Below are positions 1 through 64,000 of a DNA stretch of 64,000 nucleotides, piece after piece. This DNA comes from Aquimarina sp. Aq107 (lineage in GTDB: Bacteria; Bacteroidota; Bacteroidia; Flavobacteriales; Flavobacteriaceae), in NCBI RefSeq assembly GCF_943733665.1, contig NZ_OX030782.1, forward strand, positions 2,652,501 through 2,716,500, written 5' to 3'. The first letter of the stretch is position 1, and each line of letters starts with the position of its first letter. Made by a program: the position numbers and the translations under genes. The notes below the pieces were generated by a model that saw nothing but the letters and a program-made list of their open reading frames with translations, did not search any database and was not told where the DNA came from.

Positions 1-660
<660 letters not shown>

Positions 661-888
661 CTTGCTTTAACTTGCTCTTTTAGTTTTTGATGATAAATAA
701 ATATCATCACTCTTTTATTTTTGTCGTTAAATGTCTCCTGTGAGAACATCTAACGCTCGTATTCTTTAAATCAATATGTCAATGAACGTTTTTCCTATAA
801 TCAATATAAAAATCAATGAAACCAAAAACTTTTTCAACTTGTGAATCCTGTGTTTTAGCAACTATCAATCCCTATATCTAAAGAATTG

Positions 889-962
889 TGGAGAATATCG
901 GAGTCGAACCGATGACCTCCTGCGTGCAAGGCAGGCGCTCTAGCCAGCTGAGCTAATCCCCC
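889..962 (-). tRNA. tRNA-Ala (anticodon TGC)
   Basis: A 74-nt cloverleaf can be folded on the minus strand: a 7-bp acceptor stem (GGGGGAT pairing with ATTCTCC, with two G-U pairs), D arm AGCTCAG, anticodon loop with TGC, T arm GGTTCGACTCC, and discriminator A. No CCA is encoded. It sits in the 16S-23S spacer beside tRNA-Ile, the usual arrangement in Flavobacteriaceae. Confidence 0.97.
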
Positions 963-1082
963 ATTAATGAAATCCTAAATGTCGAATTCAGAATCCCGAA
1001 TGATGAAGTAATGAATTCTCAACTTCTAAAATTTCCTTTCAGTAATATAATCAATGAACTAATTTTAAGTCCGTAGACTTAG

Positions 1083-1156
1083 TAGTCTCAGGCAGACTCG
1101 AACTGCCGACCTCTACATTATCAGTGTAGCGCTCTAACCAGCTGAGCTATGAGACT
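1083..1156 (-). tRNA. tRNA-Ile (anticodon GAT)
   Basis: A 74-nt cloverleaf on the minus strand with acceptor stem AGTCTCA/TGAGACT, anticodon loop CTGATAA (anticodon GAT), T loop TTCGAGT and discriminator A. No CCA is encoded. It is the first tRNA of the rRNA spacer, between 16S and tRNA-Ala. The stretch between it and 16S (about 1160-1260) holds several AACTAACAAC-like short repeats. Confidence 0.97.
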
Positions 1157-1320
1157 TCTTCATAGTTGATGGTTGGTGGTTTTTTGTTGATCGTTATAAA
1201 TATTTTAAAAAAAATACTAACAACTAACAACCAAAAACTAACAACTATTGTTTAATTAATTAACAGCTTAAGACTAAAAACACCTCAAAATAACAATTCC
1301 TGAGTATCGTCTTTCTCTAG

Positions 1321-2841
<1,521 letters not shown>

Positions 2842-3126
2842 TGTATTCTTAAATATTATTTAACAATAACAACAGGAATTTTAAATCGTATCTCAAAAAT
2901 GCTTCTAGTCTTAATTCTTATTGTAAAATGATCGTAAATAAATACAACCATAATACGCGCTGTCAATCAATATATCAATGAACTTTTTTAACTAACCGAA
3001 AACAATCTTCATTGCCGGTCGTTAATCGAAAATTAACAAGGAATCGAACCCTATAAATGAACCTAATCACTCTACTCCAGTACAACTTTTATTCTTATGA
3101 ACTTCGCTTGTTTCTCAAAGCGGGTG
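2842..3126 (-). other. rRNA operon leader (5' of 16S)
   Basis: This stretch lies between the downstream rRNA promoter and the 16S 5' end and would be the transcribed leader of the precursor rRNA. I see no gene in it. Processing stems with the spacer downstream of 16S are expected but I could not establish them by eye. Confidence 0.6.
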
Positions 3127-3157
3127 CAAATATACAACCTCTTTTTAATCCTGCAAA
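3127..3157 (-). promoter_or_regulatory. rRNA promoter P2 (downstream)
   Basis: On the minus strand this reads TTTG-N19-TATATTTG, then CACCCGC. It fits the Bacteroidota primary sigma consensus (TTG, 17-23 nt, TAnnTTTG). An A/T-rich tract lies just upstream (about 3160-3190), as expected of a strong UP-like rRNA promoter. The initially transcribed GCACCCGC is shared with the other promoter 171 bp away. Confidence 0.85.
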
Positions 3158-3297
3158 ACTTTTTTTAAAAAAAATTAAAGTTTTTTTTGAACCCCGAACC
3201 AAATCTACAAAAGCATCTAAACCCCAGTAAAACCTGACCCAAACAAACAAAAATAATCTCAATGAACTTAACAAAACAATATCCCGTTTTGCGGGTG

Positions 3298-3327
3298 CAA
3301 ACATACAACCCTTTTTCTAATCAACAA
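3298..3327 (-). promoter_or_regulatory. rRNA promoter P1 (upstream)
   Basis: On the minus strand this reads TTG-N19-TATGTTTG followed by CACCCGC. It has the same spacing and the same downstream bases as the promoter at 3127-3157, so the operon has tandem promoters 171 bp apart. It lies back-to-back with the thrS promoter, about 235 bp away. Confidence 0.85.
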
Positions 3328-3561
3328 CAACTTTTTTGAAGAAAATTTTAATCTTTTTATAACAACCTAGAAACATACGGTTTACACAAATAAAAAAAAT
3401 AGAAAACAATCAACACTAAATCAAAATAACAATATCAAACCAAATAACATCCTGTCCTTATTATTATACCACATTTAACCAACAACTAAAAATATCTATT
3501 AAATTGGTTTTTACAACAGATATTAGCACATTAATATTTTGATAAATCTAGTCATTAATTA

Positions 3562-3592
3562 TTGTGAGGATTTTATTATCGTATTATCTTTG
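3562..3592 (+). promoter_or_regulatory. thrS promoter
   Basis: TTG (3562-3564), N20, TATCTTTG (3585-3592) matches the Bacteroidota consensus. Transcription would begin near 3598, leaving a leader of only about 16 nt before the thrS ATG. There is therefore no room for a T-box or a ThrRS-type leader. Confidence 0.8.
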
Positions 3593-3613
3593 TCTATTAT
3601 AATTTGAAGAATA

Positions 3614-5560
3614 ATGATCAAGATTACATTACCGGATGGTTCGGTTAGAGAGTTCAGTGAAAGCATCACTGCTATGGATGTTGCAAAAGACATCAGTGAG
3701 GGATTTGCAAGAAATGTTATTTCTGCAAAATTCAATGGCACTATTATAGAAACCTCAACGGAATTAACCACCGATGGAAATTTGGTTTTGTTCACCTGGA
3801 GAGATCAAGAAGGAAAGCAAGCCTTTAGGCACTCTACTTCTCATGTTCTTGCGCAAGCTTTAGAAGAACTGTATCCAGGAGTTAAATTATCTATTGGACC
3901 AGCTATAGATAATGGTTTTTATTATGATGTAGACTTAGGAGACAAAACTATTTCGGAAAAAGACTTTAAAGCAATTGAAGACAAAATGTTAGAAATTGCT
4001 AGAGGGAAACATGAATTTAAAATGAGATCTGTTTCTAAGTCTGACGCTCTCGCTAAATATAAAAAGGAAGGAAACGAATACAAACTAGAATTGATAGAGA
4101 ATCTAGAAGATGGAACTATCACATTCTGTGATCATGATACTTTTACCGATTTATGCCGAGGAGGACATATTCCTAATACTGGTTTGATCAAGGCCGTTAA
4201 AATAATGAGTGTTGCAGGTGCGTATTGGAGAGGTGACGAAAAAAACAAACAACTCACAAGGGTTTACGGAACTTCATTCCCAAAACAAAAAGAACTTAAA
4301 GAACATCTAACACTACTAGAAGAAGCTAAGAAGCGTGACCATAGAAAACTTGGAAAGGAATTAGGATTCTTTACATTTTCGCAGAGAGTTGGTCAAGGGC
4401 TACCTTTATGGTTACCTAAAGGTGCTGCTTTACGCGAACGTTTAGAGCAGTTCTTAAAAAAAGCTCAGAAAAAAGCTGGATACGAAATGGTGGTTACACC
4501 TCATATTGGTCAAAAGGAACTATATGTTACTTCTGGTCATTATGCTAAATATGGTGAAGATAGTTTTCAACCGATAAATACTCCCGCAGATGGAGAGGAA
4601 TTTTTGCTTAAACCAATGAACTGTCCTCATCATTGTGAAATATACAAAAGTGGTCCTTGGTCCTACAGGGATTTACCTATACGATACGCAGAATTTGGGA
4701 CCGTTTATAGATACGAACAAAGCGGTGAGCTTCATGGACTTACACGAGTTCGTGGATTTACGCAAGATGATGCACATATATTTTGTACACCTGATCAATT
4801 AGATGATGAGTTCAAAAAGGTTATAGATCTTGTTTTATATGTTTTTGGTTCTTTAGGTTTTGAAAATTTTACAGCACAAGTATCATTAAGAGATCCTGAT
4901 AATCCTGAAAAGTACATTGGAGATGTGGAAAACTGGGAAAAAGCAGAAAATGCAATTATAAGTGCCGCAAAAGATAAAGGTCTTGATTATATTATCGAAA
5001 CTGGTGAAGCTGCTTTTTATGGACCTAAACTTGACTTTATGGTAAAGGATGCTTTAGGAAGAAGTTGGCAATTAGGAACTATACAAGTAGACTATAACCT
5101 ACCGGAGCGTTTTGATCTTGAATACAAAGGCAGTGATAACGAAATGCATAGACCAATAATGATCCATAGAGCACCATTTGGTAGCATGGAAAGATTTATA
5201 GCTATTTTATTAGAGCATACAGCTGGTAACTTCCCTTTGTGGCTAATGCCTGAACAAGTTATTGTCCTATCAATCAGTGAGAAATATGAAAAATACGCTG
5301 AAAAAGTTTTAAATTTGTTAGAAAATAACGAAATTCGCGCCCTTGCCGACCACAGAAACGAAACTATGGGTAAGAAAATTAGAGAGGCAGAAATGAAAAA
5401 AATTCCTTACATTGTTATTGTAGGGGAGCAAGAAGAAAAAGATAACACAATATCTGTTAGAAAACATGGTGGAGAAGATATTGGAGCTATTAGTATTGAA
5501 AAGTTCACTGAAATAATCACCGAAGAAATAAATAGAACGTTAAAACCATTTAACGGATAA
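3614..5560 (+). CDS. thrS: threonyl-tRNA synthetase
   Basis: Charges tRNA-Thr with threonine in the cytosol. The 648 residues are full length for the family. In order they contain an N-terminal TGS domain (about 1-62, [14 protein letters not shown]), a threonyl/alanyl second additional (editing) domain (about 165-225, with [14 protein letters not shown]), the class II catalytic core (about 245-535) and an anticodon-binding domain (about 545-640). The zinc-site segment MNCPHHC begins at residue 335, and motif 3 is seen in [11 protein letters not shown] (about 517). It heads the conserved order thrS-infC-rpmI-rplT, with only 37 nt to the proposed infC start. The short leader and consensus promoter support the ATG at 3614. 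Confidence 0.98.
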
Positions 5561-5597
5561 TAAAATAAATTTTAAGTTTAATTTAAATTTTGAAGTC

Positions 5598-6155
5598 ATA
5601 GCAATAAGAAGAAGAAGGTCTCAGAAACCACTAAGAGTAATTAAAGAAGATGCTCACAGAATCAATCATAAGATTAGGGTTGACGAAGTACGTCTTGTAG
5701 GCGACAATGTAGAAGTTGGTGTATATCCAACCAAAAAAGCACTAGCACTTGCTGAAGAGCAAGAATTGGATCTTGTAGAAATTTCTCCAAAAGCGGTACC
5801 TCCTGTTTGTAAAATAATGGACTATAAAAAGTTCTTATACGAACAGAAAAAAAGGGACAAGGCTCTTAAAACCAAAGCGACTAAAGTCACTATAAAGGAG
5901 ATTAGATTTGGACCTAACACAGACGAACATGATTACGAGTTTAAGAAAAAACACGCAATTAAATTCTTAAGTGAAGGAGCTAAATTAAAAGCATACGTTT
6001 TCTTTAAAGGTCGTTCTATAATCTATAAAGATCAAGGTCAAATCTTATTATTAAGACTTGCTCAAGAACTGGAAGATTATGGTAAAGTAGAACAAATGCC
6101 TAAATTAGAAGGTAAGAGAATGATTATGTTCATTGCTCCAAAGAAATCAAAATAA
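5598..6155 (+). CDS. infC: translation initiation factor IF-3, non-AUG start
   Basis: IF-3 binds the 30S subunit, keeps subunits apart and rejects wrong start codons. The frame reads (M)[17 protein letters not shown] at the N terminus, then the conserved [18 protein letters not shown] and [19 protein letters not shown], ending in APKKSK: 185 residues, normal for the family. No ATG, GTG or TTG exists in frame before residue 57 (a TTG at 5766), and starting there would remove the N-terminal domain. The codon in front of Ala-Ile-Arg-Arg-Arg is ATA (5598-5600), matching the MAIRR start usual in Bacteroidota. An unusual start codon fits the known IF-3 autoregulation (AUU in E. coli). A start slightly further upstream at another rare codon cannot be excluded. 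Confidence 0.9.
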
Positions 6156-6224
6156 AAAAAGAAGCTTTTTTTTAAAGAAAGCTCTAAAGATAATAAGTGA
6201 GATTATTATAAAAACAAGGATACA

Positions 6225-6422
6225 ATGCCTAAAATGAAAACAAAATCCAGTGCTAAGAAGCGTTTCAAGCTTACCGGTACTGGTAAAATCAAAAGAAAGC
6301 ACGCTTTTAAGAGTCATATTCTGACAAAAAAATCTAAAAAGCGTAAGCTAGCTTTAACGCACTCTACGTTAGTGCACAAAAGCGATGAAAATAGTATTAA
6401 AGAACAATTACGTTTAAAGTAG
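6225..6422 (+). CDS. rpmI: 50S ribosomal protein L35
   Basis: A 65-residue, very basic protein with the L35 signature [20 protein letters not shown] and the central [19 protein letters not shown]. It is part of the large ribosomal subunit. It lies 69 nt after infC and 142 nt before rplT, the classic infC-rpmI-rplT order. Its in-frame stop (TAG) is followed by 42 further codons without a stop (see 6423-6564). Confidence 0.97.
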
Positions 6423-6564
6423 TCGCTTTTTAATCAGGTTAAAATTATTACAAACCCAGGAGTTGGGCCTTTAGAAAATTGGAGAACTAAATATTTAGAA
6501 CTCGGATTAACAAAAAGACAAAGAGTCAATTTATTGACCGCCTACTACTAAAAAATTTAAAATT
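6423..6564 (+). other. rpmI-rplT spacer, possible ribosomal-protein leader RNA
   Basis: A 142-nt spacer inside a ribosomal protein operon is long, and it has local folds: CCCA-GGAGT-TGGG near 6455-6467 and GTCAA-TTTA-TTGAC near 6524-6538. In other phyla L20 represses its own operon by binding mRNA that mimics its 23S site, so an L20-binding leader is plausible here. That is inference, since I did not recognise a named Rfam motif. The frame of rpmI also stays open through this spacer to a TAA at 6549-6551, but without a convincing start codon. Confidence 0.35.
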
Positions 6565-6909
6565 ATGCCAAGATCAGTAAATTCTGTTGCAAAAAGAGCT
6601 AGAAGAAAAAGAGTTCTTAAGCAAGCAAAAGGTTACTTCGGACGTCGTAAAAACGTTTGGACAGTAGCAAAAAATGCAGTTGATAAAGCAATGTCATATG
6701 CTTATAGAGACCGCAGAAACAAAAAAAGAACTTTCCGTGCGTTATGGATTACTCGTATTAATGCGGGAGCTCGTATACACGGTATGTCTTATTCTCAATT
6801 CATGGGAAAAGTAAAAGCTAATAATATCGAATTGAATCGTAAGGTTCTTGCTGATTTAGCTATGAACAACCCAGAAGCTTTTAAAGCAATTGTAGAAAAA
6901 GTAAAGTAA
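6565..6909 (+). CDS. rplT: 50S ribosomal protein L20
   Basis: A 114-residue basic protein with the L20 hallmarks [47 protein letters not shown] and [19 protein letters not shown]20 is needed for early 50S assembly and acts as a translational autorepressor in several bacteria. It is the last gene of the operon, and a strong intrinsic terminator starts 31 nt after its stop. Confidence 0.98.
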
Positions 6910-6940
6910 TTTTTAAATAAAATATTTTCTCACTTATAGT

Positions 6941-6969
6941 AAAAACCTCATCATTGTGATGGGGTTTTT
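6941..6969 (+). terminator. intrinsic terminator of thrS-infC-rpmI-rplT
   Basis: AAAAACCTCATCA (6941-6953), loop TTG, TGATGGGGTTTTT (6957-6969): 13 pairs with one G-U, ending in a U run. The A run on the left would also let it work from the other strand. Confidence 0.92.
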
Positions 6970-7119
6970 GCATTTCTAAACATCTATAAAAAACTAAAAC
7001 TTAATCCGTAATTTCTGGGATTAACAAACAATTGGCTTATGACGCTAGTATCCCCTAAAATCTATAATCTTAGCTTCGTAAAAATATCTTTTCTATAATT
7101 TATTTTATACTTGTCTTAG

Positions 7120-7127
7120 TATATTTG
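7120..7127 (+). promoter_or_regulatory. -7 element of the rRNA methyltransferase gene
   Basis: TATATTTG fits the Bacteroidota -7 box, but no TTG lies at the usual distance. It ends only 5 nt before the ATG at 7133, so if used it would make a leaderless or near-leaderless mRNA. Confidence 0.45.
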
Positions 7128-7132
7128 TTCCT

Positions 7133-7942
7133 ATGCTTAAACAAATTACCAGTATACAAAATCCAAAAATAAAATTCTTAAATCAGCTTAAGGAAAAATC
7201 TAAGATTCGTAAAAAGGAAAATCGTTTTTTTATTGAAGGAAGACGAGAGATTTCCCTTTCAATTTCTGGCGGATACAAAATAGAACATATATATTATTGC
7301 CCATCAATTATCTCTTCTGAAGAAGTTATAGAAATTCTAAAAAAAACGAATATCCAAATTGATTTATTTGAAATTACCTTAGAAATTTATCAAAAACTAT
7401 CTCATCGATCTACAACCGAAGGTATTATAGCAATTGCAAAATGCAAAGAAATATCACTTCAACACTTAGTTCTTGAAACAAAAAATCCATTAATTTTAGT
7501 TGCAGAATCCCCGGAAAAACCGGGAAATATTGGTGCATTGCTACGTACTGCGGATGCTGCAAAAGTAGATGCGGTTCTAATTGCAAATCCAAGAACAGAT
7601 ATCTACAACCCAAATATAATTAGATCAAGCGTTGGGTGTGTATTTACAAATAATGTAGCAACTGGATCCACTTCCGAAATTATCTCCTTTCTTACTGCTC
7701 AAGGTATTGATATATATGGAGCTGCATTACAATCTTCTGAAAATTATTACACACAAGATTATACTAAACCTACTGCAATTGTCGTTGGTACAGAAGATAA
7801 GGGCTTAACCGATGAGTGGTTAAATAACACCACACAAAATATTAAAATCCCAATGAGTGGTGTTATAGATTCAATGAATGTTTCAGTAGCTGCAGGAATA
7901 CTAATTTTTGAAGCAAAACGACAACGTGATTTTGTTGTGTGA
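7133..7942 (+). CDS. SpoU/TrmH-family RNA 2'-O-methyltransferase
   Basis: Probably an S-adenosylmethionine-dependent ribose 2'-O-methyltransferase acting on rRNA or tRNA in the cytosol. The 269 residues comprise an N-terminal SpoU substrate-binding domain (about 5-100, RFFIEGRREISLSISGG) and a C-terminal SPOUT trefoil-knot domain (about 115-269). All three SpoU motifs are present: EKPGNIGALLRTADA (1), VVGTEDKGL (2) and IPMSGVIDSMNVSVAAGILI (3). Closest in layout to RlmB/TsnR-like enzymes; the target base cannot be read from sequence. It stands alone between a terminator and the M48 protease gene, 59 nt downstream. Confidence 0.9.
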   Translation: MLKQITSIQNPKIKFLNQLKEKSKIRKKENRFFIEGRREISLSISGGYKIEHIYYCPSIISSEEVIEILKKTNIQIDLFEITLEIYQKLSHRSTTEGIIAIAKCKEISLQHLVLETKNPLILVAESPEKPGNIGALLRTADAAKVDAVLIANPRTDIYNPNIIRSSVGCVFTNNVATGSTSEIISFLTAQGIDIYGAALQSSENYYTQDYTKPTAIVVGTEDKGLTDEWLNNTTQNIKIPMSGVIDSMNVSVAAGILIFEAKRQRDFVV

Positions 7943-8001
7943 TACTTAAAAAATCACTAACTTTCTAAACCTACAAATCCCAAAGCTACAAACCTATACA
8001 A

Positions 8002-9234
8002 ATGACGTCAAACACGCTCTTTCAACTATTGATTGCTATTATTATAATAGTATTTCTAATAGATTCTTTACTGGATATTTTAAACGCCAGACATTACAAT
8101 AACGAAATCCCTGATGAACTCTCTGATGTTTACCCAGAAGATGAGTATCAAAAATCAATAGCCTATAAAAAGGCTAATTACAAGTTTAAGCTAATATCTT
8201 CTTTAGTTTCTTTATGCATCATGCTTTTATTCTTTTACTTAGATGGTTTTGCTTGGGTAGATAATATCGCCAGAAGTTTTTCAAACAACTCTATTATTGT
8301 TGGACTTCTATTTTTTGGTATTATAATGATCAGTAGTGATATTCTATCGACACCTGCTGCATATTATAAAACCTTTATTATAGAAGAACAATTCGGGTTT
8401 AATAAAACAACTATTAAAACTTTTTTTATTGATAAAATCAAAGGGATTATTATGATGATCATTGTTGGAGGTGGTCTTTTAGCATTAATTATGTGGTTTT
8501 ATGAAATTACCGGAAAATATTTTTGGGTCTATGCCTGGGCATTAATTTCTATTTTTACATTAGCTATGAATATGTTCTATGCTAAATTGATAGTTCCATT
8601 GTTTAATAAACAAACACCTTTAGAACCAGGTGAGTTAAGAGATACAATTCAAGAATATTCTAATAACGTTGGTTTTCAATTAAGAGATATTTTTGTAATT
8701 GATGGATCAAAAAGAAGTACTAAAGCGAATGCTTATTTTTCTGGTTTAGGAAGTGAAAAAAGAATCACATTATATGACACACTGATTAAAGACCTTAACA
8801 AAGAAGAAATTGTAGCGGTTCTAGCTCACGAAGTTGGGCACTATAAAAAACGTCATGTAATCATGAATCTTCTTTTATCAATTTTACTCACAGGAGTAAC
8901 ACTATGGTTTTTATCTTTATTTATTGCAAACCCACTTCTTTCAGAAGCATTAGGTGTAGAAATACCTTCATTTCATATTGGACTAGTTGCTTTTGGAATC
9001 TTGTATAGCCCAATATCTGAGATAACTGGACTTATTATGAATGTTGTTTCTAGAGCTTTTGAATACCAAGCAGATGACTATGCTAAAAGCTCTTATGATG
9101 GTGAAGCCTTAATAAATAGTTTAAAAAAATTATCAAAAAATAACTTAAGTAATCTGACACCACATCCTGCTATGGTGTTCATTCATTACTCACATCCAAC
9201 TCTTTTACAAAGGATTAAAAATATACGTAAATAA
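8002..9234 (+). CDS. M48 family (Ste24/CAAX-type) membrane metalloprotease
   Basis: An integral-membrane zinc endopeptidase of 410 residues, similar in layout to Ste24/CAAX prenyl protease 1. The catalytic motif HEVGH starts at His276 (LAHEVGHYKK), and the third ligand lies in FEYQADDYA (Glu354). Hydrophobic segments occur near 5-25, 65-85, 100-120, 150-170, 180-200, 290-310 and 325-345. Bacteria lack prenylated CAAX substrates, so the role is more likely membrane protein quality control or peptide processing; this is inference from the family. No obvious operon partner. Confidence 0.92.
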   Translation: MTSNTLFQLLIAIIIIVFLIDSLLDILNARHYNNEIPDELSDVYPEDEYQKSIAYKKANYKFKLISSLVSLCIMLLFFYLDGFAWVDNIARSFSNNSIIVGLLFFGIIMISSDILSTPAAYYKTFIIEEQFGFNKTTIKTFFIDKIKGIIMMIIVGGGLLALIMWFYEITGKYFWVYAWALISIFTLAMNMFYAKLIVPLFNKQTPLEPGELRDTIQEYSNNVGFQLRDIFVIDGSKRSTKANAYFSGLGSEKRITLYDTLIKDLNKEEIVAVLAHEVGHYKKRHVIMNLLLSILLTGVTLWFLSLFIANPLLSEALGVEIPSFHIGLVAFGILYSPISEITGLIMNVVSRAFEYQADDYAKSSYDGEALINSLKKLSKNNLSNLTPHPAMVFIHYSHPTLLQRIKNIRK

Positions 9235-9373
9235 ATGAGGTAAGATAGTCTTGGTGGTTACAATTCTTAATTGTATTTTTAACTCTTACTCGATGTTTAG
9301 AATCAAATATTTTTAACCATTAAGTAAGCACACAGTCACATTAAAAATAGGCTTTCAAAGAAAACTTTATAGT

Positions 9374-11581
9374 ATGACAGAAGCCGCTATAGAAGAGGAA
9401 AACAAACAAATTGCTAAGCAATACAAAGAATTGCTTCGTATTAGTTATAGAGATCTTAGTAAAGAAGATAAAAAACTAATACGACAAGCGTTTGATATTG
9501 CTGTAGATGCTCATAAAGATCAGAGACGTAAGAGTGGAGAAGCCTATATCTTCCACCCTATTGCTGTTGCTAAAATTGTAGCAAGCGAAATTGGACTGGA
9601 TGCAACTTCTATAGCTGCAGCATTACTTCACGATGTTGTCGAGGATACAGAATATACCTTAGTAGATATCGAACAAATGTTCGGAGATACTGTTGCTCGC
9701 ATTGTAGATGGGTTAACAAAAATATCTTCTCTAAAAAAAGATAAAGATATATCCCTTCAGGCTGAGAATTTCAGAAAAATGCTACTTACCCTTAATGATG
9801 ATGTAAGGGTTATTATTATTAAAATAGCAGATCGTTTACACAATATGCAAACGATGGATGCAATGCGTCCTGACAAGCAAGTTAAAATTGCGTCAGAGAC
9901 CTTATACATCTATGCTCCTTTGGCACATAGAATAGGTCTTTATAATATCAAAACAGAATTAGAAGATCTAGGATTAAAATATACTGAACCCGAAGTTTAC
10001 AAGGATATTTTAGAGAAAATCAAAGAGAGTAAAGAAGAACAAGATGTTTACATAAAACGGTTTTCTGATAAAATAAAAGAAGGACTTGATAAGGAAGGCT
10101 TAGATTATGAAATTAAAGGAAGACCAAAGTCAATTTTTTCAATCAGACGTAAAATTCTGAAACAAAACATTTCATTTGAAGAAGTTTATGACAAATTTGC
10201 CATAAGAATCATATACAAAGCAGATGATATAGAAAACGAAAAATTCATTGCTTGGAAAATATACACTATAGTTACTGACTATTATAGACCAAATCCTATA
10301 CGACTTAGGGATTGGATTTCTCAACCAAAATCTACGGGATATGAAGCCTTACATATCACTGTAATTGGTCCTGATAGCCAATGGGTAGAAGTGCAGATAC
10401 GTAGTGAACGAATGCATGAAATTGCAGAAAAAGGATATGCAGCGCATTATAAATATAAAAACACCGAAGAAAAACAAGATCAAGGGCTTGATGGTTGGTT
10501 AAATAGATTACAAGAAGCACTAGAAAATTCTGAAGCAAACGCAGTTGATTTCGTGGAGGAATTTAAACTTAATCTATATGCAAAAGAAATCTTTGTCTTT
10601 ACTCCTGAAGGAGATTTAAAATCTTTGCCCAAAGGAGCAACAGCATTGGACTTTGGCTTTAGCGTACATACAGAAGTTGGACTAAGAACTAGAGGAGCTA
10701 GAGTGAATAATAAATTAGTTCCGCTAAGTCATGAACTTAAAAGTGGAGATCAAGTAGAAATTATTACTTCTACTAAATCAAAACCTTCATCAAACTGGTT
10801 AGATTATGCAACTACCGCTAGAGCAAGATCTAAAATCAAATCTGCCTTACGTGATGAAAAGAAACAGATAGCCGAAGAAGGAAAAGTAGTTCTTAAACGT
10901 AAACTACGCTCCCAAAAAATAACCATGGGAGAAAAAGTAGTTAACGAACTGGTTCTATACTTTAAACTCAAAACTAGTCAAGATCTTTTCTATAGAGTTG
11001 GTATCGGAACTATTGATAACCAAAAAATTAAAGAATTCGCTACTACACGTAGTAATGTCTTCATGAATTTTATTAAAAATAAAATTCGACGAGGAAATGC
11101 CAAAGATGTGAATAAAGATGAAATTACGTCTAAGTATGATCTTTTAGTATTTGGTAAGGATTCTGAAAAACTAGAATACAAACTATCCAATTGTTGTAAT
11201 CCTATAGCTGGAGATAATGTTTTTGGTTTTATAACAGTTAATGAAGGTATAAAAATTCATAAAAAAGATTGCCCTAATGCTTTACAACTACAGAGCAATT
11301 ATGCATATCGTATTATTCAGGCAAAATGGATAGATTCTAGCCAAGAAGTGTTTAAAGCCGTTATTAGACTTAATGGTATTGATAATATTGGCGTTGTGAA
11401 TGAAGTGACCCAAATCATATCGAATAATATGCATCTTGCCATTTATAATATGAACTTTGACACCAATGATGGTGTATTTACAGGTAAAATCACTGTAGGT
11501 GTTAAAAACAAAAACACCTTAAAAACAGTTATTCAAAACCTTTCTAAGGTAAATGGAATTGATAAAGTAATTAGAGAATAG
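9374..11581 (+). CDS. rel: bifunctional (p)ppGpp synthetase/hydrolase (RelA/SpoT family)
   Basis: Makes and degrades the stringent-response alarmone (p)ppGpp. The 735 residues are full length and carry an HD hydrolase domain (about 45-200, with HPIAVAKIVASEIG and the HDVVED pair near 86), a synthetase domain (about 240-360, RPKSIFSIRRKI, YDKFAIRIIY, GYEALHITVIGP, EVQIRSERMHEIAEKGYAAH), a TGS domain (about 395-460, IFVFTPEGDLKSLPKGATALDFGFSVH) and a C-terminal ACT domain (about 655-735, NGIDNIGVVNEVTQI). HD residues look intact, so hydrolase activity is likely; the synthetase basic motif reads RLRDW, a Bacteroidota variant of RFKD. Stands alone, 83 nt before the next gene. Confidence 0.96.
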   Translation: MTEAAIEEENKQIAKQYKELLRISYRDLSKEDKKLIRQAFDIAVDAHKDQRRKSGEAYIFHPIAVAKIVASEIGLDATSIAAALLHDVVEDTEYTLVDIEQMFGDTVARIVDGLTKISSLKKDKDISLQAENFRKMLLTLNDDVRVIIIKIADRLHNMQTMDAMRPDKQVKIASETLYIYAPLAHRIGLYNIKTELEDLGLKYTEPEVYKDILEKIKESKEEQDVYIKRFSDKIKEGLDKEGLDYEIKGRPKSIFSIRRKILKQNISFEEVYDKFAIRIIYKADDIENEKFIAWKIYTIVTDYYRPNPIRLRDWISQPKSTGYEALHITVIGPDSQWVEVQIRSERMHEIAEKGYAAHYKYKNTEEKQDQGLDGWLNRLQEALENSEANAVDFVEEFKLNLYAKEIFVFTPEGDLKSLPKGATALDFGFSVHTEVGLRTRGARVNNKLVPLSHELKSGDQVEIITSTKSKPSSNWLDYATTARARSKIKSALRDEKKQIAEEGKVVLKRKLRSQKITMGEKVVNELVLYFKLKTSQDLFYRVGIGTIDNQKIKEFATTRSNVFMNFIKNKIRRGNAKDVNKDEITSKYDLLVFGKDSEKLEYKLSNCCNPIAGDNVFGFITVNEGIKIHKKDCPNALQLQSNYAYRIIQAKWIDSSQEVFKAVIRLNGIDNIGVVNEVTQIISNNMHLAIYNMNFDTNDGVFTGKITVGVKNKNTLKTVIQNLSKVNGIDKVIRE

Positions 11582-11642
11582 TTCTTTCTATTTTTTATTA
11601 ATAAGTATTTATAATTTGGACTCTAACTTGTAAAAAATAATG

Positions 11643-11650
11643 TAAATTTG
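11643..11650 (+). promoter_or_regulatory. -7 element before the Fur-like gene
   Basis: TAAATTTG 15 nt upstream of the start codon; a TTG lies 24 nt further upstream, slightly too far for an ideal -33. It probably drives the two-gene unit with purA. Confidence 0.5.
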
Positions 11651-11664
11651 CTTTTTTAAGCATT

Positions 11665-12132
11665 ATGAGTACCAAAACAACTACGCAAAACGATCAGAAT
11701 ATCGTTAAGAATGTGTTTACTAGTTTTCTAGAGGAAAATGGTCATAGAAAAACACCTGAGCGCTACGCTATACTTCAGGAAATTTATGAAAGTGAAGAAC
11801 ATTTTGATATAGAATCACTTTATATAAAAATGAAAAACAAAAACTATCGTGTTAGTAGAGCTACACTCTACAACACTATAGAGCTTCTATTAGATTGCAA
11901 ACTAGTTCGTAAACATCAATTTGGTCAAAGTCAGGCACAATACGAAAAATCATATTTCGACAGGCAACATGATCACCTTATTTTAACTGATAGTGGTGAA
12001 GTCCTGGAGTTTTGTGATCCAAGAATACAATCCATAAAAAAAACAATCGAAGAAATTTTTGATGTAGAAATTACAAATCACTCATTATATTTCTACGGAA
12101 CCAAAAAGAAACCCACTAATCAAGAAAACTAA
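11665..12132 (+). CDS. Fur-family transcriptional regulator lacking one CXXC site
   Basis: A 155-residue winged-helix repressor of the Fur superfamily (N-terminal DNA-binding part about 15-95: [50 protein letters not shown]; dimerisation part about 100-150). The metal-sensing HDHLI is present, but the usual CxxCG after it is replaced by LTDSG, so the structural zinc CXXC of Fur, PerR and Zur is missing. That is common among flavobacterial Fur-like proteins of unclear metal specificity. Its TAA overlaps the purA ATG by one base, so the two are translationally coupled. Regulation of iron or peroxide genes is inferred from the family only. Confidence 0.88.
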
Positions 12133-13403
12133 TGGCGGTAAACTTATTACTTGGTCTTCAATGGGGAGACGAAGGTAAAGGAAAAATTGTAGACGTTCTT
12201 ACAAAAAATTATGATATAATTGCGAGATTTCAAGGAGGACCCAATGCAGGACATACTTTGGAATTTGATGGTATCAAACATGTATTACATACGATTCCAA
12301 GTGGAATTTTTCATGATAAAGCAATCAATTTAGTAGGTAACGGTGTCGTAATTGACCCAGTAATATTTAAAAAAGAATTAGATAATCTTGCTAAGTTTAA
12401 TTTAGATTATAAATCAAAACTTGTTATATCAAGAAAAGCACATCTAATATTACCAACACATAGAATTCTTGATGCAGCATCTGAAGCTTCTAAAGGAAAA
12501 GCAAAAATTGGTTCTACTCTAAAAGGTATTGGACCAACTTACATGGATAAGACTGGTAGAAATGGTATCCGTGTAGGAGATCTAGAACTAAGTGATTGGA
12601 AAGAACGCTATAGAAATCTTGCTAACAAGCACGAGGCTATGATAGATTTCTACGATGCAAAAATCGAATATGATTTAGAAGAACTAGAAAATGAGTTTTT
12701 TACTGCTATAGAAACTTTAAAATCTTTGACTTTTATTGATAGTGAAGAATATCTGTACCAAGCACAGAGAGATGGTAAGAAGATATTGGCAGAAGGAGCT
12801 CAAGGATCTTTACTAGATATAGATTTTGGAACATATCCTTTTGTAACATCTTCAAACACAACAGCTGCTGGAGCTTGTACAGGACTAGGAGTTGCTCCTA
12901 ATAAAATCAAAGAAGTATTTGGAATTTTTAAAGCGTATACCACTCGTGTAGGAAGTGGACCATTCCCAACAGAATTGTTTGATGAGGATGGAGAAACTAT
13001 GGGTCGTGTAGGTAATGAATTTGGAGCTACAACCGGAAGAGCACGAAGATGCGGATGGTTAGATTTGGTAGCATTAAAATACGCTGTTCACGTTAATGGA
13101 GTTACTCAATTAATGATGATGAAAGGTGATGTATTAAGTGGTTTCAAAACTCTTAAAGTATGTACTGCATATAAATATAAAGGAGAAACGATCACTCACC
13201 TACCCTACAACATTGAACCAGAAAATGTAACTCCGGTATATACAGAAATGAAAGGTTGGTCAGAAGATCTTACTAAAATGTCTGATAAATCAGAGTTCCC
13301 AAAAGAGTTAAATGAATACATCGATTTCTTGGAAAAAGAATTAGAAACACCAATAACTATTGTTTCCGTTGGACCAGATAGGACTCAGACAATTCATAGA
13401 TAA
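12132..13403 (+). CDS. purA: adenylosuccinate synthetase
   Basis: Catalyses GTP-dependent joining of IMP and aspartate to adenylosuccinate, the first committed step to AMP. The 423 residues are the family's normal length. Signatures: LGLQWGDEGKGKIVD (P-loop-like, with catalytic Asp), QGGPNAGHT, GIGPTYMDKTGRNGIR, EGAQGSLLDIDFGTYPFVTSS, and the C-terminal TTGRARRCGWLDL. It overlaps the Fur-like gene by one base, an unusual but clear coupling, and is followed by its own intrinsic terminator. Confidence 0.98.
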   Translation: MAVNLLLGLQWGDEGKGKIVDVLTKNYDIIARFQGGPNAGHTLEFDGIKHVLHTIPSGIFHDKAINLVGNGVVIDPVIFKKELDNLAKFNLDYKSKLVISRKAHLILPTHRILDAASEASKGKAKIGSTLKGIGPTYMDKTGRNGIRVGDLELSDWKERYRNLANKHEAMIDFYDAKIEYDLEELENEFFTAIETLKSLTFIDSEEYLYQAQRDGKKILAEGAQGSLLDIDFGTYPFVTSSNTTAAGACTGLGVAPNKIKEVFGIFKAYTTRVGSGPFPTELFDEDGETMGRVGNEFGATTGRARRCGWLDLVALKYAVHVNGVTQLMMMKGDVLSGFKTLKVCTAYKYKGETITHLPYNIEPENVTPVYTEMKGWSEDLTKMSDKSEFPKELNEYIDFLEKELETPITIVSVGPDRTQTIHR

Positions 13404-13430
13404 TTTTATACATAAATTATTATAAAATAT

Positions 13431-13463
13431 ATTCCTCAAGTTTTAAAGCTTGGGGAATTTTTA
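13431..13463 (+). terminator. intrinsic terminator after purA
   Basis: ATTCCTCAAG (13431-13440), 8-nt loop, CTTGGGGAAT (13449-13458) with one G-U pair, then a T run to 13463. It starts 28 nt after the purA stop. Confidence 0.88.
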
Positions 13464-13643
13464 TTTAATAAAACGCTAAAACCGATCTAACACAAACAGC
13501 TAACCAGTAATGTTCAATACTGCTAATTTTCTAGAATTTCTTTATCAAAACACTCTTAATTGATGATCTTTTTCAGTTCAGATATTAACTATATTTTCGG
13601 CAATTTTTAAGATTCGATTTTATATTTCTTTTAAGAAGAATAG

Positions 13644-13651
13644 TATATTTG
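13644..13651 (+). promoter_or_regulatory. -7 element of the metal-uptake group
   Basis: TATATTTG about 24 nt upstream of the TTG start at 13675. No matching TTG at -33, so an activator or a weak promoter is likely. Its position helps choose the TTG start, because the mRNA would begin near 13657. Confidence 0.55.
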
Positions 13652-13674
13652 CAGCAAATTTGAAATCCCCTTAA

Positions 13675-14064
13675 TTGAGAGTCTTTTTTTCTATATTAAT
13701 ATTCACTGCTTTTGCCTTAAGACCTGCAATAGAAATGAGTAATGTACTATATTACCAACTAAATATTGATACAATTATAGAGAAATATTGTGTTAATAAA
13801 GAAAGACCCAAACTAAACTGTAACGGAAAATGTTATCTAATGACTCAAATGAAAATGAGCAAAACAACTTCCGATACTAAAAACAATTCTTTAACCGTAA
13901 TAGTAGAGGCTTTTATTCCACTCTTTTTTGAAGATAATACCATCCGAATTAAAAACATTTCACAATTCTATTTTAAAAACACTTCCAACTGGAAACCTAT
14001 TAGTGTTCATACTAAAAATGTTTCCAATAATATTGATCGCCCACCAGAAGTTTCCTTTTCTTAA
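13675..14064 (+). CDS. small membrane protein with a three-cysteine motif
   Basis: Function unknown. The 129 residues begin with one hydrophobic helix (about 3-20, VFFSILIFTAFALRP) followed by a soluble part with Cys39, Cys49 and Cys53 in the pattern C-x9-C-NGK-C (YCVNKERPKLNCNGKCYL). I recall similar short proteins with a CNGKC motif next to TonB receptor genes in Flavobacteriia, so metal (copper or iron) binding at the envelope is a reasonable guess, not shown. The TTG start was chosen because a TAA lies directly upstream in frame and the next ATG (13735) would delete the hydrophobic segment. It precedes the TonB receptor by 204 nt. Confidence 0.75.
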   Translation: MRVFFSILIFTAFALRPAIEMSNVLYYQLNIDTIIEKYCVNKERPKLNCNGKCYLMTQMKMSKTTSDTKNNSLTVIVEAFIPLFFEDNTIRIKNISQFYFKNTSNWKPISVHTKNVSNNIDRPPEVSFS

Positions 14065-14166
14065 TCACTTCTAAAGTGATATCATAATATAGAACTTAGT
14101 TAAGATTTCTTCTTGACCTTAGGATTCTATATATCATTTTTTATAAACAAAATGTTATTTAACCGT

Positions 14167-14195
14167 TTTATATAATAGAAAATCTATTATATAAA
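14167..14195 (+). promoter_or_regulatory. 13-bp A/T-rich inverted repeat before the TonB receptor
   Basis: TTTATATAATAGA (14167-14179), AAA, TCTATTATATAAA (14183-14195) is a perfect inverted repeat ending 73 nt before the receptor ATG. It could be an operator (the 9-3-9 core recalls A/T-rich Fur boxes) or a weak RNA hairpin. No U run follows, so termination is less likely. Confidence 0.4.
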
Positions 14196-14268
14196 GTGGA
14201 TTTAAGTGGAATTACATATACCCATATGTCAACATTCTTACTTAAAAATAACCCACACAAATTATTTA

Positions 14269-16599
14269 ATGAAAAACATACTAATGTTAGCTATATTCCT
14301 TATTTATGGAATTCATAGTTACGCACAATCTTTTCAAGGAAAAGTTGTAGACAATTCTAACAACCCACTAACAGGAGCAACAATAATAGCATCTAACACG
14401 ACTACAAATGGAGTAATGAGCGATATTAATGGGAACTTTACAATAACACTCCTAAACTCAAATCAAGTTACCATTAGCTTTTTAGGATATACAACTAAAA
14501 AAGTCTCTCTTACTAGTGGCGTTAATATTATCCGCTTATCTATTGATAATGTAGCGTTAGAAGAAGTTTTTGTTACCTCTGCAAGTAGAGAAATCCAAAA
14601 ACGTTCTGATGTTCCTGGGTCTATCGCTACCATATCTGCAAAAACTATAGAAGAGACAAAAGCTTTTGGTATTGATCAATTGGTTAATCAAGTTCCTGGA
14701 GTTTTTATGTCAACTTCTAGGGCTGCTAGCAATGAACAACATTTCATGGCGGTCCGATCTCCTATTTCTACAAAAGCATTGTTTTTATATCTAGAAGATG
14801 GATTGCAAATACGTCCAACTTCTGTATTTAATCATAACGCATTATTAGAAATGAATGATATTTCTTATGATCGCATAGAAGTACTAAAAGGACCGGCATC
14901 CAGTATTTACGGTAGCGAGTCTATTGGAGGTAGTTTTAATTTTATTACTAAGAACCCTACAAAAAACCTTAGTGGTAGTTTAGGGTTCCAGACTAATGAT
15001 ATTGGATTAACTCGTTATGAATTAGAGGTTTCGAATAAAACCAGTGACAAGTTTGGGTTTTATTTAGGAGGACATTATGTACAACGAAAAAATGGCCCCA
15101 TAGAACATAGTGATTACGAAAAACTAGCGGTAACATTTAAGACCGTGTACGATTTTTCTGAAACTACAAAATGGACAACTGTTCTAGATATTGTAGATTA
15201 CAGATCAGATATGACTGGTTCTTTAAGTGAATCTGATTATTTAGGAGGAAACTTTGAAAGCGATCAAACTTTTACGGAACGAGAAGCACTAGCTTTTAGA
15301 CTAAGAACCTCACTAGATAAATTCTGGAATGATCGAAACAAAACTTCTTTTAATTTTATTTTCAGAGATAATACGATGGATCAAAATCCATCATACAGAG
15401 TTCGTCAATTTAGAGATCAAGGTCAGTTAACTGGATTTGGTTCTGGAGAAATAAACTCTAATCAATTTAAGAGTTTTGTGGGTTTAATACAGCATAAACT
15501 AGATTTTAATTTTGCCAATTCTTCTTTAATACTAGGTGCTACGGGTGATTTTTCTCCACAAAAATATGTAGCAGAAACTACTAGTGTTATAGTTGATACA
15601 GAAACTGGGAGGAATACAGATTTTACAATCAATTCAGGAGATTTCATATTAAATTATAAAGCAGACATTTTTAATTATGCAGGGTTTCTACAATATGAAA
15701 TATCACCAATAGCGCCTTTAAAAGTAACTGCCGCAATTCGCTATGATGGATTTAAATATGATTATAACAATCAGGCAGATGGTATTGTAGGTGTAGAAGA
15801 TACCGTAGATAATTTTAATAATCTTACTCCTAAACTTGGAATCAACTACAACTTTTCGGGTCAGACCGGTATCTATGCTAATTATTCTCAAGGGTTTACT
15901 CCTCCTCAGGTTTCTACATTATACAGAAACAGTAATCAATTACAAGGTATAAAACCAAGTAGATATAATAACTACGAAATTGGTGGGTATTATACGATTC
16001 CGGCAAAACTTACTTTAGATGCTGCTATATATGTTTTAGAAGGAAAAAACACACTTATCACACTAAGGGATGAAGATGACAATTTCTTTAATACTAATGC
16101 AGGTAAAACTAGATCTTACGGAGTAGAATACGGGATTACTTATAAAATTCTCAAAGAATTATCCATTTCACACAACGGTAGTTATGCGAAGCATGAATAT
16201 ATAGACTTTTTTGATTCAGGTGTAGATTATTCTGACACAGAAAGAGAAACTGCTCCTAGTTTATTAGGGACTTCTGCTATTACCTATCGCAAGGATTTTG
16301 GAAACATTGGTTTTAGTATTACAGGAGAGCATGAACTGGTAGGAAGTTATAATACTAGCTTTGAGAATCAAGTACAAAACGATGATGGTTCTTTTGGTAC
16401 AGCTACTTATAATGGTCATACTATTTTTAACCTTAGGGCATCAGTAAACTATAAGGGAATTGAGTTATGGGGACACGCTTTAAATATTCTTGATGAATTA
16501 TATGCCGCAAGAGCCTCATATAATGTGTTTAGAAGCGAAAATAGTTTTACAATAGGAAACCCAAGAGCTTTTCATCTTGGAGTTCGATATAATTTTTAA
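14269..16599 (+). CDS. TonB-dependent outer-membrane receptor
   Basis: A 776-residue outer-membrane transporter driven by TonB. It has a signal peptide (MKNILMLAIFLIYGIHSYAQ), a CarboxypepD_reg-like domain (about 23-100, GKVVDNSNNPLTGATIIASN), a plug domain (about 110-225, including RIEVLKGPASSIYGSESIGG) and a beta barrel ending in the aromatic residue of GVRYNF. The ATG at 14269 was chosen over an upstream GTG (14206), because only it places the signal peptide at the N terminus. The neighbouring PepSY protein and the Cys-motif protein suggest uptake of a metal complex such as a ferric siderophore or copper; no SusD partner is present, which argues against glycans. Confidence 0.93.
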   Translation: MKNILMLAIFLIYGIHSYAQSFQGKVVDNSNNPLTGATIIASNTTTNGVMSDINGNFTITLLNSNQVTISFLGYTTKKVSLTSGVNIIRLSIDNVALEEVFVTSASREIQKRSDVPGSIATISAKTIEETKAFGIDQLVNQVPGVFMSTSRAASNEQHFMAVRSPISTKALFLYLEDGLQIRPTSVFNHNALLEMNDISYDRIEVLKGPASSIYGSESIGGSFNFITKNPTKNLSGSLGFQTNDIGLTRYELEVSNKTSDKFGFYLGGHYVQRKNGPIEHSDYEKLAVTFKTVYDFSETTKWTTVLDIVDYRSDMTGSLSESDYLGGNFESDQTFTEREALAFRLRTSLDKFWNDRNKTSFNFIFRDNTMDQNPSYRVRQFRDQGQLTGFGSGEINSNQFKSFVGLIQHKLDFNFANSSLILGATGDFSPQKYVAETTSVIVDTETGRNTDFTINSGDFILNYKADIFNYAGFLQYEISPIAPLKVTAAIRYDGFKYDYNNQADGIVGVEDTVDNFNNLTPKLGINYNFSGQTGIYANYSQGFTPPQVSTLYRNSNQLQGIKPSRYNNYEIGGYYTIPAKLTLDAAIYVLEGKNTLITLRDEDDNFFNTNAGKTRSYGVEYGITYKILKELSISHNGSYAKHEYIDFFDSGVDYSDTERETAPSLLGTSAITYRKDFGNIGFSITGEHELVGSYNTSFENQVQNDDGSFGTATYNGHTIFNLRASVNYKGIELWGHALNILDELYAARASYNVFRSENSFTIGNPRAFHLGVRYNF

Positions 16600-16626
16600 A
16601 ACCAGAAGTTTCTAAAATATAGTTAT

Positions 16627-16737
16627 GATCTACTGTCATAGTAAATATGTGTTTAAAGAGTCGACATCTCTACAATTGGTTTACACATATTATTTTCTAT
16701 TGTGGGGTAATAGAAAATAATGGCAGTAGATCTTTTT
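16627..16737 (+). other. 111-bp folded element with terminal inverted repeats and U run
   Basis: The ends GATCTACTGTCAT (16627-16639) and ATGGCAGTAGATC (16720-16732) pair over 13 positions with one G-U and are followed by TTTTTATC. Inside are two more arms: AATATGTGT/ACACATATT (16644-16652 with 16683-16691) and ATTATTTTCTATT/AATAGAAAATAAT (16689-16701 with 16709-16721, 7-nt loop GTGGGGT). The whole resembles a three-way junction closed by a terminator-like stem. It may end transcription after the TonB receptor, control the PepSY gene, or be a MITE-like palindromic insert. No target-site duplication is evident. Confidence 0.55.
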
Positions 16738-16762
16738 ATCAACCACTGATAATTCTACAATC

Positions 16763-18013
16763 ATGAAAAAAAATTCAAAACTTAATAAATGGCTTTGGAA
16801 ATGGCATTTTATCGCAGGATTAATATCTCTTCCATTTATTCTAATACTTTCTATTACAGGAATTATTTATTTATTTAAATCTGATTATGAGACTCCGAGA
16901 CAGAAACATATAAAAGAAGTAGTTATTACGGATAGTCCCATTTCTCTACAAGAACAATGGAAGATAGCTAATGAAACAGCTATCAAAAAACCAAACTCAA
17001 TGGTTATCTCAAAATCTCTTAATCACGCTACAGAATTTGTCTCAGGAAGGTTTGGAGGTAAGAGTAGTTTATTCATAAATCCATATTTGGGCACCGTTTC
17101 TGGTGAGATCATTGCCAAACAAACAAATATGCATACGGTTCGAAAATTACACGGAGAATTGTTAATGGGCAAATTTGGCACTAAAATCATCGAATTAATT
17201 GCAAGTTGGATGATTGTTTTAATTCTTACTGGCTTATATGTTTGGTGGCCAGAAAGAGGATGGAAATTAAAAGGATATTTTATCCCAAGAACAAACCTAG
17301 ACCGTAGAACTTTTTATAGAGATATTCATTCTATTTCAGGTTTTTGGATATCTATTTTATTAGTAATGATTTTAATAGGAGGTTTTCCGTGGACAGATGT
17401 TTTTGGAGAAAATTTCAAAACTGCGCAAAAATTAACCAATACTGGATACCCAATCGGTTGGAGAGGTGACCAACTAAAATCGAATATTACCGGAAGAACA
17501 CCCTTAACATTAGATCAAATGGTTTCTAAAGCTAAAACACTAAAACTTCCTGGTGAGGTAACAGTAAGTTTTCCTAAAGGACCAAAAGGAATATTTAGTG
17601 TATCTAACTTTAACCCTTCAGATTTAAACACCCAACAAAAAATACATTTTGATCAATACTCAGGTGAACCAATCCTAAAACTTACTTGGAAAGATGTAGG
17701 AGTTTTAATGCGCGCAAGAATGTGGTTTATGGCGTTTCATCAAGGTCAGTTCGGCATCGTTAATTGGTGGTTAATTCTTCTTACTGCGATCACGTTAACC
17801 ATAATGAGTGTATCAGCCATTCTATCTTATTTATTAAGAAAACGAAAAAAAAGTTGGGGAGTTCCAAAAGTTCCTTCATCTTTTAAAGTTGGATATGGAA
17901 TTATAATCCTACTTATACTACTATCGTTAGTATTCCCATTATTTGGAGCAAGTCTATTATTAATTTTAGGAATGGAATACCTAAGAAAAAAACAATCTCG
18001 TAAAATTTCCTAA
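16763..18013 (+). CDS. PepSY-associated TM helix protein (reductase-like)
   Basis: A 416-residue inner-membrane protein of the PepSY_TM (PiuB-like) family. Transmembrane segments lie near 10-35 (WHFIAGLISLPFILILSITG), 145-165, 190-215, 330-355 and 370-400, with PepSY-like extracytoplasmic parts between. Family histidines occur at HFIAGL, HTVRKLHGELL, RDIHSISGFW and FHQGQFG, possible haem or iron ligands. Such proteins sit beside siderophore receptors and are thought to reduce ferric siderophores in the periplasm. It follows the TonB receptor by 163 nt, an interval filled by the folded element at 16627-16737. Confidence 0.88.
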   Translation: MKKNSKLNKWLWKWHFIAGLISLPFILILSITGIIYLFKSDYETPRQKHIKEVVITDSPISLQEQWKIANETAIKKPNSMVISKSLNHATEFVSGRFGGKSSLFINPYLGTVSGEIIAKQTNMHTVRKLHGELLMGKFGTKIIELIASWMIVLILTGLYVWWPERGWKLKGYFIPRTNLDRRTFYRDIHSISGFWISILLVMILIGGFPWTDVFGENFKTAQKLTNTGYPIGWRGDQLKSNITGRTPLTLDQMVSKAKTLKLPGEVTVSFPKGPKGIFSVSNFNPSDLNTQQKIHFDQYSGEPILKLTWKDVGVLMRARMWFMAFHQGQFGIVNWWLILLTAITLTIMSVSAILSYLLRKRKKSWGVPKVPSSFKVGYGIIILLILLSLVFPLFGASLLLILGMEYLRKKQSRKIS

Positions 18014-18052
18014 TCTATAATATATCAGAATAATACATATTCAAAAAAGTAA

Positions 18053-18060
18053 TACATTTG
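18053..18060 (+). promoter_or_regulatory. -7 element of the lipoprotein gene at 18082
   Basis: TACATTTG, 21 nt before the ATG; matches TAnnTTTG but without a TTG at the proper distance upstream. Confidence 0.5.
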
Positions 18061-18081
18061 AACTATTAAAAACCAAGACCA

Positions 18082-18522
18082 ATGAAAAGTAAAAACATAT
18101 ATTTCTTAATATTAATTACCGGACTTCTAACAAACTTTGCGTGTAACAAATTGTCTCAAGAAGAGCAAGAGTTCGATGCTTTGATGCAAAAAGTAATTGA
18201 CGTACACGATGAAGTAATGCCTAAAATGGGATCTATGAGCTCTTTAATAAAGGAATTGGAACATAAGATTGATACCACTTCCGTTGGAAAACCATATGAA
18301 AAAGCACAAAAAGATCTTAAGGATTCTTATGATTTTATGATGGATTGGATGAGTGATTTTAACTCTAAATTCCCACACGGCGAAGAAAATACAACAGATG
18401 ACATGGAAAAGTTTACTGCAAAAATGAAACTGCTAAAAGAAGAAGAAATAGAAGTTAATAAGCTAAAAGAGCAAATTAATTTGAGTATTGCTAATGCCGA
18501 AAAGCTTTTGAAAAAGTCATAA
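18082..18522 (+). CDS. small helical lipoprotein, unknown function
   Basis: 146 residues. The signal peptide ends at a lipobox-like site (LLTNFAC, Cys21), so the mature protein is probably lipid-anchored. The rest is almost entirely charged alpha helix with heptad character (about 25-70 and 115-145), including HDEVMPKMGSMSSLIKEL. Similar Bacteroidota proteins have been annotated misleadingly as 'viral A-type inclusion protein'. No enzymatic motif. It is 68 nt upstream of the OmpA-like gene, which has its own promoter; a shared envelope role is possible but unproven. Confidence 0.8.
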   Translation: MKSKNIYFLILITGLLTNFACNKLSQEEQEFDALMQKVIDVHDEVMPKMGSMSSLIKELEHKIDTTSVGKPYEKAQKDLKDSYDFMMDWMSDFNSKFPHGEENTTDDMEKFTAKMKLLKEEEIEVNKLKEQINLSIANAEKLLKKS

Positions 18523-18556
18523 TTCTTCTTTCTACATATAGTTTCTAAAATTGTTT

Positions 18557-18564
18557 TATTTTTG
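18557..18564 (+). promoter_or_regulatory. -7 element of the OmpA-like gene
   Basis: TATTTTTG, 25 nt before the ATG at 18590. Because it lies inside the longest open frame (which opens at 18551), it supports the later start codon. Confidence 0.55.
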
Positions 18565-18589
18565 CTGCTGCAACAAATCGCTTAAACCA

Positions 18590-19399
18590 ATGAGAAAAAT
18601 TATTTTATTAGCCTCTGTACTATTATTTACAAATTCGTTTGTACATGCACAAAAAAAGAAAGACCTAATTGCGGAAATTGATAAGCTTAGACAAGAACTA
18701 AAAGGCACCCAAGGAGAGCTCACAGAAGCCAAAAAGAATGAAAGAGTAAGCGAATCTAAGGTTAAAACTATGGAAGCGCAAGTAGCTGATCTTAAAGAAA
18801 CCAACGCTAGTCTTTTGGCTAACATGAATAGTTTCACTGAATTATCAAATAAAAAAGCTACTAACTTACAAACGTCTCAAGAAATCATTAAAGCAAAAGA
18901 TAGACAACTAAATGTTATTAATGATGCTATTACTGCTAATGATTCAACGAATTTAGCTGTATTTAGTCAATTTAAAAACGCCATTGGAGGCGATAATATA
19001 AAGATTAGCGGAAGTACTATATTTATAATTCTACCTAATACAACTCTTTTTGGAGAAAATGACAAAAATTATATTGTAGATGATAAAGCGAAACCAACTT
19101 TAGAAAAAATAGCTGCTACATTGAATGCAAATCCTAATCTTACTATTACAGTAGAAGGAAACAGCAATGCACTAAAGCTTGATGGAAAAAAACTAATTGA
19201 CAATTGGGATTTAAGTTCTAGACAAGCTGCATCAGTAGTTAGAGTACTTCAATCTGATTATAAAGTAGATCCAAAACGCATGGAATCTTTAGGTAAAAGT
19301 GAATACGGTACGGAAGGTATAGAAACAATAACTCGTATTATAATTGATCCTAAATTTGATCAGTTTTATAACCTAGTTAAAGATAATATGAAAAATTAG
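18590..19399 (+). CDS. OmpA/MotB-family envelope protein with coiled coil
   Basis: 269 residues. A signal peptide (MRKIILLASVLLFTNSFVHAQ) is followed by a long coiled coil (about 22-105, LIAEIDKLRQELKGTQGELT onward) and a C-terminal OmpA-like domain (about 150-265) with TITVEGNSNA, DNWDLSSRQAASVVRVLQSD and MESLGKSEYG. It probably bridges the outer membrane or a periplasmic structure to peptidoglycan. The ATG at 18590 was chosen because the 13 residues upstream would precede the signal peptide and overlap the promoter. A long palindromic terminator follows. Confidence 0.88.
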   Translation: MRKIILLASVLLFTNSFVHAQKKKDLIAEIDKLRQELKGTQGELTEAKKNERVSESKVKTMEAQVADLKETNASLLANMNSFTELSNKKATNLQTSQEIIKAKDRQLNVINDAITANDSTNLAVFSQFKNAIGGDNIKISGSTIFIILPNTTLFGENDKNYIVDDKAKPTLEKIAATLNANPNLTITVEGNSNALKLDGKKLIDNWDLSSRQAASVVRVLQSDYKVDPKRMESLGKSEYGTEGIETITRIIIDPKFDQFYNLVKDNMKN

Positions 19400-19424
19400 T
19401 CTTTTAAAAGAATCTAATAATACA

Positions 19425-19468
19425 AATTAAAAAGCCCAACTAGTAATTACTAGTTGGGCTTTTTAATT
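19425..19468. terminator. bidirectional terminator, 44-nt perfect palindrome
   Basis: A loop-free perfect palindrome centred on AATT, core AAAAAGCCCAACTAGTAA (left arm) and its complement, with runs of A and T at both ends. It lies between the convergent OmpA-like (+) and AraC-type (-) genes and should stop transcription from both sides. Confidence 0.93.
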
Positions 19469-19496
19469 ATCATGATTAAGAATTTAGTAACTTATA

Positions 19497-20348
19497 CTAT
19501 GAATTAGTGAGTTTTCTATTTTTAAATTCTGTTGGATTCATAGTAGTATGTTTCTTAAAAAACTTAGAAAAATGTCCTGCTTCTTTATATCCCAATTCGT
19601 AAGCAATCTCTTCTGATGTTTTATCAGAATATAGCAACAATCTTTTTGCCTCTAGCACTATACGTTCATTAATTGTTGCCAATGGCGATTTATCACTGTA
19701 TTTATTAAATAAATTAGACAGTGTCTTAGGTGATTTAAACAACAACTCTGCGTATTCCGCTACTTGATGTTTTTCTCGAAAATGTTGTTCTATAAGAATA
19801 TTAAATTTTCTAATTATGTCTAACTGGTTATTCGGAATCTCAGATTCTGGTAAGTCTTCCTTAATTAATCTTCTCGATTTTATCAAAAACCTTTTTAAAA
19901 GTGTCTGAAGCATTTCTCCTTGGATCTGATCTTTATTTTCAAATTCTTCTCTAAAAGAATCAAACATCATAGAAAAACTTACTTTTTCTTTTTCATCAAG
20001 GGATAATATTTGCGGAACTGAAGAACCAAAAAACAAAAAACCATTACAAGACACTTCTTGATCATGATCTCTTATACAATAAAACTCTCTATTAAATACA
20101 AGCGAAATAATTCCGTCTGTATTATTTTCTATTTCTAATACATTGAGTGGAGTACAAAAAATAATTTGATCTTTTTGTAATTCTATAAGAGATCCATCTA
20201 TACGAAAACTAACTTCATGATCTTTACTCCATATAATCTTATACAACCCTTTATTTCTGAGTAAATCTAATGATGAAGAACAATTAAAATCTGTAAGAAT
20301 AAATGAGCTCTCATCTTTTATACTTGAATAATCTAATCTCATATTCAA
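19497..20348 (-). CDS. AraC-family transcriptional regulator
   Basis: 283 residues. The N-terminal part (about 1-150) looks like a cupin-type sensing domain (FCTPLNVLEIENNTDGIISL). The C-terminal 100 residues are the double helix-turn-helix: VAEYAELLFKSPKTLSNLFN (first HTH) and SEEIAYELGYKEAGHFSKFF followed by TTMNPTEFKNRK. It is divergent from the SnoaL-like gene at 20470, 121 nt apart, and is therefore a candidate regulator of it. The effector ligand is unknown. Confidence 0.9.
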   Translation of the reverse strand: MNMRLDYSSIKDESSFILTDFNCSSSLDLLRNKGLYKIIWSKDHEVSFRIDGSLIELQKDQIIFCTPLNVLEIENNTDGIISLVFNREFYCIRDHDQEVSCNGFLFFGSSVPQILSLDEKEKVSFSMMFDSFREEFENKDQIQGEMLQTLLKRFLIKSRRLIKEDLPESEIPNNQLDIIRKFNILIEQHFREKHQVAEYAELLFKSPKTLSNLFNKYSDKSPLATINERIVLEAKRLLLYSDKTSEEIAYELGYKEAGHFSKFFKKHTTMNPTEFKNRKLTNS

Positions 20349-20430
20349 ATTAACAAATAAATTTTATCAAAAAAGAAAAATCTACCATTCTTAAGGAATA
20401 ATTATCATTACAAAACCTCTATTCTCAGAC

Positions 20431-20438
20431 TAACTTTG
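20431..20438 (+). promoter_or_regulatory. -7 element of the SnoaL-like gene
   Basis: TAACTTTG, about 31 nt before the ATG at 20470. The absence of a -33 TTG would fit control by the divergent AraC-type regulator. Confidence 0.5.
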
Positions 20439-20469
20439 CATATATAATTAATCTTTAAATAAAATACAT

Positions 20470-20826
20470 ATGGAAACTACAATAGAAACCAATTTAAAAC
20501 ATGTTCATCAATTATTAGCTAAGGGAGCTTTCATCGAAGCAATGGAAACTTATTTACACGATGATGTAGAATTAAGAGAAAGCAATGACAAACCTAAAAA
20601 AGGAAAGGAATTCAATTTAAAATTTGAACAAGATTTTATTGATAACCAGCTTTCTGAATTTATTAGATATGAGGTTAGAAATTACGCCGTTAACGGAAAT
20701 CATTCTTTTTATGATGCTATTATGGAACTGAAACTTAAGGATGGAAGCACAATGCTTTCTGAACAAACAGTAGTAACAGAATGGAAGGATAATAAAATCT
20801 ATAGAGAGCGCTATTATCACGCATAA
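20470..20826 (+). CDS. SnoaL-like / NTF2-fold small protein
   Basis: 118 residues with the alpha+beta cone pattern of SnoaL/NTF2-like proteins: an N-terminal helix pair (HVHQLLAKGAFIEAMETYLHDDVELRE), then strands including YEVRNYAVNGNHSFYDAIMELKLKDG and TVVTEWKDNKIYRERYYHA. This fold binds small hydrophobic molecules and includes isomerases and cyclases, but no catalytic residues can be assigned. It is flanked by two AraC-type genes and is probably controlled by the divergent one. Confidence 0.75.
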   Translation: METTIETNLKHVHQLLAKGAFIEAMETYLHDDVELRESNDKPKKGKEFNLKFEQDFIDNQLSEFIRYEVRNYAVNGNHSFYDAIMELKLKDGSTMLSEQTVVTEWKDNKIYRERYYHA

Positions 20827-20858
20827 GAAATACTCTTTTTATAAAGAAAACTTGCAAT

Positions 20859-20901
20859 ATGTATTAAGATCCAATCAATTATTGATTGGATCTTAATACA
20901 T
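20859..20901. terminator. 20-bp hairpin between convergent genes
   Basis: An inverted repeat of 20 pairs with a 3-nt loop (TTA, 20879-20881), arms containing AAGATCCAATCAA and its complement. It sits between the SnoaL-like gene (+) and an AraC gene (-). No long T run follows, so it may act by blocking or by protecting 3' ends. Confidence 0.7.
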
Positions 20902-20908
20902 CCATACC

Positions 20909-21781
20909 TTAATAACGATATTCTCTTCTAAATTCTAAAGGTGTTTTATCTGTTCTTAACTTGAATACCCTAGAAAAATAAGCGTAGTCCTCATAACCTA
21001 AACTTTCTCCAATTAACGATAAGGAACTATCCGAGTGAACTATTAACCTTTTTGCTTCTAACATAATACGTTCTGTTATCAAATCTGTTGTAGTTTTATT
21101 TAGTGTCGTTCTTGCAATTCTATTTAAATGTTTTGGAGAAATGTTTAGTTTTTCTGCATAAAACTTAGCTGATTTTTCATTTTTATAAAACTGTTCTATG
21201 ATCACTTCTAGAGAAGCTAGGGTTTTTAGATACGTCGGAGTTGATGATAAATATTCCGTCTTTCTATTAATATACAAACGAGATAAATCTATATAAATTA
21301 GATCTACTAGACTCACTATTTTATCCTTATTAAAAACCAACGTTTGGTTATATTCTGAATTTATTTGTTCGAAATATGATTTGATTACGGGCATCTCTTC
21401 TTTAGTTAAGTTCAAATAAGGAGGGTTTTTATATGAATAGTAAAAAGGAAATCGCTGAAGTTTTTTGTTAGAAAACTGAAATTCATAAAAATTCTGAGAA
21501 TGAAAAAAGATATACCCTTCTGGTTGTTCTTGAAATTTCCAATAATGTGTCTGACCTGGCATTAAAAAAAATACACTTCCCGGCTTTACAGTATAAGAAT
21601 CAAAATCAACCTCGTGTATACCAGAACCTTTCGAAAAAAATACACATAAGAAAAAGTCATGCTTATGTGATTTATGAAAGATATTCTTGTTTTTAATTAA
21701 ATGATTTTTAAGATCATTACTGTAAAAATCGGTTAAGGATTCTTCCTTGTCAAATTGCGTTATATTTAATATTGGGATCAT
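20909..21781 (-). CDS. AraC-family regulator with cupin sensing domain
   Basis: 290 residues. The N-terminal cupin (about 30-110) contains HKSHKHDFFLCVFFSKGSG and KPGSVFFLMPGQTHYWKF, with histidines placed as in small-molecule-binding AraC proteins. The C-terminal double HTH (about 190-290) reads SAKFYAEKLNISPKHLNRIA and LIGESLGYEDYAYFSRVFK, ending RTDKTPLEFRREYRY. Divergent from the DUF983 gene (166 nt apart). It is not a close copy of the AraC gene at 19497. Confidence 0.9.
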   Translation of the reverse strand: MIPILNITQFDKEESLTDFYSNDLKNHLIKNKNIFHKSHKHDFFLCVFFSKGSGIHEVDFDSYTVKPGSVFFLMPGQTHYWKFQEQPEGYIFFHSQNFYEFQFSNKKLQRFPFYYSYKNPPYLNLTKEEMPVIKSYFEQINSEYNQTLVFNKDKIVSLVDLIYIDLSRLYINRKTEYLSSTPTYLKTLASLEVIIEQFYKNEKSAKFYAEKLNISPKHLNRIARTTLNKTTTDLITERIMLEAKRLIVHSDSSLSLIGESLGYEDYAYFSRVFKLRTDKTPLEFRREYRY

Positions 21782-21811
21782 TTAAAAATCAACATATATG
21801 TCCTAAAAGCA

Positions 21812-21832
21812 CAAAAATAAGCAACAAATCTA
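21812..21832 (-). promoter_or_regulatory. two overlapping-range -7 candidates for the AraC gene at 20909
   Basis: On the minus strand, TAGATTTG (21825-21832) and TATTTTTG (21812-21819) both match TAnnTTTG, 30-50 nt before the start codon. Neither has a clear TTG at -33. Confidence 0.4.
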
Positions 21833-21857
21833 TGAATAAAAAAATCACATACTTAAC

Positions 21858-21865
21858 TATTTTTG
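21858..21865 (+). promoter_or_regulatory. -7 element of the DUF983 gene
   Basis: TATTTTTG, giving a leader of about 75 nt before the ATG at 21948. Back-to-back with the AraC-type promoter. Confidence 0.4.
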
Positions 21866-21947
21866 TATCTAAATAAAAGCATTGATCATTTCATTTTAAG
21901 AAAAGGTAACAAACAACAAAAGTCGTTAACTTACAAATCAAGAGCAT

Positions 21948-22316
21948 ATGAATTTTTTAAAAGGAACAAAAGCTTATAGTATTATAAAAGGCACTTGTCC
22001 AGTTTGCCAAAACGAAAGTATGTATTCTGAGAAAAACCCATATTTAATTAAGGATACGCTAAAAATGAATGAACGATGCAGTTCTTGTAACACAAAATAT
22101 AAAATTGAGCCCTCTTTCTTTTATGGAGCTATGTATGTTAGTTATCCAGTGGGTATTATGTTCGCAAGTACCGCCTTTATTCTGTCTTATCTTTTACTTG
22201 GTATCAACCTGATACCTACCTATTGCATAATTGTAGTGGTTATGATAGTTTCTCTTCCAATAATTCTTAGAATATCCAGAAATATTTGGATCAACTTTTT
22301 TATGAGTTACAAATAA
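21948..22316 (+). CDS. DUF983 family membrane protein
   Basis: 122 residues. The N-terminal half has two CxxC knuckles (CPVCQNESMY and CSSCNTKYKIEPSFFYGAMY), a likely zinc ribbon. Two transmembrane helices follow, about 60-82 (VGIMFASTAFILSYLLLG) and 84-105. This is the DUF983 layout, widespread in Bacteroidota and Alphaproteobacteria; its function is not known to me, though some members lie near cytochrome oxidase genes. It has no close operon partner here. Confidence 0.85.
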   Translation: MNFLKGTKAYSIIKGTCPVCQNESMYSEKNPYLIKDTLKMNERCSSCNTKYKIEPSFFYGAMYVSYPVGIMFASTAFILSYLLLGINLIPTYCIIVVVMIVSLPIILRISRNIWINFFMSYK

Positions 22317-22707
22317 CTACGGGTTTAACATACAACATAAAACAACAACCCGTAAACAGCTGGTATACTTGCAAAAAAACAGCTTTCACTGAATAAAACC
22401 ATCCATTCACAGAAAATAAAAAGTCATCTAGCAATACTTACAAACGTTCTACTGAAAGCACCATTTCCTTCAACAATATTAGTCGTAATTATCAAGTTAT
22501 TTCTTTTGAATTCGCTTAGCTAAGTATTTAAAGAAATTTTGATTTTGGATCAATCTACATTGTGAAGATATTATAAATATCATTTTAGAATTCGACACTT
22601 ACTTTTTTAAATATTATTTGACGTCGAAATAATATTTAGAAAGCCGTATTCTCCAATCAGAAATGATAGAGCACGGTTTTTTAATCTAACAATTAACTAT
22701 ACAATTT
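22317..22707 (+). promoter_or_regulatory. 391-nt leader region with alternative hairpins before the haloperoxidase-like gene
   Basis: No gene is visible. There are three foldable parts. First, TACGGGTT/AACCCGTA (22318-22325 with 22347-22354) just after the DUF983 stop. Second, TAAATATTATTT/AAATAATATTTA (22608-22619 with 22627-22638), with loop GACGTCG; this competes with a second pairing, TTCGAC/GTCGAA (22591-22596 with 22623-22628). Third, AAGCCGT/ACGGTTT followed by further Ts (about 22641-22680), a terminator-like hairpin about 25 nt before the start codon. Competing stems plus a terminal U run look like an attenuator, but no known riboswitch was recognised. Confidence 0.45.
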
Positions 22708-24117
22708 ATGAAACTATCAAACTTTAGAATACTACTAGTATTCTCTATTACGGCTATTTTTATACAATCTTGTTCATATGACAATGAAGAAATAGACTCA
22801 GAAACATTGGATACTGAAACCATTGATGATCTAAACAAAGGTCCTAATGAATCTGATACTACTATCGATTTGATCACTGACTGGAACTCTTTATGGGTCG
22901 AATTAGATCAATACGCATTCGGGATGCGACCTAATGCAACCGCTAGAGCTTTAGCGTATATACACTTAGCAGCATATGAAACTGCTGTGCACGATATGAG
23001 AGGATATCGTTCTATAGAAAATAGACTGGATGGATTGCAAATAAATGACCGCGAAAGAGATAGAAATATCAGTCTAGACTTAGCATTAAACACATGTTAC
23101 GCTATTGTTATGGATCATTTTATGAATAACATTGATCCATCTATAGACAATAAGATAGGTCTACTACAATCTGAATATGAAGATCAACTTTCGCAAAGAT
23201 TAAGACGACGAGATATCAGAAACTCTATCGAATGGGGAACCCACGTAGCAGAACAAGTTATTGCTTATAGTCAAACGGATACAGAAGCAGAAACGCAAAT
23301 TTTAGAACCACAACCACTTGATTACGAACCACCTGTTGGTCCAGGTTTATGGAGCTATAGTGCAGAACCAGAACGTGGTTTATTTCCTTACTGGGGAAAA
23401 GTAAGAACTTTTGTAATTTCTTCTGAAGAAACTACTAGTATTCCTCCACCATTAAATTATAGTACAGATCCAAATAGTGATTATTTTGCAGAAATGAATG
23501 AAGTGTACACAGTAAGTACAAGAGCTGCAGAAGAAACTAATGAAGAATTATGGATCGCAGAATTTTGGTCAGATGATGTAGAAGGTTTAATGGTAAGTCC
23601 TCCTGGAAGACAAATTGCTATCGCTAATCAATTAATAGAAAAATACGATCTTGATTATGATAGATCATTAGCTATGCTCCTTAAACTAGGTTTTTCTTTG
23701 AATGATGCAGCTGTTTCTTCATGGGCTGATAAGTATGAGTATTTAGTAATGCGGCCAAGTGTTTATATTCAAGAATTCATTAACCCTGATTATCAAACAA
23801 ACTTATTTAAATTTATTTTTTGGCCAAACCCTACATTCCCAGGATACCCATCTGGTCACTCTACATTTGCTTCTGCTGCTGCAGGAATATTCATAGATGA
23901 GTTTGGAAACGATACTAATTTCACGGATCGAACACACGAAGGTAGAACAGAATTCTTAGGTCAACCAAGACAATTTGATTCATTTACAGAAATGGCCGAA
24001 GAAAATGCTTTTTCAAGAATTCCACTAGGAGTGCATATTAGGATCGATTGTACAGAAGGATATCGTTTAGGGTATGAAATATCCGATGCCGTAAATAGAT
24101 ATCGATTAAGAAACTAA
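22708..24117 (+). CDS. vanadium-dependent haloperoxidase-like lipoprotein (PAP2 superfamily)
   Basis: A 469-residue lipoprotein (lipobox IFIQSC, Cys22) of the vanadium haloperoxidase/acid phosphatase superfamily. The vanadate- or phosphate-binding set is complete: K342 with R349-P350 (KYEYLVMRP), PSGHS at 381-385 with acid-base His384, and SRIPLGVHIRID with His443, the expected metal-bond histidine. Haloperoxidases oxidise halide with H2O2; phosphatases of the same fold use the same residues, so substrate is undecided. Marine Flavobacteriaceae encode authentic haloperoxidases. The mature protein should sit on the outer or inner membrane. It stands alone, preceded by a folded leader and followed by a terminator. 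Confidence 0.88.
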   Translation: MKLSNFRILLVFSITAIFIQSCSYDNEEIDSETLDTETIDDLNKGPNESDTTIDLITDWNSLWVELDQYAFGMRPNATARALAYIHLAAYETAVHDMRGYRSIENRLDGLQINDRERDRNISLDLALNTCYAIVMDHFMNNIDPSIDNKIGLLQSEYEDQLSQRLRRRDIRNSIEWGTHVAEQVIAYSQTDTEAETQILEPQPLDYEPPVGPGLWSYSAEPERGLFPYWGKVRTFVISSEETTSIPPPLNYSTDPNSDYFAEMNEVYTVSTRAAEETNEELWIAEFWSDDVEGLMVSPPGRQIAIANQLIEKYDLDYDRSLAMLLKLGFSLNDAAVSSWADKYEYLVMRPSVYIQEFINPDYQTNLFKFIFWPNPTFPGYPSGHSTFASAAAGIFIDEFGNDTNFTDRTHEGRTEFLGQPRQFDSFTEMAEENAFSRIPLGVHIRIDCTEGYRLGYEISDAVNRYRLRN

Positions 24118-24209
24118 TTATATGTTCAAACTTATTCTAATATAAATTGATCTTATATTATAGTTTCTACGTATTCTGTTTTAATGATCTTTTATAAAAG
24201 AAGAGATAA

Positions 24210-24240
24210 AAAATCCAATCAGTAATGATTGGATTTTCTT
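24210..24240 (+). terminator. intrinsic terminator after the haloperoxidase-like gene
   Basis: AAAATCCAATCA (24210-24221), loop GTAA, TGATTGGATTTT (24226-24237), then CTTTTG. It ends 4 nt before tRNA-Pro, which is on the other strand; the A run makes it also usable for the minus-strand tRNA transcript. Confidence 0.9.
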
Positions 24241-24243
24241 TTG

Positions 24244-24318
24244 TCGGGTAGAGAGGATTCGAACCTCCGATCTCTGGTCCCCCAGACCAGCACTTTAACC
24301 GGACTAAGCTACTACCCG
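24244..24318 (-). tRNA. tRNA-Pro (anticodon GGG)
   Basis: A 75-nt cloverleaf on the minus strand: acceptor CGGGTAG/CTACCCG, D arm GCTTAGTCCGGTTAAAGTGC, anticodon stem CTGGT/ACCAG with loop CTGGGGG (anticodon GGG), T loop TTCGAAT, discriminator A, no encoded CCA. It lies 32 nt downstream of cydB on the same strand and may be read from the cyd transcript. Confidence 0.96.
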
Positions 24319-24350
24319 AAATTTGGGAAACAAATATAAAAATACTTTTG

Positions 24351-25388
24351 TTATAGAGAAGGGTTCTTATTCTGTTCTAAAATTTTAATCATTTTAAACG
24401 ATTTCAAGAGATGAAATAAACCCGGAAGAATAACCGCTCCACCAATAATTAATGATATTCCTAGTACATTAATCACACTATCAGGAGCTATTTGATCTAA
24501 TAAGCTTATACTTCCATTTTTACTAATAATAATATTAGGAAAATGTGATATTAATGCAGCAAGTAAAATTAAAAAAACCTGTAATCCAGCAAAAAGTCTA
24601 CTTAGCACTCTCCTACCCTTTTTTATAGTAAACCAAAGAGGTATTAATAATATTCCCGAAATTACCATGGAAACAATAGCATAAGGATCTGTGATAAAAT
24701 TCTTTACAAAAAAATAATCATCAATATATCCATATATAAAAGTTATCAACCCCATTACGAATACAACAATAGTAGCTATAGCAGCTTTTCTTATATAAAT
24801 ATTTTCTTTTCCATCTTCGGATTCACCAATAAGCAATACTGATGATAAGAATGCACATAAAGCTGCAAAAAACAATCCTACTAAAATACTAAAAGCATTA
24901 AACCAAGGTCTTACAAAAATCTCGTAAAAAGTTAAATTACTCACATCTTCGGAAAGCTGAATTTGACCACTAATTAATCCACCAAACACCATCCCTAAAA
25001 ATATCGGAGTAATCAAACTTGATATTTTAAACATGGCATCATACAATTTTTGGGAATTATCAATTATCGCATCATAATGTCTAAAAACAAAAGCAACTCC
25101 TCGTAGCGTAACTCCTAATAATACTATTGTTAGAGGAATATGCAGATTAACTACCAATATATTGTAATATGCAGGAAAAGCAATCCACAAAATAACGATC
25201 ATAATGATAATCCATATATGATTTGCTTCCCAAACAGGCCCCATTACTCTATAAATTGTTTTCTTTGTTATTTTTTGATTCTCTTCTGAAGAAAACAGTT
25301 CTACAATCCCTGCTCCATAATCTGCACCTCCTAAAACCACATATAAATACAGAGAAAATATCAAAAAGAATAATACTACATACAACAT
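24351..25388 (-). CDS. cydB: cytochrome bd oxidase subunit II
   Basis: 345 residues, eight to nine transmembrane helices, with the CydB N terminus VLGGADYGAGIVELFS and the signature GPVWEANHIWIIIMIVILW. It is the second subunit of a cytochrome bd-type quinol oxidase, which reduces O2 to water with high affinity at the inner membrane. It starts 3 nt after cydA, so the two form an operon. No CydX/CydH-sized open frame was noticed after it; tRNA-Pro follows directly. Confidence 0.95.
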   Translation of the reverse strand: MLYVVLFFLIFSLYLYVVLGGADYGAGIVELFSSEENQKITKKTIYRVMGPVWEANHIWIIIMIVILWIAFPAYYNILVVNLHIPLTIVLLGVTLRGVAFVFRHYDAIIDNSQKLYDAMFKISSLITPIFLGMVFGGLISGQIQLSEDVSNLTFYEIFVRPWFNAFSILVGLFFAALCAFLSSVLLIGESEDGKENIYIRKAAIATIVVFVMGLITFIYGYIDDYFFVKNFITDPYAIVSMVISGILLIPLWFTIKKGRRVLSRLFAGLQVFLILLAALISHFPNIIISKNGSISLLDQIAPDSVINVLGISLIIGGAVILPGLFHLLKSFKMIKILEQNKNPSL

Positions 25389-25391
25389 AAA

Positions 25392-26693
25392 CTAATCATT
25401 TTTGGCATTAAGAACTTTGATTTGACGAATCATCAACCATGTAACTGCAATTGATAATGATAGATAGACAACTATATATGTATAAAAACTAAATACAATT
25501 CCTGGCATTGGAGTCACCGCATCTTTAGTTCTCATTATTTTATGAATAATCCAAGGTTGTCTTCCCACTTCTGTTACAATCCATCCAGCCTCTAAGGCTA
25601 TAAAACCAAGAGGAGCTAACAAAACAAAAAGTATCCAATATTTATTATTATTCAACCATCTTTTCTTTTTTAAAGAAATAAAATATAACAGTCCCGCAAG
25701 CATCAATATTCCTCCAATACCAACCATTGTCTGAAAAGCATAATGCACTATAGGAACATTCGGACGTTCATCCTCTGGAAAATCATTCAACCCTTTAACC
25801 TCAGCATCAAAATCTCCAAACGCTAGAAAGGATAGCATCCCAGGAATAGCAATTTTATATTTTACTTCTTGGGTATCTGCATCAACGATACCGCCCAGAT
25901 ATAATGGAGCACCTTTTTCTGTATTGTAGTGTGCTTCCATTGCCGCTAATTTCACCGGTTGTCTCTCCGCAATATCTTTTGCAGATATATCTCCACTAAT
26001 TGGTTGTAATATCGCAGCAATCGCCCCGAATGTTAATGCAATTTTAAATGCTTTGGTATGCAGGGCTACCTTTCTTCCTTTATATACTTGATACGCATGA
26101 ATTCCGGCAACAGCAAAACCAGTCGCTGTAAAAGCAGCTAATGTCATATGCAATGCCTGGGTAAACCAAGCCGGATTTAGCATCGCTTGTACTGGGTCAA
26201 TATTTAAAAATTGACCATCTATATAATCAAATCCACTAGGAGAATTCATCCATCCATTAGCTGCTACAACCAAAATTCCAGAAGCGACTCCGGATAATCC
26301 AATTATAACACCTGTAAACCAATGAAATTTTTCTGGTAATTTATTCCAACCATATAGATAAAATCCTAGCGCTATTGCTTCTACAAAAAAAGCTGCCCCT
26401 TCTAGTGAAAAAGGCATTCCTATAATAGGACCCGCATGCTTCATGAACTCTGGCCATAATAAACCTAATTCAAAGGACAAAGCAGTCCCCGAAACTGCAC
26501 CAGTAACAAAAAAAATTGCCACTCCTTTTTGCCAAGCTTTTGTTAGCGTTAAATAAATTTGATCTTTAGTTTTTAACCACTTATAATGTGACACCACCAT
26601 AAAAAAAGGCATTACCATTCCAATACATGCAAAAACAATATGAAATATTAAGGTAAATGCCATCTGGAGTCTTGCTGCATCAAGGTTTTCCAT
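25392..26693 (-). CDS. cydA: cytochrome bd oxidase subunit I, short Q-loop type
   Basis: 433 residues with about nine helices. The N terminus LDAARLQMAFTLIFHIVFAC carries the haem b595 ligand His18. GTALSFELGLLWPEF and WMNSPSGF are CydA hallmarks, and TQALHMTLAAFTATGFAVAG holds the predicted haem b558 histidine. At 433 residues it lacks the long C-terminal Q-loop insertion of E. coli CydA and resembles the cyanide-insensitive (CIO-like) group. Oxidises quinol as a terminal oxidase. The gene heads cydAB and lies divergent from the histidine kinase at 26990, with a 296-nt spacer in which I see no consensus minus-strand promoter. Confidence 0.95.
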   Translation of the reverse strand: MENLDAARLQMAFTLIFHIVFACIGMVMPFFMVVSHYKWLKTKDQIYLTLTKAWQKGVAIFFVTGAVSGTALSFELGLLWPEFMKHAGPIIGMPFSLEGAAFFVEAIALGFYLYGWNKLPEKFHWFTGVIIGLSGVASGILVVAANGWMNSPSGFDYIDGQFLNIDPVQAMLNPAWFTQALHMTLAAFTATGFAVAGIHAYQVYKGRKVALHTKAFKIALTFGAIAAILQPISGDISAKDIAERQPVKLAAMEAHYNTEKGAPLYLGGIVDADTQEVKYKIAIPGMLSFLAFGDFDAEVKGLNDFPEDERPNVPIVHYAFQTMVGIGGILMLAGLLYFISLKKKRWLNNNKYWILFVLLAPLGFIALEAGWIVTEVGRQPWIIHKIMRTKDAVTPMPGIVFSFYTYIVVYLSLSIAVTWLMIRQIKVLNAKND

Positions 26694-26989
26694 AGAAAAT
26701 TTTTAGAGAAAGAATGCTATTCTAATTACTCTATAAAGATACGACTCAAAGCCCATTCTAAGAAGAAAAACAGTAAGTCTTTTACTTTTTTTTCATTAAA
26801 TTTTAAAGCTTACAAATATTAAAAAAACATAAAATCAAACCCATTATAAATCTATTAACATCTTCTCATAAAACTCAATAACTTTTTGATGATTATAAGT
26901 AGTATTTCTTAAATACACTTATCTTTAATAACACTTTACACTGAAATCTTTATTTTCGTGGATAGACCAATTTATTTTACACAAATGTA

Positions 26990-28903
26990 ATGGACATAAT
27001 ATCTATTAGAAAAATACTTATATGCATAACATTATGCTATTCTTTTCTTTGTATTGGGCAAGAATCGATTAGTATACAATTAGATAGTGCTATTGATTCT
27101 TTAGACGCTAATCCTAATTATTCTTATAGCGTTTTATCCAAAATTTCTAGAGATAAAGAACAACAAGATTCCATAAAATCTAAAGCCAAACTTTATCTAG
27201 GAAGCTACTTCAATTCCATAGGTGTTGTAGATTCATCTATGTATTACACAAGAGCCTCCTTAATCCACTTAAGAAATAAAAAACATTTAGCGCAAGCATA
27301 TAGATTACTAGGTTCCAGTTATAGACGAAGCGGTAACATAGATGAAGCTATAGAAATGTTATATAGAAGTCTTAAGATTTCTGAAGAAATTGATTACATA
27401 GAAATGATTACTAAAGTCAAATCTGATTTTGGAATTTTAAACGCTAATAATGAAAACTATGATAAATCTATTCAGTTTTTTGAAGAAAGTAATGCAGCCA
27501 CTACAGATAAAAAAATCATTTCATCTAATTACATAAATATAGGAGCTGTATATTTTAGAAAAAAAGATTATGACAATGCAGAAAAATTCTTTCTCAAAGC
27601 TTATGAAATGATTCCTCCTAACACCTCTCCAAAGGCCTCTGCTACGTTAGCTTTAAATATTGGAGATGTTTTACACGAAAATAAGAAATATGAAGAAGCT
27701 TTAGCATATTTTAATGATAGTAAAAAGATTGCTGATCTTCATGGTTTTAAAGACAAAAGTATCAATGCCATAGTCCACAAATCCAAAGCTATAGCTGCAC
27801 TTGGAAAACCACAGGAAGCCATCAATCTATTAAATAACAGCTTGGCTCCAGCAAAGCTGATTTCGAATTTAGAAATACAAAAAAATATTTATGAAAATCT
27901 AGCGAATATTTACACTTATATTGATGATTATAAATCCGCAAATCTAGCTTTAAACAATTTTCATTCTTTAAAGGATTCTATTAGCTATAGTAGACAAAAA
28001 AAGACAATAACTGAATTAGAAGTAAAATATGAAACTGCAACTAAAGAAAAGGAAATTTTACTTTTAAAAGAAGATCAACTCTCTAGCGAAGCAGAAATAA
28101 AACGACAACGTTTATTAAGACGGTTTTATATTATTGGTTTTATCATTGTTCTAATCCCAATTATTGGTTTACTTCTAGTATATTATCAAAAACTACAAGT
28201 AAAAACAAAATATAATGCTCAGAAAGAAGAAATCAATCGCCAGAAAACTGCTTCTTTTCTAAATGAGCAAGAATTAAAACTGGCAAACACCTATGTAATC
28301 GCTCAAAACGAAGAACGAAATAGAATTGCAAGAGAACTGCACGATAGCATTGGAGGAAATATAGCAGCTATAAAATTACAGATGATTAACATCGAAAAAG
28401 ATAAAAAAACACAAGCTACGATTATCGATCAATTAGATAATACATACCAACAAGTTCGAGAGATTTCTCATAATTTGATTCCAAAAAAAATTAATCAAAC
28501 TGCATTTGCCAATTATATACGAGAATACATCGATACTATAGAAAAAGTTACAGATCCGGATATTACATTTATACCACATCCAATAGAGAAAATTAATACA
28601 ATTAATGATAATCAAAAAGTAGAAATTTTTAGAATTATACAAGAACTAATGACCAATGCTCTTAAACATGCTAAAGCAAGAGTCATTGAAATATGTCTTA
28701 ATGCATATAATGATTCTATAGAAATTATTTTTGAGGATGATGGTATTGGTTTTGATTCTAAAAAGGAAACAAATGGTATTGGTTTACAAAATATAAAAAA
28801 GCGCTTAACGTTATTAAAAGCAAAAATCGACATTGATTCTGCTATTAATCGTGGAACGGCTATACGAATTGAAATACCTATCGTACTAAATGACAAAAAG
28901 TAA
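26990..28903 (+). CDS. TPR sensor histidine kinase (HisKA_3 type)
   Basis: 637 residues. After a signal-like N terminus (about 6-22), a periplasmic or sensor part with five to six TPR repeats follows (about 35-330; for example AQAYRLLGSSYRRSGNIDEA and NIGAVYFRKKDYDNAEKFFL). Then come one transmembrane helix (about 378-400), a coiled coil, a HisKA_3 dimerisation helix with phospho-acceptor His451 (ERNRIARELHDSIGG) and a HATPase domain (QELMTNALKHAKA, DDGIGFD, NGIGLQNIKKR). It overlaps its response regulator by 14 nt. The ligand is unknown; TPR sensors usually watch proteins or peptides. Confidence 0.93.
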   Translation: MDIISIRKILICITLCYSFLCIGQESISIQLDSAIDSLDANPNYSYSVLSKISRDKEQQDSIKSKAKLYLGSYFNSIGVVDSSMYYTRASLIHLRNKKHLAQAYRLLGSSYRRSGNIDEAIEMLYRSLKISEEIDYIEMITKVKSDFGILNANNENYDKSIQFFEESNAATTDKKIISSNYINIGAVYFRKKDYDNAEKFFLKAYEMIPPNTSPKASATLALNIGDVLHENKKYEEALAYFNDSKKIADLHGFKDKSINAIVHKSKAIAALGKPQEAINLLNNSLAPAKLISNLEIQKNIYENLANIYTYIDDYKSANLALNNFHSLKDSISYSRQKKTITELEVKYETATKEKEILLLKEDQLSSEAEIKRQRLLRRFYIIGFIIVLIPIIGLLLVYYQKLQVKTKYNAQKEEINRQKTASFLNEQELKLANTYVIAQNEERNRIARELHDSIGGNIAAIKLQMINIEKDKKTQATIIDQLDNTYQQVREISHNLIPKKINQTAFANYIREYIDTIEKVTDPDITFIPHPIEKINTINDNQKVEIFRIIQELMTNALKHAKARVIEICLNAYNDSIEIIFEDDGIGFDSKKETNGIGLQNIKKRLTLLKAKIDIDSAINRGTAIRIEIPIVLNDKK

Positions 28904-29543
28904 CACATATAAACTAGTAGTAGCTGATGACCATAAAATGTTCTTAGATGGTCTCTTAAGCATCATATCACACGAATCTGATTATGAAATTGTGTATACT
29001 GCTAGTAACGGTTTGGATCTTAAGAAGTACTTAGATATTAATACTACTGATCAAATTGATTTAGCGATATTAGATATTAATATGCCAAAAATGGATGGTG
29101 TAGCATTGAATCATTATATCAAAGAAAATCATCCCACTATTAAAACTCTTATTGTTAGCATGCTATCTGAACCTCAAAAGATTTATGAATTAACACAGGC
29201 AGCGGTTAATGGATATATCCCTAAAAATGCTAAAAAAGAAGAGCTTCTTAAAGCAATTGAAATTATTTTAAAAGGCTCAAATTATTTTTCAAACAGTATC
29301 AAAGAAGCTTACACAAAAAGTATTTTTGAGCAAAAACAGCATAACGAAATCAATCTCAGTAAACGTGAGAAAGAGATATTACAGCTTATTGCAAAAGAAT
29401 ACACTACTCAAGAAATTGCGGATCAATTATTTTTAAGTAAATATACGATAGAGGGATATCGTACAAGTTTGATTTCTAAGTTGAATGTAAAAAATGTCGT
29501 CGGGTTAGCAAAACATGCTATTAAATTAGGTTTAGTAGATTAA
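28890..29543 (+). CDS. NarL/LuxR-type response regulator
   Basis: 217 residues: a receiver domain (about 5-125) with phospho-acceptor Asp62 (LAILDINMPKMDG) and lysine of IPKNAKK, then a LuxR/GerE helix-turn-helix (about 150-217, SKREKEILQLIAKEYTTQEI, LFLSKYTIEGYRTSLISKL). It overlaps the histidine kinase gene by 14 nt and is its obvious partner. It may control nearby genes; the LRR gene converges on it from the right, only 19 nt away. Confidence 0.93.
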   Translation: MTKSNTYKLVVADDHKMFLDGLLSIISHESDYEIVYTASNGLDLKKYLDINTTDQIDLAILDINMPKMDGVALNHYIKENHPTIKTLIVSMLSEPQKIYELTQAAVNGYIPKNAKKEELLKAIEIILKGSNYFSNSIKEAYTKSIFEQKQHNEINLSKREKEILQLIAKEYTTQEIADQLFLSKYTIEGYRTSLISKLNVKNVVGLAKHAIKLGLVD

Positions 29544-29562
29544 AGACTAATATCTAAACCTT

Positions 29563-30876
29563 TTACATACAACCTACACCAGCATCAATTACAATTTCGG
29601 TTCCTGTATTTACTAAATCACACACAGCATTTGGCATAGAAACAATGTTATTTTCCGAAATATCCAATACTTGTAAATTTATCAAATTACTAAGCTTAAC
29701 AGGTATTTCTTCTATCATATTTGTTTTTAACAACAGGTTTTCTAAAAGAAATAAATCCCCTACACTCTCATTAATTTCAACTAAATTATTTCCAGATAAC
29801 TGAAGTCGTTTTAGATTGGATAGTTTTGTAATCCCTGAAGGAATAGTACTTATGCCAGCATTGTAAATATCTAATCTGGTTAATGTCTCTATTTCTAAAA
29901 CATGATCTGGTATGGATCCTAATTGATTGGAGGAGATTCCTAAACTAGTTAATTTAGATAGATTTGTTATTTCTTGTGGCACCTCTAATAATTCGATATT
30001 ATTAATGAATAATGTATTTAACTCCGAGAGTTCAAACAGTTCTGAAGGCAGTGTTTGTAAAGCATTATTAGACAAACTCAAATATCTCAGTTCTGTAAGT
30101 TTATTAATATCAGAAGGTATATCTACTAACATATTGGTATACATTCTTAGATCGGTTAGTTTTTCTAGACTAAAAAATTCTCCTGGAATTATTTCTATCT
30201 GATTTCCACCGAGATTCAACACTCTTAAGTTATTAGACAAATCTTCAATCTGTCTTGGAATTTCTGTAATCATATTACCTTCTAACGATAATGTTTTAAG
30301 GTAAAACAAGTCACAGATTTCTGGCGGTAATATGGTAAGCCCTTTTTCATCTAACTCTAACCCTATTATCTTCTCATCTATAACTACGATACCTTCCCAA
30401 GCAGAAACATTGTCACTAGTTATATCCCAGCCAAGTGTATTATCAGGGTTTTGATTAAAAATAGTAAGTAAAATCTCTTGATCTGTACTAGCAACAACTC
30501 GTACTCTTACTGTATAGTCTGAAGTTGTACCATCTTCTGCAATCACGCTATAATTTAAAGGATCGGAAAAATCTACAAAAATATCTGTACCTTGGATAAT
30601 GGATGCAGATTCTGAAACTTTTATATTGGGTTTCAATGCTCTAACTGGAGTACCATATGGTAATACTACAGATATTATCTTATCATTCTGATCGATACGA
30701 GCACTAACATCAATCTCTAATTCTTCATTATCTGATGAGAGAAATGTAAATTCTAATATTTCTTTTTCGTTATTTAGTAAAATAACATCTGACCCATCTA
30801 TTTCTTTAGAACAAGAAAATATGATCAAACTACACATTACTAAAAGTAGGTTTTTATAGGTTAATAAGCCCTTCAT
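29563..30876 (-). CDS. leucine-rich-repeat lipoprotein
   Basis: 437 residues. Signal and lipobox LLLVMCSLIIFSCS (Cys22 region) indicate a lipoprotein. A beta-sandwich-like domain follows (about 30-130, with LPYGTPVRALKPNIKVSESA and NYSVIAEDGTTSDYTVRVRV, resembling the DUF5018 type). Eleven or so leucine-rich repeats fill about 160-425 (unit LxxLxxLxLxxNxLxxIPxx). LRR lipoproteins usually bind proteins at the surface. It is separated from the T6SS payload operon by 196 nt, but its promoter shares a 15-base motif with that of vgrG, so the two are probably co-expressed. Attachment, or protection against kin attack, is speculation. Confidence 0.88.
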   Translation of the reverse strand: MKGLLTYKNLLLVMCSLIIFSCSKEIDGSDVILLNNEKEILEFTFLSSDNEELEIDVSARIDQNDKIISVVLPYGTPVRALKPNIKVSESASIIQGTDIFVDFSDPLNYSVIAEDGTTSDYTVRVRVVASTDQEILLTIFNQNPDNTLGWDITSDNVSAWEGIVVIDEKIIGLELDEKGLTILPPEICDLFYLKTLSLEGNMITEIPRQIEDLSNNLRVLNLGGNQIEIIPGEFFSLEKLTDLRMYTNMLVDIPSDINKLTELRYLSLSNNALQTLPSELFELSELNTLFINNIELLEVPQEITNLSKLTSLGISSNQLGSIPDHVLEIETLTRLDIYNAGISTIPSGITKLSNLKRLQLSGNNLVEINESVGDLFLLENLLLKTNMIEEIPVKLSNLINLQVLDISENNIVSMPNAVCDLVNTGTEIVIDAGVGCM

Positions 30877-30922
30877 AGGTATTGGTTTTAAGAGTTTTAT
30901 TATTTGTGTGATATCTCTAAAT

Positions 30923-30953
30923 CAAAAGTAGGAAATAGGGCTAGCGCGTACAT
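30923..30953 (-). promoter_or_regulatory. promoter of the LRR lipoprotein gene
   Basis: On the minus strand ATG-N20-TACTTTTG: a good -7 box (30923-30930) and an imperfect -33 (ATG at 30951-30953 where consensus is TTG). A weak -33 fits dependence on an activator bound at the upstream motif 30976-30990. Confidence 0.6.
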
Positions 30954-30975
30954 CCATGATTTCCATAGAAAACAT

Positions 30976-30990
30976 CCCCTGAAAACCACT
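30976..30990 (-). promoter_or_regulatory. shared 15-base motif, copy 1 (LRR promoter)
   Basis: Minus strand AGTGGTTTTCAGGGG, identical to 41410-41424. There are 45 nt between it and the -7 box, exactly as in the vgrG promoter, so both motifs face RNA polymerase in the same way. Likely an activator site centred near -65. Confidence 0.65.
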
Positions 30991-31072
30991 GGATTTAGAA
31001 GAACGAACTAATATAATTGATCTCATTTAACGTAAATTTTGAGAAACTCTTAAATCTAAGCAAACCATATTA

Positions 31073-31474
31073 TTACACTTTCTTTAGCTCGATATATTTA
31101 GTATCACATTCACTAAACCTAACAAACTCATTCATTGCATTACCATAATTTAGTATAACAATGGTGTCGTTAATAAATTCAGCCGTTATAATTCTTTTTG
31201 GATATTCTCCGTATAATTCTTTAAACTGAAAAAGAATTGACTTATCGTGATACTCAATTTCCAACTCACCTGTATGCTGAAGATTTTGAGTTTTAATTTC
31301 ATAAACTAAATTGGAAATATTTATAGTCAAAAGACAATCATCTTTCTTATACTGATATTTACCATCAAAAAAACCGGGCTTCTTCTGTTCAATAATCGTA
31401 TTTTGTACAACACTTTTTTTTGATTTACAGTTAATGGTGAATAAAAGCAATATGAAAAAAAGGAAATATCTCAT
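31073..31474 (-). CDS. lipoprotein, putative immunity protein for the GH19 effector
   Basis: 133 residues of unknown family. The signal peptide ends in a lipobox (LLLFTINC, Cys16), placing the protein in the periplasm or on a membrane. The mature part looks all-beta (KDDCLLTINISNLVYEIKT, HTGELEIEYHDKSILFQF, RIITAEFINDTIVILNY), like many small beta-sandwich or barrel immunity proteins. It starts 8 nt after the stop of the muramidase effector gene. Effectors that attack peptidoglycan require a periplasmic immunity protein, so this is its likely partner; the link is by position only. Confidence 0.7.
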   Translation of the reverse strand: MRYFLFFILLLFTINCKSKKSVVQNTIIEQKKPGFFDGKYQYKKDDCLLTINISNLVYEIKTQNLQHTGELEIEYHDKSILFQFKELYGEYPKRIITAEFINDTIVILNYGNAMNEFVRFSECDTKYIELKKV

Positions 31475-31482
31475 ATCATTTT

Positions 31483-33315
31483 TTAATTTTTTAAGACTCT
31501 TAACCTTTCTTCTACAAAACTTCGAATTTCATATTTATCATATCCATACCAATTTCTTGGCGGGATTGGTTTACCTGCAGCGTCATTTAAAGCAATAAAA
31601 CGCTCATACCCTTCAATAGCCTTTTGCCTATTCTTCGTGCACCCTTTTTTGGAGGTTGCTGGGTCGTGCCATACTCCCCAACCAAAAGATCCTTTTTGTC
31701 TATTATATACTTTACTTTCTGAAAATATATATTCTGTGGACTCAGAATTAGAATTATTACAACTTTCATATAATATTTCAAATCCTTTCTCGACAGATTG
31801 TAATCTCTCATTATAACCATTAAAACCTCCATTAACGCTATACGTTATAAAAATAAAATCATTTTCATCCGCATCATCATTTAATTCTGCACTTTGGGCC
31901 CAAAACCACCCTGCCGACTTAGATGCGTGAGGGTTCCTTTCTAACTTTTCCTTATTTTGTTGTGAAGAGGTGAAATCTTCTCCAATAAAATTACCATAGG
32001 CTTCATAATTACTCCTAAATGTCAATTGAATCAATCCTCTTCCAGGAAAACCTCCGTATGCGCTATTTGAAACACCAGTTTCCCTTGTATAATAAAAACT
32101 TCCAGATTCTTTTATCACTTGTGCTAAAAAATGTATTCTTCTCAAACAAGTATTTATATCGTTGTCAATGAATGCCTGATTTATACCACTTAAATGAGTT
32201 TCTACATTCCTTTCAGTTGCGTGAATTGCAATACTCATTATTTGTTCTTTGGTCATTTCTTGAGAGCAACAATTATTCTTCAATTGAAAATATTCATCTC
32301 TCATTTTCAAAAACTCATCTTCATAATCCTGTTTATCTCCACTTACTTTTACTTTTAACCATAAAAAATCTATAATCGGAGGTAATTCTGGTTTTTGATT
32401 AGTGGGTAAGGGATAATCCTCAGGATTAGTAGATACCTCTGATCCAATTTGTGGCACATCTGATCCAAAAGTTAATGGAACGGATGGAGTTATTTGTTGC
32501 ATTTCTTCTACAGAAGGAGGAGGAAGATTAATGGGTTCTTTAGGTTTAAACTTTTCTTTCCATTCTTCAAAAACCGTATCAGGATCATCTACTTTGGGAC
32601 GAAACTTAATCTTTACTACAGCTTCTCCTTGATCGTTAAATGTAGCTTTTAGTTCGGTTTTGTTTGTATTCTCATTTGGTTCTTCTGCTTCTATAGTATC
32701 ATACTGAATAACTGTAAGTGGAATTTCATCCTCCATTAATAAAAATGGGCTCCTTTCAAAAATTTCTACAATGGCTTCTTTATCTTTTAAGGCAAATCCT
32801 TTAACTAGGATATAAGAATCCTCACCTAATATTCCATTATCTTTTTTTTCATAAGAAACTCTTTCTTCTTTCTTAAAAATTTCAAATTCTACAACATTAT
32901 TAGGTTCCCTATATATTCTATACTCAAGATTTGTACGTATTGCTTCAACATTAGTATGATAGCCTTCTGCTAATAAAGAATCCCTCTCAATTACATATAA
33001 AATTTCTTCGGCTACGGTATCTATACTTTTAGTTCTTAGGTTAGGATCTATTTCTCCTTCATCCATTATTCCATTTTCATCAACTAAATTAATAGGATTT
33101 CTTATAGGATATGAAGAGTTCCCACTAGAAACACTAACCTCTTCAACTTTCTTTTTCGCAAAGTAAGCATCAATTAAACCTTCTTCAGATTCATTGGTAG
33201 CAAAAGTTGTTTGATTTGCATAATCTGCCCAATTGCGATTAATCTCCTCAATTCTTCTAGAACGAGCCTCTATCAATTGTTGTGTTGCATTAATTCCTTC
33301 TTTATGTCCACTCAT
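31483..33315 (-). CDS. T6SS effector: shared N-module plus GH19-type muramidase domain
   Basis: 610 residues, no signal peptide. Layout: MSGH N-terminal module (1-60, with NESEEGLIDAYFAKK), linker, central beta domain (about 155-260, GFALKDKEAIVEIFE), a DxLWLxVKV segment (about 316-347), then a C-terminal GH19 chitinase/lysozyme-like domain (about 355-610) with FLAQVIKESGSFYYTRETG (candidate catalytic Glu403 and Glu412) and GRGLIQLTFRSNYEAYG. GH19-type domains cleave chitin or the glycan strand of peptidoglycan; in this setting the latter is likely. N-terminal, central and DxLWL parts match those of the effector at 33881. It follows that effector's immunity gene and precedes its own at 31073. 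Confidence 0.85.
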   Translation of the reverse strand: MSGHKEGINATQQLIEARSRRIEEINRNWADYANQTTFATNESEEGLIDAYFAKKKVEEVSVSSGNSSYPIRNPINLVDENGIMDEGEIDPNLRTKSIDTVAEEILYVIERDSLLAEGYHTNVEAIRTNLEYRIYREPNNVVEFEIFKKEERVSYEKKDNGILGEDSYILVKGFALKDKEAIVEIFERSPFLLMEDEIPLTVIQYDTIEAEEPNENTNKTELKATFNDQGEAVVKIKFRPKVDDPDTVFEEWKEKFKPKEPINLPPPSVEEMQQITPSVPLTFGSDVPQIGSEVSTNPEDYPLPTNQKPELPPIIDFLWLKVKVSGDKQDYEDEFLKMRDEYFQLKNNCCSQEMTKEQIMSIAIHATERNVETHLSGINQAFIDNDINTCLRRIHFLAQVIKESGSFYYTRETGVSNSAYGGFPGRGLIQLTFRSNYEAYGNFIGEDFTSSQQNKEKLERNPHASKSAGWFWAQSAELNDDADENDFIFITYSVNGGFNGYNERLQSVEKGFEILYESCNNSNSESTEYIFSESKVYNRQKGSFGWGVWHDPATSKKGCTKNRQKAIEGYERFIALNDAAGKPIPPRNWYGYDKYEIRSFVEERLRVLKN

Positions 33316-33381
33316 TCTAATATTCTTTTTATTACAAATAGATGTAATAATTCATAAATTTTAGACGCCATTTATTTCTAA

Positions 33382-33909
33382 TCATCCTATACAATTTACA
33401 GATTTCAATTCTAGACGATTTTCATTAACTTTAAATCTGTAAAGAGTCGTTGATTCTATTTCTTGGTCATTTTCCTTAACAGGAACTAAAAGAAGATTGT
33501 TTTCCATTCTCACCGGATCATAACTTCTTAGCACTTCCATTAAATCCTCTGTAAATATTTTTTTATTTAGTATTTTGTTCTTTAATAAATAAATATCTCC
33601 TCTTTCATACAAATGCGCTAATTCAAGTTTATGAAAAATACAATCTCCGAAAATCGTATCGGATAAATAACGATTATTCAAAGATTCATTATCGATGTTA
33701 ACATAATCTTTCTGTAGAATAGTTAAAAGTCTTTTAATAGTAACCGAGTCCGAATCTGCCTTTTTCAAAGAACTAATTTTGGTATTAGTTTTTTCATTAT
33801 CTACAAAAAATTTAGTACCATTTTTAGTGCTACCACAAGAAGAGACAAACAAGCAAAGGAAGAACACACTTAAAAAAGATTTACGTACGGGAACCTGCTT
33901 CTGCCGCAT
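33382..33909 (-). CDS. lipoprotein, putative immunity protein for the amidase effector
   Basis: 175 residues of unknown family. The start is ATG at 33909, which puts a signal peptide with lipobox (FFLCLFVSSCGS) at the N terminus; the longer frame to 33978 would place it internally. The first 29 nt overlap the end of the upstream effector gene, so both are translated together. The mature part is mixed alpha/beta (NNRYLSDTIFGDCIFHKLEL, VRMENNLLLVPVKENDQ). Position, overlap and periplasmic location suggest immunity against the TIGR02594-type hydrolase; the structure and partner are not shown. Confidence 0.72.
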   Translation of the reverse strand: MRQKQVPVRKSFLSVFFLCLFVSSCGSTKNGTKFFVDNEKTNTKISSLKKADSDSVTIKRLLTILQKDYVNIDNESLNNRYLSDTIFGDCIFHKLELAHLYERGDIYLLKNKILNKKIFTEDLMEVLRSYDPVRMENNLLLVPVKENDQEIESTTLYRFKVNENRLELKSVNCIG

Positions 33910-35518
33910 CAGCTTCACTTTGATATTGGTAAAACACTTCATTATTTTCATCATATATATATTCTTTAGGTAATACATAGCCTAATAGTTTAAAATTACC
34001 TTTTACATAGTTAGAGCCTGATTTTTCGAAAATATATTCTTCAACTTGAACTCGATGAGTTTGATTCCCTCCTAAAAGTTTGAATATCAAACGGTCGCCT
34101 GAGTTAACATAATCAATAACAAAAGCTGCATGTCCCTCGTGTGTAGGTCTAGTTAATCTTTGCATAATTAGAACGCTTCCATACGGAGGTTTCTTATCTG
34201 GTAATATTCTAACTCCTCCTTCATATCTGGATGGATTAAACCAATTAATAGCCATTGCAGGGTTATGGGTATGTCCATTCAAAGGAATAGTTGAAAAATT
34301 TGTCCCCTTTAGCCTATTAGTCTCAATGAATACCCAATTAGTAAAACTAGAACACCAAGCTTGGTTAATAGGATCTAAGGCTTGTCCTGCTCCATTTAAG
34401 AAAAACTCTGCTACCCTTTCAAAACCTCCACTAGTTCTATCTCTTTCATAAACACCTAATTCTGCCCAAGCAATTTCCATCCAAGGTGCTATTTCAGTTT
34501 GTAGCTGAAAATATTCATTGCTAAGCTTTAAAAACTCTTCTTCATATAAATTACTATTTCCTTGTACTTTTACCAATAACCATAATGGGTCCGTTATAGA
34601 TGAAGGAGGGTTTGGAGTATAATTTAAAACATTTGCACCATCTACATTTTCTGCAGTATATGTTCCGTTAAGGCTTTGCATAGCAATACTGTTTCTTTCA
34701 TTTTCTGTTTCAGGGTCTAACATAAAATCCGAAGTATCACCTGATACCAAATCGTTTTGATCAGAAGAATTTGGTTCTATTGTAAAGTTTTCCAGCGGGT
34801 CTTCTGGGATAAACTTCTCTTTCCAAGCATTGAACACTGTGTCTTCTGCATCTTCTCCTTCAGGTTTCTCAGGTCTTAATTGAATTTTAACTACCGCTTC
34901 TCCATTTTCATTAAACTTGGCTTTCAATTCTGTCCTATTTTCATTTACAGGTTTTTCTGCATCTAGAGGATCATATTGAATCACTGTAAGAGGTGTTTCA
35001 TTTTCCATCAGTAAATAAGGCCTTTTTTCAAAAATTTCAATAATCGCTTCTTTATCTTTTAATGCAAATCCTTTTACTACGACATAAACATCACCTCCTA
35101 GCACTCCACTATTTACCTTTTCATAAAAAACCTCGGTTATAGTTGGTATTTGATTTGGTATTGTTAATTGAGCACCAACACTGATATTATAATTTGGCCT
35201 TGGGCCTACATCATCTGGATTAGCCTCGGCTATATCTTCTATACTTACTCCAGAATAATTTTCTGCTATCTTGGTAAGATTATCTCCACTAACTACAGTA
35301 TAAATTTCAGGTTCTGTTTCTAAAGAATCATTTACTGGCACCTCTCTTTCTTTTCTCTCCGCAAAGTATGAATCTAATAATCCCTCTTCCGCTTCATTCG
35401 TGGTAAATGTAATTTGGTTAGTTTCTTCATCCCAACGTACTTGATCCCATATTCGCTTTAAGCGAGCTTCGCCTTTTTGTTGTGCTGCATTTATTACTTC
35501 TTGATTATGTCCACTCAT
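33881..35518 (-). CDS. T6SS effector: shared N-module, LysM and TIGR02594-type peptidoglycan hydrolase
   Basis: 545 residues, no signal peptide. Order: MSGH module (1-60, NAAQQKGEARLKRIWDQVRW and NEAEEGLLDSYFAERK), LysM (72-120, YTVVSGDNLTKIAENYSGVS), central beta domain (about 130-240), DPLWLLVKVQG (310-320), and a catalytic domain (about 343-520). The last resembles the TIGR02594 NlpC/P60-CHAP-like family: PWMEIAWAELGVYE, NQAWCSSFTNWVF with candidate nucleophile Cys389, EGHAAFVID with His463, and LLGGNQTHRVQV. LysM would hold the toxin on peptidoglycan while it cuts peptide cross-links. The stop overlaps the following lipoprotein gene by 29 nt. Confidence 0.87.
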   Translation of the reverse strand: MSGHNQEVINAAQQKGEARLKRIWDQVRWDEETNQITFTTNEAEEGLLDSYFAERKEREVPVNDSLETEPEIYTVVSGDNLTKIAENYSGVSIEDIAEANPDDVGPRPNYNISVGAQLTIPNQIPTITEVFYEKVNSGVLGGDVYVVVKGFALKDKEAIIEIFEKRPYLLMENETPLTVIQYDPLDAEKPVNENRTELKAKFNENGEAVVKIQLRPEKPEGEDAEDTVFNAWKEKFIPEDPLENFTIEPNSSDQNDLVSGDTSDFMLDPETENERNSIAMQSLNGTYTAENVDGANVLNYTPNPPSSITDPLWLLVKVQGNSNLYEEEFLKLSNEYFQLQTEIAPWMEIAWAELGVYERDRTSGGFERVAEFFLNGAGQALDPINQAWCSSFTNWVFIETNRLKGTNFSTIPLNGHTHNPAMAINWFNPSRYEGGVRILPDKKPPYGSVLIMQRLTRPTHEGHAAFVIDYVNSGDRLIFKLLGGNQTHRVQVEEYIFEKSGSNYVKGNFKLLGYVLPKEYIYDENNEVFYQYQSEADAAEAGSRT

Positions 35519-35635
35519 AATTTCTTATGATTTAATATTATATATTTCTTTATCTACAGAATCGCAAAAGATCACCTCTTATTTCTAGAAAAACATCAAG
35601 TATTTTGTTATTTACCTTCTAAGAATGTTTACCAA

Positions 35636-36868
35636 TTAGGAAACAGGTACAAAAAATTCTTTTTCAAAAGTTATTTTTGTTAAGAAGGGTTTATAACCTC
35701 TCACATGTTGCAAGAAAAACCATCCTCTAAATCCAGCTCCTAGCGAGTAAAATTTTTGCATATCGGGTAGATCTAGTCCAAAATGATCCCAATAAATCAC
35801 CTCATATTTGATATCATAACCGTTTTCTTTTTTTGTATATTCAATAACACTTACTTCGTAACTCCAAACATCATTCACGGCAATTGTCAACCCTCTAAAA
35901 AGATTGTTATCTTCTCCTCTAGCAAATGAAGGAGAAGCACCCGGTCTTCTTTGCCACCTTATAGATGTATCTTCTGCTGCTGCAATATTTCCTCCCCTAT
36001 TCTGTATTCGTTGTGTAATGTCATTTTCTAAAGCCGCACAAAATCTTTCTGTTGCAGAACTCTCGATAGCCGCCTGATTAAGTTCATCATTCTCATAAAT
36101 CCCTCCTTCATTATTTTGAAACTTATCAATCATAGATGCTATATTTTCTCTTAATGCACCTGAAGAAAGTTGAAAAGCCATAATTCTAAAATCATCAAAG
36201 AGCATAAAATCAAAATTCAACCTAGTAAGATTAAATAAAATAGGTCTTATTTCTGTTATTTCTTCAGTTTTATATATTGCTTTATCTGTGATCCTATCTC
36301 CATTTGCGAACTTTATATGTTCTGTATCATTAAAACCATCCTGCTCATATTCTTGCTTGTAAGCTTGTATCTCCTCTTCTGAATAAATCAACGTACTAGG
36401 TTCTCCAGAACCGTAGGCCATATCATTGGCAATTGCACTTCCATCTTCATTTAATCCTGGTATTCTATAACGTTCTACATAAAAAGGCACTTCTATATCT
36501 TGTAGCATAGATTCTGGTAAATCCGTAGGGACGTCTATCTGAGCGGTATCTTTAATTACGATATCTACTCCTCCTGTTGCACATCCAATTGTAGAGTCTT
36601 CTAACAACATAAACTCTCCGTCGATTTCTAAATTACTAGCAACTCCTTGCCATTGTTTAGGAGCAATTACACCGGCACAGGGCGGTGGACTTTTTCTCCA
36701 TTTTTTGCATACTCCACCAAAAACAAGATTAGATTTGTTTCGATCTCCATTAGTCGCACATGGTGTATCTTGTAATTGCACTTCTGTATGTGATACAACA
36801 AGTACTCCATCACTAGAACAGAGCGGACAGCTTAAGGTAGCTCCATTTTTCACAAATTGTCCAGACAT
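35636..36868 (-). CDS. PAAR-like (DUF4280) T6SS spike protein with C-terminal toxin-like domain
   Basis: 410 residues. The first 118 residues are a DUF4280 PAAR-like spike tip with Cys pattern CPLC, PCATN, GVCKKW, PPPCAG and GCATGG, almost identical to the next gene upstream. A linker follows (about 120-210), then a C-terminal domain (about 215-410) with FMLFDDFRIMAFQLSSG, IRWQRRPGASPSF and a tail GFRGWFFLQHVRGYKPFLTK that recalls DUF3289. That assignment is from memory and tentative. No small immunity gene follows; the next gene, 117 nt on, is another effector. Confidence 0.8.
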   Translation of the reverse strand: MSGQFVKNGATLSCPLCSSDGVLVVSHTEVQLQDTPCATNGDRNKSNLVFGGVCKKWRKSPPPCAGVIAPKQWQGVASNLEIDGEFMLLEDSTIGCATGGVDIVIKDTAQIDVPTDLPESMLQDIEVPFYVERYRIPGLNEDGSAIANDMAYGSGEPSTLIYSEEEIQAYKQEYEQDGFNDTEHIKFANGDRITDKAIYKTEEITEIRPILFNLTRLNFDFMLFDDFRIMAFQLSSGALRENIASMIDKFQNNEGGIYENDELNQAAIESSATERFCAALENDITQRIQNRGGNIAAAEDTSIRWQRRPGASPSFARGEDNNLFRGLTIAVNDVWSYEVSVIEYTKKENGYDIKYEVIYWDHFGLDLPDMQKFYSLGAGFRGWFFLQHVRGYKPFLTKITFEKEFFVPVS

Positions 36869-36905
36869 GATTCATAGGTTTTAAGCGTATTTTTTTTACA
36901 TAATC

Positions 36906-38618
36906 TTATTCTATATTGTTATTGTCGTACACCAAACTTTTATCTCCTCTCATAATATCCCATTGCCATTTAAAAAATGAATGCATATTGCCTTTAAATC
37001 TATTATCTAATGGCTCTTTGTTAAGATCTGGTTCGAATTGAGTTGGATAATCCATATAATTATCTGTAAATCCTCTATAAAAAAGGAAAGGAGTATTAAA
37101 TTCTTCTTCAAAAGAATGCGGTAATGAAAGAGAATGCCCTATTTCGTGGGGAACATTATGAATTTCTGACAACCCTCCTCCAAAAATAATACACGCATTT
37201 CCCCATTCCACATTGGATATATCCGTTAGATCAGCACTAGCTAGCCCTCTCCATTGTATAGGAGGAAGGCCTTCTCTTTCAAGAATTCCCGTAACATTTG
37301 TATAAAACAGGAATGTTTTATTATGACCAAATTCTTCTATACCAGTTACTGGTTTATAATGTCCATATTTATCATATAACTTAACCAAATTATTTAAAAA
37401 TCCATTTACTGAATTAAATTGAGGTCCTATATCCAAATTTTCAGTAACAAAATCATCTTTAAACTTTTTTACATCTGGATCGGTATCAGGTAAACTATCT
37501 ATATCAAAATCATCATCAAAAACTTCTGTCTGTATCAAGGGTTGAACCGTGGACTCATATTTAATAGTTGTCTTATAATTAGGATTTAAAATTGCACTCA
37601 TTCCATCTATAATAACATTAACTGCTATAACATTAGCAGTGGCGATAGCATTATTATTATAGACCATCAGTTTACCTACTTCTTCTTTTTCTCCATCCAA
37701 CTCTGCATAGATTTTTATTTCTTCGTGAGCTTCCAAAGGATTTCCTTCACATTTTATAGTAATTACTTTTTCAGTTACATAAAGCTCTTTTGTAGTAGTA
37801 CCTAAATCCTTAGTTTGCTTTTCTGCCAAAAGTTCACTTAAACTTATTTGCGATGGTATAACGATAAGTGAATCATTTGGAGATTCAAAAATGATTTTAG
37901 TAGCATCGCCAACCAACGGCTCTATTGCTTCTATTTCGATATTTAATAGAGCTTCATTTACTCCATTAAATGTTGTATCTGGAAAAATAGATAACCAAGC
38001 TGGATAATAATCTTCTCCATAAGGAGTAATTGGATTTACCACATCCTTTGTCTTGTACTCTTTTTTTAAATCTTCAGGATTTTTACAAACAGCTAATTGT
38101 TGATTTAAAGGTCCAGAAAAAGGAGATCTGGCATTATCATACCCTATAGTTTCTATTGGATAGATATGCTCATCCCGTAACCAATCAAACCCATACTCGC
38201 CTTTATAATCATCTGGTCTTCTTACATTCACCAAAAACTTTTTTAGTCTGGCATTCTCCGTATCTGGTAAATCTGTAGGGACATCCATCTGAGCGGTATC
38301 ATCAATACCAATATCTACGCCTCCGGTACTGCAAGTAATCGTGGAGTCCTCTAATAACATAAATTCTCCGTCAATTTCTACATCTGTTGCTACTCCCTTC
38401 CATTGCGTCGGAGCAATTACACTTGCACAAGGCGGTGGACTTTTTCGCCATTTTTTACAAACTCCTCCAAAAACAAGATTAGACTTACTCTTATCGCCAT
38501 TGGTAGCACAAGGAGTATCTTGTAATTGTACCTGAGTATGCGATACGACCAATGTACCACTACTAGAACATAATGGACATTTTAAAGTAGCGCCATTTTT
38601 TACAAATTGTCCAGCCAT
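36906..38618 (-). CDS. PAAR-like (DUF4280) T6SS spike protein fused to a metzincin protease
   Basis: 570 residues. The DUF4280 PAAR-like tip (1-118) is followed by a middle region (about 120-400, beta-rich, unknown) and a metzincin-type zinc protease (about 400-555). HEIGHSLSLPH spans 491-501 (three His ligands, Glu492) and YMDYP at 521-525 is the expected Met-turn. Fusion to a spike tip strongly suggests delivery as a 'specialised' effector. No obvious immunity gene follows (next stop to start distance is 37 nt, leading into the second PAAR-like gene), which would fit a protease acting on eukaryotic or other non-self targets. It is separated from the adaptor-like gene by only 2 nt. Confidence 0.88.
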   Translation of the reverse strand: MAGQFVKNGATLKCPLCSSSGTLVVSHTQVQLQDTPCATNGDKSKSNLVFGGVCKKWRKSPPPCASVIAPTQWKGVATDVEIDGEFMLLEDSTITCSTGGVDIGIDDTAQMDVPTDLPDTENARLKKFLVNVRRPDDYKGEYGFDWLRDEHIYPIETIGYDNARSPFSGPLNQQLAVCKNPEDLKKEYKTKDVVNPITPYGEDYYPAWLSIFPDTTFNGVNEALLNIEIEAIEPLVGDATKIIFESPNDSLIVIPSQISLSELLAEKQTKDLGTTTKELYVTEKVITIKCEGNPLEAHEEIKIYAELDGEKEEVGKLMVYNNNAIATANVIAVNVIIDGMSAILNPNYKTTIKYESTVQPLIQTEVFDDDFDIDSLPDTDPDVKKFKDDFVTENLDIGPQFNSVNGFLNNLVKLYDKYGHYKPVTGIEEFGHNKTFLFYTNVTGILEREGLPPIQWRGLASADLTDISNVEWGNACIIFGGGLSEIHNVPHEIGHSLSLPHSFEEEFNTPFLFYRGFTDNYMDYPTQFEPDLNKEPLDNRFKGNMHSFFKWQWDIMRGDKSLVYDNNNIE

Positions 38619-38620
38619 TA

Positions 38621-39415
38621 TTATAGTTGAATTATACTAACTGTATTGTGATATTCTTGTCTGCCATACCTTTCTATACTAGAAATTACAGCCCGCTGCA
38701 ACCAAGATTCAAGTATCCCTTTAAAATTATAAGTTCCGTTTACCGAAACATACTCTTTATTTTTGGGATAATGCGACTGTAACTGTAACTGAACATCTTC
38801 TGTTTCCTTTGCTGATTGCAATAAAACATCTTCTTCTGTAGCAACCTTTCCGTATTTTGTGGATAAATACTGTGATGTAATACTACACGAATCAGAACTA
38901 TATTTTTGATACATCGATTTTATTAATCCTCCAAAATTATGATACAGAGAAATATCTTTTATAATCTCTTCTTCTGAATTTAATATCGCTTCTGTTTTTA
39001 ATATGAAGCGTTGTATTTGATTTCCTTTATATTTATTTTCAAAATACATTTTTATTTTACTCCATTTTTCCTGTAATTCATCCATATTATCTATGGATAA
39101 GATTTGCCCTTTATAAGATACTTGTAAATTAAGTTTGTTATAAACCGAAGCTGTTCTTTTTATAATATCTTGCATTGCAAAGGACCCGTCAGAGAATTGA
39201 AAATTATCATTTTCAATCTCAACATTTACAAAACGAATGTATGGTTGGTCTTCATTGTATTCCATAGAAAGAGAAACTTCTTTCTTCCGAGAACAACGTA
39301 TTTCTCCAGAATAATTAATAAAATTTGTACTTTCTATCAAATATTTGTTCATTCCTTGTTTCGGAATATTTAATTGTATCTCTTGTGTTCTAAATCTATA
39401 TTTACTTGGGATCAT
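38621..39415 (-). CDS. unknown protein between vgrG and PAAR genes (adaptor candidate)
   Basis: 264 residues, soluble, no signal peptide or membrane segment, and I recognise no family. It is rich in beta strands at the N terminus (YRFRTQEIQLNIPKQ, YIRFVNVEIENDNFQFSDG) and helical in the middle (LQEKWSKIKMYFENKYKGN), with a C-terminal strand pair (YVSVNGTYNFKGILESWLQR). Genes directly between vgrG and PAAR-effector genes often encode chaperone/adaptors that load the effector onto the spike (compare DUF4123, DUF1795 and DUF2169 in Proteobacteria), and its position, 24 nt from vgrG and 2 nt from the PAAR-metzincin gene, fits this. Inference only. Confidence 0.65.
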   Translation of the reverse strand: MIPSKYRFRTQEIQLNIPKQGMNKYLIESTNFINYSGEIRCSRKKEVSLSMEYNEDQPYIRFVNVEIENDNFQFSDGSFAMQDIIKRTASVYNKLNLQVSYKGQILSIDNMDELQEKWSKIKMYFENKYKGNQIQRFILKTEAILNSEEEIIKDISLYHNFGGLIKSMYQKYSSDSCSITSQYLSTKYGKVATEEDVLLQSAKETEDVQLQLQSHYPKNKEYVSVNGTYNFKGILESWLQRAVISSIERYGRQEYHNTVSIIQL

Positions 39416-39439
39416 GACTTATGTGTTAAAAAAATACGT

Positions 39440-41230
39440 TTATCCTTTACTAATTTTTACATTTCCTCCTCCTTGAAAAGAAGCTGTTGCTCCACAAGCA
39501 ATCTTCATATTTCTTTTACTCTGAATTTCTGCATTACCACTATTTTGAATTAAATCACCTCCGATAGTATTTTTCATTTTACTTTCTACTGTATTTGTAT
39601 GATTAGAAGAAGAGGTGTCAAAATTTCTCTCTGTATAAATTGTTGTATCTCTACCAATATTAAATGAAGCATCCTCTTTAACATTCATTTCAAAATTCTT
39701 TGCATTCAATGTCATGGTTTCTAATGCAGTGATGGTAATGTTATTATTGGCTGTATCGATATGAATTAGATTTTCATTCTTATCCTTTATAGTAATAAAC
39801 TCCCCTTTATCAGTATCATTTAATTCAATGGTATGGCCACTTCGAGTTCTAATAGCTTTTACATTGTTTTTATCTGTTTTCCATCCTGATGGATTCTCAG
39901 ATCCATTATACAATGCGCCCATGACAAAAGGCCTCTCTGCATTTCCACCCTCAAAACCTATTAATACTTCTTCTCCTACCTCTGGAATAAAATGAAATCC
40001 TTTATCTCCTCCAGAATGCGGAGTCATTACACGAAGCCAAGGCGTGTAAACTCCCAGCGGTTTTTGCCAATTTAATTGTACTTTTATTCTACCTATTCCT
40101 TCTGGATCATCATTAGCGGTAACTGTAGCGACCTCAGTCTCACTTTTAGGTATCTTAAAGATATTTGTATTAGGATATACATCTTGATCTACTGCAATTC
40201 CTTCAAAAAGATTTATATACTTCCCATTTTCGGTTGCTGTATGCGTTATTTTGATAATTCTATAAACGCCTTGATTGTTATTTTTTTCTTTTATTTTTAC
40301 TATTCTTCCTAAACTAACACCAGGATTATCACTTTTACCGGTAATAATTACCTGTTTAATTTCTTCTGCCTTTTTTTGTTCCTTTACTAAATTACCAAGT
40401 CTTTGTTTAGTTTGAGTATCATTATAAGTATTTAAAAATACTTGTGTTTTATGAGGGAACATTTCTTTGCTTTTATTAGAAGCAAATCCATTATGCCCAT
40501 TAATAGAACTAGTAATTTCCGAAGTGCCAACTTCATGCTTTTCATTACTCAAATAATCATTAGTAAAAAAAGAATAACTATTCGACCTAGGTTCTAACCG
40601 CCTAGAAAACTCTTGTAGATCAAAACCATAGGTTAACACAACCTCTTCTGAGTTCTGTGGCTCTCCAAATATTAAATTTTCGCCATCATAATAAAACCAC
40701 TCTCCATATTGGGCAGATAACCTACTCGCAAACTGAAAACTACTTTCTCCTTGCTGTACACAATAGTGTAATGGACTATTAAATCTCGTAGTTATCGAGG
40801 TATTTAATTTTGAACGATCGTATTTTTGAAAAACACCTGTTAGAATAGAACTTAAGTTTTCGTCACTAAATGAGGCATAATGAGGCCCATCATCTGTAAG
40901 TATAGAATTACTTTTAGCATTGATTAAAATAGAATCTCCCATGGATTGATGAAACCCATTGGTGACTTTTACCTCAGTAACAACGCCATTAAACTTTAAT
41001 TCCTTATAAACATTAACGGAATCTAATGATGAAATAGAAAGAATAATAGTTTGCCCTAAAAAATCGTTGCTTTCATCTTCATAAAGATCAGAAACCTTTT
41101 CTAAAACATCTTTACGACATAAAATTTCTAGCGTATGATGATCATCAATTTCTTGCTTAAGTGTAAGTTTCTTATATGCTTTTATAGAAACTCCCCCAAT
41201 AAAAATTTGGATATTAGATTGAAGTGCCAT
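39440..41230 (-). CDS. vgrG: VgrG spike protein of type VI secretion
   Basis: 596 residues. The N-terminal two thirds are gp27-like (about 1-350, including DFLGQTIILSISSLD, SFQFASRLSAQYGEWFYYDG). A gp5-like OB fold follows (about 370-460, DPEGIGRIKVQLNWQKPLG, PHSGGDKGFHFIPEVGEEV, GGNAERPFVMGALYNG), and the tail (about 480-596, repeated TIxxTxE-like strands, ending FQGGGNVKISKG) would form the beta-prism needle. This is the puncturing trimer on the T6SS inner tube. It is the first gene of the payload operon and has a consensus promoter. There are no tssB/C, tssF, tssG, tssK, clpV or membrane genes here, so the apparatus must be encoded elsewhere. Confidence 0.95.
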   Translation of the reverse strand: MALQSNIQIFIGGVSIKAYKKLTLKQEIDDHHTLEILCRKDVLEKVSDLYEDESNDFLGQTIILSISSLDSVNVYKELKFNGVVTEVKVTNGFHQSMGDSILINAKSNSILTDDGPHYASFSDENLSSILTGVFQKYDRSKLNTSITTRFNSPLHYCVQQGESSFQFASRLSAQYGEWFYYDGENLIFGEPQNSEEVVLTYGFDLQEFSRRLEPRSNSYSFFTNDYLSNEKHEVGTSEITSSINGHNGFASNKSKEMFPHKTQVFLNTYNDTQTKQRLGNLVKEQKKAEEIKQVIITGKSDNPGVSLGRIVKIKEKNNNQGVYRIIKITHTATENGKYINLFEGIAVDQDVYPNTNIFKIPKSETEVATVTANDDPEGIGRIKVQLNWQKPLGVYTPWLRVMTPHSGGDKGFHFIPEVGEEVLIGFEGGNAERPFVMGALYNGSENPSGWKTDKNNVKAIRTRSGHTIELNDTDKGEFITIKDKNENLIHIDTANNNITITALETMTLNAKNFEMNVKEDASFNIGRDTTIYTERNFDTSSSNHTNTVESKMKNTIGGDLIQNSGNAEIQSKRNMKIACGATASFQGGGNVKISKG

Positions 41231-41356
41231 TGCTGAGTTTTAAGATTAATTTGTGTAACCAAATAAAATAACAAGCTTTTATTCTTATTAACTAAATGTA
41301 TTCAATGACAATAAATTAGGTTTCGAAGAATAAACAATAGTTCTTTTTGGTTATTC

Positions 41357-41387
41357 CAAATTTAGAAAACAACACCTCTTAGATCAA
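41357..41387 (-). promoter_or_regulatory. vgrG operon promoter
   Basis: Minus strand TTG (41385-41387), N20, TAAATTTG (41357-41364): full match to the Bacteroidota consensus. The leader is about 120 nt. The 15-base motif lies 22 nt upstream of the TTG. Confidence 0.78.
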
Positions 41388-41409
41388 CCAGATATTCAGT
41401 GAAAATATA

Positions 41410-41424
41410 CCCCTGAAAACCACT
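41410..41424 (-). promoter_or_regulatory. shared 15-base motif, copy 2 (vgrG promoter)
   Basis: Minus strand AGTGGTTTTCAGGGG, identical to 30976-30990 and also 45 nt from the -7 box. The flanks are only loosely alike, so the 15 bases stand out as conserved. Likely binding site of a regulator, perhaps one of the two LuxR-type regulators nearby. Confidence 0.65.
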
Positions 41425-41785
41425 ATGATCATCAACGGTTCGTTATTATAAAAACTAAGGATTATCCGTAAATATTACGAATTGCATTAAAAACAAGTCT
41501 ATGCTAGAAATGGTTTCAAAAAAACTATAACTACAGATCATAATATTATGTAAGGGTATACCCTAATTTTTAAATTCTATGGTTGACTCCTAAAAATAAG
41601 AATATTGCCCAATGTAATTTAGCACCATACAATTAGAACCCATACACATCTTTTTTAGCAGATTGTAATTATAAAGCTATTAAGGGAAAACAAATTGGCG
41701 CCGAAAAAAGGGATCTAATGACAGAAGATATTCTACTGTTCTGTATAAAAATGAGTAGAATCAATTATTCTTAAAACTAAAACAA

Positions 41786-42535
41786 ATGATAAATTTTAGA
41801 AATTCATGGATGTGTACATCCATCGTAATTGGAGTATTTTTAATGATCTCCTGTGAAAAAACAGATGTATCAACAGAAACTCTTGAAATCCAAGAAAACG
41901 ACTTTACTAGTATAACTGGTAATGATGATCAAACTCTTAATCTAAATAACAAAGAAGTACAAGAGCCTCTTTTACATTTGAGCTTTGATAAAAACACGAA
42001 TGAACAAGAAATAGATTTTTTATGGAATAAAGCGGTCAAAGATTATATTCATCAAAACCCTATTACAAATAAAAATGCAAGTACCGAAGTATTCATTCTA
42101 ATACGTACTCTTACTGGAGAACAAGAAAATCATGATACAACTGCGAATGCGAGAGCAAGGATAGAATTTACAACCGATCAAGGGCAACGCATTAGTAGAT
42201 ATTTATTGTTAAACAATGGAACTAATTATGACGGTTCGGATAATGGTCCAGATAGACAAATAGATCAATATGATTTTTATCTTTTTAGAATTGGATTTCC
42301 TAATCTTCCAATATGTTGGTTCGAATTAAACACAGCTCATCTTGAGTCACAAGGAATGGATAATTGGTTTGTAAGAGAGTTTAATCTATATGTTCAACCA
42401 GATTATCAGACGATATCTGCTACTGGAAGATCTGTTATATTATCAGATCCCAATGAATGGTTAGAAGGCGAAACGGAAACAGATTGGGATCAATACCATA
42501 CTGGTATTATTAATAGTGGAACGTTAGATTTCTAA
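41786..42535 (+). CDS. lipoprotein with a PLAT-like beta domain, unknown function
   Basis: 249 residues. Signal with lipobox (VFLMISCEK, Cys23). A low-complexity linker (about 25-75) leads into a domain (about 100-215) with TEVFILIRTLTG, ARARIEFTTDQGQRISRYLL, DQYDFYLFRIG, CWFELNTAH and NWFVREFNLYVQ, a strand order that recalls PLAT/LH2 lipid- or protein-binding domains; this is a weak fold guess. It is divergent from vgrG (555 nt) and followed by a strong terminator and a TPR kinase gene. It may belong to the same regulon but no shared motif sits before it. Confidence 0.7.
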   Translation: MINFRNSWMCTSIVIGVFLMISCEKTDVSTETLEIQENDFTSITGNDDQTLNLNNKEVQEPLLHLSFDKNTNEQEIDFLWNKAVKDYIHQNPITNKNASTEVFILIRTLTGEQENHDTTANARARIEFTTDQGQRISRYLLLNNGTNYDGSDNGPDRQIDQYDFYLFRIGFPNLPICWFELNTAHLESQGMDNWFVREFNLYVQPDYQTISATGRSVILSDPNEWLEGETETDWDQYHTGIINSGTLDF

Positions 42536-42563
42536 TATTAAAGGTTTTATCTGTGAATTCTTT

Positions 42564-42592
42564 AACAGCCTGTTATACTATAACAGGCTGTT
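42564..42592 (+). terminator. intrinsic terminator after the lipoprotein gene
   Basis: AACAGCCTGTTATA, C, TATAACAGGCTGTT (42564-42592), then CTTTCT. A 12-14 bp stem 28 nt after the stop. Confidence 0.85.
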
Positions 42593-42710
42593 CTTTCTGA
42601 TAAATCAAAAAGTCACCTTTACAATTATTTATTAATGACTTCAAAGATTCGTACCTTTAAAAAGCTTAAACTCATTAAAATCAATTCTTCATAATACATC
42701 TCTTAACCTT

Positions 42711-44768
42711 ATGAAGCTTAAAGACACATATTTATTTTGTTTTCTTTCTTGCGTTTTTTTTATATCAGTTGCCCAACAACACGTTAACGATATAGATACC
42801 TTAACGGTAAAAAATCATTTAGACTATAAGCTAAATAGGGCATTGAATATACCAGATTATAAAAAAGCGCTTAACATAATAGATAGTATGGAAGTTTATG
42901 GTTTACAAAACAATGACCTCTTATTTACTGCTTACGCCTATAGCGCGAAAACATCCATCTATAGATTTAATCAAGATATCACTAATGCAAAAATATATGT
43001 CCGAAAAAGCATTAAAATTTATGAAAAATACAACTATCACAATGGTCTTGTTTCTCTAAACTCACACCTTGCCAATATATTAAGAGCAGAAGGAAAACTA
43101 GATTCTTGTTTTTATGTATTAAATTCAATCTCTAAACGATATATTTCTGATAGCATTTCTAAAAGAAATCTACGCTATTATTATAATGAAAAAGATATCT
43201 CCCATTCCATGGCAGGGAGAATAGATTCTTCACTTCACTATACTTTAAAAAAAATAGCTCTTATTGAAAAAGATAATCACTACGATTTAGGAATTTCTTA
43301 TACCATAATGGCAAAAAACTTTTACTTAGTGAAAGATTTTTCTAAAGCTCTAGTATATATTAATAAATCATTAGATCATTTTTCTGAAGAATCAAAAAAA
43401 CCTGAGACCGCAATAAGTCGAGCATATATTCTAAAAAGTAAAATTTTACTTGATCTTAATAGATATGAAAAAGTAGAATCTACTCTTGATATAGTTACGG
43501 ATCTGATCAAAAAGAAAAATTCGATTGATTATGGTTTAAAAATACAGACGTTACGATCGAAACTATATTGGAAAACAAAACAGTTTCACAAACTTCCTTC
43601 CTTTGATATAGACAGTAACGATTATAAGAAGGTATCAAGTCATACTTTTTTTAATTTCTATTTAACCAATCTCGAACAGAACATTTCTAAAAAAAAATGG
43701 ACAGAGTCAAAAATACTAATTACTAGATTAAACGCTTTATTACCCTCGATAAGTGATCTAAGTTATAAACAATCCTTTTATAAACTTTCATCATTATATT
43801 GGGAAGGTATCAAAGATTTCGAAAAAAGTTATTCTACACAAAATCAATACCTTAAAATAAAAGAGACAATCAACACTAGACAACAAACATATATCGCTTA
43901 TGATCTTGATCAAAAATATCAACTAGCTAAAAAAAATGAAGAAATTGCACGAAAAGAGTTTACAATCAAAGAGCAGGAAAATCAACTATTAAAAAAAGAA
44001 AAAGACCAAATTTATTTAACACTATCGATAATATCCGCAATACTAGCCTTTATTACATTATTATTTATATATAAACAGCGACAAAAAATAAAAAACAATG
44101 AGATTCTAGCCTTACAAAAACAACAAGAAATAGTAAAACTAGAAGCCTTAATCAAAGGAGAAGAAAAAGAACGCAACCGCCTAGGGCAAGATTTACATGA
44201 CGGTATCAATGGTGATTTATCTGTAATTAAATATAAAATCACCTCTATAGAATCATCACAATTAATGGAAAAAGAAAAGCAATTTCATAGTGAAGCTATA
44301 GAACTTTTAGATAATACTGTAGAACAGATACGTTTGATTTCGCATAATCTAGCTCCTTCTATATTACAAGATTTTAACCTCACACAAGCGATACAACAAT
44401 TATGCGATAAGATAAATTCTACATATACAGTAAACATAAATTTTCAATATTTTGGACATCATTTAGTATTAGAGCAAGAAAAAGAAATTTCTATATACAG
44501 AATAATTCAAGAGTTAGTAAACAATATAATAAAGCACGCTAACGCTACCGAAGCTATTGTTCAAATCAATAATCATAATAACAGATTATATATTACTGTA
44601 GAAGATAATGGTAAAGGTTTTGACCTTGATACTAAAAGTTATGGAATAGGGTTGCAAAATATAAAATCTAGAGTTAGTTTTTTAAATGCTGACTTAGAAA
44701 TTTCTTCTTGTGACCAAGGAACTTCTATTCATATTAATTTAGATTTAGATAAAACAAAAAAGGCATGA
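42711..44768 (+). CDS. TPR sensor histidine kinase (HisKA_3 type), second pair
   Basis: 685 residues, the same layout as the kinase at 26990 but clearly divergent. Signal peptide (about 1-23), TPR-like helical repeats (about 35-390), one transmembrane helix (about 438-458, LTLSIISAILAFITLLFIY), coiled coil, HisKA_3 with His496 (ERNRLGQDLHDGINGDLS) and HATPase (QELVNNIIKHANA, DNGKGFD, YGIGLQNIKSR). It overlaps the regulator gene by four bases (ATGA). Located upstream of the amylase and downstream of the divergent T6SS region. Confidence 0.92.
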   Translation: MKLKDTYLFCFLSCVFFISVAQQHVNDIDTLTVKNHLDYKLNRALNIPDYKKALNIIDSMEVYGLQNNDLLFTAYAYSAKTSIYRFNQDITNAKIYVRKSIKIYEKYNYHNGLVSLNSHLANILRAEGKLDSCFYVLNSISKRYISDSISKRNLRYYYNEKDISHSMAGRIDSSLHYTLKKIALIEKDNHYDLGISYTIMAKNFYLVKDFSKALVYINKSLDHFSEESKKPETAISRAYILKSKILLDLNRYEKVESTLDIVTDLIKKKNSIDYGLKIQTLRSKLYWKTKQFHKLPSFDIDSNDYKKVSSHTFFNFYLTNLEQNISKKKWTESKILITRLNALLPSISDLSYKQSFYKLSSLYWEGIKDFEKSYSTQNQYLKIKETINTRQQTYIAYDLDQKYQLAKKNEEIARKEFTIKEQENQLLKKEKDQIYLTLSIISAILAFITLLFIYKQRQKIKNNEILALQKQQEIVKLEALIKGEEKERNRLGQDLHDGINGDLSVIKYKITSIESSQLMEKEKQFHSEAIELLDNTVEQIRLISHNLAPSILQDFNLTQAIQQLCDKINSTYTVNINFQYFGHHLVLEQEKEISIYRIIQELVNNIIKHANATEAIVQINNHNNRLYITVEDNGKGFDLDTKSYGIGLQNIKSRVSFLNADLEISSCDQGTSIHINLDLDKTKKA

Positions 44769-45397
44769 TAACTGTTTCGATTTTAGATGATCATATTATG
44801 GTTTTGAGAGGACTAGAAACAATGTTAGAAGATTCTAAGCTAGTCGAAATAATAGCAACTTATAACACTGGAAAAAAATTATTAGATGGACTTGTCATAA
44901 CGACTCCTAATGTGTTGCTGTTAGATATAAACCTTCCTGACAGTAATGGTATAGAACTATGTAAGTTAATTGCTAAAACATATCCTAGTATAGCAATTAT
45001 AGGACTTTCCAATTATAACGAAACGGGTTTTGTAAAAAATATGATTCGTAATGGAGCCAAAGGGTATTTATTAAAAAACTCTTCTAAAAAAGAACTAATC
45101 GAAGCTATTAAATCTACTTATCGCGGAGAAACATATTTACCTAAGAGTCTACAGAATAAACTCCTGAACGAAAGCATTGGAATTCGGTCTTCATCTTTTA
45201 TTCCTAAATTAACGAGAAGAGAAAAAGAGGTTTTAGAATTAATTTCAAAAGAGTATACATCCGAAGAAATAGCAGGAAAACTATTTGTTACCATAAAAAC
45301 TGTTGAAGCACATCGTAGTAATTTAATTCAGAAATTAGGAGTTAGGAATAGTGCTGGTCTAATCAGAGTTGCCTTTGAAAAAGGACTATTAGCTTAA
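44765..45397 (+). CDS. NarL/LuxR-type response regulator, second pair
   Basis: 210 residues. Receiver domain with Asp54 (VLLLDINLPDSNG) and LLKNSSKK; LuxR/GerE HTH at about 145-210 (TRREKEVLELISKEYTSEEI, LFVTIKTVEAHRSNLIQKL). Translationally coupled to the kinase by the ATGA overlap. It is a paralogue of the regulator at 28890; one of them is the best local candidate to read the 15-base motif in front of vgrG and the LRR gene. Confidence 0.92.
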   Translation: MITVSILDDHIMVLRGLETMLEDSKLVEIIATYNTGKKLLDGLVITTPNVLLLDINLPDSNGIELCKLIAKTYPSIAIIGLSNYNETGFVKNMIRNGAKGYLLKNSSKKELIEAIKSTYRGETYLPKSLQNKLLNESIGIRSSSFIPKLTRREKEVLELISKEYTSEEIAGKLFVTIKTVEAHRSNLIQKLGVRNSAGLIRVAFEKGLLA

Positions 45398-45406
45398 GAA
45401 AAGAAA

Positions 45407-45437
45407 AACTGGACATAAAATAGATTTATATCCAGTT
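45407..45437 (-). terminator. terminator-like hairpin downstream of the small minus-strand ORF
   Basis: AACTGGACATAAA/TTTATATCCAGTT (45407-45419 with 45425-45437), 13 positions with one mismatch. The T run (TTTTTCTTTTC) follows only when read on the minus strand, so it is oriented to end a transcript coming from the small ORF at 45487-45582 rather than the response regulator. Confidence 0.6.
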
Positions 45438-45486
45438 ATTAAAAGTATGTAGTATACATTTTTTTGGGGTTTAAATTGATAAAATT

Positions 45487-45582
45487 CTATCTGTGAATTG
45501 CATGGCTACTAGCAGCTGGTAATTCTTGTAAAAACTTTCTCAATATACTCCAATTGATTTTTAATGAAATAAAATTTGTCAT
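45487..45582 (-). CDS. small peptide gene candidate (31 residues)
   Basis: A 31-residue frame, MTNFISLKINWSILRKFLQE then LPAASSHAIHR. An amphipathic, basic helix (about 3-20) is followed by a Pro-Ala-Ser tail. I recognise no family. Support is circumstantial: a minus-oriented terminator-like hairpin lies 50 nt after the stop, and the surrounding 460-nt spacer has no other gene. The frame can be extended to 45672 (61 residues), but the added part is low-complexity. No consensus promoter was found upstream. It could be a peptide signal, a membrane-active peptide or chance. Confidence 0.35.
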   Translation of the reverse strand: MTNFISLKINWSILRKFLQELPAASSHAIHR

Positions 45583-45798
45583 GATTATATATTTTAAATT
45601 AATAAATGTTTTATAACTGATGTTGATTATAATAATATCAGTTGTTATGTATAATTTCAAAACGTGTGCCAAACTTTCTTAAACAAATCTTAACTAGACA
45701 CAAACAACTGTTTTTCAGTAAATTAAACCGAAAAAAGATTACAAGAAGGTTGTAAAAAACAGTTATCTATATTAAAAAAAGTAATTCTTAAACATAGA
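45583..45798. other. A/T-rich spacer before the amylase terminator
   Basis: Low-complexity A/T-rich DNA with an inverted repeat AACTGAT/ATCAGTT (about 45616-45643). No convincing gene or promoter seen. Confidence 0.4.
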
Positions 45799-45836
45799 AA
45801 AGCCCACCAAGGATAATCACTTCCAAAGCGGGCTTT
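45799..45836 (-). terminator. terminator of the amylase gene
   Basis: On the minus strand AAAGCCCGC, a 20-nt loop, GTGGGCTTT (one G-U pair), then TTCTATGTTT. It lies 21 nt after the amylase stop. Confidence 0.75.
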
Positions 45837-45856
45837 CCATTCAGCAAAATAATTGT

Positions 45857-48800
45857 CTATTTAACCATTTTCATAACCTTTACATTCTTATCAGAAATTA
45901 CCTTAAGCAGGTAAATTCCTTTTGGAAGATTAATTGTATTAATGGTTACTCTATTTGTCTTAGTATCTTTTATTACTGTAGTATTCGTTTTTTTACCCGC
46001 TAGATCATACATTTCGATACTAACGTAGTTATTTTTCATATTCCCAGTAAAAGATAATGTCAATGACTCTTTAAAAGGATTAGGCCAAGCCTTCACTAAT
46101 TCTAATGAGTTATTTTCAACAATCTTTTCAGCATCAGCGAAAGATATTTTAATTGCTTCCGGAGATGGACAATTGCTTGGGCAATTATCAAACCACTGAC
46201 TATCGTACCAGCCATCTGTGGTTCTAAATAAATCATCACTCTGTGATGCACCATTATCATTAAAAACAATACCTACTTCTACAGATTCATCAATTACATA
46301 AGAATACCAGGGAGATCCAACAATCTCATTCATTTCTACTCCAGGCCAAGCGGGAGCTCCAGGAATTGCAGCATTTGCATTTTTATCATACACATATATA
46401 TAAGCAGTATTCCAAGATGCAGGTTTATTAAAATACACATCAAATGAATTATCAGAAATGATTCCCGGGCATTCTCCAGGACAACCATCCGTCCAATTGT
46501 TGTTATACCAACCTTCTGTTGTTCTAAATAAATCATCACTCTGTGATCCACCATTATCATTAAAAACAATTCCTACCTCAACAGATTCATCTATTACATA
46601 AGAATACCAAGGAGAGTCACTTAACTGAGTCATTTCAATTCCTGGCCAAGCAGGAAAATCAGGAATTGCAGTATCCGCATTTCTATCATACAAGTAAATA
46701 TACGCTGTACTCCAATTATCAGGTTTTCTGAAGTTAACAGTATATCCATTATCAACTTCTTCTTCTAAAACATAGGTTCTTACAATAATAGGAGAACTTC
46801 CTGTTTCATTTATTGCTACAGCTCTAAGTTCAACTGTCCTAGGTGCACTGCCTATTACGAATTCTCCGTTATATTCAAAATCAGAAGTTGTAGGATTCGT
46901 TCCATCTAATGTATAGTAAATAGATGACGAGTTTGTGGAACTCATCTCTACGCTTACGCTTCCATCAAAAGTTCCGTTTAAAGGGTTAACTGTTAATACT
47001 GGTAATTCTAATGGACCAGGACAATCACCAGGACAACTATCAAACCATTGATTATCATACCAACCTTCTGTTATTCTAGTAAGATCATCAGTTTGATCAC
47101 CTCCATTATCGTTAAACACAATACCAACTTGTACATTCTGATCTACAGTATAAGAATACCAAGGCGAATTTTGTACATTTTGCATAGGCTGACCTGGCCA
47201 AGCAGGGAACCCTGATAATGGCTCCCCTGTATTTTGATTGTATATATAAATAAAAGCAGAAGACCAAGTTGTTGGTTTCTTAAAATACACATCAAATGGA
47301 GACCCATCACCGATTATATAGTCTGCAGGTACTATATCAGACTCGTTACCTTCAGAATCAAAGGCTATTGCTTTTATAGATGTTGTAGTGGTTATATCAA
47401 ATGGAGTTGTATATGGAGTACTGGAAACTGAAGGATCCGAACCATCCGTGGTATAAAAAATATCTACCGTAGCTCCTTCTGCTGTTGTAGATGCATCCAT
47501 TTCTACAGTTACAACATCTGTATAAAACCCTGAAGCTGGATTTATCGATAATGTTACAGAATCCGAAAGATCAAAAGGCTCCCCCACTAGTACAATTCCG
47601 AAAGTAGTTCCAAAAGTTACTGTTCCTCCAGATACTGTTGCTGTAGTATCAGAAAAGTAATCTTTAAGTACAGTTCCTTCAGGCCACATCCCATAAACAT
47701 TAAGTGCTCCTGTAAAGTCATTATCTTGTCCTTGAAAAACTAATGCTTTATCCGTTACACCATTACGATTATATTCTCGTTTAAAAATGTAAGGAGCATC
47801 GCTTAATTTTTCATGAGAACCGCCTCCGATAGAAATATGCTCTCTTCTAAACTTACCAAGTTTTCTCCAATGTAGTAATAAAGCATCATCAATAGAATCC
47901 CAGTTCATATCAGAACGGTAACCAGCATCAATATATGTCGTAGCATTAAAAAATTGACGCCCAGATTCATCTCCATAATAAATTTGTGCTCCACCTGGAG
48001 AAAGTAATAATTTAACTGCTCCTTCAAACATATTACCAGTATAGAATTCGCTAAAATCATGAGATCTCAGGTAACTAATCATATTATATTCTCCTGGAGT
48101 ATTGAAACCTCCATCATTATTATTCAATTTTGCAGCAAAAGAACTAAATATTTCTTCCTGGCCTAAATCAGTATATGCTTCTTTTGGAGAACGAAAATTG
48201 ATCATACTATTAAATTTCCCAACAGTAAAATCATCTGGTAATTGATCTCCAACATTACCAATAATATTTACTCCAGAATGCTCTCCTGTCATATAAAAAT
48301 CAAGATCATCTAATTTTTTAGTTGGATGATTTTGCTTCCACTCTCTTAAAGCAAGAACGGCTTCATCTTTAAGTTCTGCCCAGGCATCAACTCCAACGTG
48401 TCTTTCTGTATCTACTCTAAATCCATCTATTCCATATTCTCTAACCCAATCCGTTAACCATTTGATTAAATAATATCTAGGCGCTCTTGGTTTTCCTGTT
48501 CTAGCAAAATAATCGTTTAACTCGTCTAATTCTTCCTGTCTTCTACCTTCTGCATCCCATTTATCCAATAACCATTGCGGAAGATCTACAGAGTTGAATG
48601 ATTCAGTTCTTATGTCTGGAAGTCCAAAAAGTGGTGTTGTGAGGTCATCACACGGAAGTTCTCCATTTTCTGATCCACATTGTAATCGTACCCAATCAGA
48701 AGGAAAATCTTCATCTACAAATTCTAATTGTCCATTTACACTCTTATAAGTTCGATATCCAGAATGATTCATTACGATATCCAACAATACCCTTATTCCA

Positions 48801-49252
48801 TGATCATGTGCTGTATCAATAAATTTTTCAAAATCCTCAGCACTCGTAAAATTAGGATCAAAAGCTGTCCAATCATTTGTATGATATCCGTGGTAAGGAT
48901 AATCTCTAAATGCTGGATCATTCGCTGGTGGATTATTAAATCCATGCCTATTTTCTACAACCGGAGTAACCCATATAGCGCTAACTCCTAATTCATCAAA
49001 ATAACCTTCTTCTAATTTTTGAGTAACTCCGGCGATATCTCCTCCATGAAAATCTAATTCATTATTTCCACTATCCTGAAAACGGTCGAAATTAGAATCA
49101 TTGGTGGTATCCCCATTGTTAAAACGATCTGTAATAAGGAAATAAACTGTTAAGTTATCCCAAGAAAATGGGAGGTTTCTTTCTGATTGTGCCATACCTA
49201 TCCTAGGTAAAAACAGGCACACTAATACCCCTAAATAGAGTAATTTTTTCAT
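45857..49252 (-). CDS. secreted alpha-amylase (GH13) with starch-binding modules and T9SS tail
   Basis: 1,131 residues. Signal peptide MKKLLYLGVLVCLFLPRIGMAQ (ATG at 49252, chosen over a longer frame whose first 23 residues would precede the signal). A GH13 catalytic barrel follows (about 30-560), MalS-like, with nucleophile Asp281 (GFRVDTERH), acid/base Glu324 (MTGEHSG) and Asp399 (RSHDFSEF). Next come three starch-binding-like modules (KPxxWxxAxIYxY...PAWPG...GWYxxxW), separated by two chitobiase C-terminal-like Ig domains (GFYTDVVTVEMDAST; GTFDGSVSVEMSST). The last 80 residues are a T9SS type A sorting domain (KAWPNPFKESLTLSF to MKMVK). It cleaves alpha-1,4 glucans outside the cell. No SusCD partners are adjacent. 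Confidence 0.93.
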   Translation of the reverse strand: MKKLLYLGVLVCLFLPRIGMAQSERNLPFSWDNLTVYFLITDRFNNGDTTNDSNFDRFQDSGNNELDFHGGDIAGVTQKLEEGYFDELGVSAIWVTPVVENRHGFNNPPANDPAFRDYPYHGYHTNDWTAFDPNFTSAEDFEKFIDTAHDHGIRVLLDIVMNHSGYRTYKSVNGQLEFVDEDFPSDWVRLQCGSENGELPCDDLTTPLFGLPDIRTESFNSVDLPQWLLDKWDAEGRRQEELDELNDYFARTGKPRAPRYYLIKWLTDWVREYGIDGFRVDTERHVGVDAWAELKDEAVLALREWKQNHPTKKLDDLDFYMTGEHSGVNIIGNVGDQLPDDFTVGKFNSMINFRSPKEAYTDLGQEEIFSSFAAKLNNNDGGFNTPGEYNMISYLRSHDFSEFYTGNMFEGAVKLLLSPGGAQIYYGDESGRQFFNATTYIDAGYRSDMNWDSIDDALLLHWRKLGKFRREHISIGGGSHEKLSDAPYIFKREYNRNGVTDKALVFQGQDNDFTGALNVYGMWPEGTVLKDYFSDTTATVSGGTVTFGTTFGIVLVGEPFDLSDSVTLSINPASGFYTDVVTVEMDASTTAEGATVDIFYTTDGSDPSVSSTPYTTPFDITTTTSIKAIAFDSEGNESDIVPADYIIGDGSPFDVYFKKPTTWSSAFIYIYNQNTGEPLSGFPAWPGQPMQNVQNSPWYSYTVDQNVQVGIVFNDNGGDQTDDLTRITEGWYDNQWFDSCPGDCPGPLELPVLTVNPLNGTFDGSVSVEMSSTNSSSIYYTLDGTNPTTSDFEYNGEFVIGSAPRTVELRAVAINETGSSPIIVRTYVLEEEVDNGYTVNFRKPDNWSTAYIYLYDRNADTAIPDFPAWPGIEMTQLSDSPWYSYVIDESVEVGIVFNDNGGSQSDDLFRTTEGWYNNNWTDGCPGECPGIISDNSFDVYFNKPASWNTAYIYVYDKNANAAIPGAPAWPGVEMNEIVGSPWYSYVIDESVEVGIVFNDNGASQSDDLFRTTDGWYDSQWFDNCPSNCPSPEAIKISFADAEKIVENNSLELVKAWPNPFKESLTLSFTGNMKNNYVSIEMYDLAGKKTNTTVIKDTKTNRVTINTINLPKGIYLLKVISDKNVKVMKMVK
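46150..47310 (-). repeat. three starch-binding module repeats within the amylase gene
   Basis: Units lie at about 46150-46445, 46460-46745 and 47010-47310. The two C-terminal units are nearly identical in DNA over long parts (for example at 46220-46290 and 46520-46590, coding for SVEVGIVFNDNG and SDDLFRTT). The third is more divergent (VQVGIVFNDNG). This indicates a recent internal duplication and a site prone to copy-number change. Confidence 0.85.
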
Positions 49253-49664
49253 AATTAAGTTTTGTTTGTGTGTTAATAAAAGAACGAACAAAGAAATTTT
49301 CTCGAATGGAAAATTCCTCAAACGTTGTAATAAATATTTCTAAAAAAAAATCAAATAATATAATTATCAGAGTGTCGTTTTTATACGAAATCGATTGAGT
49401 GTTGATATTTTGTTTACAGGAGATATTAAAAAGTGAAGAATAAGCAAAAAAACACTTAATATTTTGATGAGTTTAACCTCTCCGCTTTATCCAAGATAAA
49501 GATTCACGGATTTTATAAAAATGTAATAATTAAATTCTTGATTAATAAAAAAACCACTAAAAAAATTATGGATTAGAAATTAAAAGAAGCTTTGGTATTT
49601 AAAGTGAATAGAATTTCAAAAAAAACATATACTACTGACTATCAAATGAATGAACAGCAATCTA
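49253..49664. other. 412-nt spacer upstream of the amylase gene
   Basis: Holds the amylase promoter by position, but no TAnnTTTG was recognised. A small hairpin CTTTATC-CAA-GATAAAG (49485-49501) lies in it, flanked by TCCG/CGGA. No gene seen. Confidence 0.4.
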
Positions 49665-51998
49665 TTAACCAAGTATTTTTAATTTGGCAAATCGTAATAA
49701 TAATTTCTTGATTCCACCATTTTCAAAATTAATCTCGGCTTTTTTATCTTGCCCCACTCCTTCTAGCTGAAGTATTTTCCCTTTACCAAAACGCATATGC
49801 TCTACCATAGTTCCTGGCACTAATTCCCCGTCAAAAAGATTAGTTTTTGGTGTATTATTATTGGTGTTATTAGATATAGGTCTTAATTTACGTAATTTAC
49901 GTAATTGTTCTTCTGATGGTTTATGAGAAACCGGCGGTGATCCAGAAACAGGTTTCTTAAGTCTAAGTTTACTTTTATCAACTTCGCCAAAAATATCAGT
50001 ATCTACTAATGGTTTATAACGATATGTATCTATTGGTGTGATATACTCTAAATATTTAGCATCTATTTCTTCTATAAAGCGACTTGGTTCTGCATCTACT
50101 AATTTTCCCCATCTATAACGTGATTGAGTATAAGTTAAATATGCCTGTTTCTCGGCTCTTGTAAGTGCTACGTAAAACAGTCTTCGCTCCTCTTCTAGCT
50201 CTGACCGTGTATTCATACTCATCCCAGAAGGAAATAAATCTTCTTCCATACCTACAATGTATACATATGGGAACTCCAATCCTTTTGCTAAGTGTATCGT
50301 CATTAAAGCCACTCTATCATCATCCCCTGTATCTTGATCAAGATCTGTTGCCAATGCCACATCTTCTAAAAACTCAGCTAAAGACCCTGTCTCATCTGCT
50401 AATTCTTTCTGTTCTTCAACAAAATCACGAATACCATTTAATAGTTCTTCTATATTTTCTATACGGGCAATTCCCTCTGGTGTACCATCTTTTTTAAGTT
50501 CCTGTAAAAGACCAGTATTCTTTGCAACCATTTCTGATAACACAAAAGCATCAGAAGTTTGATTAGTAACCTGAAAACTTTTAATCATATTCATAAAGTT
50601 CTCAAGTCTAGTCTTTGTCCCACTATTAATTTTTAGATTTATACGGTCTAAATTTTCAATAACTTCAAAAATAGATCGATCATAATGATTTGCAGCTACT
50701 ACTAATTTATCTACTGTAGTAGCTCCAATTCCTCTTGCAGGATAATTGATAACTCGTTTTAAAGCTTCTTCATCTTTTGGGTTTATAATCAACCTAAGAT
50801 ACGCTAAAACGTCTTTGATTTCTTTTCTTTGGTAAAACGATAACCCTCCGTAAATTCTATATTTAATATCTCTTTTTCGAAGTGCATCTTCCATAGCTCT
50901 GGATTGTGCATTTGTTCGGTACAGAATAGCAAATTGACCATTAGTCAATTGATGCTGCATTTGATTTTCAAAAATAGAACTTGCTACATATCTACCCTCA
51001 TCTCCATCTGTTAATAATCGATTTACTAAAATTTTTGGTCCGGGATCGTTAGCTGTCCATACAACTTTATCGAGTTTTGTTTTATTCTTATCAATTATAG
51101 AATTAGCTGCTTCAACAATATTTTTTGTAGATCTATAATTTTGCTCCAATCGATACTGTTGTACATTATCGTAGTCCTTCTGGAAATTAAGAATATTATT
51201 GATATTTGCTCCACGAAAAGCATATATACTTTGAGCATCATCTCCTACTACACATATGTTCTGAAACTTATCCGATAATGCTTTTACAATTAAGTATTGC
51301 GAATGATTCGTATCCTGATACTCATCCACCAATATATATCTAAAACGATTCTGATATTTTGCTAAGACCTCTGGAAAACGATTTAATAATTCATTAGTTT
51401 TTAGTAACAAGTCATCAAAATCCATGGCACCGGCTTTAAAACATCTATCTACATAATGTTGATAGATTTCTCCCATTCGGGGTCTTTTTGCCATGGCATC
51501 TGCTTCAACCAATTCAGCATTCTGAAAATATGCTTTTACTGTGATTAAACTATTTTTATAGGAAGAAATGCGGGATTGTACCTGTTTATATTTATAGATA
51601 TCTTTATCCAATCCCATTTCTTTAATCACTGAAGAAATTAATCTCTGGGAATCTTGCGTATCATAAATAGTAAAGTTAGAAGGATATCCTAATTTATCAG
51701 CTTCAATTCTTAATATTTTAGCAAAAATAGAATGAAATGTTCCCATCCATAGATTCTTTGCTTCGCTTGCTCCAACAATATCTGCAATACGCTTCTTCAT
51801 TTCACGTGCTGCTTTATTGGTAAAAGTAAGGGATAGTATATTAAATGAATCTACTCCTTGATTCATTAAATATGCTATTCTAAAAGTAAGAACTCTCGTT
51901 TTTCCTGATCCAGCACCAGCAATCACAATCATAGGGCCATCCTTCTGCAGTACAGGAGCACGTTGTGCATCATTTAATCCAGCTAAATATTCTTCCAA
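49665..51998 (-). CDS. UvrD/PcrA-type ATP-dependent DNA helicase
   Basis: 777 residues, superfamily 1A 3'-5' helicase. Motifs in order: LNDAQRAPV (Q motif), AGAGSGKTRVLTFRIAYL (Walker A, about 28-45), LSLTFTNKAAREMKKRI, FDDLLLKTNELL, VDEYQDTNHSQY (Walker B), VGDDAQSIYAFRGA, EQNYRSTKNIVEAAN, MTIHLAKGLEFPYVYIVG and VALTRAEKQAYLTYTQSR. The C-terminal 60 residues carry the HMRFGKGKILQLEG tail of PcrA/UvrD proteins, a Tudor-like RNA-polymerase-binding domain. It works in nucleotide excision repair and removes RecA or stalled polymerase from DNA. Not part of an operon here. Confidence 0.95.
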   Translation of the reverse strand: MEEYLAGLNDAQRAPVLQKDGPMIVIAGAGSGKTRVLTFRIAYLMNQGVDSFNILSLTFTNKAAREMKKRIADIVGASEAKNLWMGTFHSIFAKILRIEADKLGYPSNFTIYDTQDSQRLISSVIKEMGLDKDIYKYKQVQSRISSYKNSLITVKAYFQNAELVEADAMAKRPRMGEIYQHYVDRCFKAGAMDFDDLLLKTNELLNRFPEVLAKYQNRFRYILVDEYQDTNHSQYLIVKALSDKFQNICVVGDDAQSIYAFRGANINNILNFQKDYDNVQQYRLEQNYRSTKNIVEAANSIIDKNKTKLDKVVWTANDPGPKILVNRLLTDGDEGRYVASSIFENQMQHQLTNGQFAILYRTNAQSRAMEDALRKRDIKYRIYGGLSFYQRKEIKDVLAYLRLIINPKDEEALKRVINYPARGIGATTVDKLVVAANHYDRSIFEVIENLDRINLKINSGTKTRLENFMNMIKSFQVTNQTSDAFVLSEMVAKNTGLLQELKKDGTPEGIARIENIEELLNGIRDFVEEQKELADETGSLAEFLEDVALATDLDQDTGDDDRVALMTIHLAKGLEFPYVYIVGMEEDLFPSGMSMNTRSELEEERRLFYVALTRAEKQAYLTYTQSRYRWGKLVDAEPSRFIEEIDAKYLEYITPIDTYRYKPLVDTDIFGEVDKSKLRLKKPVSGSPPVSHKPSEEQLRKLRKLRPISNNTNNNTPKTNLFDGELVPGTMVEHMRFGKGKILQLEGVGQDKKAEINFENGGIKKLLLRFAKLKILG

Positions 51999-52116
51999 GT
52001 CTTCTATGTTTTATAAGCTTCGAAATTTAAGTAAACTATCTATTTTATTGAACTAATATTAATGATACTTATAAACAAATCATCAACGTTTTACTTAGAT
52101 GTTATCTAATTAAACT

Positions 52117-52124
52117 CAAATATA
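52117..52124 (-). promoter_or_regulatory. -7 candidate upstream of the helicase gene
   Basis: Minus strand TATATTTG, 119 nt before the ATG; no TTG at -33. Plausible but weak. Confidence 0.3.
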
Positions 52125-52273
52125 AAATGAGACCTATTTCTTATAGAATTTATATTTTTTTACTTAAAAAAATCGTTTAAATGCAGTTTTTATAAGATAA
52201 AATGCATATATTTAGCATAATTAATAATCTTAACGGATTATAAAAGCCCCAAAATTAACCTAATTTTTTTCCT

Positions 52274-52561
52274 ATGTCCCCAAACATAAATGCTCAGCCT
52301 ATAGAAAAAGAACAAATTAAATTTCTAACATTTCCTAAAGAGGATGTCCTTAATAAAAGAAAAGATCAAATAGATAGAATTCTAGAATTACAAAGAGCCT
52401 TATCGTTAGGAAATTTAGAACGTCAAAAAGTAAGAATTGTATTTGTTGATAATAAAGGTTTAAAAAAAGTAGAAACCACTATTTGGGGAATTACTGATAA
52501 AGAAGTAATTCTAAAACAAGCTACTATAATTCCTTTAGAAAGAATAATAAGTATCTCTTGA
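52274..52561 (+). CDS. conserved small protein, unknown function
   Basis: 95 residues, no signal or membrane segment. A helical charged N-terminal half (NKRKDQIDRILELQRALSLG) is followed by a small beta module (RQKVRIVFVDNKGLKKVETT, then IWGITDKEVILKQATIIPLERIISI). The second half has the look of a short SH3/Sm-like barrel. I recall such proteins of about 95-100 residues as common hypothetical proteins in Flavobacteriia. It stands alone and divergent from the helicase, with a terminator 24 nt after the stop. Confidence 0.7.
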   Translation: MSPNINAQPIEKEQIKFLTFPKEDVLNKRKDQIDRILELQRALSLGNLERQKVRIVFVDNKGLKKVETTIWGITDKEVILKQATIIPLERIISIS

Positions 52562-52584
52562 AAAATTTAAGTGTTATTGCCATG

Positions 52585-52624
52585 AAAGCTCTCAATATTT
52601 TCTTAGTGATGTGTTGAGAGTTTT
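52585..52624 (+). terminator. intrinsic terminator after the 95-residue protein
   Basis: AAAGCTCTCAA (52585-52595) pairs with TTGAGAGTTTT (52614-52624), 11 pairs with one G-U, followed by more T. Confidence 0.8.
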
Positions 52625-52750
52625 TATTTCTCAATTTTCGCACAATAAAGCGTTTTTTAAGATGTTACGTTATTATTAATCAGCCCCTAACCATTTTACT
52701 AAATAAACCAATTAAGTTTCTACTAATTAATGATTTAAAGAAATCTAAAA

Positions 52751-55120
52751 ATGACTAAAATCTACCTCAAAAGTTTTATCCTAACTCTTTTTATAGTAAA
52801 CACTTTTATCACTTATGCTCAGCAAAACTCCCCACAATTAATTGTGGAAAACATAGATAATTTGGTTAAAAACCTCACTACTAAATCAAAGGGTCTTTCT
52901 ATTAATTTACCTACCAAAAACACTTCTGTATCGTTAACCATTAAAGTAGAAAAAAAACAAAATGATCAAACCATTTATATAGGAAGTATCAATAATGAAA
53001 AACTTTCCACTTTTACACTATACAAAACAAAAGATCAATTAGAAGGGACTCTTGTCCTTAGAAATAATAAAATTGGTTATGAAATTTTCTCTGACGATCT
53101 AGGAAAGGTATATATCAAAGAGGTGGATATTAACGATCTAATTTGTATAGATTTTGAAGCCACTAAAGAAAATAATCAAAGTAAAAATAATATATCATCT
53201 AGAATGCCTCCTCAATTAGAAAGTCTTCCGGGAGCTCCTGGAATTATTTATTTAGATTTTGACGGAGAGGTTGTATCAGGAACTCGCTGGGTTAGTGGTG
53301 GTACCATTAATGCAGAATCTCCGAACTTTTCCGATCAAAAAATAATAGATGTTTGGAAAATAATGGCTGAAGATTTTAGTGCTTTCAACCTAAATGTAAC
53401 TACAAGACGAGATCTGTATGATGCCGCTCCTCAAAACAAAAGAATGATGTGTATTTTTACTCCTACTAATGACGCAGCACCTGGTTCTGGCGGTGTTGCA
53501 TATTTAGGTTCTTTTTCTTCTACTAGAAATGATGATCCATGTTGGGTATATAACTTATCTACAAGAGCTGCGGGAGAAACAGGGTCTCACGAAATAGGAC
53601 ATACATTAAGATTAAGTCATGATGGCAGACCTGGAGAAGAATATTATGCAGGCCACGGACAATGGTCTCCAATAATGGGATGGAGCGCCAGCAAACCAAT
53701 AGGTCATTGGAGTATGGGAGAATATGATGATGCAACTCAACAACAAGATGATATAGAAATTATCGCTGGATCACAAAATGGTATCGGTTTTAGAGAAGAT
53801 GATCATAAAGATATTCTGGCAGAAGCAACTCCTATTCTGGTGGATACGGATGGAAATGTAAGTGCTGATCAAAATTATGGTTTTATTCATAATCGTTCTG
53901 ATAAGGACATCTTTTCTTTTGTAATTGAAACAGGAAATGTATCCTTTAATTTCAATCCTAGTTCAGACAATCCTAATCTTAATATACAAGCTCGTATTCT
54001 AAATGGTATTGGAGAAGAAATTGCTACTTCAGATCCTTCAGGTCTTAGTGCCAATATTGATTTAAATCTTACGTTTGGAACATATTTCATAGAAATTGAT
54101 GGTGTTGGCGAGGGTAATCTAAGTAATGGATATTCTGATTATTCTTCTATAGGTAATTATTATATTTCTGGTAAGTATATCCCAGGCGATAATAATCAAC
54201 CCCCAATAGCAAATTTTGAAGCAGCAACGAATTGTTCTACAGTTAATTTTAATAGTACCACAATAAATAATGTAAATACATATGCTTGGGATTTTGGAGA
54301 TGGAAACACTTCTGCCGAACAAAATCCAACTCATACATATGCTAATAGTGGAACGTATAGTGTATCACTTACTACATCCAATAGTGCCGGTGAAGATACT
54401 AGACAAAGAGATGATTTTATTACTATTAATATTCCGCAACAACCAATTGGCGAAAGTCAAAGTATTTGTATTGGTGAATCCGCTTCTTTAACTGTTACCG
54501 GAAATAGTGAATTCCAATGGTATGATGCTCCAACTGGTGGCAATTTATTATATACAGGAGCAACGTATGAAGCTAATACTTTACAAACAAGTCAAACATA
54601 TTATGTGTCGGGGTCCTTCGATAACTGTACAACAAATACTAGGACAGCAATACAGGTAATTGTTGAGGAGAACCCGGAATCTCCTACCCTTTCAATTCCG
54701 GACACCAAAAATCTAACAGTAGAATCAACATATGCGCAATATCAGTGGTATCTAAATGGTGTAATGATTACAGGAGCAAATGATTCTCAGTATAGACCAG
54801 ATCAAATAGGAGACTATAGTGTAGAAGTTTTTAACGAAACTGGATGTAATGTTATTTCATCAATATTCTCAGTAGATTTATCTCAATTAAATCTAAGCCA
54901 AGGGTCAAGTGTTTTCAATTTTTATCCAAATCCTACAAGAGATATACTTACAATAGATGGACTAACTATTAACGAAAAAGATATAAGAATTGTAAATACA
55001 TCTGGGCAAGTAGTAATGAATACGATCATACAGCCCCAAGTAGATTTAACTAAATTATCTAGTGGACTTTATATGATTTTAATAAATAATAAATCTGTTG
55101 GTAAATTCGTGAAACTATAA
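52751..55120 (+). CDS. secreted metzincin protease with PPC, PKD, Ig-like and T9SS domains
   Basis: 789 residues. Signal peptide (about 1-24, ending TYAQ), propeptide-like region (about 25-155), zinc protease (about 160-345) with HEIGHTLRLSHDG (ligands His280, His284, His290; Glu281) and Met-turn SPIMGWSAS. Then a PPC-like domain (about 360-475, DKDIFSFVIETG, GTYFIEIDGVG), a PKD domain (about 485-560, WDFGDGNTSAEQNPTHTY), Ig-like modules (about 565-715) and a T9SS type A tail (FNFYPNPTRDILTIDG to GKFVKL). It is exported through type IX secretion and probably degrades extracellular protein. A paralogue with the same layout begins at 61603. A strong terminator follows. Confidence 0.92.
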   Translation: MTKIYLKSFILTLFIVNTFITYAQQNSPQLIVENIDNLVKNLTTKSKGLSINLPTKNTSVSLTIKVEKKQNDQTIYIGSINNEKLSTFTLYKTKDQLEGTLVLRNNKIGYEIFSDDLGKVYIKEVDINDLICIDFEATKENNQSKNNISSRMPPQLESLPGAPGIIYLDFDGEVVSGTRWVSGGTINAESPNFSDQKIIDVWKIMAEDFSAFNLNVTTRRDLYDAAPQNKRMMCIFTPTNDAAPGSGGVAYLGSFSSTRNDDPCWVYNLSTRAAGETGSHEIGHTLRLSHDGRPGEEYYAGHGQWSPIMGWSASKPIGHWSMGEYDDATQQQDDIEIIAGSQNGIGFREDDHKDILAEATPILVDTDGNVSADQNYGFIHNRSDKDIFSFVIETGNVSFNFNPSSDNPNLNIQARILNGIGEEIATSDPSGLSANIDLNLTFGTYFIEIDGVGEGNLSNGYSDYSSIGNYYISGKYIPGDNNQPPIANFEAATNCSTVNFNSTTINNVNTYAWDFGDGNTSAEQNPTHTYANSGTYSVSLTTSNSAGEDTRQRDDFITINIPQQPIGESQSICIGESASLTVTGNSEFQWYDAPTGGNLLYTGATYEANTLQTSQTYYVSGSFDNCTTNTRTAIQVIVEENPESPTLSIPDTKNLTVESTYAQYQWYLNGVMITGANDSQYRPDQIGDYSVEVFNETGCNVISSIFSVDLSQLNLSQGSSVFNFYPNPTRDILTIDGLTINEKDIRIVNTSGQVVMNTIIQPQVDLTKLSSGLYMILINNKSVGKFVKL

Positions 55121-55138
55121 TAAAATTAGGCCAGCATC

Positions 55139-55175
55139 AAAAGCATATTTTTATATTTTAAAAATATGCTTTTTT
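55139..55175 (+). terminator. intrinsic terminator after the first metzincin gene
   Basis: AAAAGCATATTTTTA (55139-55153), 5-nt loop, TAAAAATATGCTTTT (55159-55173), more T. A perfect 15-bp stem. Confidence 0.9.
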
Positions 55176-55254
55176 GTTTCATAATGATCAAAAACATATT
55201 TTAACTTTCCTTTAATAGATTTTTGAATATCTTTAGAAACCAAAATTACTAGGC

Positions 55255-55791
55255 TTGAAACACACATTTTTATTTCTCCTTGCTTTACAACCTGGAATAC
55301 TTTTTTGTCAAAAAGAACCCAAAAAAGGAACTATTATTACAGAATATGGTAAAACGTATGATGTTAAGAACCCAGATTTTAAAACAGACCTTACAAATAA
55401 TTTAAAAGCTGTTTTTGATGTAGGAAGATCCTTTGGTGACAGCACTAAAGTAAATCCTCTAATAAATACCGCTGCTAGATATCTTAATATGCATGCAAAT
55501 GCTGGAGTATCTGTAAAAAAACTTAAAGTTGCGTTAGTAATACATGGCAGTGCTGCTAATGATATATTAAATGATGAAAATTATAATTCAAAATTTGGCA
55601 TCAATAATCCTAATACTGCTTTAATTTCTGCACTTACAGAAAAAGGTGTTCAAGTTATTTTATGTGGGCAAACTGCGGCTCACAGAAACATTTCTAAATC
55701 TGATACGCATCCAAAAGTGAAATTTTCATTATCGGCAATGACTGCTTTAGTGCAATTACAAAATAAAGACTTTAGACTCATTAATTTTTAA
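55255..55791 (+). CDS. DsrE-like exported protein
   Basis: 178 residues. A signal peptide (MKHTFLFLLALQPGILFCQ; Cys18 may be lipidated) is followed by a DsrE/DsrF-like alpha/beta domain (about 65-178, LKVALVIHGSAANDILNDEN, ALISALTEKGVQVILCGQTA with Cys in the position used for persulfide transfer, and a C-terminal LSAMTALVQLQNKDFRLINF). The family handles sulfur in the cytosol; exported members are of unknown role. The start is TTG at 55255: a TAG lies in frame 21 nt upstream, and no ATG precedes the signal peptide. It lies 13 nt before the M20 hydrolase gene, so the two form an operon. Confidence 0.8.
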   Translation: MKHTFLFLLALQPGILFCQKEPKKGTIITEYGKTYDVKNPDFKTDLTNNLKAVFDVGRSFGDSTKVNPLINTAARYLNMHANAGVSVKKLKVALVIHGSAANDILNDENYNSKFGINNPNTALISALTEKGVQVILCGQTAAHRNISKSDTHPKVKFSLSAMTALVQLQNKDFRLINF

Positions 55792-55804
55792 CTCAACGTA
55801 CTTT

Positions 55805-57088
55805 ATGAAAAACAACATACTAATCGTCATACTTCTGTTATGTTCCGGTATACACGCGCAAAAAATAGATCCTGCTATAAATTCTATGTCAGAAGAAGTA
55901 GAAAATAAGGTGATAGAATGGCGAAGAGATTTTCATCAAAATCCTGAATTATCTAATAGAGAATTTGAAACTGCAAAAAAAATCGCAAAACATCTAAAAA
56001 GCCTTGGTATTGAAGTAACAGAAAATGTAGCTAAAACTGGAGTTGTAGGAATTCTAAAAGGTGGTAAAGAAGGAAAAGTTGTAGCTTTAAGAGCAGATAT
56101 TGATGCGTTACCAGTAACAGAGAGAGTAGATATACCTTTTAAATCTACAGTTAAAACTACTTTTCTTGGTTCAGAAGTTGGAGTAAGTCATGCTTGTGGG
56201 CATGATACGCATACTGCAATACTTATGGGAGTCGCAGAAGTTTTAAGTAAAAATAAAGAAAAGATTAATGGTACTGTGAAATTTATTTTCCAACCAGCAG
56301 AAGAAGGTCCTCCACCAGGAGAAGAAGGTGGTGCAAAATTGATGATCAAAGAAGGGGTTCTTAAAAACCCGGATGTAGATGCGATCTTTGGACTTCATAT
56401 AAATTCAGGAACACCAGTAGGAATGATACGATACAAACCAGGTGGAACCATGGCCGCTGTAGAGCGTTTTGTAATCGATGTAAAAGGAAAACAAACTCAC
56501 GGATCTGCTCCTTGGACAGGAGTTGATCCTATTTTAATTTCTGCAAAAATTATTGATGGCCTACAAACTATTATTAGTAGAGAATCTCCTTTAGTAGATG
56601 AAGCAGCAGTAATAACAGTAGGAAAAATAACAAGTGGTGTGCGGTTTAATATCATACCAGAAAGTGCAGAAATGATTGGTACAGTAAGAACACTTGACCC
56701 TGGAATGCGTCAAATGATTATACGTCGTATGAATGAAATGGTTCCTGCAATCGCCAAAGCTTATGGTGGAGAAGCAACCATAACTTTTCAGAACAATACT
56801 TCTATCACTTATAATGATCCAACTCTTGTAGCAAAAATGTTGCCTACCATAGAAGGAATTGCTGGAAAAGAAAATGTAATTTTATCAAAAGCTACTACAG
56901 GAGGAGAAGACTTTTCGTATTTTCAAGAAGTGGTACCTGGTTTTTACTTCTTCTTAGGAGGAAAATCACCAGATGAAAAAAAAGCGGCTTCGCACCATAC
57001 ACCTGATTTTTATATTGATGAAAGTGGTTTATTATTAGGTGTAAAAGTGATGTCACAATTAACATTAGACTATTTAAATGCTCAATAA
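55805..57088 (+). CDS. exported M20D amidohydrolase/peptidase
   Basis: 427 residues. Signal peptide (MKNNILIVILLLCSGIHAQ), then an M20-family dinuclear-zinc enzyme with WRRDFHQNPELSNREFETA, LRADIDALPVTE, HACGHDTHTAILMGVA (metal ligands), FQPAEEGPPPGEEGG (general base Glu) and dimerisation domain with KQTHGSAPWTGVDPI. The M20D group includes N-acyl-amino-acid and IAA-amino-acid hydrolases. Probably cleaves amide-linked amino acids in the periplasm. It follows the DsrE-like gene by 13 nt and precedes the FMN enzyme by 13 nt. Confidence 0.92.
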   Translation: MKNNILIVILLLCSGIHAQKIDPAINSMSEEVENKVIEWRRDFHQNPELSNREFETAKKIAKHLKSLGIEVTENVAKTGVVGILKGGKEGKVVALRADIDALPVTERVDIPFKSTVKTTFLGSEVGVSHACGHDTHTAILMGVAEVLSKNKEKINGTVKFIFQPAEEGPPPGEEGGAKLMIKEGVLKNPDVDAIFGLHINSGTPVGMIRYKPGGTMAAVERFVIDVKGKQTHGSAPWTGVDPILISAKIIDGLQTIISRESPLVDEAAVITVGKITSGVRFNIIPESAEMIGTVRTLDPGMRQMIIRRMNEMVPAIAKAYGGEATITFQNNTSITYNDPTLVAKMLPTIEGIAGKENVILSKATTGGEDFSYFQEVVPGFYFFLGGKSPDEKKAASHHTPDFYIDESGLLLGVKVMSQLTLDYLNAQ

Positions 57089-57101
57089 TTTTAATTAATA
57101 A

Positions 57102-58676
57102 ATGGATACTGTATTAGATTTTATTAGTTCGATATCCTGGTGGATGTGGATTTTAATCGCTCTTATATTTATTGCGATTAGAGATATATTCTTTAACAAA
57201 AAACATACGGTTAGTCATAATTTTCCTATCGTTGGACACCTTAGATACCTTCTAGAAAGTATAGGGCCAGAAATGAGACAATACTTTGTCGCTAACAATA
57301 GAGAAGAACTTCCTTTTAATAGAATTGAAAGAGGATGGGTATACGCTTCATCTAAAAATGAAAACAACTATGAAGGGTTTGGTACTGATCGAGATATTTA
57401 TCAACATCAACATATTTTCATAAAAAATTGTATGATTCCTTTTCAGATGAATACGGATCATCCTAATAAGATTGATAAAACCTTTTTGCCTTGTGCAAAA
57501 GTAATGGGAGCATACAATCAACGTAAAAAACCTTACCGCCCAGCATCTGCAATCAATGTCTCTGCGATGAGTTATGGTTCATTATCTGCTCGTGCCATTG
57601 ACTCTCTTAATAATGGAGTAAAAAAGGCAGGTGCTTATCATAATACAGGAGAAGGTGGATTGTCTCCATATCATAGTAATGGTGGTGATGTTGTTTTTCA
57701 TTTTGGTACAGGATATTTTGGTGTTCGTACAGAGGATGGAAACTTTTCTATGGAGAAAATGAAAGCTTTAGTCGAAAAGAATCCATTTATCAAAGCTATC
57801 GAAATTAAACTTTCTCAAGGAGCTAAACCTGGTAAGGGTGGTGTACTACCAGGTGCAAAGATCACATCAGAAATTGCAAAAATCAGAGGTGTAGAAATTG
57901 GTAAAGATGTCTTATCTCCTTCAACTCATAAAGCTTTTAAAGATGTTCCAGAATTATTGCAATTGATTGAAGATATAGCTTCAGAAACTGGATTGCCTGT
58001 TGGGATCAAAGCTGCAATTGGTAAAACTGAACAATGGGAACTACTTGCAGAGTTAATGGTAAAATCTAATAGAGGCCCTGATTTTATTACGATTGATGGT
58101 GGCGAAGGAGGAACAGGTGCTGCTCCCCCAAGTTTTGCTGATCATGTATCACTACCCTGGATTTATGGTTTTAGTGCGATTTATAAAATATTTCAAAAAC
58201 ACAATCTAACAGATAGAGTTGTTTTTATCGGTAGTGGTAAATTAGGTTTTCCTGCAAAAGCTGCTATGGCATTTGCAATGGGAGCAGATTGTATTAATGT
58301 AGCGAGAGAAGCAATGATGAGTATTGGTTGTATACAAGCTCAAATTTGTCATACTAATAAATGTCCTGCTGGAATTGCTACACAGAGTAAATGGTTACAA
58401 AAGGGTATAAACGTACCTCTTAAATCTGATCGACTGGCACAATATTTTAAATCGTTTCGGAAAGAACTAATAGAAATCACCCACGCGGCTGGATATGAAC
58501 ATCCTTCTCAATTTACAATGAAAGACATTGATATAAATGTTGATGATGGTGAACTTACAAAAACCTTAGAAGAATCTTTTAAATACAGTAAAACCCCTGT
58601 AGAATTTACCTGTACTCAAGATTTAAAAGATTGCTCTCATCTTGGAGGAAATTATCACAAAATAAATAACAAATAG
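57102..58676 (+). CDS. FMN-binding glutamate synthase-like protein, membrane-anchored
   Basis: 524 residues. One N-terminal transmembrane helix (about 8-27) is followed by the FMN/Fe-S domain of the glutamate synthase large subunit: SAINVSAMSYGSLSARAIDS, NTGEGGLSPYH, KLSQGAKPGKGGVLPGAKIT, FITIDGGEGGTGAAPPSF and CIQAQICHTNKCPAGIATQ (three Cys, 3Fe-4S cluster site). The amidotransferase and GXGXG domains of GltB are absent, as in the short GltB-like group. The substrate is unknown; oxidation or reduction of an amino acid or methylamine-related compound is possible. It is in line with the M20 gene (13 nt) and the following small membrane protein (13 nt). Confidence 0.9.
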   Translation: MDTVLDFISSISWWMWILIALIFIAIRDIFFNKKHTVSHNFPIVGHLRYLLESIGPEMRQYFVANNREELPFNRIERGWVYASSKNENNYEGFGTDRDIYQHQHIFIKNCMIPFQMNTDHPNKIDKTFLPCAKVMGAYNQRKKPYRPASAINVSAMSYGSLSARAIDSLNNGVKKAGAYHNTGEGGLSPYHSNGGDVVFHFGTGYFGVRTEDGNFSMEKMKALVEKNPFIKAIEIKLSQGAKPGKGGVLPGAKITSEIAKIRGVEIGKDVLSPSTHKAFKDVPELLQLIEDIASETGLPVGIKAAIGKTEQWELLAELMVKSNRGPDFITIDGGEGGTGAAPPSFADHVSLPWIYGFSAIYKIFQKHNLTDRVVFIGSGKLGFPAKAAMAFAMGADCINVAREAMMSIGCIQAQICHTNKCPAGIATQSKWLQKGINVPLKSDRLAQYFKSFRKELIEITHAAGYEHPSQFTMKDIDINVDDGELTKTLEESFKYSKTPVEFTCTQDLKDCSHLGGNYHKINNK

Positions 58677-58689
58677 TAAAATAATATAC

Positions 58690-59208
58690 ATGAACATAGA
58701 AATCATCCCATTACTAATCTCATTAATACCTTCTCTCTTTATTACGATATTGGCACTCTTTTATTTTAAAACACATACGGATAATGAAGAAAAACGAAGA
58801 CGATTTTTATTACATCAAGAAAATCAAAAACAAGCACTTCCGCTAAGATTACAAGCTTATGAACGAATGGCTTTATTTTTAGAAAGAATTTCTCCTGGTA
58901 AACTATTATTAAGAACAGCTCCTATCGATGATGATAAAAAAAGTTATGAATCGTTACTAGTAAATACAATTGAGCAAGAATTTGATCATAATCTTACCCA
59001 GCAGATCTACATATCTGATGAATGTTGGAATATCGTAAAAGCAGCTAAAAATGGAACCATTGCGTTAATTAGAAAGACGGTAATGAAAGAAGAAGTAGAT
59101 TCTGCTAATAAAATGAGAGAATTTATACTAACAGAAATCGTAGAAAAAGGTTCGCCTAGTGACACTGCTTTATCAGCTATTAAAACGGAAGTTGAAGACC
59201 TATTTTAA
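58690..59208 (+). CDS. single-pass membrane protein, unknown function
   Basis: 172 residues. One N-terminal transmembrane helix (about 6-28, IPLLISLIPSLFITILALFYF) with a cytosolic, helical domain (about 35-172: KRRRFLLHQENQKQALPLRL, YERMALFLERISPGKLLLRT, DECWNIVKAAKNGTIALIRK). No catalytic motif. I recall similar proteins as conserved in Bacteroidota, often annotated only as hypothetical. It lies 13 nt after the FMN enzyme gene and may assist it at the membrane. Confidence 0.72.
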   Translation: MNIEIIPLLISLIPSLFITILALFYFKTHTDNEEKRRRFLLHQENQKQALPLRLQAYERMALFLERISPGKLLLRTAPIDDDKKSYESLLVNTIEQEFDHNLTQQIYISDECWNIVKAAKNGTIALIRKTVMKEEVDSANKMREFILTEIVEKGSPSDTALSAIKTEVEDLF

Positions 59209-59273
59209 TATTTGACATATAACTTTCGATTGACCTGAAACAAATAAGATTTTATATATAAAACATTAAAATT

Positions 59274-59630
59274 ATGTTGACTGATATTAACCCTAAGCTA
59301 CCAATGCGAAATAAAAAGGTTACTAAGGATTTCTATATTGATAAATTGGGGTTTAAAGAATTTGGAAGTACTAATTTTAATGAATATTTAATGATCGAAA
59401 AAGATCAAATTCAAATTCATTTTTTTGAGTTTAAAAAAGTCGATCCTAAAAAAAATTATGGTCAAGTTTATATTAGAACTAATAACATAGAACAACTATA
59501 TCAGACTTTATTAAGTAATAATGTAAGTATCCATCCAAATGGAAAATTAGAACCTAAACCTTGGGGTCAGAAAGAGTTTTCTTTACTTGATCCAGATAGT
59601 AACCTTCTTACATTCGGTCAAGCTATTTAA
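59274..59630 (+). CDS. VOC-family (glyoxalase/bleomycin-resistance-like) protein
   Basis: 118 residues: two beta-alpha-beta-beta-beta units (KLPMRNKKVTKDFYIDKLGF, NEYLMIEKDQIQIHFFEF; then GQVYIRTNNIEQLYQTLLSN, WGQKEFSLLDPDSNLLTFGQ). The last part is the usual D-P-(D/N)-G-N-x-(L/I) signature, and the length resembles Ble-type binding proteins. It may sequester a drug or catalyse a metal-dependent reaction; the sequence alone does not decide. 65 nt after the preceding gene. Confidence 0.85.
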   Translation: MLTDINPKLPMRNKKVTKDFYIDKLGFKEFGSTNFNEYLMIEKDQIQIHFFEFKKVDPKKNYGQVYIRTNNIEQLYQTLLSNNVSIHPNGKLEPKPWGQKEFSLLDPDSNLLTFGQAI

Positions 59631-59709
59631 AAAAAACGAGTAAATAATTGTATATTATTCTCTCTTCTCTTGTTATAACTATATTTTATATTATTGAAGT
59701 TATTTATAA

Positions 59710-60453
59710 ATGGATTTGAAATTATATACACCAAAAGTTGTCATTCTTTTTATTGGGATATTCATGTTTTCGCTTTCTAATTCAATGGTAAGCATAACGG
59801 GACCATCTACCATTGAATCCAGGATCATACCAATTTCAATTAATCAGAAAGGAGAAATACTGTGTAAAACACGTTTTTCAAAAAATGAAATGGGAGCTTA
59901 TAGTCCGATGGAAATTCAATACGGATTTTGTATTATCACAAAGGATACAATTAAAGAATTTATAACTAAAACCCTCCACCCTATTCCCGAATCACCATAT
60001 TTTAAACAAAAGAATTATTGGGACACCTTATTTAAATCAAAAACCAACCAACAACAACTGGATGAAATAAATAAAATAGTATTAAAAAATAAATATAGCT
60101 TTTCATTAACAGATCTAAACACCTTTAAAATCAATAAAGTATTTTCTATCTATGAACTTGAAAAGAGTAAAAATACTTCGTTAAAAAACAACAAACAGAA
60201 AGCATTGTTAGGTGCAAAGAGTAAAGAATATTTTAATGATCAGAAAATACAGGTATTGTATGATTTTGGCAACATAATAATTCTTGATAATGATAATAAC
60301 ATTGATCAAAACGAATTAGAGTTGGGAGCTAATTTTGACTATCATAACTCTTCGAACATTACTACAGATAATAATGGTAACAAAATAAGTTTAGGGTTTG
60401 ATATTAGTCAAGTAACGGGTATATTAGTCATTAATAATGTAAATCCAGAATGA
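59710..60453 (+). CDS. secreted or anchored protein of unknown function
   Basis: 247 residues, no family recognised. A hydrophobic N terminus (about 10-27, VVILFIGIFMFSLSNSMVS) looks like a signal anchor or signal peptide. The rest is mixed, with strands (RIIPISINQKGEILCKTRFS, QIQYGFCIITKDTI-like) and an Asn/Asp-rich C terminus (DNDNNIDQNELELG) that recalls a calcium-binding loop. It overlaps the next gene by four bases (ATGA), so the two products are translationally coupled and may act together. Confidence 0.6.
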   Translation: MDLKLYTPKVVILFIGIFMFSLSNSMVSITGPSTIESRIIPISINQKGEILCKTRFSKNEMGAYSPMEIQYGFCIITKDTIKEFITKTLHPIPESPYFKQKNYWDTLFKSKTNQQQLDEINKIVLKNKYSFSLTDLNTFKINKVFSIYELEKSKNTSLKNNKQKALLGAKSKEYFNDQKIQVLYDFGNIIILDNDNNIDQNELELGANFDYHNSSNITTDNNGNKISLGFDISQVTGILVINNVNPE

Positions 60454-61223
60454 AAGTAACTCTTTTAGGAATATTGATTATTATACATCTTGGATGCAAA
60501 GGGCAAAACAAGGAACAAGTTTTACATAAAGAGACTCATAAAACAACTAAAGTTTCTCATCAACTAAAAACACAATACATACAAACATTAAAGGAACTGA
60601 AATTAGTAAGTGATTCGTCCAAAAGTTATGAATCTATAAAAAATAGCATAAAGGCTAAAAAACTAGATTATCAGGGTTCACCAACTGATTCCATATCTAA
60701 TTTATTTACAATTTCTTTAGTAAACCGAATAATTCCATTTTGGGAAGGCACACCGTGGTCTTTTGAAGGACATACATCAGTTCCAAAGAAAGGAAAAATT
60801 GCTTGCGGGTATTTTGTTTCTACAACCCTAAAACATATCGGCGTAAATATAAATAGGTATAAACTAGCTCAACAAAGCCCAATTAATGAGGCACAAAGCT
60901 TAGGACTCGAATCTAAAGTCTTTAAAGTCTCTGAAAATTCTATTGATCAAAATATCTCTAAAATTAACTTGACTCTAACAGAAGGAATTCATTTTATTGG
61001 ATTCGATACTAGCCATGTTGGATATATTCTAAAAACAAAAGACCAGTTATATCTAATTCATTCAAATTATATTGATTCTAAAGGAGTAGAAATAGAAAAA
61101 ATTGAAGATTCAGATGTTTTTGCTTCTTATTCCGTTTATTATATTTCTAAACTTAGTACAAATAAGCATCTTTTAAAAAATTGGATACATGGCACTGAAA
61201 TTAAGGTAATCAGTTCTAATTAA
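60450..61223 (+). CDS. lipoprotein with cysteine-hydrolase-like domain
   Basis: 257 residues. Lipobox IIHLGC (Cys16). The C-terminal domain (about 85-240) has WEGTPWSFEGHTSVPKKGKI, ACGYFVSTTLKHIG (Cys119 at the head of a helix), then DTSHVGYILK (His189) and LYLIHSNYIDSKG. That order, Cys on a helix then two His on strands, is the NlpC/P60-CHAP pattern, so a peptidoglycan or amide hydrolase is likely. The exact family is uncertain. It is coupled to the gene at 59710 by an ATGA overlap; no immunity or T6SS link here. Confidence 0.65.
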   Translation: MKVTLLGILIIIHLGCKGQNKEQVLHKETHKTTKVSHQLKTQYIQTLKELKLVSDSSKSYESIKNSIKAKKLDYQGSPTDSISNLFTISLVNRIIPFWEGTPWSFEGHTSVPKKGKIACGYFVSTTLKHIGVNINRYKLAQQSPINEAQSLGLESKVFKVSENSIDQNISKINLTLTEGIHFIGFDTSHVGYILKTKDQLYLIHSNYIDSKGVEIEKIEDSDVFASYSVYYISKLSTNKHLLKNWIHGTEIKVISSN

Positions 61224-61602
61224 AAACCAGTAAAGATGACAGCTAGAAAAATAAAATCGAAAAAAGCACTCTTAACTTAATCTCCGTATAAAAAGATGAT
61301 CTTTTTTCAATCTTGGTACATCTGTATATACTAAAAGACATTTTTTCTTGTTATCAGACATATGTTTTACTCCGTAAAACAATAGTACATACTCCTGTGT
61401 TTGATGAATTTGTTAGAAGAACCCAGACAATCTTCTAATCAAGCTATCCAAAACCAGAATATTTAGTCGGAAGCTGTTCATCATTCTTCCTCCTTTTACA
61501 CACGAGTATTTATATAATATCAGGAAGACTATGTTTTCTTGATAAGCAAGTCATTTGTATAAGTGAATCAAACCATTATCAACAAATTCAATATCTAGTC
61601 AA
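61224..61602. other. 379-nt spacer before the second metzincin gene
   Basis: No gene seen. It contains a weak hairpin AAAAAG/CTTTTT (about 61290-61307) that could end the previous transcript, and TGTTTTAC-TCC-GTAAAACA (61363-61381). No TAnnTTTG promoter recognised. Confidence 0.4.
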
Positions 61603-64000
61603 ATGAAAAAAATTGCACTCTTAAAAACAAAAACCCAACATTATTCTAAACAAAAGCGATACAATATTTTAAGAATACTTAGTTTATTTCTGCTTGGTGT
61701 CTTTTATCAAAATACTGCGTTCTCTCAAGAAAACAGATCATACGATTTGGGAGATGAAAAGATTTTTACCCAAACCTTTTGGAATAAAAAATCTGACATA
61801 ATTACTTTAGATGTTTCAAAAGATATATCCTATAAAGGAAAAATTACCAAAAAAGAAGGAAATACAGACACATACTCTATTATTGGAAGTGTAAATAATG
61901 ATAATACTTCTACATTTCATATTACAAAACAAAATAATATCATTTCTGGCCATATTGTATTATACAAAGAAAAAATAGCATATCGATATTACTCAGATGA
62001 TGTGAATACAGTTCTCGTTCAAAAAATAGATATTCATAAAGTTCTTTGTATAGATTATGAAAAAGTAACTTCAGAAGAAACTAATACTAATAAAGCATCT
62101 TCTAGAGCACCTTTATTATCTAGTCTTCCTGGATCTGCATATACCGTATATTTAGATTTTGATGGAGAAGTAGTTAGTGATACTTGGTGGGTTAATGGAG
62201 GAACGATTAATGCACAACCAACTGGATATAGCGATGCTAAAATCACAGAAATATGGAGAATTATGGCCGAAGATTTCAGGCCTTTTGATATTAATATTAC
62301 TACAGATAGAGCTGCTTTCGAAAATACTCCGATCAATCAAAGGATGATGTGTATTTTCACTCCTACTACAGATGCAGCTCCAGGATCTGGAGGTGTTGCA
62401 TATCTCAATTCTTTCTCTAACACCAATATAGACAACCCGTGTTGGGTATATAATAGCGGAACCAGATCAGCAGGAGAAACAGGATCTCATGAAGTTGGTC
62501 ATACCCTAGGTTTATCACATGATGGCGTACCTGGAAATCAATATTATGCTGGTCATGCAGATTGGAGTCCAATTATGGGATGGAGCGCTAGTAAACCTAT
62601 TGGACAATGGAGTAAAGGAGAATATGATAATGCTATTACACAAGAAGATGACATGGCAATCATATCAGGAAATAGAAATGGTTTTGGGTATAAAGCAGAT
62701 GATCATTCTGATGACATAGCACAAGCTACACCTATACAAGCAAGTACGGATGGGACCGTTAATCCATCATTACATCAGGCTTTAATTTCTACAAAAGAGG
62801 ATAAAGATTTATTTTCTTTTATTACTGCTGGTGGTGAAGTGAATTTTGATATTGATCCAGATCCATTTTACCCTAACCTAAATATCCAAGCAAGAATAAT
62901 TAGTGGTACAGGAGAAGAGCTTGCCATCTCTAATCCAACTAATAGTCTTAGTGCTAGTATTAATACCACTTTAGCTGGAGGAACATATTTTATAGAAATC
63001 GATGGTGTTGGAGAAGGAAATGTTTCTAATGGGTATTCGGATTATTCCTCTGTTGGTTTTTACGAAATCTCAGGGTCTTACACTCCTGGAAACAATAATC
63101 AACCTCCTATTGCTAATTTCGAAGCATCCATAGATTGTGATCAAGTACGTTTTTTAAATACGTCTATCAATACAATTACTTCGGTTTCCTGGGATTTTGG
63201 TGATGGAACTACTTCTACAGAATTGAATCCTACACATACCTATACAGCAAATGGTACATATACGGTATCACTAACAGCGACTAATACAATAGGAGAAGAT
63301 ACCAATACCAAAGAAGATTTAATCACGATTAATATTGCAAACTTACCAGAAAACATGAACCAATCCATATGTCCTGGAAATACCACCACGATAACGGCAT
63401 CGGGTAGTTCTGGTTACATCTGGTATGATGCTATAGATAGTAATACAGCTATTGCTACAGGTGCTGACTTAGATGTTTCTAACCTCACAGAAGATCAAAC
63501 ATTTTATGTAGCAGGAACTATTGAGCCTATTATATCTGCAGTAACAGGAATTCAAGACATATCATCTAATTCTGGAGACATTCATCAAGGAGGGTTCAAT
63601 CTAGTTTTTGATGTAAATCAACCAATTATCCTAAAAAAAGCAACAGTAGTAGCAGAAGGATCTGGAAATAGAACATTACAACTTATTGATGCAGCAGGAA
63701 CTGTATTAGAAACTAAAACGATAAATATTCCTGATGGAGAAAGTATCATTGATATCAATATGAATATTCCTGCTGGAATAGACTTGGAAATAGGTTTTCT
63801 TGAAGAGGCTAATCTTTTCAGGAGTAATGATAATATTAATTACCCGTATATAGTAGAAAACGTAATTAGTATTAAAAGAAGTTCAGCAACCACTGCGCCA
63901 GAAGGATTCTACTACTATCTATACAATTGGGAGATTTCTACTTTAGGTGGATGCCAAACTACAGAACGTGCAGTAGTCGAAATAAGTATCTCAGATGCAC
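61603..64000 (+). CDS. secreted metzincin protease, paralogue (cut by window end)
   Basis: 799 codons are visible and the frame runs off the right edge. Signal peptide (long n-region, about 1-42, ending TAFSQ), a propeptide-like region, metzincin domain with HEVGHTLGLSHDG (His296, Glu297, His300, His306) and SPIMGWSASKPIGQWS, PPC-like domain (DKDLFSFITAGG, GTYFIEIDGVG), PKD (WDFGDGTTSTELNPTHTY) and Ig-like modules. An extra C-terminal beta domain then follows (about 655-760) that the copy at 52751 lacks. It is closely similar to that copy through catalytic, PPC and PKD parts, pointing to a duplication. A T9SS tail is expected beyond the window. Confidence 0.9.
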   Translation, partial: MKKIALLKTKTQHYSKQKRYNILRILSLFLLGVFYQNTAFSQENRSYDLGDEKIFTQTFWNKKSDIITLDVSKDISYKGKITKKEGNTDTYSIIGSVNNDNTSTFHITKQNNIISGHIVLYKEKIAYRYYSDDVNTVLVQKIDIHKVLCIDYEKVTSEETNTNKASSRAPLLSSLPGSAYTVYLDFDGEVVSDTWWVNGGTINAQPTGYSDAKITEIWRIMAEDFRPFDINITTDRAAFENTPINQRMMCIFTPTTDAAPGSGGVAYLNSFSNTNIDNPCWVYNSGTRSAGETGSHEVGHTLGLSHDGVPGNQYYAGHADWSPIMGWSASKPIGQWSKGEYDNAITQEDDMAIISGNRNGFGYKADDHSDDIAQATPIQASTDGTVNPSLHQALISTKEDKDLFSFITAGGEVNFDIDPDPFYPNLNIQARIISGTGEELAISNPTNSLSASINTTLAGGTYFIEIDGVGEGNVSNGYSDYSSVGFYEISGSYTPGNNNQPPIANFEASIDCDQVRFLNTSINTITSVSWDFGDGTTSTELNPTHTYTANGTYTVSLTATNTIGEDTNTKEDLITINIANLPENMNQSICPGNTTTITASGSSGYIWYDAIDSNTAIATGADLDVSNLTEDQTFYVAGTIEPIISAVTGIQDISSNSGDIHQGGFNLVFDVNQPIILKKATVVAEGSGNRTLQLIDAAGTVLETKTINIPDGESIIDINMNIPAGIDLEIGFLEEANLFRSNDNINYPYIVENVISIKRSSATTAPEGFYYYLYNWEISTLGGCQTTERAVVEISISDA

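Follow-up and report, generated by a model that had tools for sequence, protein, structure and literature searches.

The eight genes at 31073..41230 of the window, by which we mean the whole stretch of 64,000 nucleotides of Aquimarina sp. Aq107 DNA, very probably constitute an orphan payload set for the T6SSiii encoded elsewhere in the same genome. A VgrG spike is followed by an adaptor of the BtapC family, two DUF4280 tips with different C-terminal domains and two wall hydrolases that share an N-terminal module, each hydrolase gene preceding a small gene for a putative immunity protein.

Layout of the payload cassette

The features, listed in the order of transcription, are as follows:

39440..41230, minus strand: VgrG spike, 596 aa; Pfam Phage_GPD and Phage_base_V over cut-off
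38621..39415, minus strand: BtapC-family adaptor (BtapC stands for Bacteroides T6SS Adapter Protein C), 264 aa
36906..38618, minus strand: tip 1, DUF4280 with a metzincin-like domain (HEIGHSLSLPH at 491-501, NYMDY at 520-524); Pfam DUF4280 over cut-off
35636..36868, minus strand: tip 2, DUF4280 with DUF3289 (colicin M-like), 410 aa; Pfam DUF4280 over cut-off, DUF3289 83.7 bits (cut-off 25); 9jg8_B E 5.9e-52
34493..35518, minus strand: carrier module at the N-terminus of cargo 1, residues 1-342; common to cargo 2 and 18 further proteins
35384..35419, minus strand: cargo 1 N-terminal motif NQITFTTNEAEE, residues 34-45; pattern search and in-frame check
33881..34492, minus strand: cargo 1 toxin tail, TIGR02594/CHAP-like (C389, H463); E 5.1e-10, below the NCBIfam cut-off; motif check
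33382..33909, minus strand: lipoprotein 1, a putative immunity protein (reading frame open from 33978); relative in genome G025
32269..33315, minus strand: carrier module at the N-terminus of cargo 2, residues 1-349; shares 94% identity with the corresponding module in a relative bearing another toxin tail
33181..33216, minus strand: cargo 2 N-terminal motif NQTTFATNESEE, residues 34-45; pattern search and in-frame check
31483..32268, minus strand: toxin tail of cargo 2, an endolysin domain of GH19-like type; PHROG endolysin E 8.2e-33, GH19 E 0.0015, below cut-off
31073..31474, minus strand: putative immunity protein 2, 133 aa, with a signal peptide or weak lipobox, positioned after cargo 2

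All eight open reading frames are present on the minus strand and closely packed, as the preliminary description had stated. From vgrG to the last gene the intergenic gaps are 24, 2, 37, 117, −29, 66 and 8 bases, figures which assume that the first lipoprotein gene starts at 33909. This start, Met 24 of an ORF of 198 aa, is the more likely one judged from the signal peptide. One of the two lipoprotein calls made earlier stands with a shifted start, and the lipobox of the last gene (LFTINC) looks weak. The VgrG and the two DUF4280 tips with different C-terminal domains were recognised correctly, all with Pfam scores over the cut-offs. One candidate match to a Bacteroidota promoter consensus lies upstream of vgrG, with the −7 element 134 bases ahead of the start of the gene. 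Models of defence systems matched none of the eight cassette proteins, and a literature search covering the complex names discussed below, Aquimarina T6SS and related subjects retrieved no description of the cassette.

The T6SSiii core, the spike and its adaptor

The absence of a T6SS core from the genome had been named beforehand as the finding that would speak against a T6SS payload. A T6SSiii core is present, so that this objection falls. TssC matches PF17541 with an E value of 1.1e-242 at C1:1496005, and the other TssC model, PF05943, has no match in the genome. Near TssC, two TssD, TssN, TssF, TssO and a gp25-like protein score over the cut-off and TssK just under it (21.5 vs 23.4 bits). 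No TssP, TssQ or TssR was named by Pfam among the ORFs scanned around TssC; according to PMC10781749, tssO, tssQ and tssR are missing or escape identification in 27, 23 and 31% of systems, respectively. As TssC is about 1.2 Mb away, the cassette is rightly called orphan.

Across 66 genomes, adaptor and carriers track TssC; since related genomes have ancestry in common, the p values of this association overstate the independence of the samples. The carrier module occurs in 21/66 genomes, a count that leaves out G002, G003, G004, G041 and G060, whose sole carrier matches end by model position 173, in the LysM region or just after it; with these five included it rises to 26/66, 25 of them with TssC. 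Of the genomes with TssC, 8/23 at family level and 5/35 in the genus have no detected adaptor, and an adaptor without TssC was seen in two genomes and one genome, respectively.

The genome also holds two loci resembling extracellular contractile injection systems (eCIS), each with sheath, tube and hub and one with a CIS_spike_tip gene (10 ORFs of both loci scanned), and according to PMC8651086 PAAR proteins serve as caps in both eCIS and T6SS. The cassette might therefore serve one of these machines. Its VgrG, however, shares 42-57% identity with four further VgrGs encoded in the genome, of which two lie within about 30 kb of TssC, and only 24-28%, over parts of the sequence, with the hubs of the two eCIS loci. 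The association of adaptor and carriers with TssC likewise argues against eCIS, whose genes stood outside that comparison. We rejected eCIS as the delivery machine and regard it as very unlikely, the cassette hub being far closer to T6SS-type VgrGs.

The gene following vgrG, previously a candidate adaptor, can now be assigned to the BtapC family. With a profile of 22 sequences it matches 9jg8_A (E 1.1e-16), and a fold comparison revealed the BtapC fold; a profile of eight sequences missed 9jg8_A and returned no convincing solved relative, and the window adaptor has no Pfam match. Each of the four DUF4280 islands detected in the genome has a gene for a BtapC-type adaptor directly ahead of its one or two DUF4280 genes, so that the adaptor family could be used for finding effectors. 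The adaptor of the cassette may bind VgrG, tip and cargo.

Tips, cargos and their partners

The first 120 residues of the two tips are 83% identical. At the level of motif, tip 1 conforms to the metzincin signature, HExxHxxxxxH plus a Met-turn, and H491, E492, H495, H501, N520 and M522-Y524 are invariant in 7/7 aligned tips; no Pfam peptidase matched the domain at E values up to 1. Within the cassette no immunity gene was found directly beside either tip. The next gene after tip 2, at a distance of 117 bases, is that of cargo 1, and an immunity gene for tip 2 might be located elsewhere. Unlike the cassette, genome G005 carries a gene for a lipoprotein of 162 aa directly beside tip 2.

At their N-termini, cargo 1 and cargo 2 have in common a module of some 345 residues (41% identity) that the preliminary description did not mention and that carries several kinds of tail among the 18 further proteins. 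Cargo 1 matches Pfam LysM over the cut-off. Its tail contains the Cys/His motifs but scores 39.8 bits against a curated cut-off of 70.55 for TIGR02594, and thus resembles a TIGR02594/CHAP hydrolase without being filed as one; the match of the cargo 2 tail to Pfam GH19 is weak (18.8 bits, cut-off 25.5). The earlier observation of two wall hydrolases is upheld, with both hydrolase profiles below their curated cut-offs. The fold of the carrier module may resemble that of BtaeB-NTD (9jdh), to judge from a predicted model of only pLDDT 59. Searched against PDB sequences, the carrier profile found no BtaeB, its sole match being a flagellum-associated protein (E 0.061), and neither two VasX_N-type cargos nor two distant carriers matched BtaeB.

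Endolysin, amidase or tail-lysozyme families of PHROG are matched by 8/9 carrier proteins, as would be expected if the hydrolases were ordinary phage-like endolysins or the whole cassette a prophage remnant. This origin is very unlikely, since one scan of viral contigs confirmed no carrier relative, the eight proteins include no phage structural families besides the VgrG hub and the tips, and a gene order kept in 7/7 loci and bound to TssC argues against a prophage remnant.

For both cargos the synteny comparison proposed earlier revealed that toxin tail and partner gene differ together after a conserved module. Genome G025 carries the toxin tail of cargo 1 with a relative of lipoprotein 1 (72-79% identical). 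Locus L026 combines the carrier module of cargo 2 with another tail and an unrelated gene at the position of immunity 2, so that the second pair rests on difference from relatives and the first also on a shared tail with a related partner. The lipoproteins are putative immunity proteins against the neighbouring hydrolases. Three relatives retain broken pieces of an old immunity gene. To judge from the sequences, toxin tails appear to have been exchanged between relatives along with their antidote genes. The locus had been called modular and growing; exchange in slots is the better description.

Broken immunity pieces in relatives and tips lacking a directly adjacent small gene might also point to a disused cassette, a decaying orphan island retained in some lineages. 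We consider this improbable: all eight genes of the cassette are open and tightly packed, the tip 1 motif is constant across the seven loci, and the VgrG shares 81-98% identity with its counterparts in six Aquimarina loci.

Known systems and a proposed mode of delivery

The closest known counterpart of this T6SSiii payload set is the VgrG-bound Bacteroides cargo complex BtpeA-BtaeB-BtapC (PDB 9jg8; 9jdh is BtaeB-NTD of B. fragilis), for whose names a literature search found no paper. Common to both are a BtapC-family adaptor and a DUF4280-DUF3289 tip beside a VgrG, and the predicted N-terminal fold of the cargos may be akin to that of BtaeB. In contrast to the Bacteroides complex, the cassette has a single adaptor for two alternative tips and two cargos, tip 2 is shorter (410 vs 608 aa), tip 1 is metzincin-like, and the tails are endolysin-like and vary between relatives. 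PDB entries 9jg9 and 9jdi are annotated 'DUF3289 family protein'.

MIX, FIX, RIX and WHIX are delivery markers of proteobacterial T6SS effectors. Likened by description only, the carrier resembles them as a conserved part common to effectors with different toxic domains, but it is associated with a BtapC-type adaptor and found in Bacteroidota. By description only, too, it resembles the TANFOR polymorphic toxins of Bacteroidetes with their conserved N-terminus and polymorphic tails, which an excerpt of PMC7073777 presents as proposed T9SS substrates. We rejected identity with this class, which is tied to another system, whereas the cargos sit in VgrG-adaptor cassettes. DUF3289/colicin M-like T6SS effectors (excerpts of PMC11148199 and PMC12135965) share DUF3289 with tip 2, which differs in its fusion to DUF4280 and here has no adjoining small gene. 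In the Vibrio cholerae T6SS, effector-immunity displacement leaves immunity genes behind (excerpt of PMC5361080). Similarly, units are replaced at fixed places in the cassette and old immunity genes remain, but it is the part after a conserved carrier that is replaced and the left-over gene is truncated.

In the mechanism that we propose, the VgrG and the BtapC-type adaptor would carry, per firing, one of the two DUF4280 tips, either the metzincin-like protease or the colicin M-like DUF3289 enzyme, whose expected target is lipid II. One of the two cargo hydrolases would ride along, held via the shared N-terminal module. Delivery into the periplasm of a neighbour would lead to attack on wall precursor, peptide and glycan, the two small secreted proteins would neutralise the two hydrolases, and toxin tail and immunity gene would be exchanged as a unit by recombination at the two slots. 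Residues 34-45 of both cargos follow the pattern N-x-x-T-[FLI]-x-[TV]-N-E-x-E-E. Tentatively, and with somewhat less than an even chance of being right, we suggest that one subfamily of BtapC-type adaptors recognises this motif as a signal for loading and that cargos unrelated to each other, carrier-module hydrolases and VasX_N-type proteins, are so loaded on the same spike.

In our judgement, cargo choice in the T6SS of Bacteroidota is still poorly known. The solved Bacteroides complex provides a template on which the cassette is a natural variation, and the common motif of both cargos makes the question of recognition directly testable. Differing tails and partners together with left-over immunity pieces suggest how arsenals renew. 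If the motif is indeed a loading signal, a single adaptor serving several tips and cargos would yield a combinatorial arsenal, renewed by exchange of tails and immunity genes.

The eight-gene cassette and its genomic setting

The T6SS payload cassette is most likely an Aquimarina variant of the loading cassette BtpeA-BtaeB-BtapC of Bacteroides, from which it differs in combining two DUF4280 spike tips and two cargos with one BtapC-family adaptor. It is located in the single 5.5-Mb contig of this genome (window, G000:C1:2652501-2716500) and consists of eight tightly packed ORFs at 31073-41230 on the minus strand.

Genes of the cassette, in 5′ to 3′ order
Gene 1, minus strand: VgrG, 596 aa
Gene 2, minus strand: adaptor, 264 aa, without Pfam match
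Gene 3, minus strand: tip 1, DUF4280 and metzincin-like domain
Gene 4, window 35636-36868, minus strand: tip 2, DUF4280 and DUF3289
Gene 5, minus strand: cargo 1, carrier with LysM and TIGR02594/CHAP-like tail
Gene 6, minus strand: lipoprotein, putative immunity protein 1
Gene 7, minus strand: cargo 2, carrier and GH19-like endolysin tail
Gene 8, minus strand: small secreted protein

The cargos are 41% identical over approximately 345 N-terminal residues, the module termed carrier here, and Aquimarina is the source of 13 of the 18 cargo 1 relatives outside this genome. Between vgrG and a 1154-aa gene lies a 3.9-kb piece (window 41473-45396) with a 249-aa lipoprotein-like gene, a histidine kinase and a response regulator; in six compared loci (L023, L024, L026, L027, L028, L029), the sequences flanking it are only about 25-60 bases apart.

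A Bacteroidota-type T6SS is present in the same genome, with TssC at C1:1496005, about 1.2 Mb from the cassette, accompanied by a ClpB-type ATPase, two TssD, TssN, TssF, TssO, a gp25-like protein and a weak TssK match; none of the ORFs scanned was named as TssP, TssQ or TssR. The genome encodes five VgrGs. The four outside the cassette are 42-57% identical to the cassette VgrG; two of them lie approximately 30 kb or less from TssC, and the remaining two occupy other islands. Two more distant hub proteins (24-28% identity to the cassette VgrG over parts) belong to eCIS-like loci.

eCIS-like loci of the genome
G000:C1:37000-50000 (L021): sheath, tube, VgrG-like hub
G000:C1:1242000-1257000 (L022): sheath, tube, VgrG-like hub

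Within this pair, CIS_spike_tip occurs in one locus and Baseplate_J in one. Adaptors are also encoded beside the T6SS core (L018, G000:C1:1518001-1526153), along with a Tle1-like phospholipase, a DUF2931 protein and a stand-alone DUF4280 tip, and in another orphan island (L019, G000:C1:2620140-2628383), along with a VgrG and a 1639-aa DUF4280-RHS-AHH nuclease-like protein.

Spike tips and their neighbours

Tips 1 and 2 share 83% identity across their first 120 residues, and tip 2 matches chain B of the Bacteroides complex (9jg8_B) at an E value of 5.9e-52. DUF3289 is described as a colicin M homologue that is harmful upon periplasmic expression, its detailed mechanism awaiting confirmation (PMC11148199); in Aeromonas jandaei it is reported to be a T6SS effector with antibacterial activity (PMC12135965). 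In tip 1, HExGHxxSLxH and N-x-MDY are kept in all seven aligned relatives. Since other loci carry tip fusions to CHAP (L108) or M23 (L109, L111), the tips are polymorphic too.

Neither tip of the window has a small gene as its immediate neighbour, and the same holds for the DUF3289 tip in L023, L024, L026, L028 and L103. In G005 a 162-aa lipoprotein gene follows the DUF3289 tip; related lipoprotein genes (149-151 aa) come after the metzincin tip in L027 and L029. L111 (G005:C22:406000-425000) comprises two tandem cassettes, the second with VgrG, DUF3289 tip and the 162-aa lipoprotein gene and without its own adaptor.

An N-terminal motif of the cargos

Carriers open with a conserved stretch whose end reads NQTTFATNEAEE or nearly so. 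In G029, G049 and G005, an adaptor of the same subfamily has a large VasX_N (PF20249) cargo beside it, and these three cargos bear NMTTICTNEAEE, NQTTLVTNEAEE and NMTTFCVNENEE, respectively, immediately ahead of VasX_N. A degenerate DNA pattern, drafted after both protein classes were known so that its count is not an independent test, matched 25 times across 15 of the 66 genomes (reversed control, 9). Sixteen fall at residues 26-43 of cassette cargo proteins (13 carriers, 3 VasX_N); as far as can be seen within 3-kb loci, eight others lie at residue 166 or beyond of other ORFs, and one is outside an open frame. Some cases speak against the motif: the pattern missed the G015 carrier (TNDPEE) and found no match in G008, where the adaptor is present; distant carriers adjoining other adaptors lack the exact motif. 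The weight of this motif rests on its being common to two unrelated protein classes and on the absence of other N-terminal matches.

Probable exchange of toxin tails and partner genes

Seven related loci preserve the order of VgrG, adaptor and DUF4280 tip, with a minimum of one tip each. Next come either one carrier hydrolase or two, every one of them paired with a small partner gene; a response-regulator/kinase pair lies downstream of the cassette in all seven. At the second cargo position, window cargo 2 and L026 cargo B are 94% identical over 348 residues and unrelated beyond, and their partner genes do not match each other. DNA similarity to L026 ends there at 32293 (approximately residue 340) and returns at 30990; for L023 and L024 it breaks at 32301 and returns at 30991. 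At the first position, the match to L023 and L024 ends at 34872 and is back at 33636, within immunity gene 1. The cargo 1 tail of the window and the tails of these two relatives at that position belong to the same broad type, although they have diverged to 39% overall. In L105, L106 and L107, taken as the genomes of L024, L026 and L023, immunity protein 1 is kept only from residue 92, in pieces spread over more than one frame. G025 retains the cargo 1 tail and the partner as well (72-79%).

L104 (G036:C214) contains a row of toxin-tail pieces starting inside the carrier end, with small secreted partner genes between them, and is possibly a reservoir of displaced tails. The apparent exchange of tail and partner closely resembles the displacement model described for Vibrio cholerae (PMC5361080). 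Together with the N-terminal motif, the layout of two tips, two cargos and one adaptor and the apparent exchange of tails with putative immunity genes go beyond the published accounts that we found in the open-access literature.
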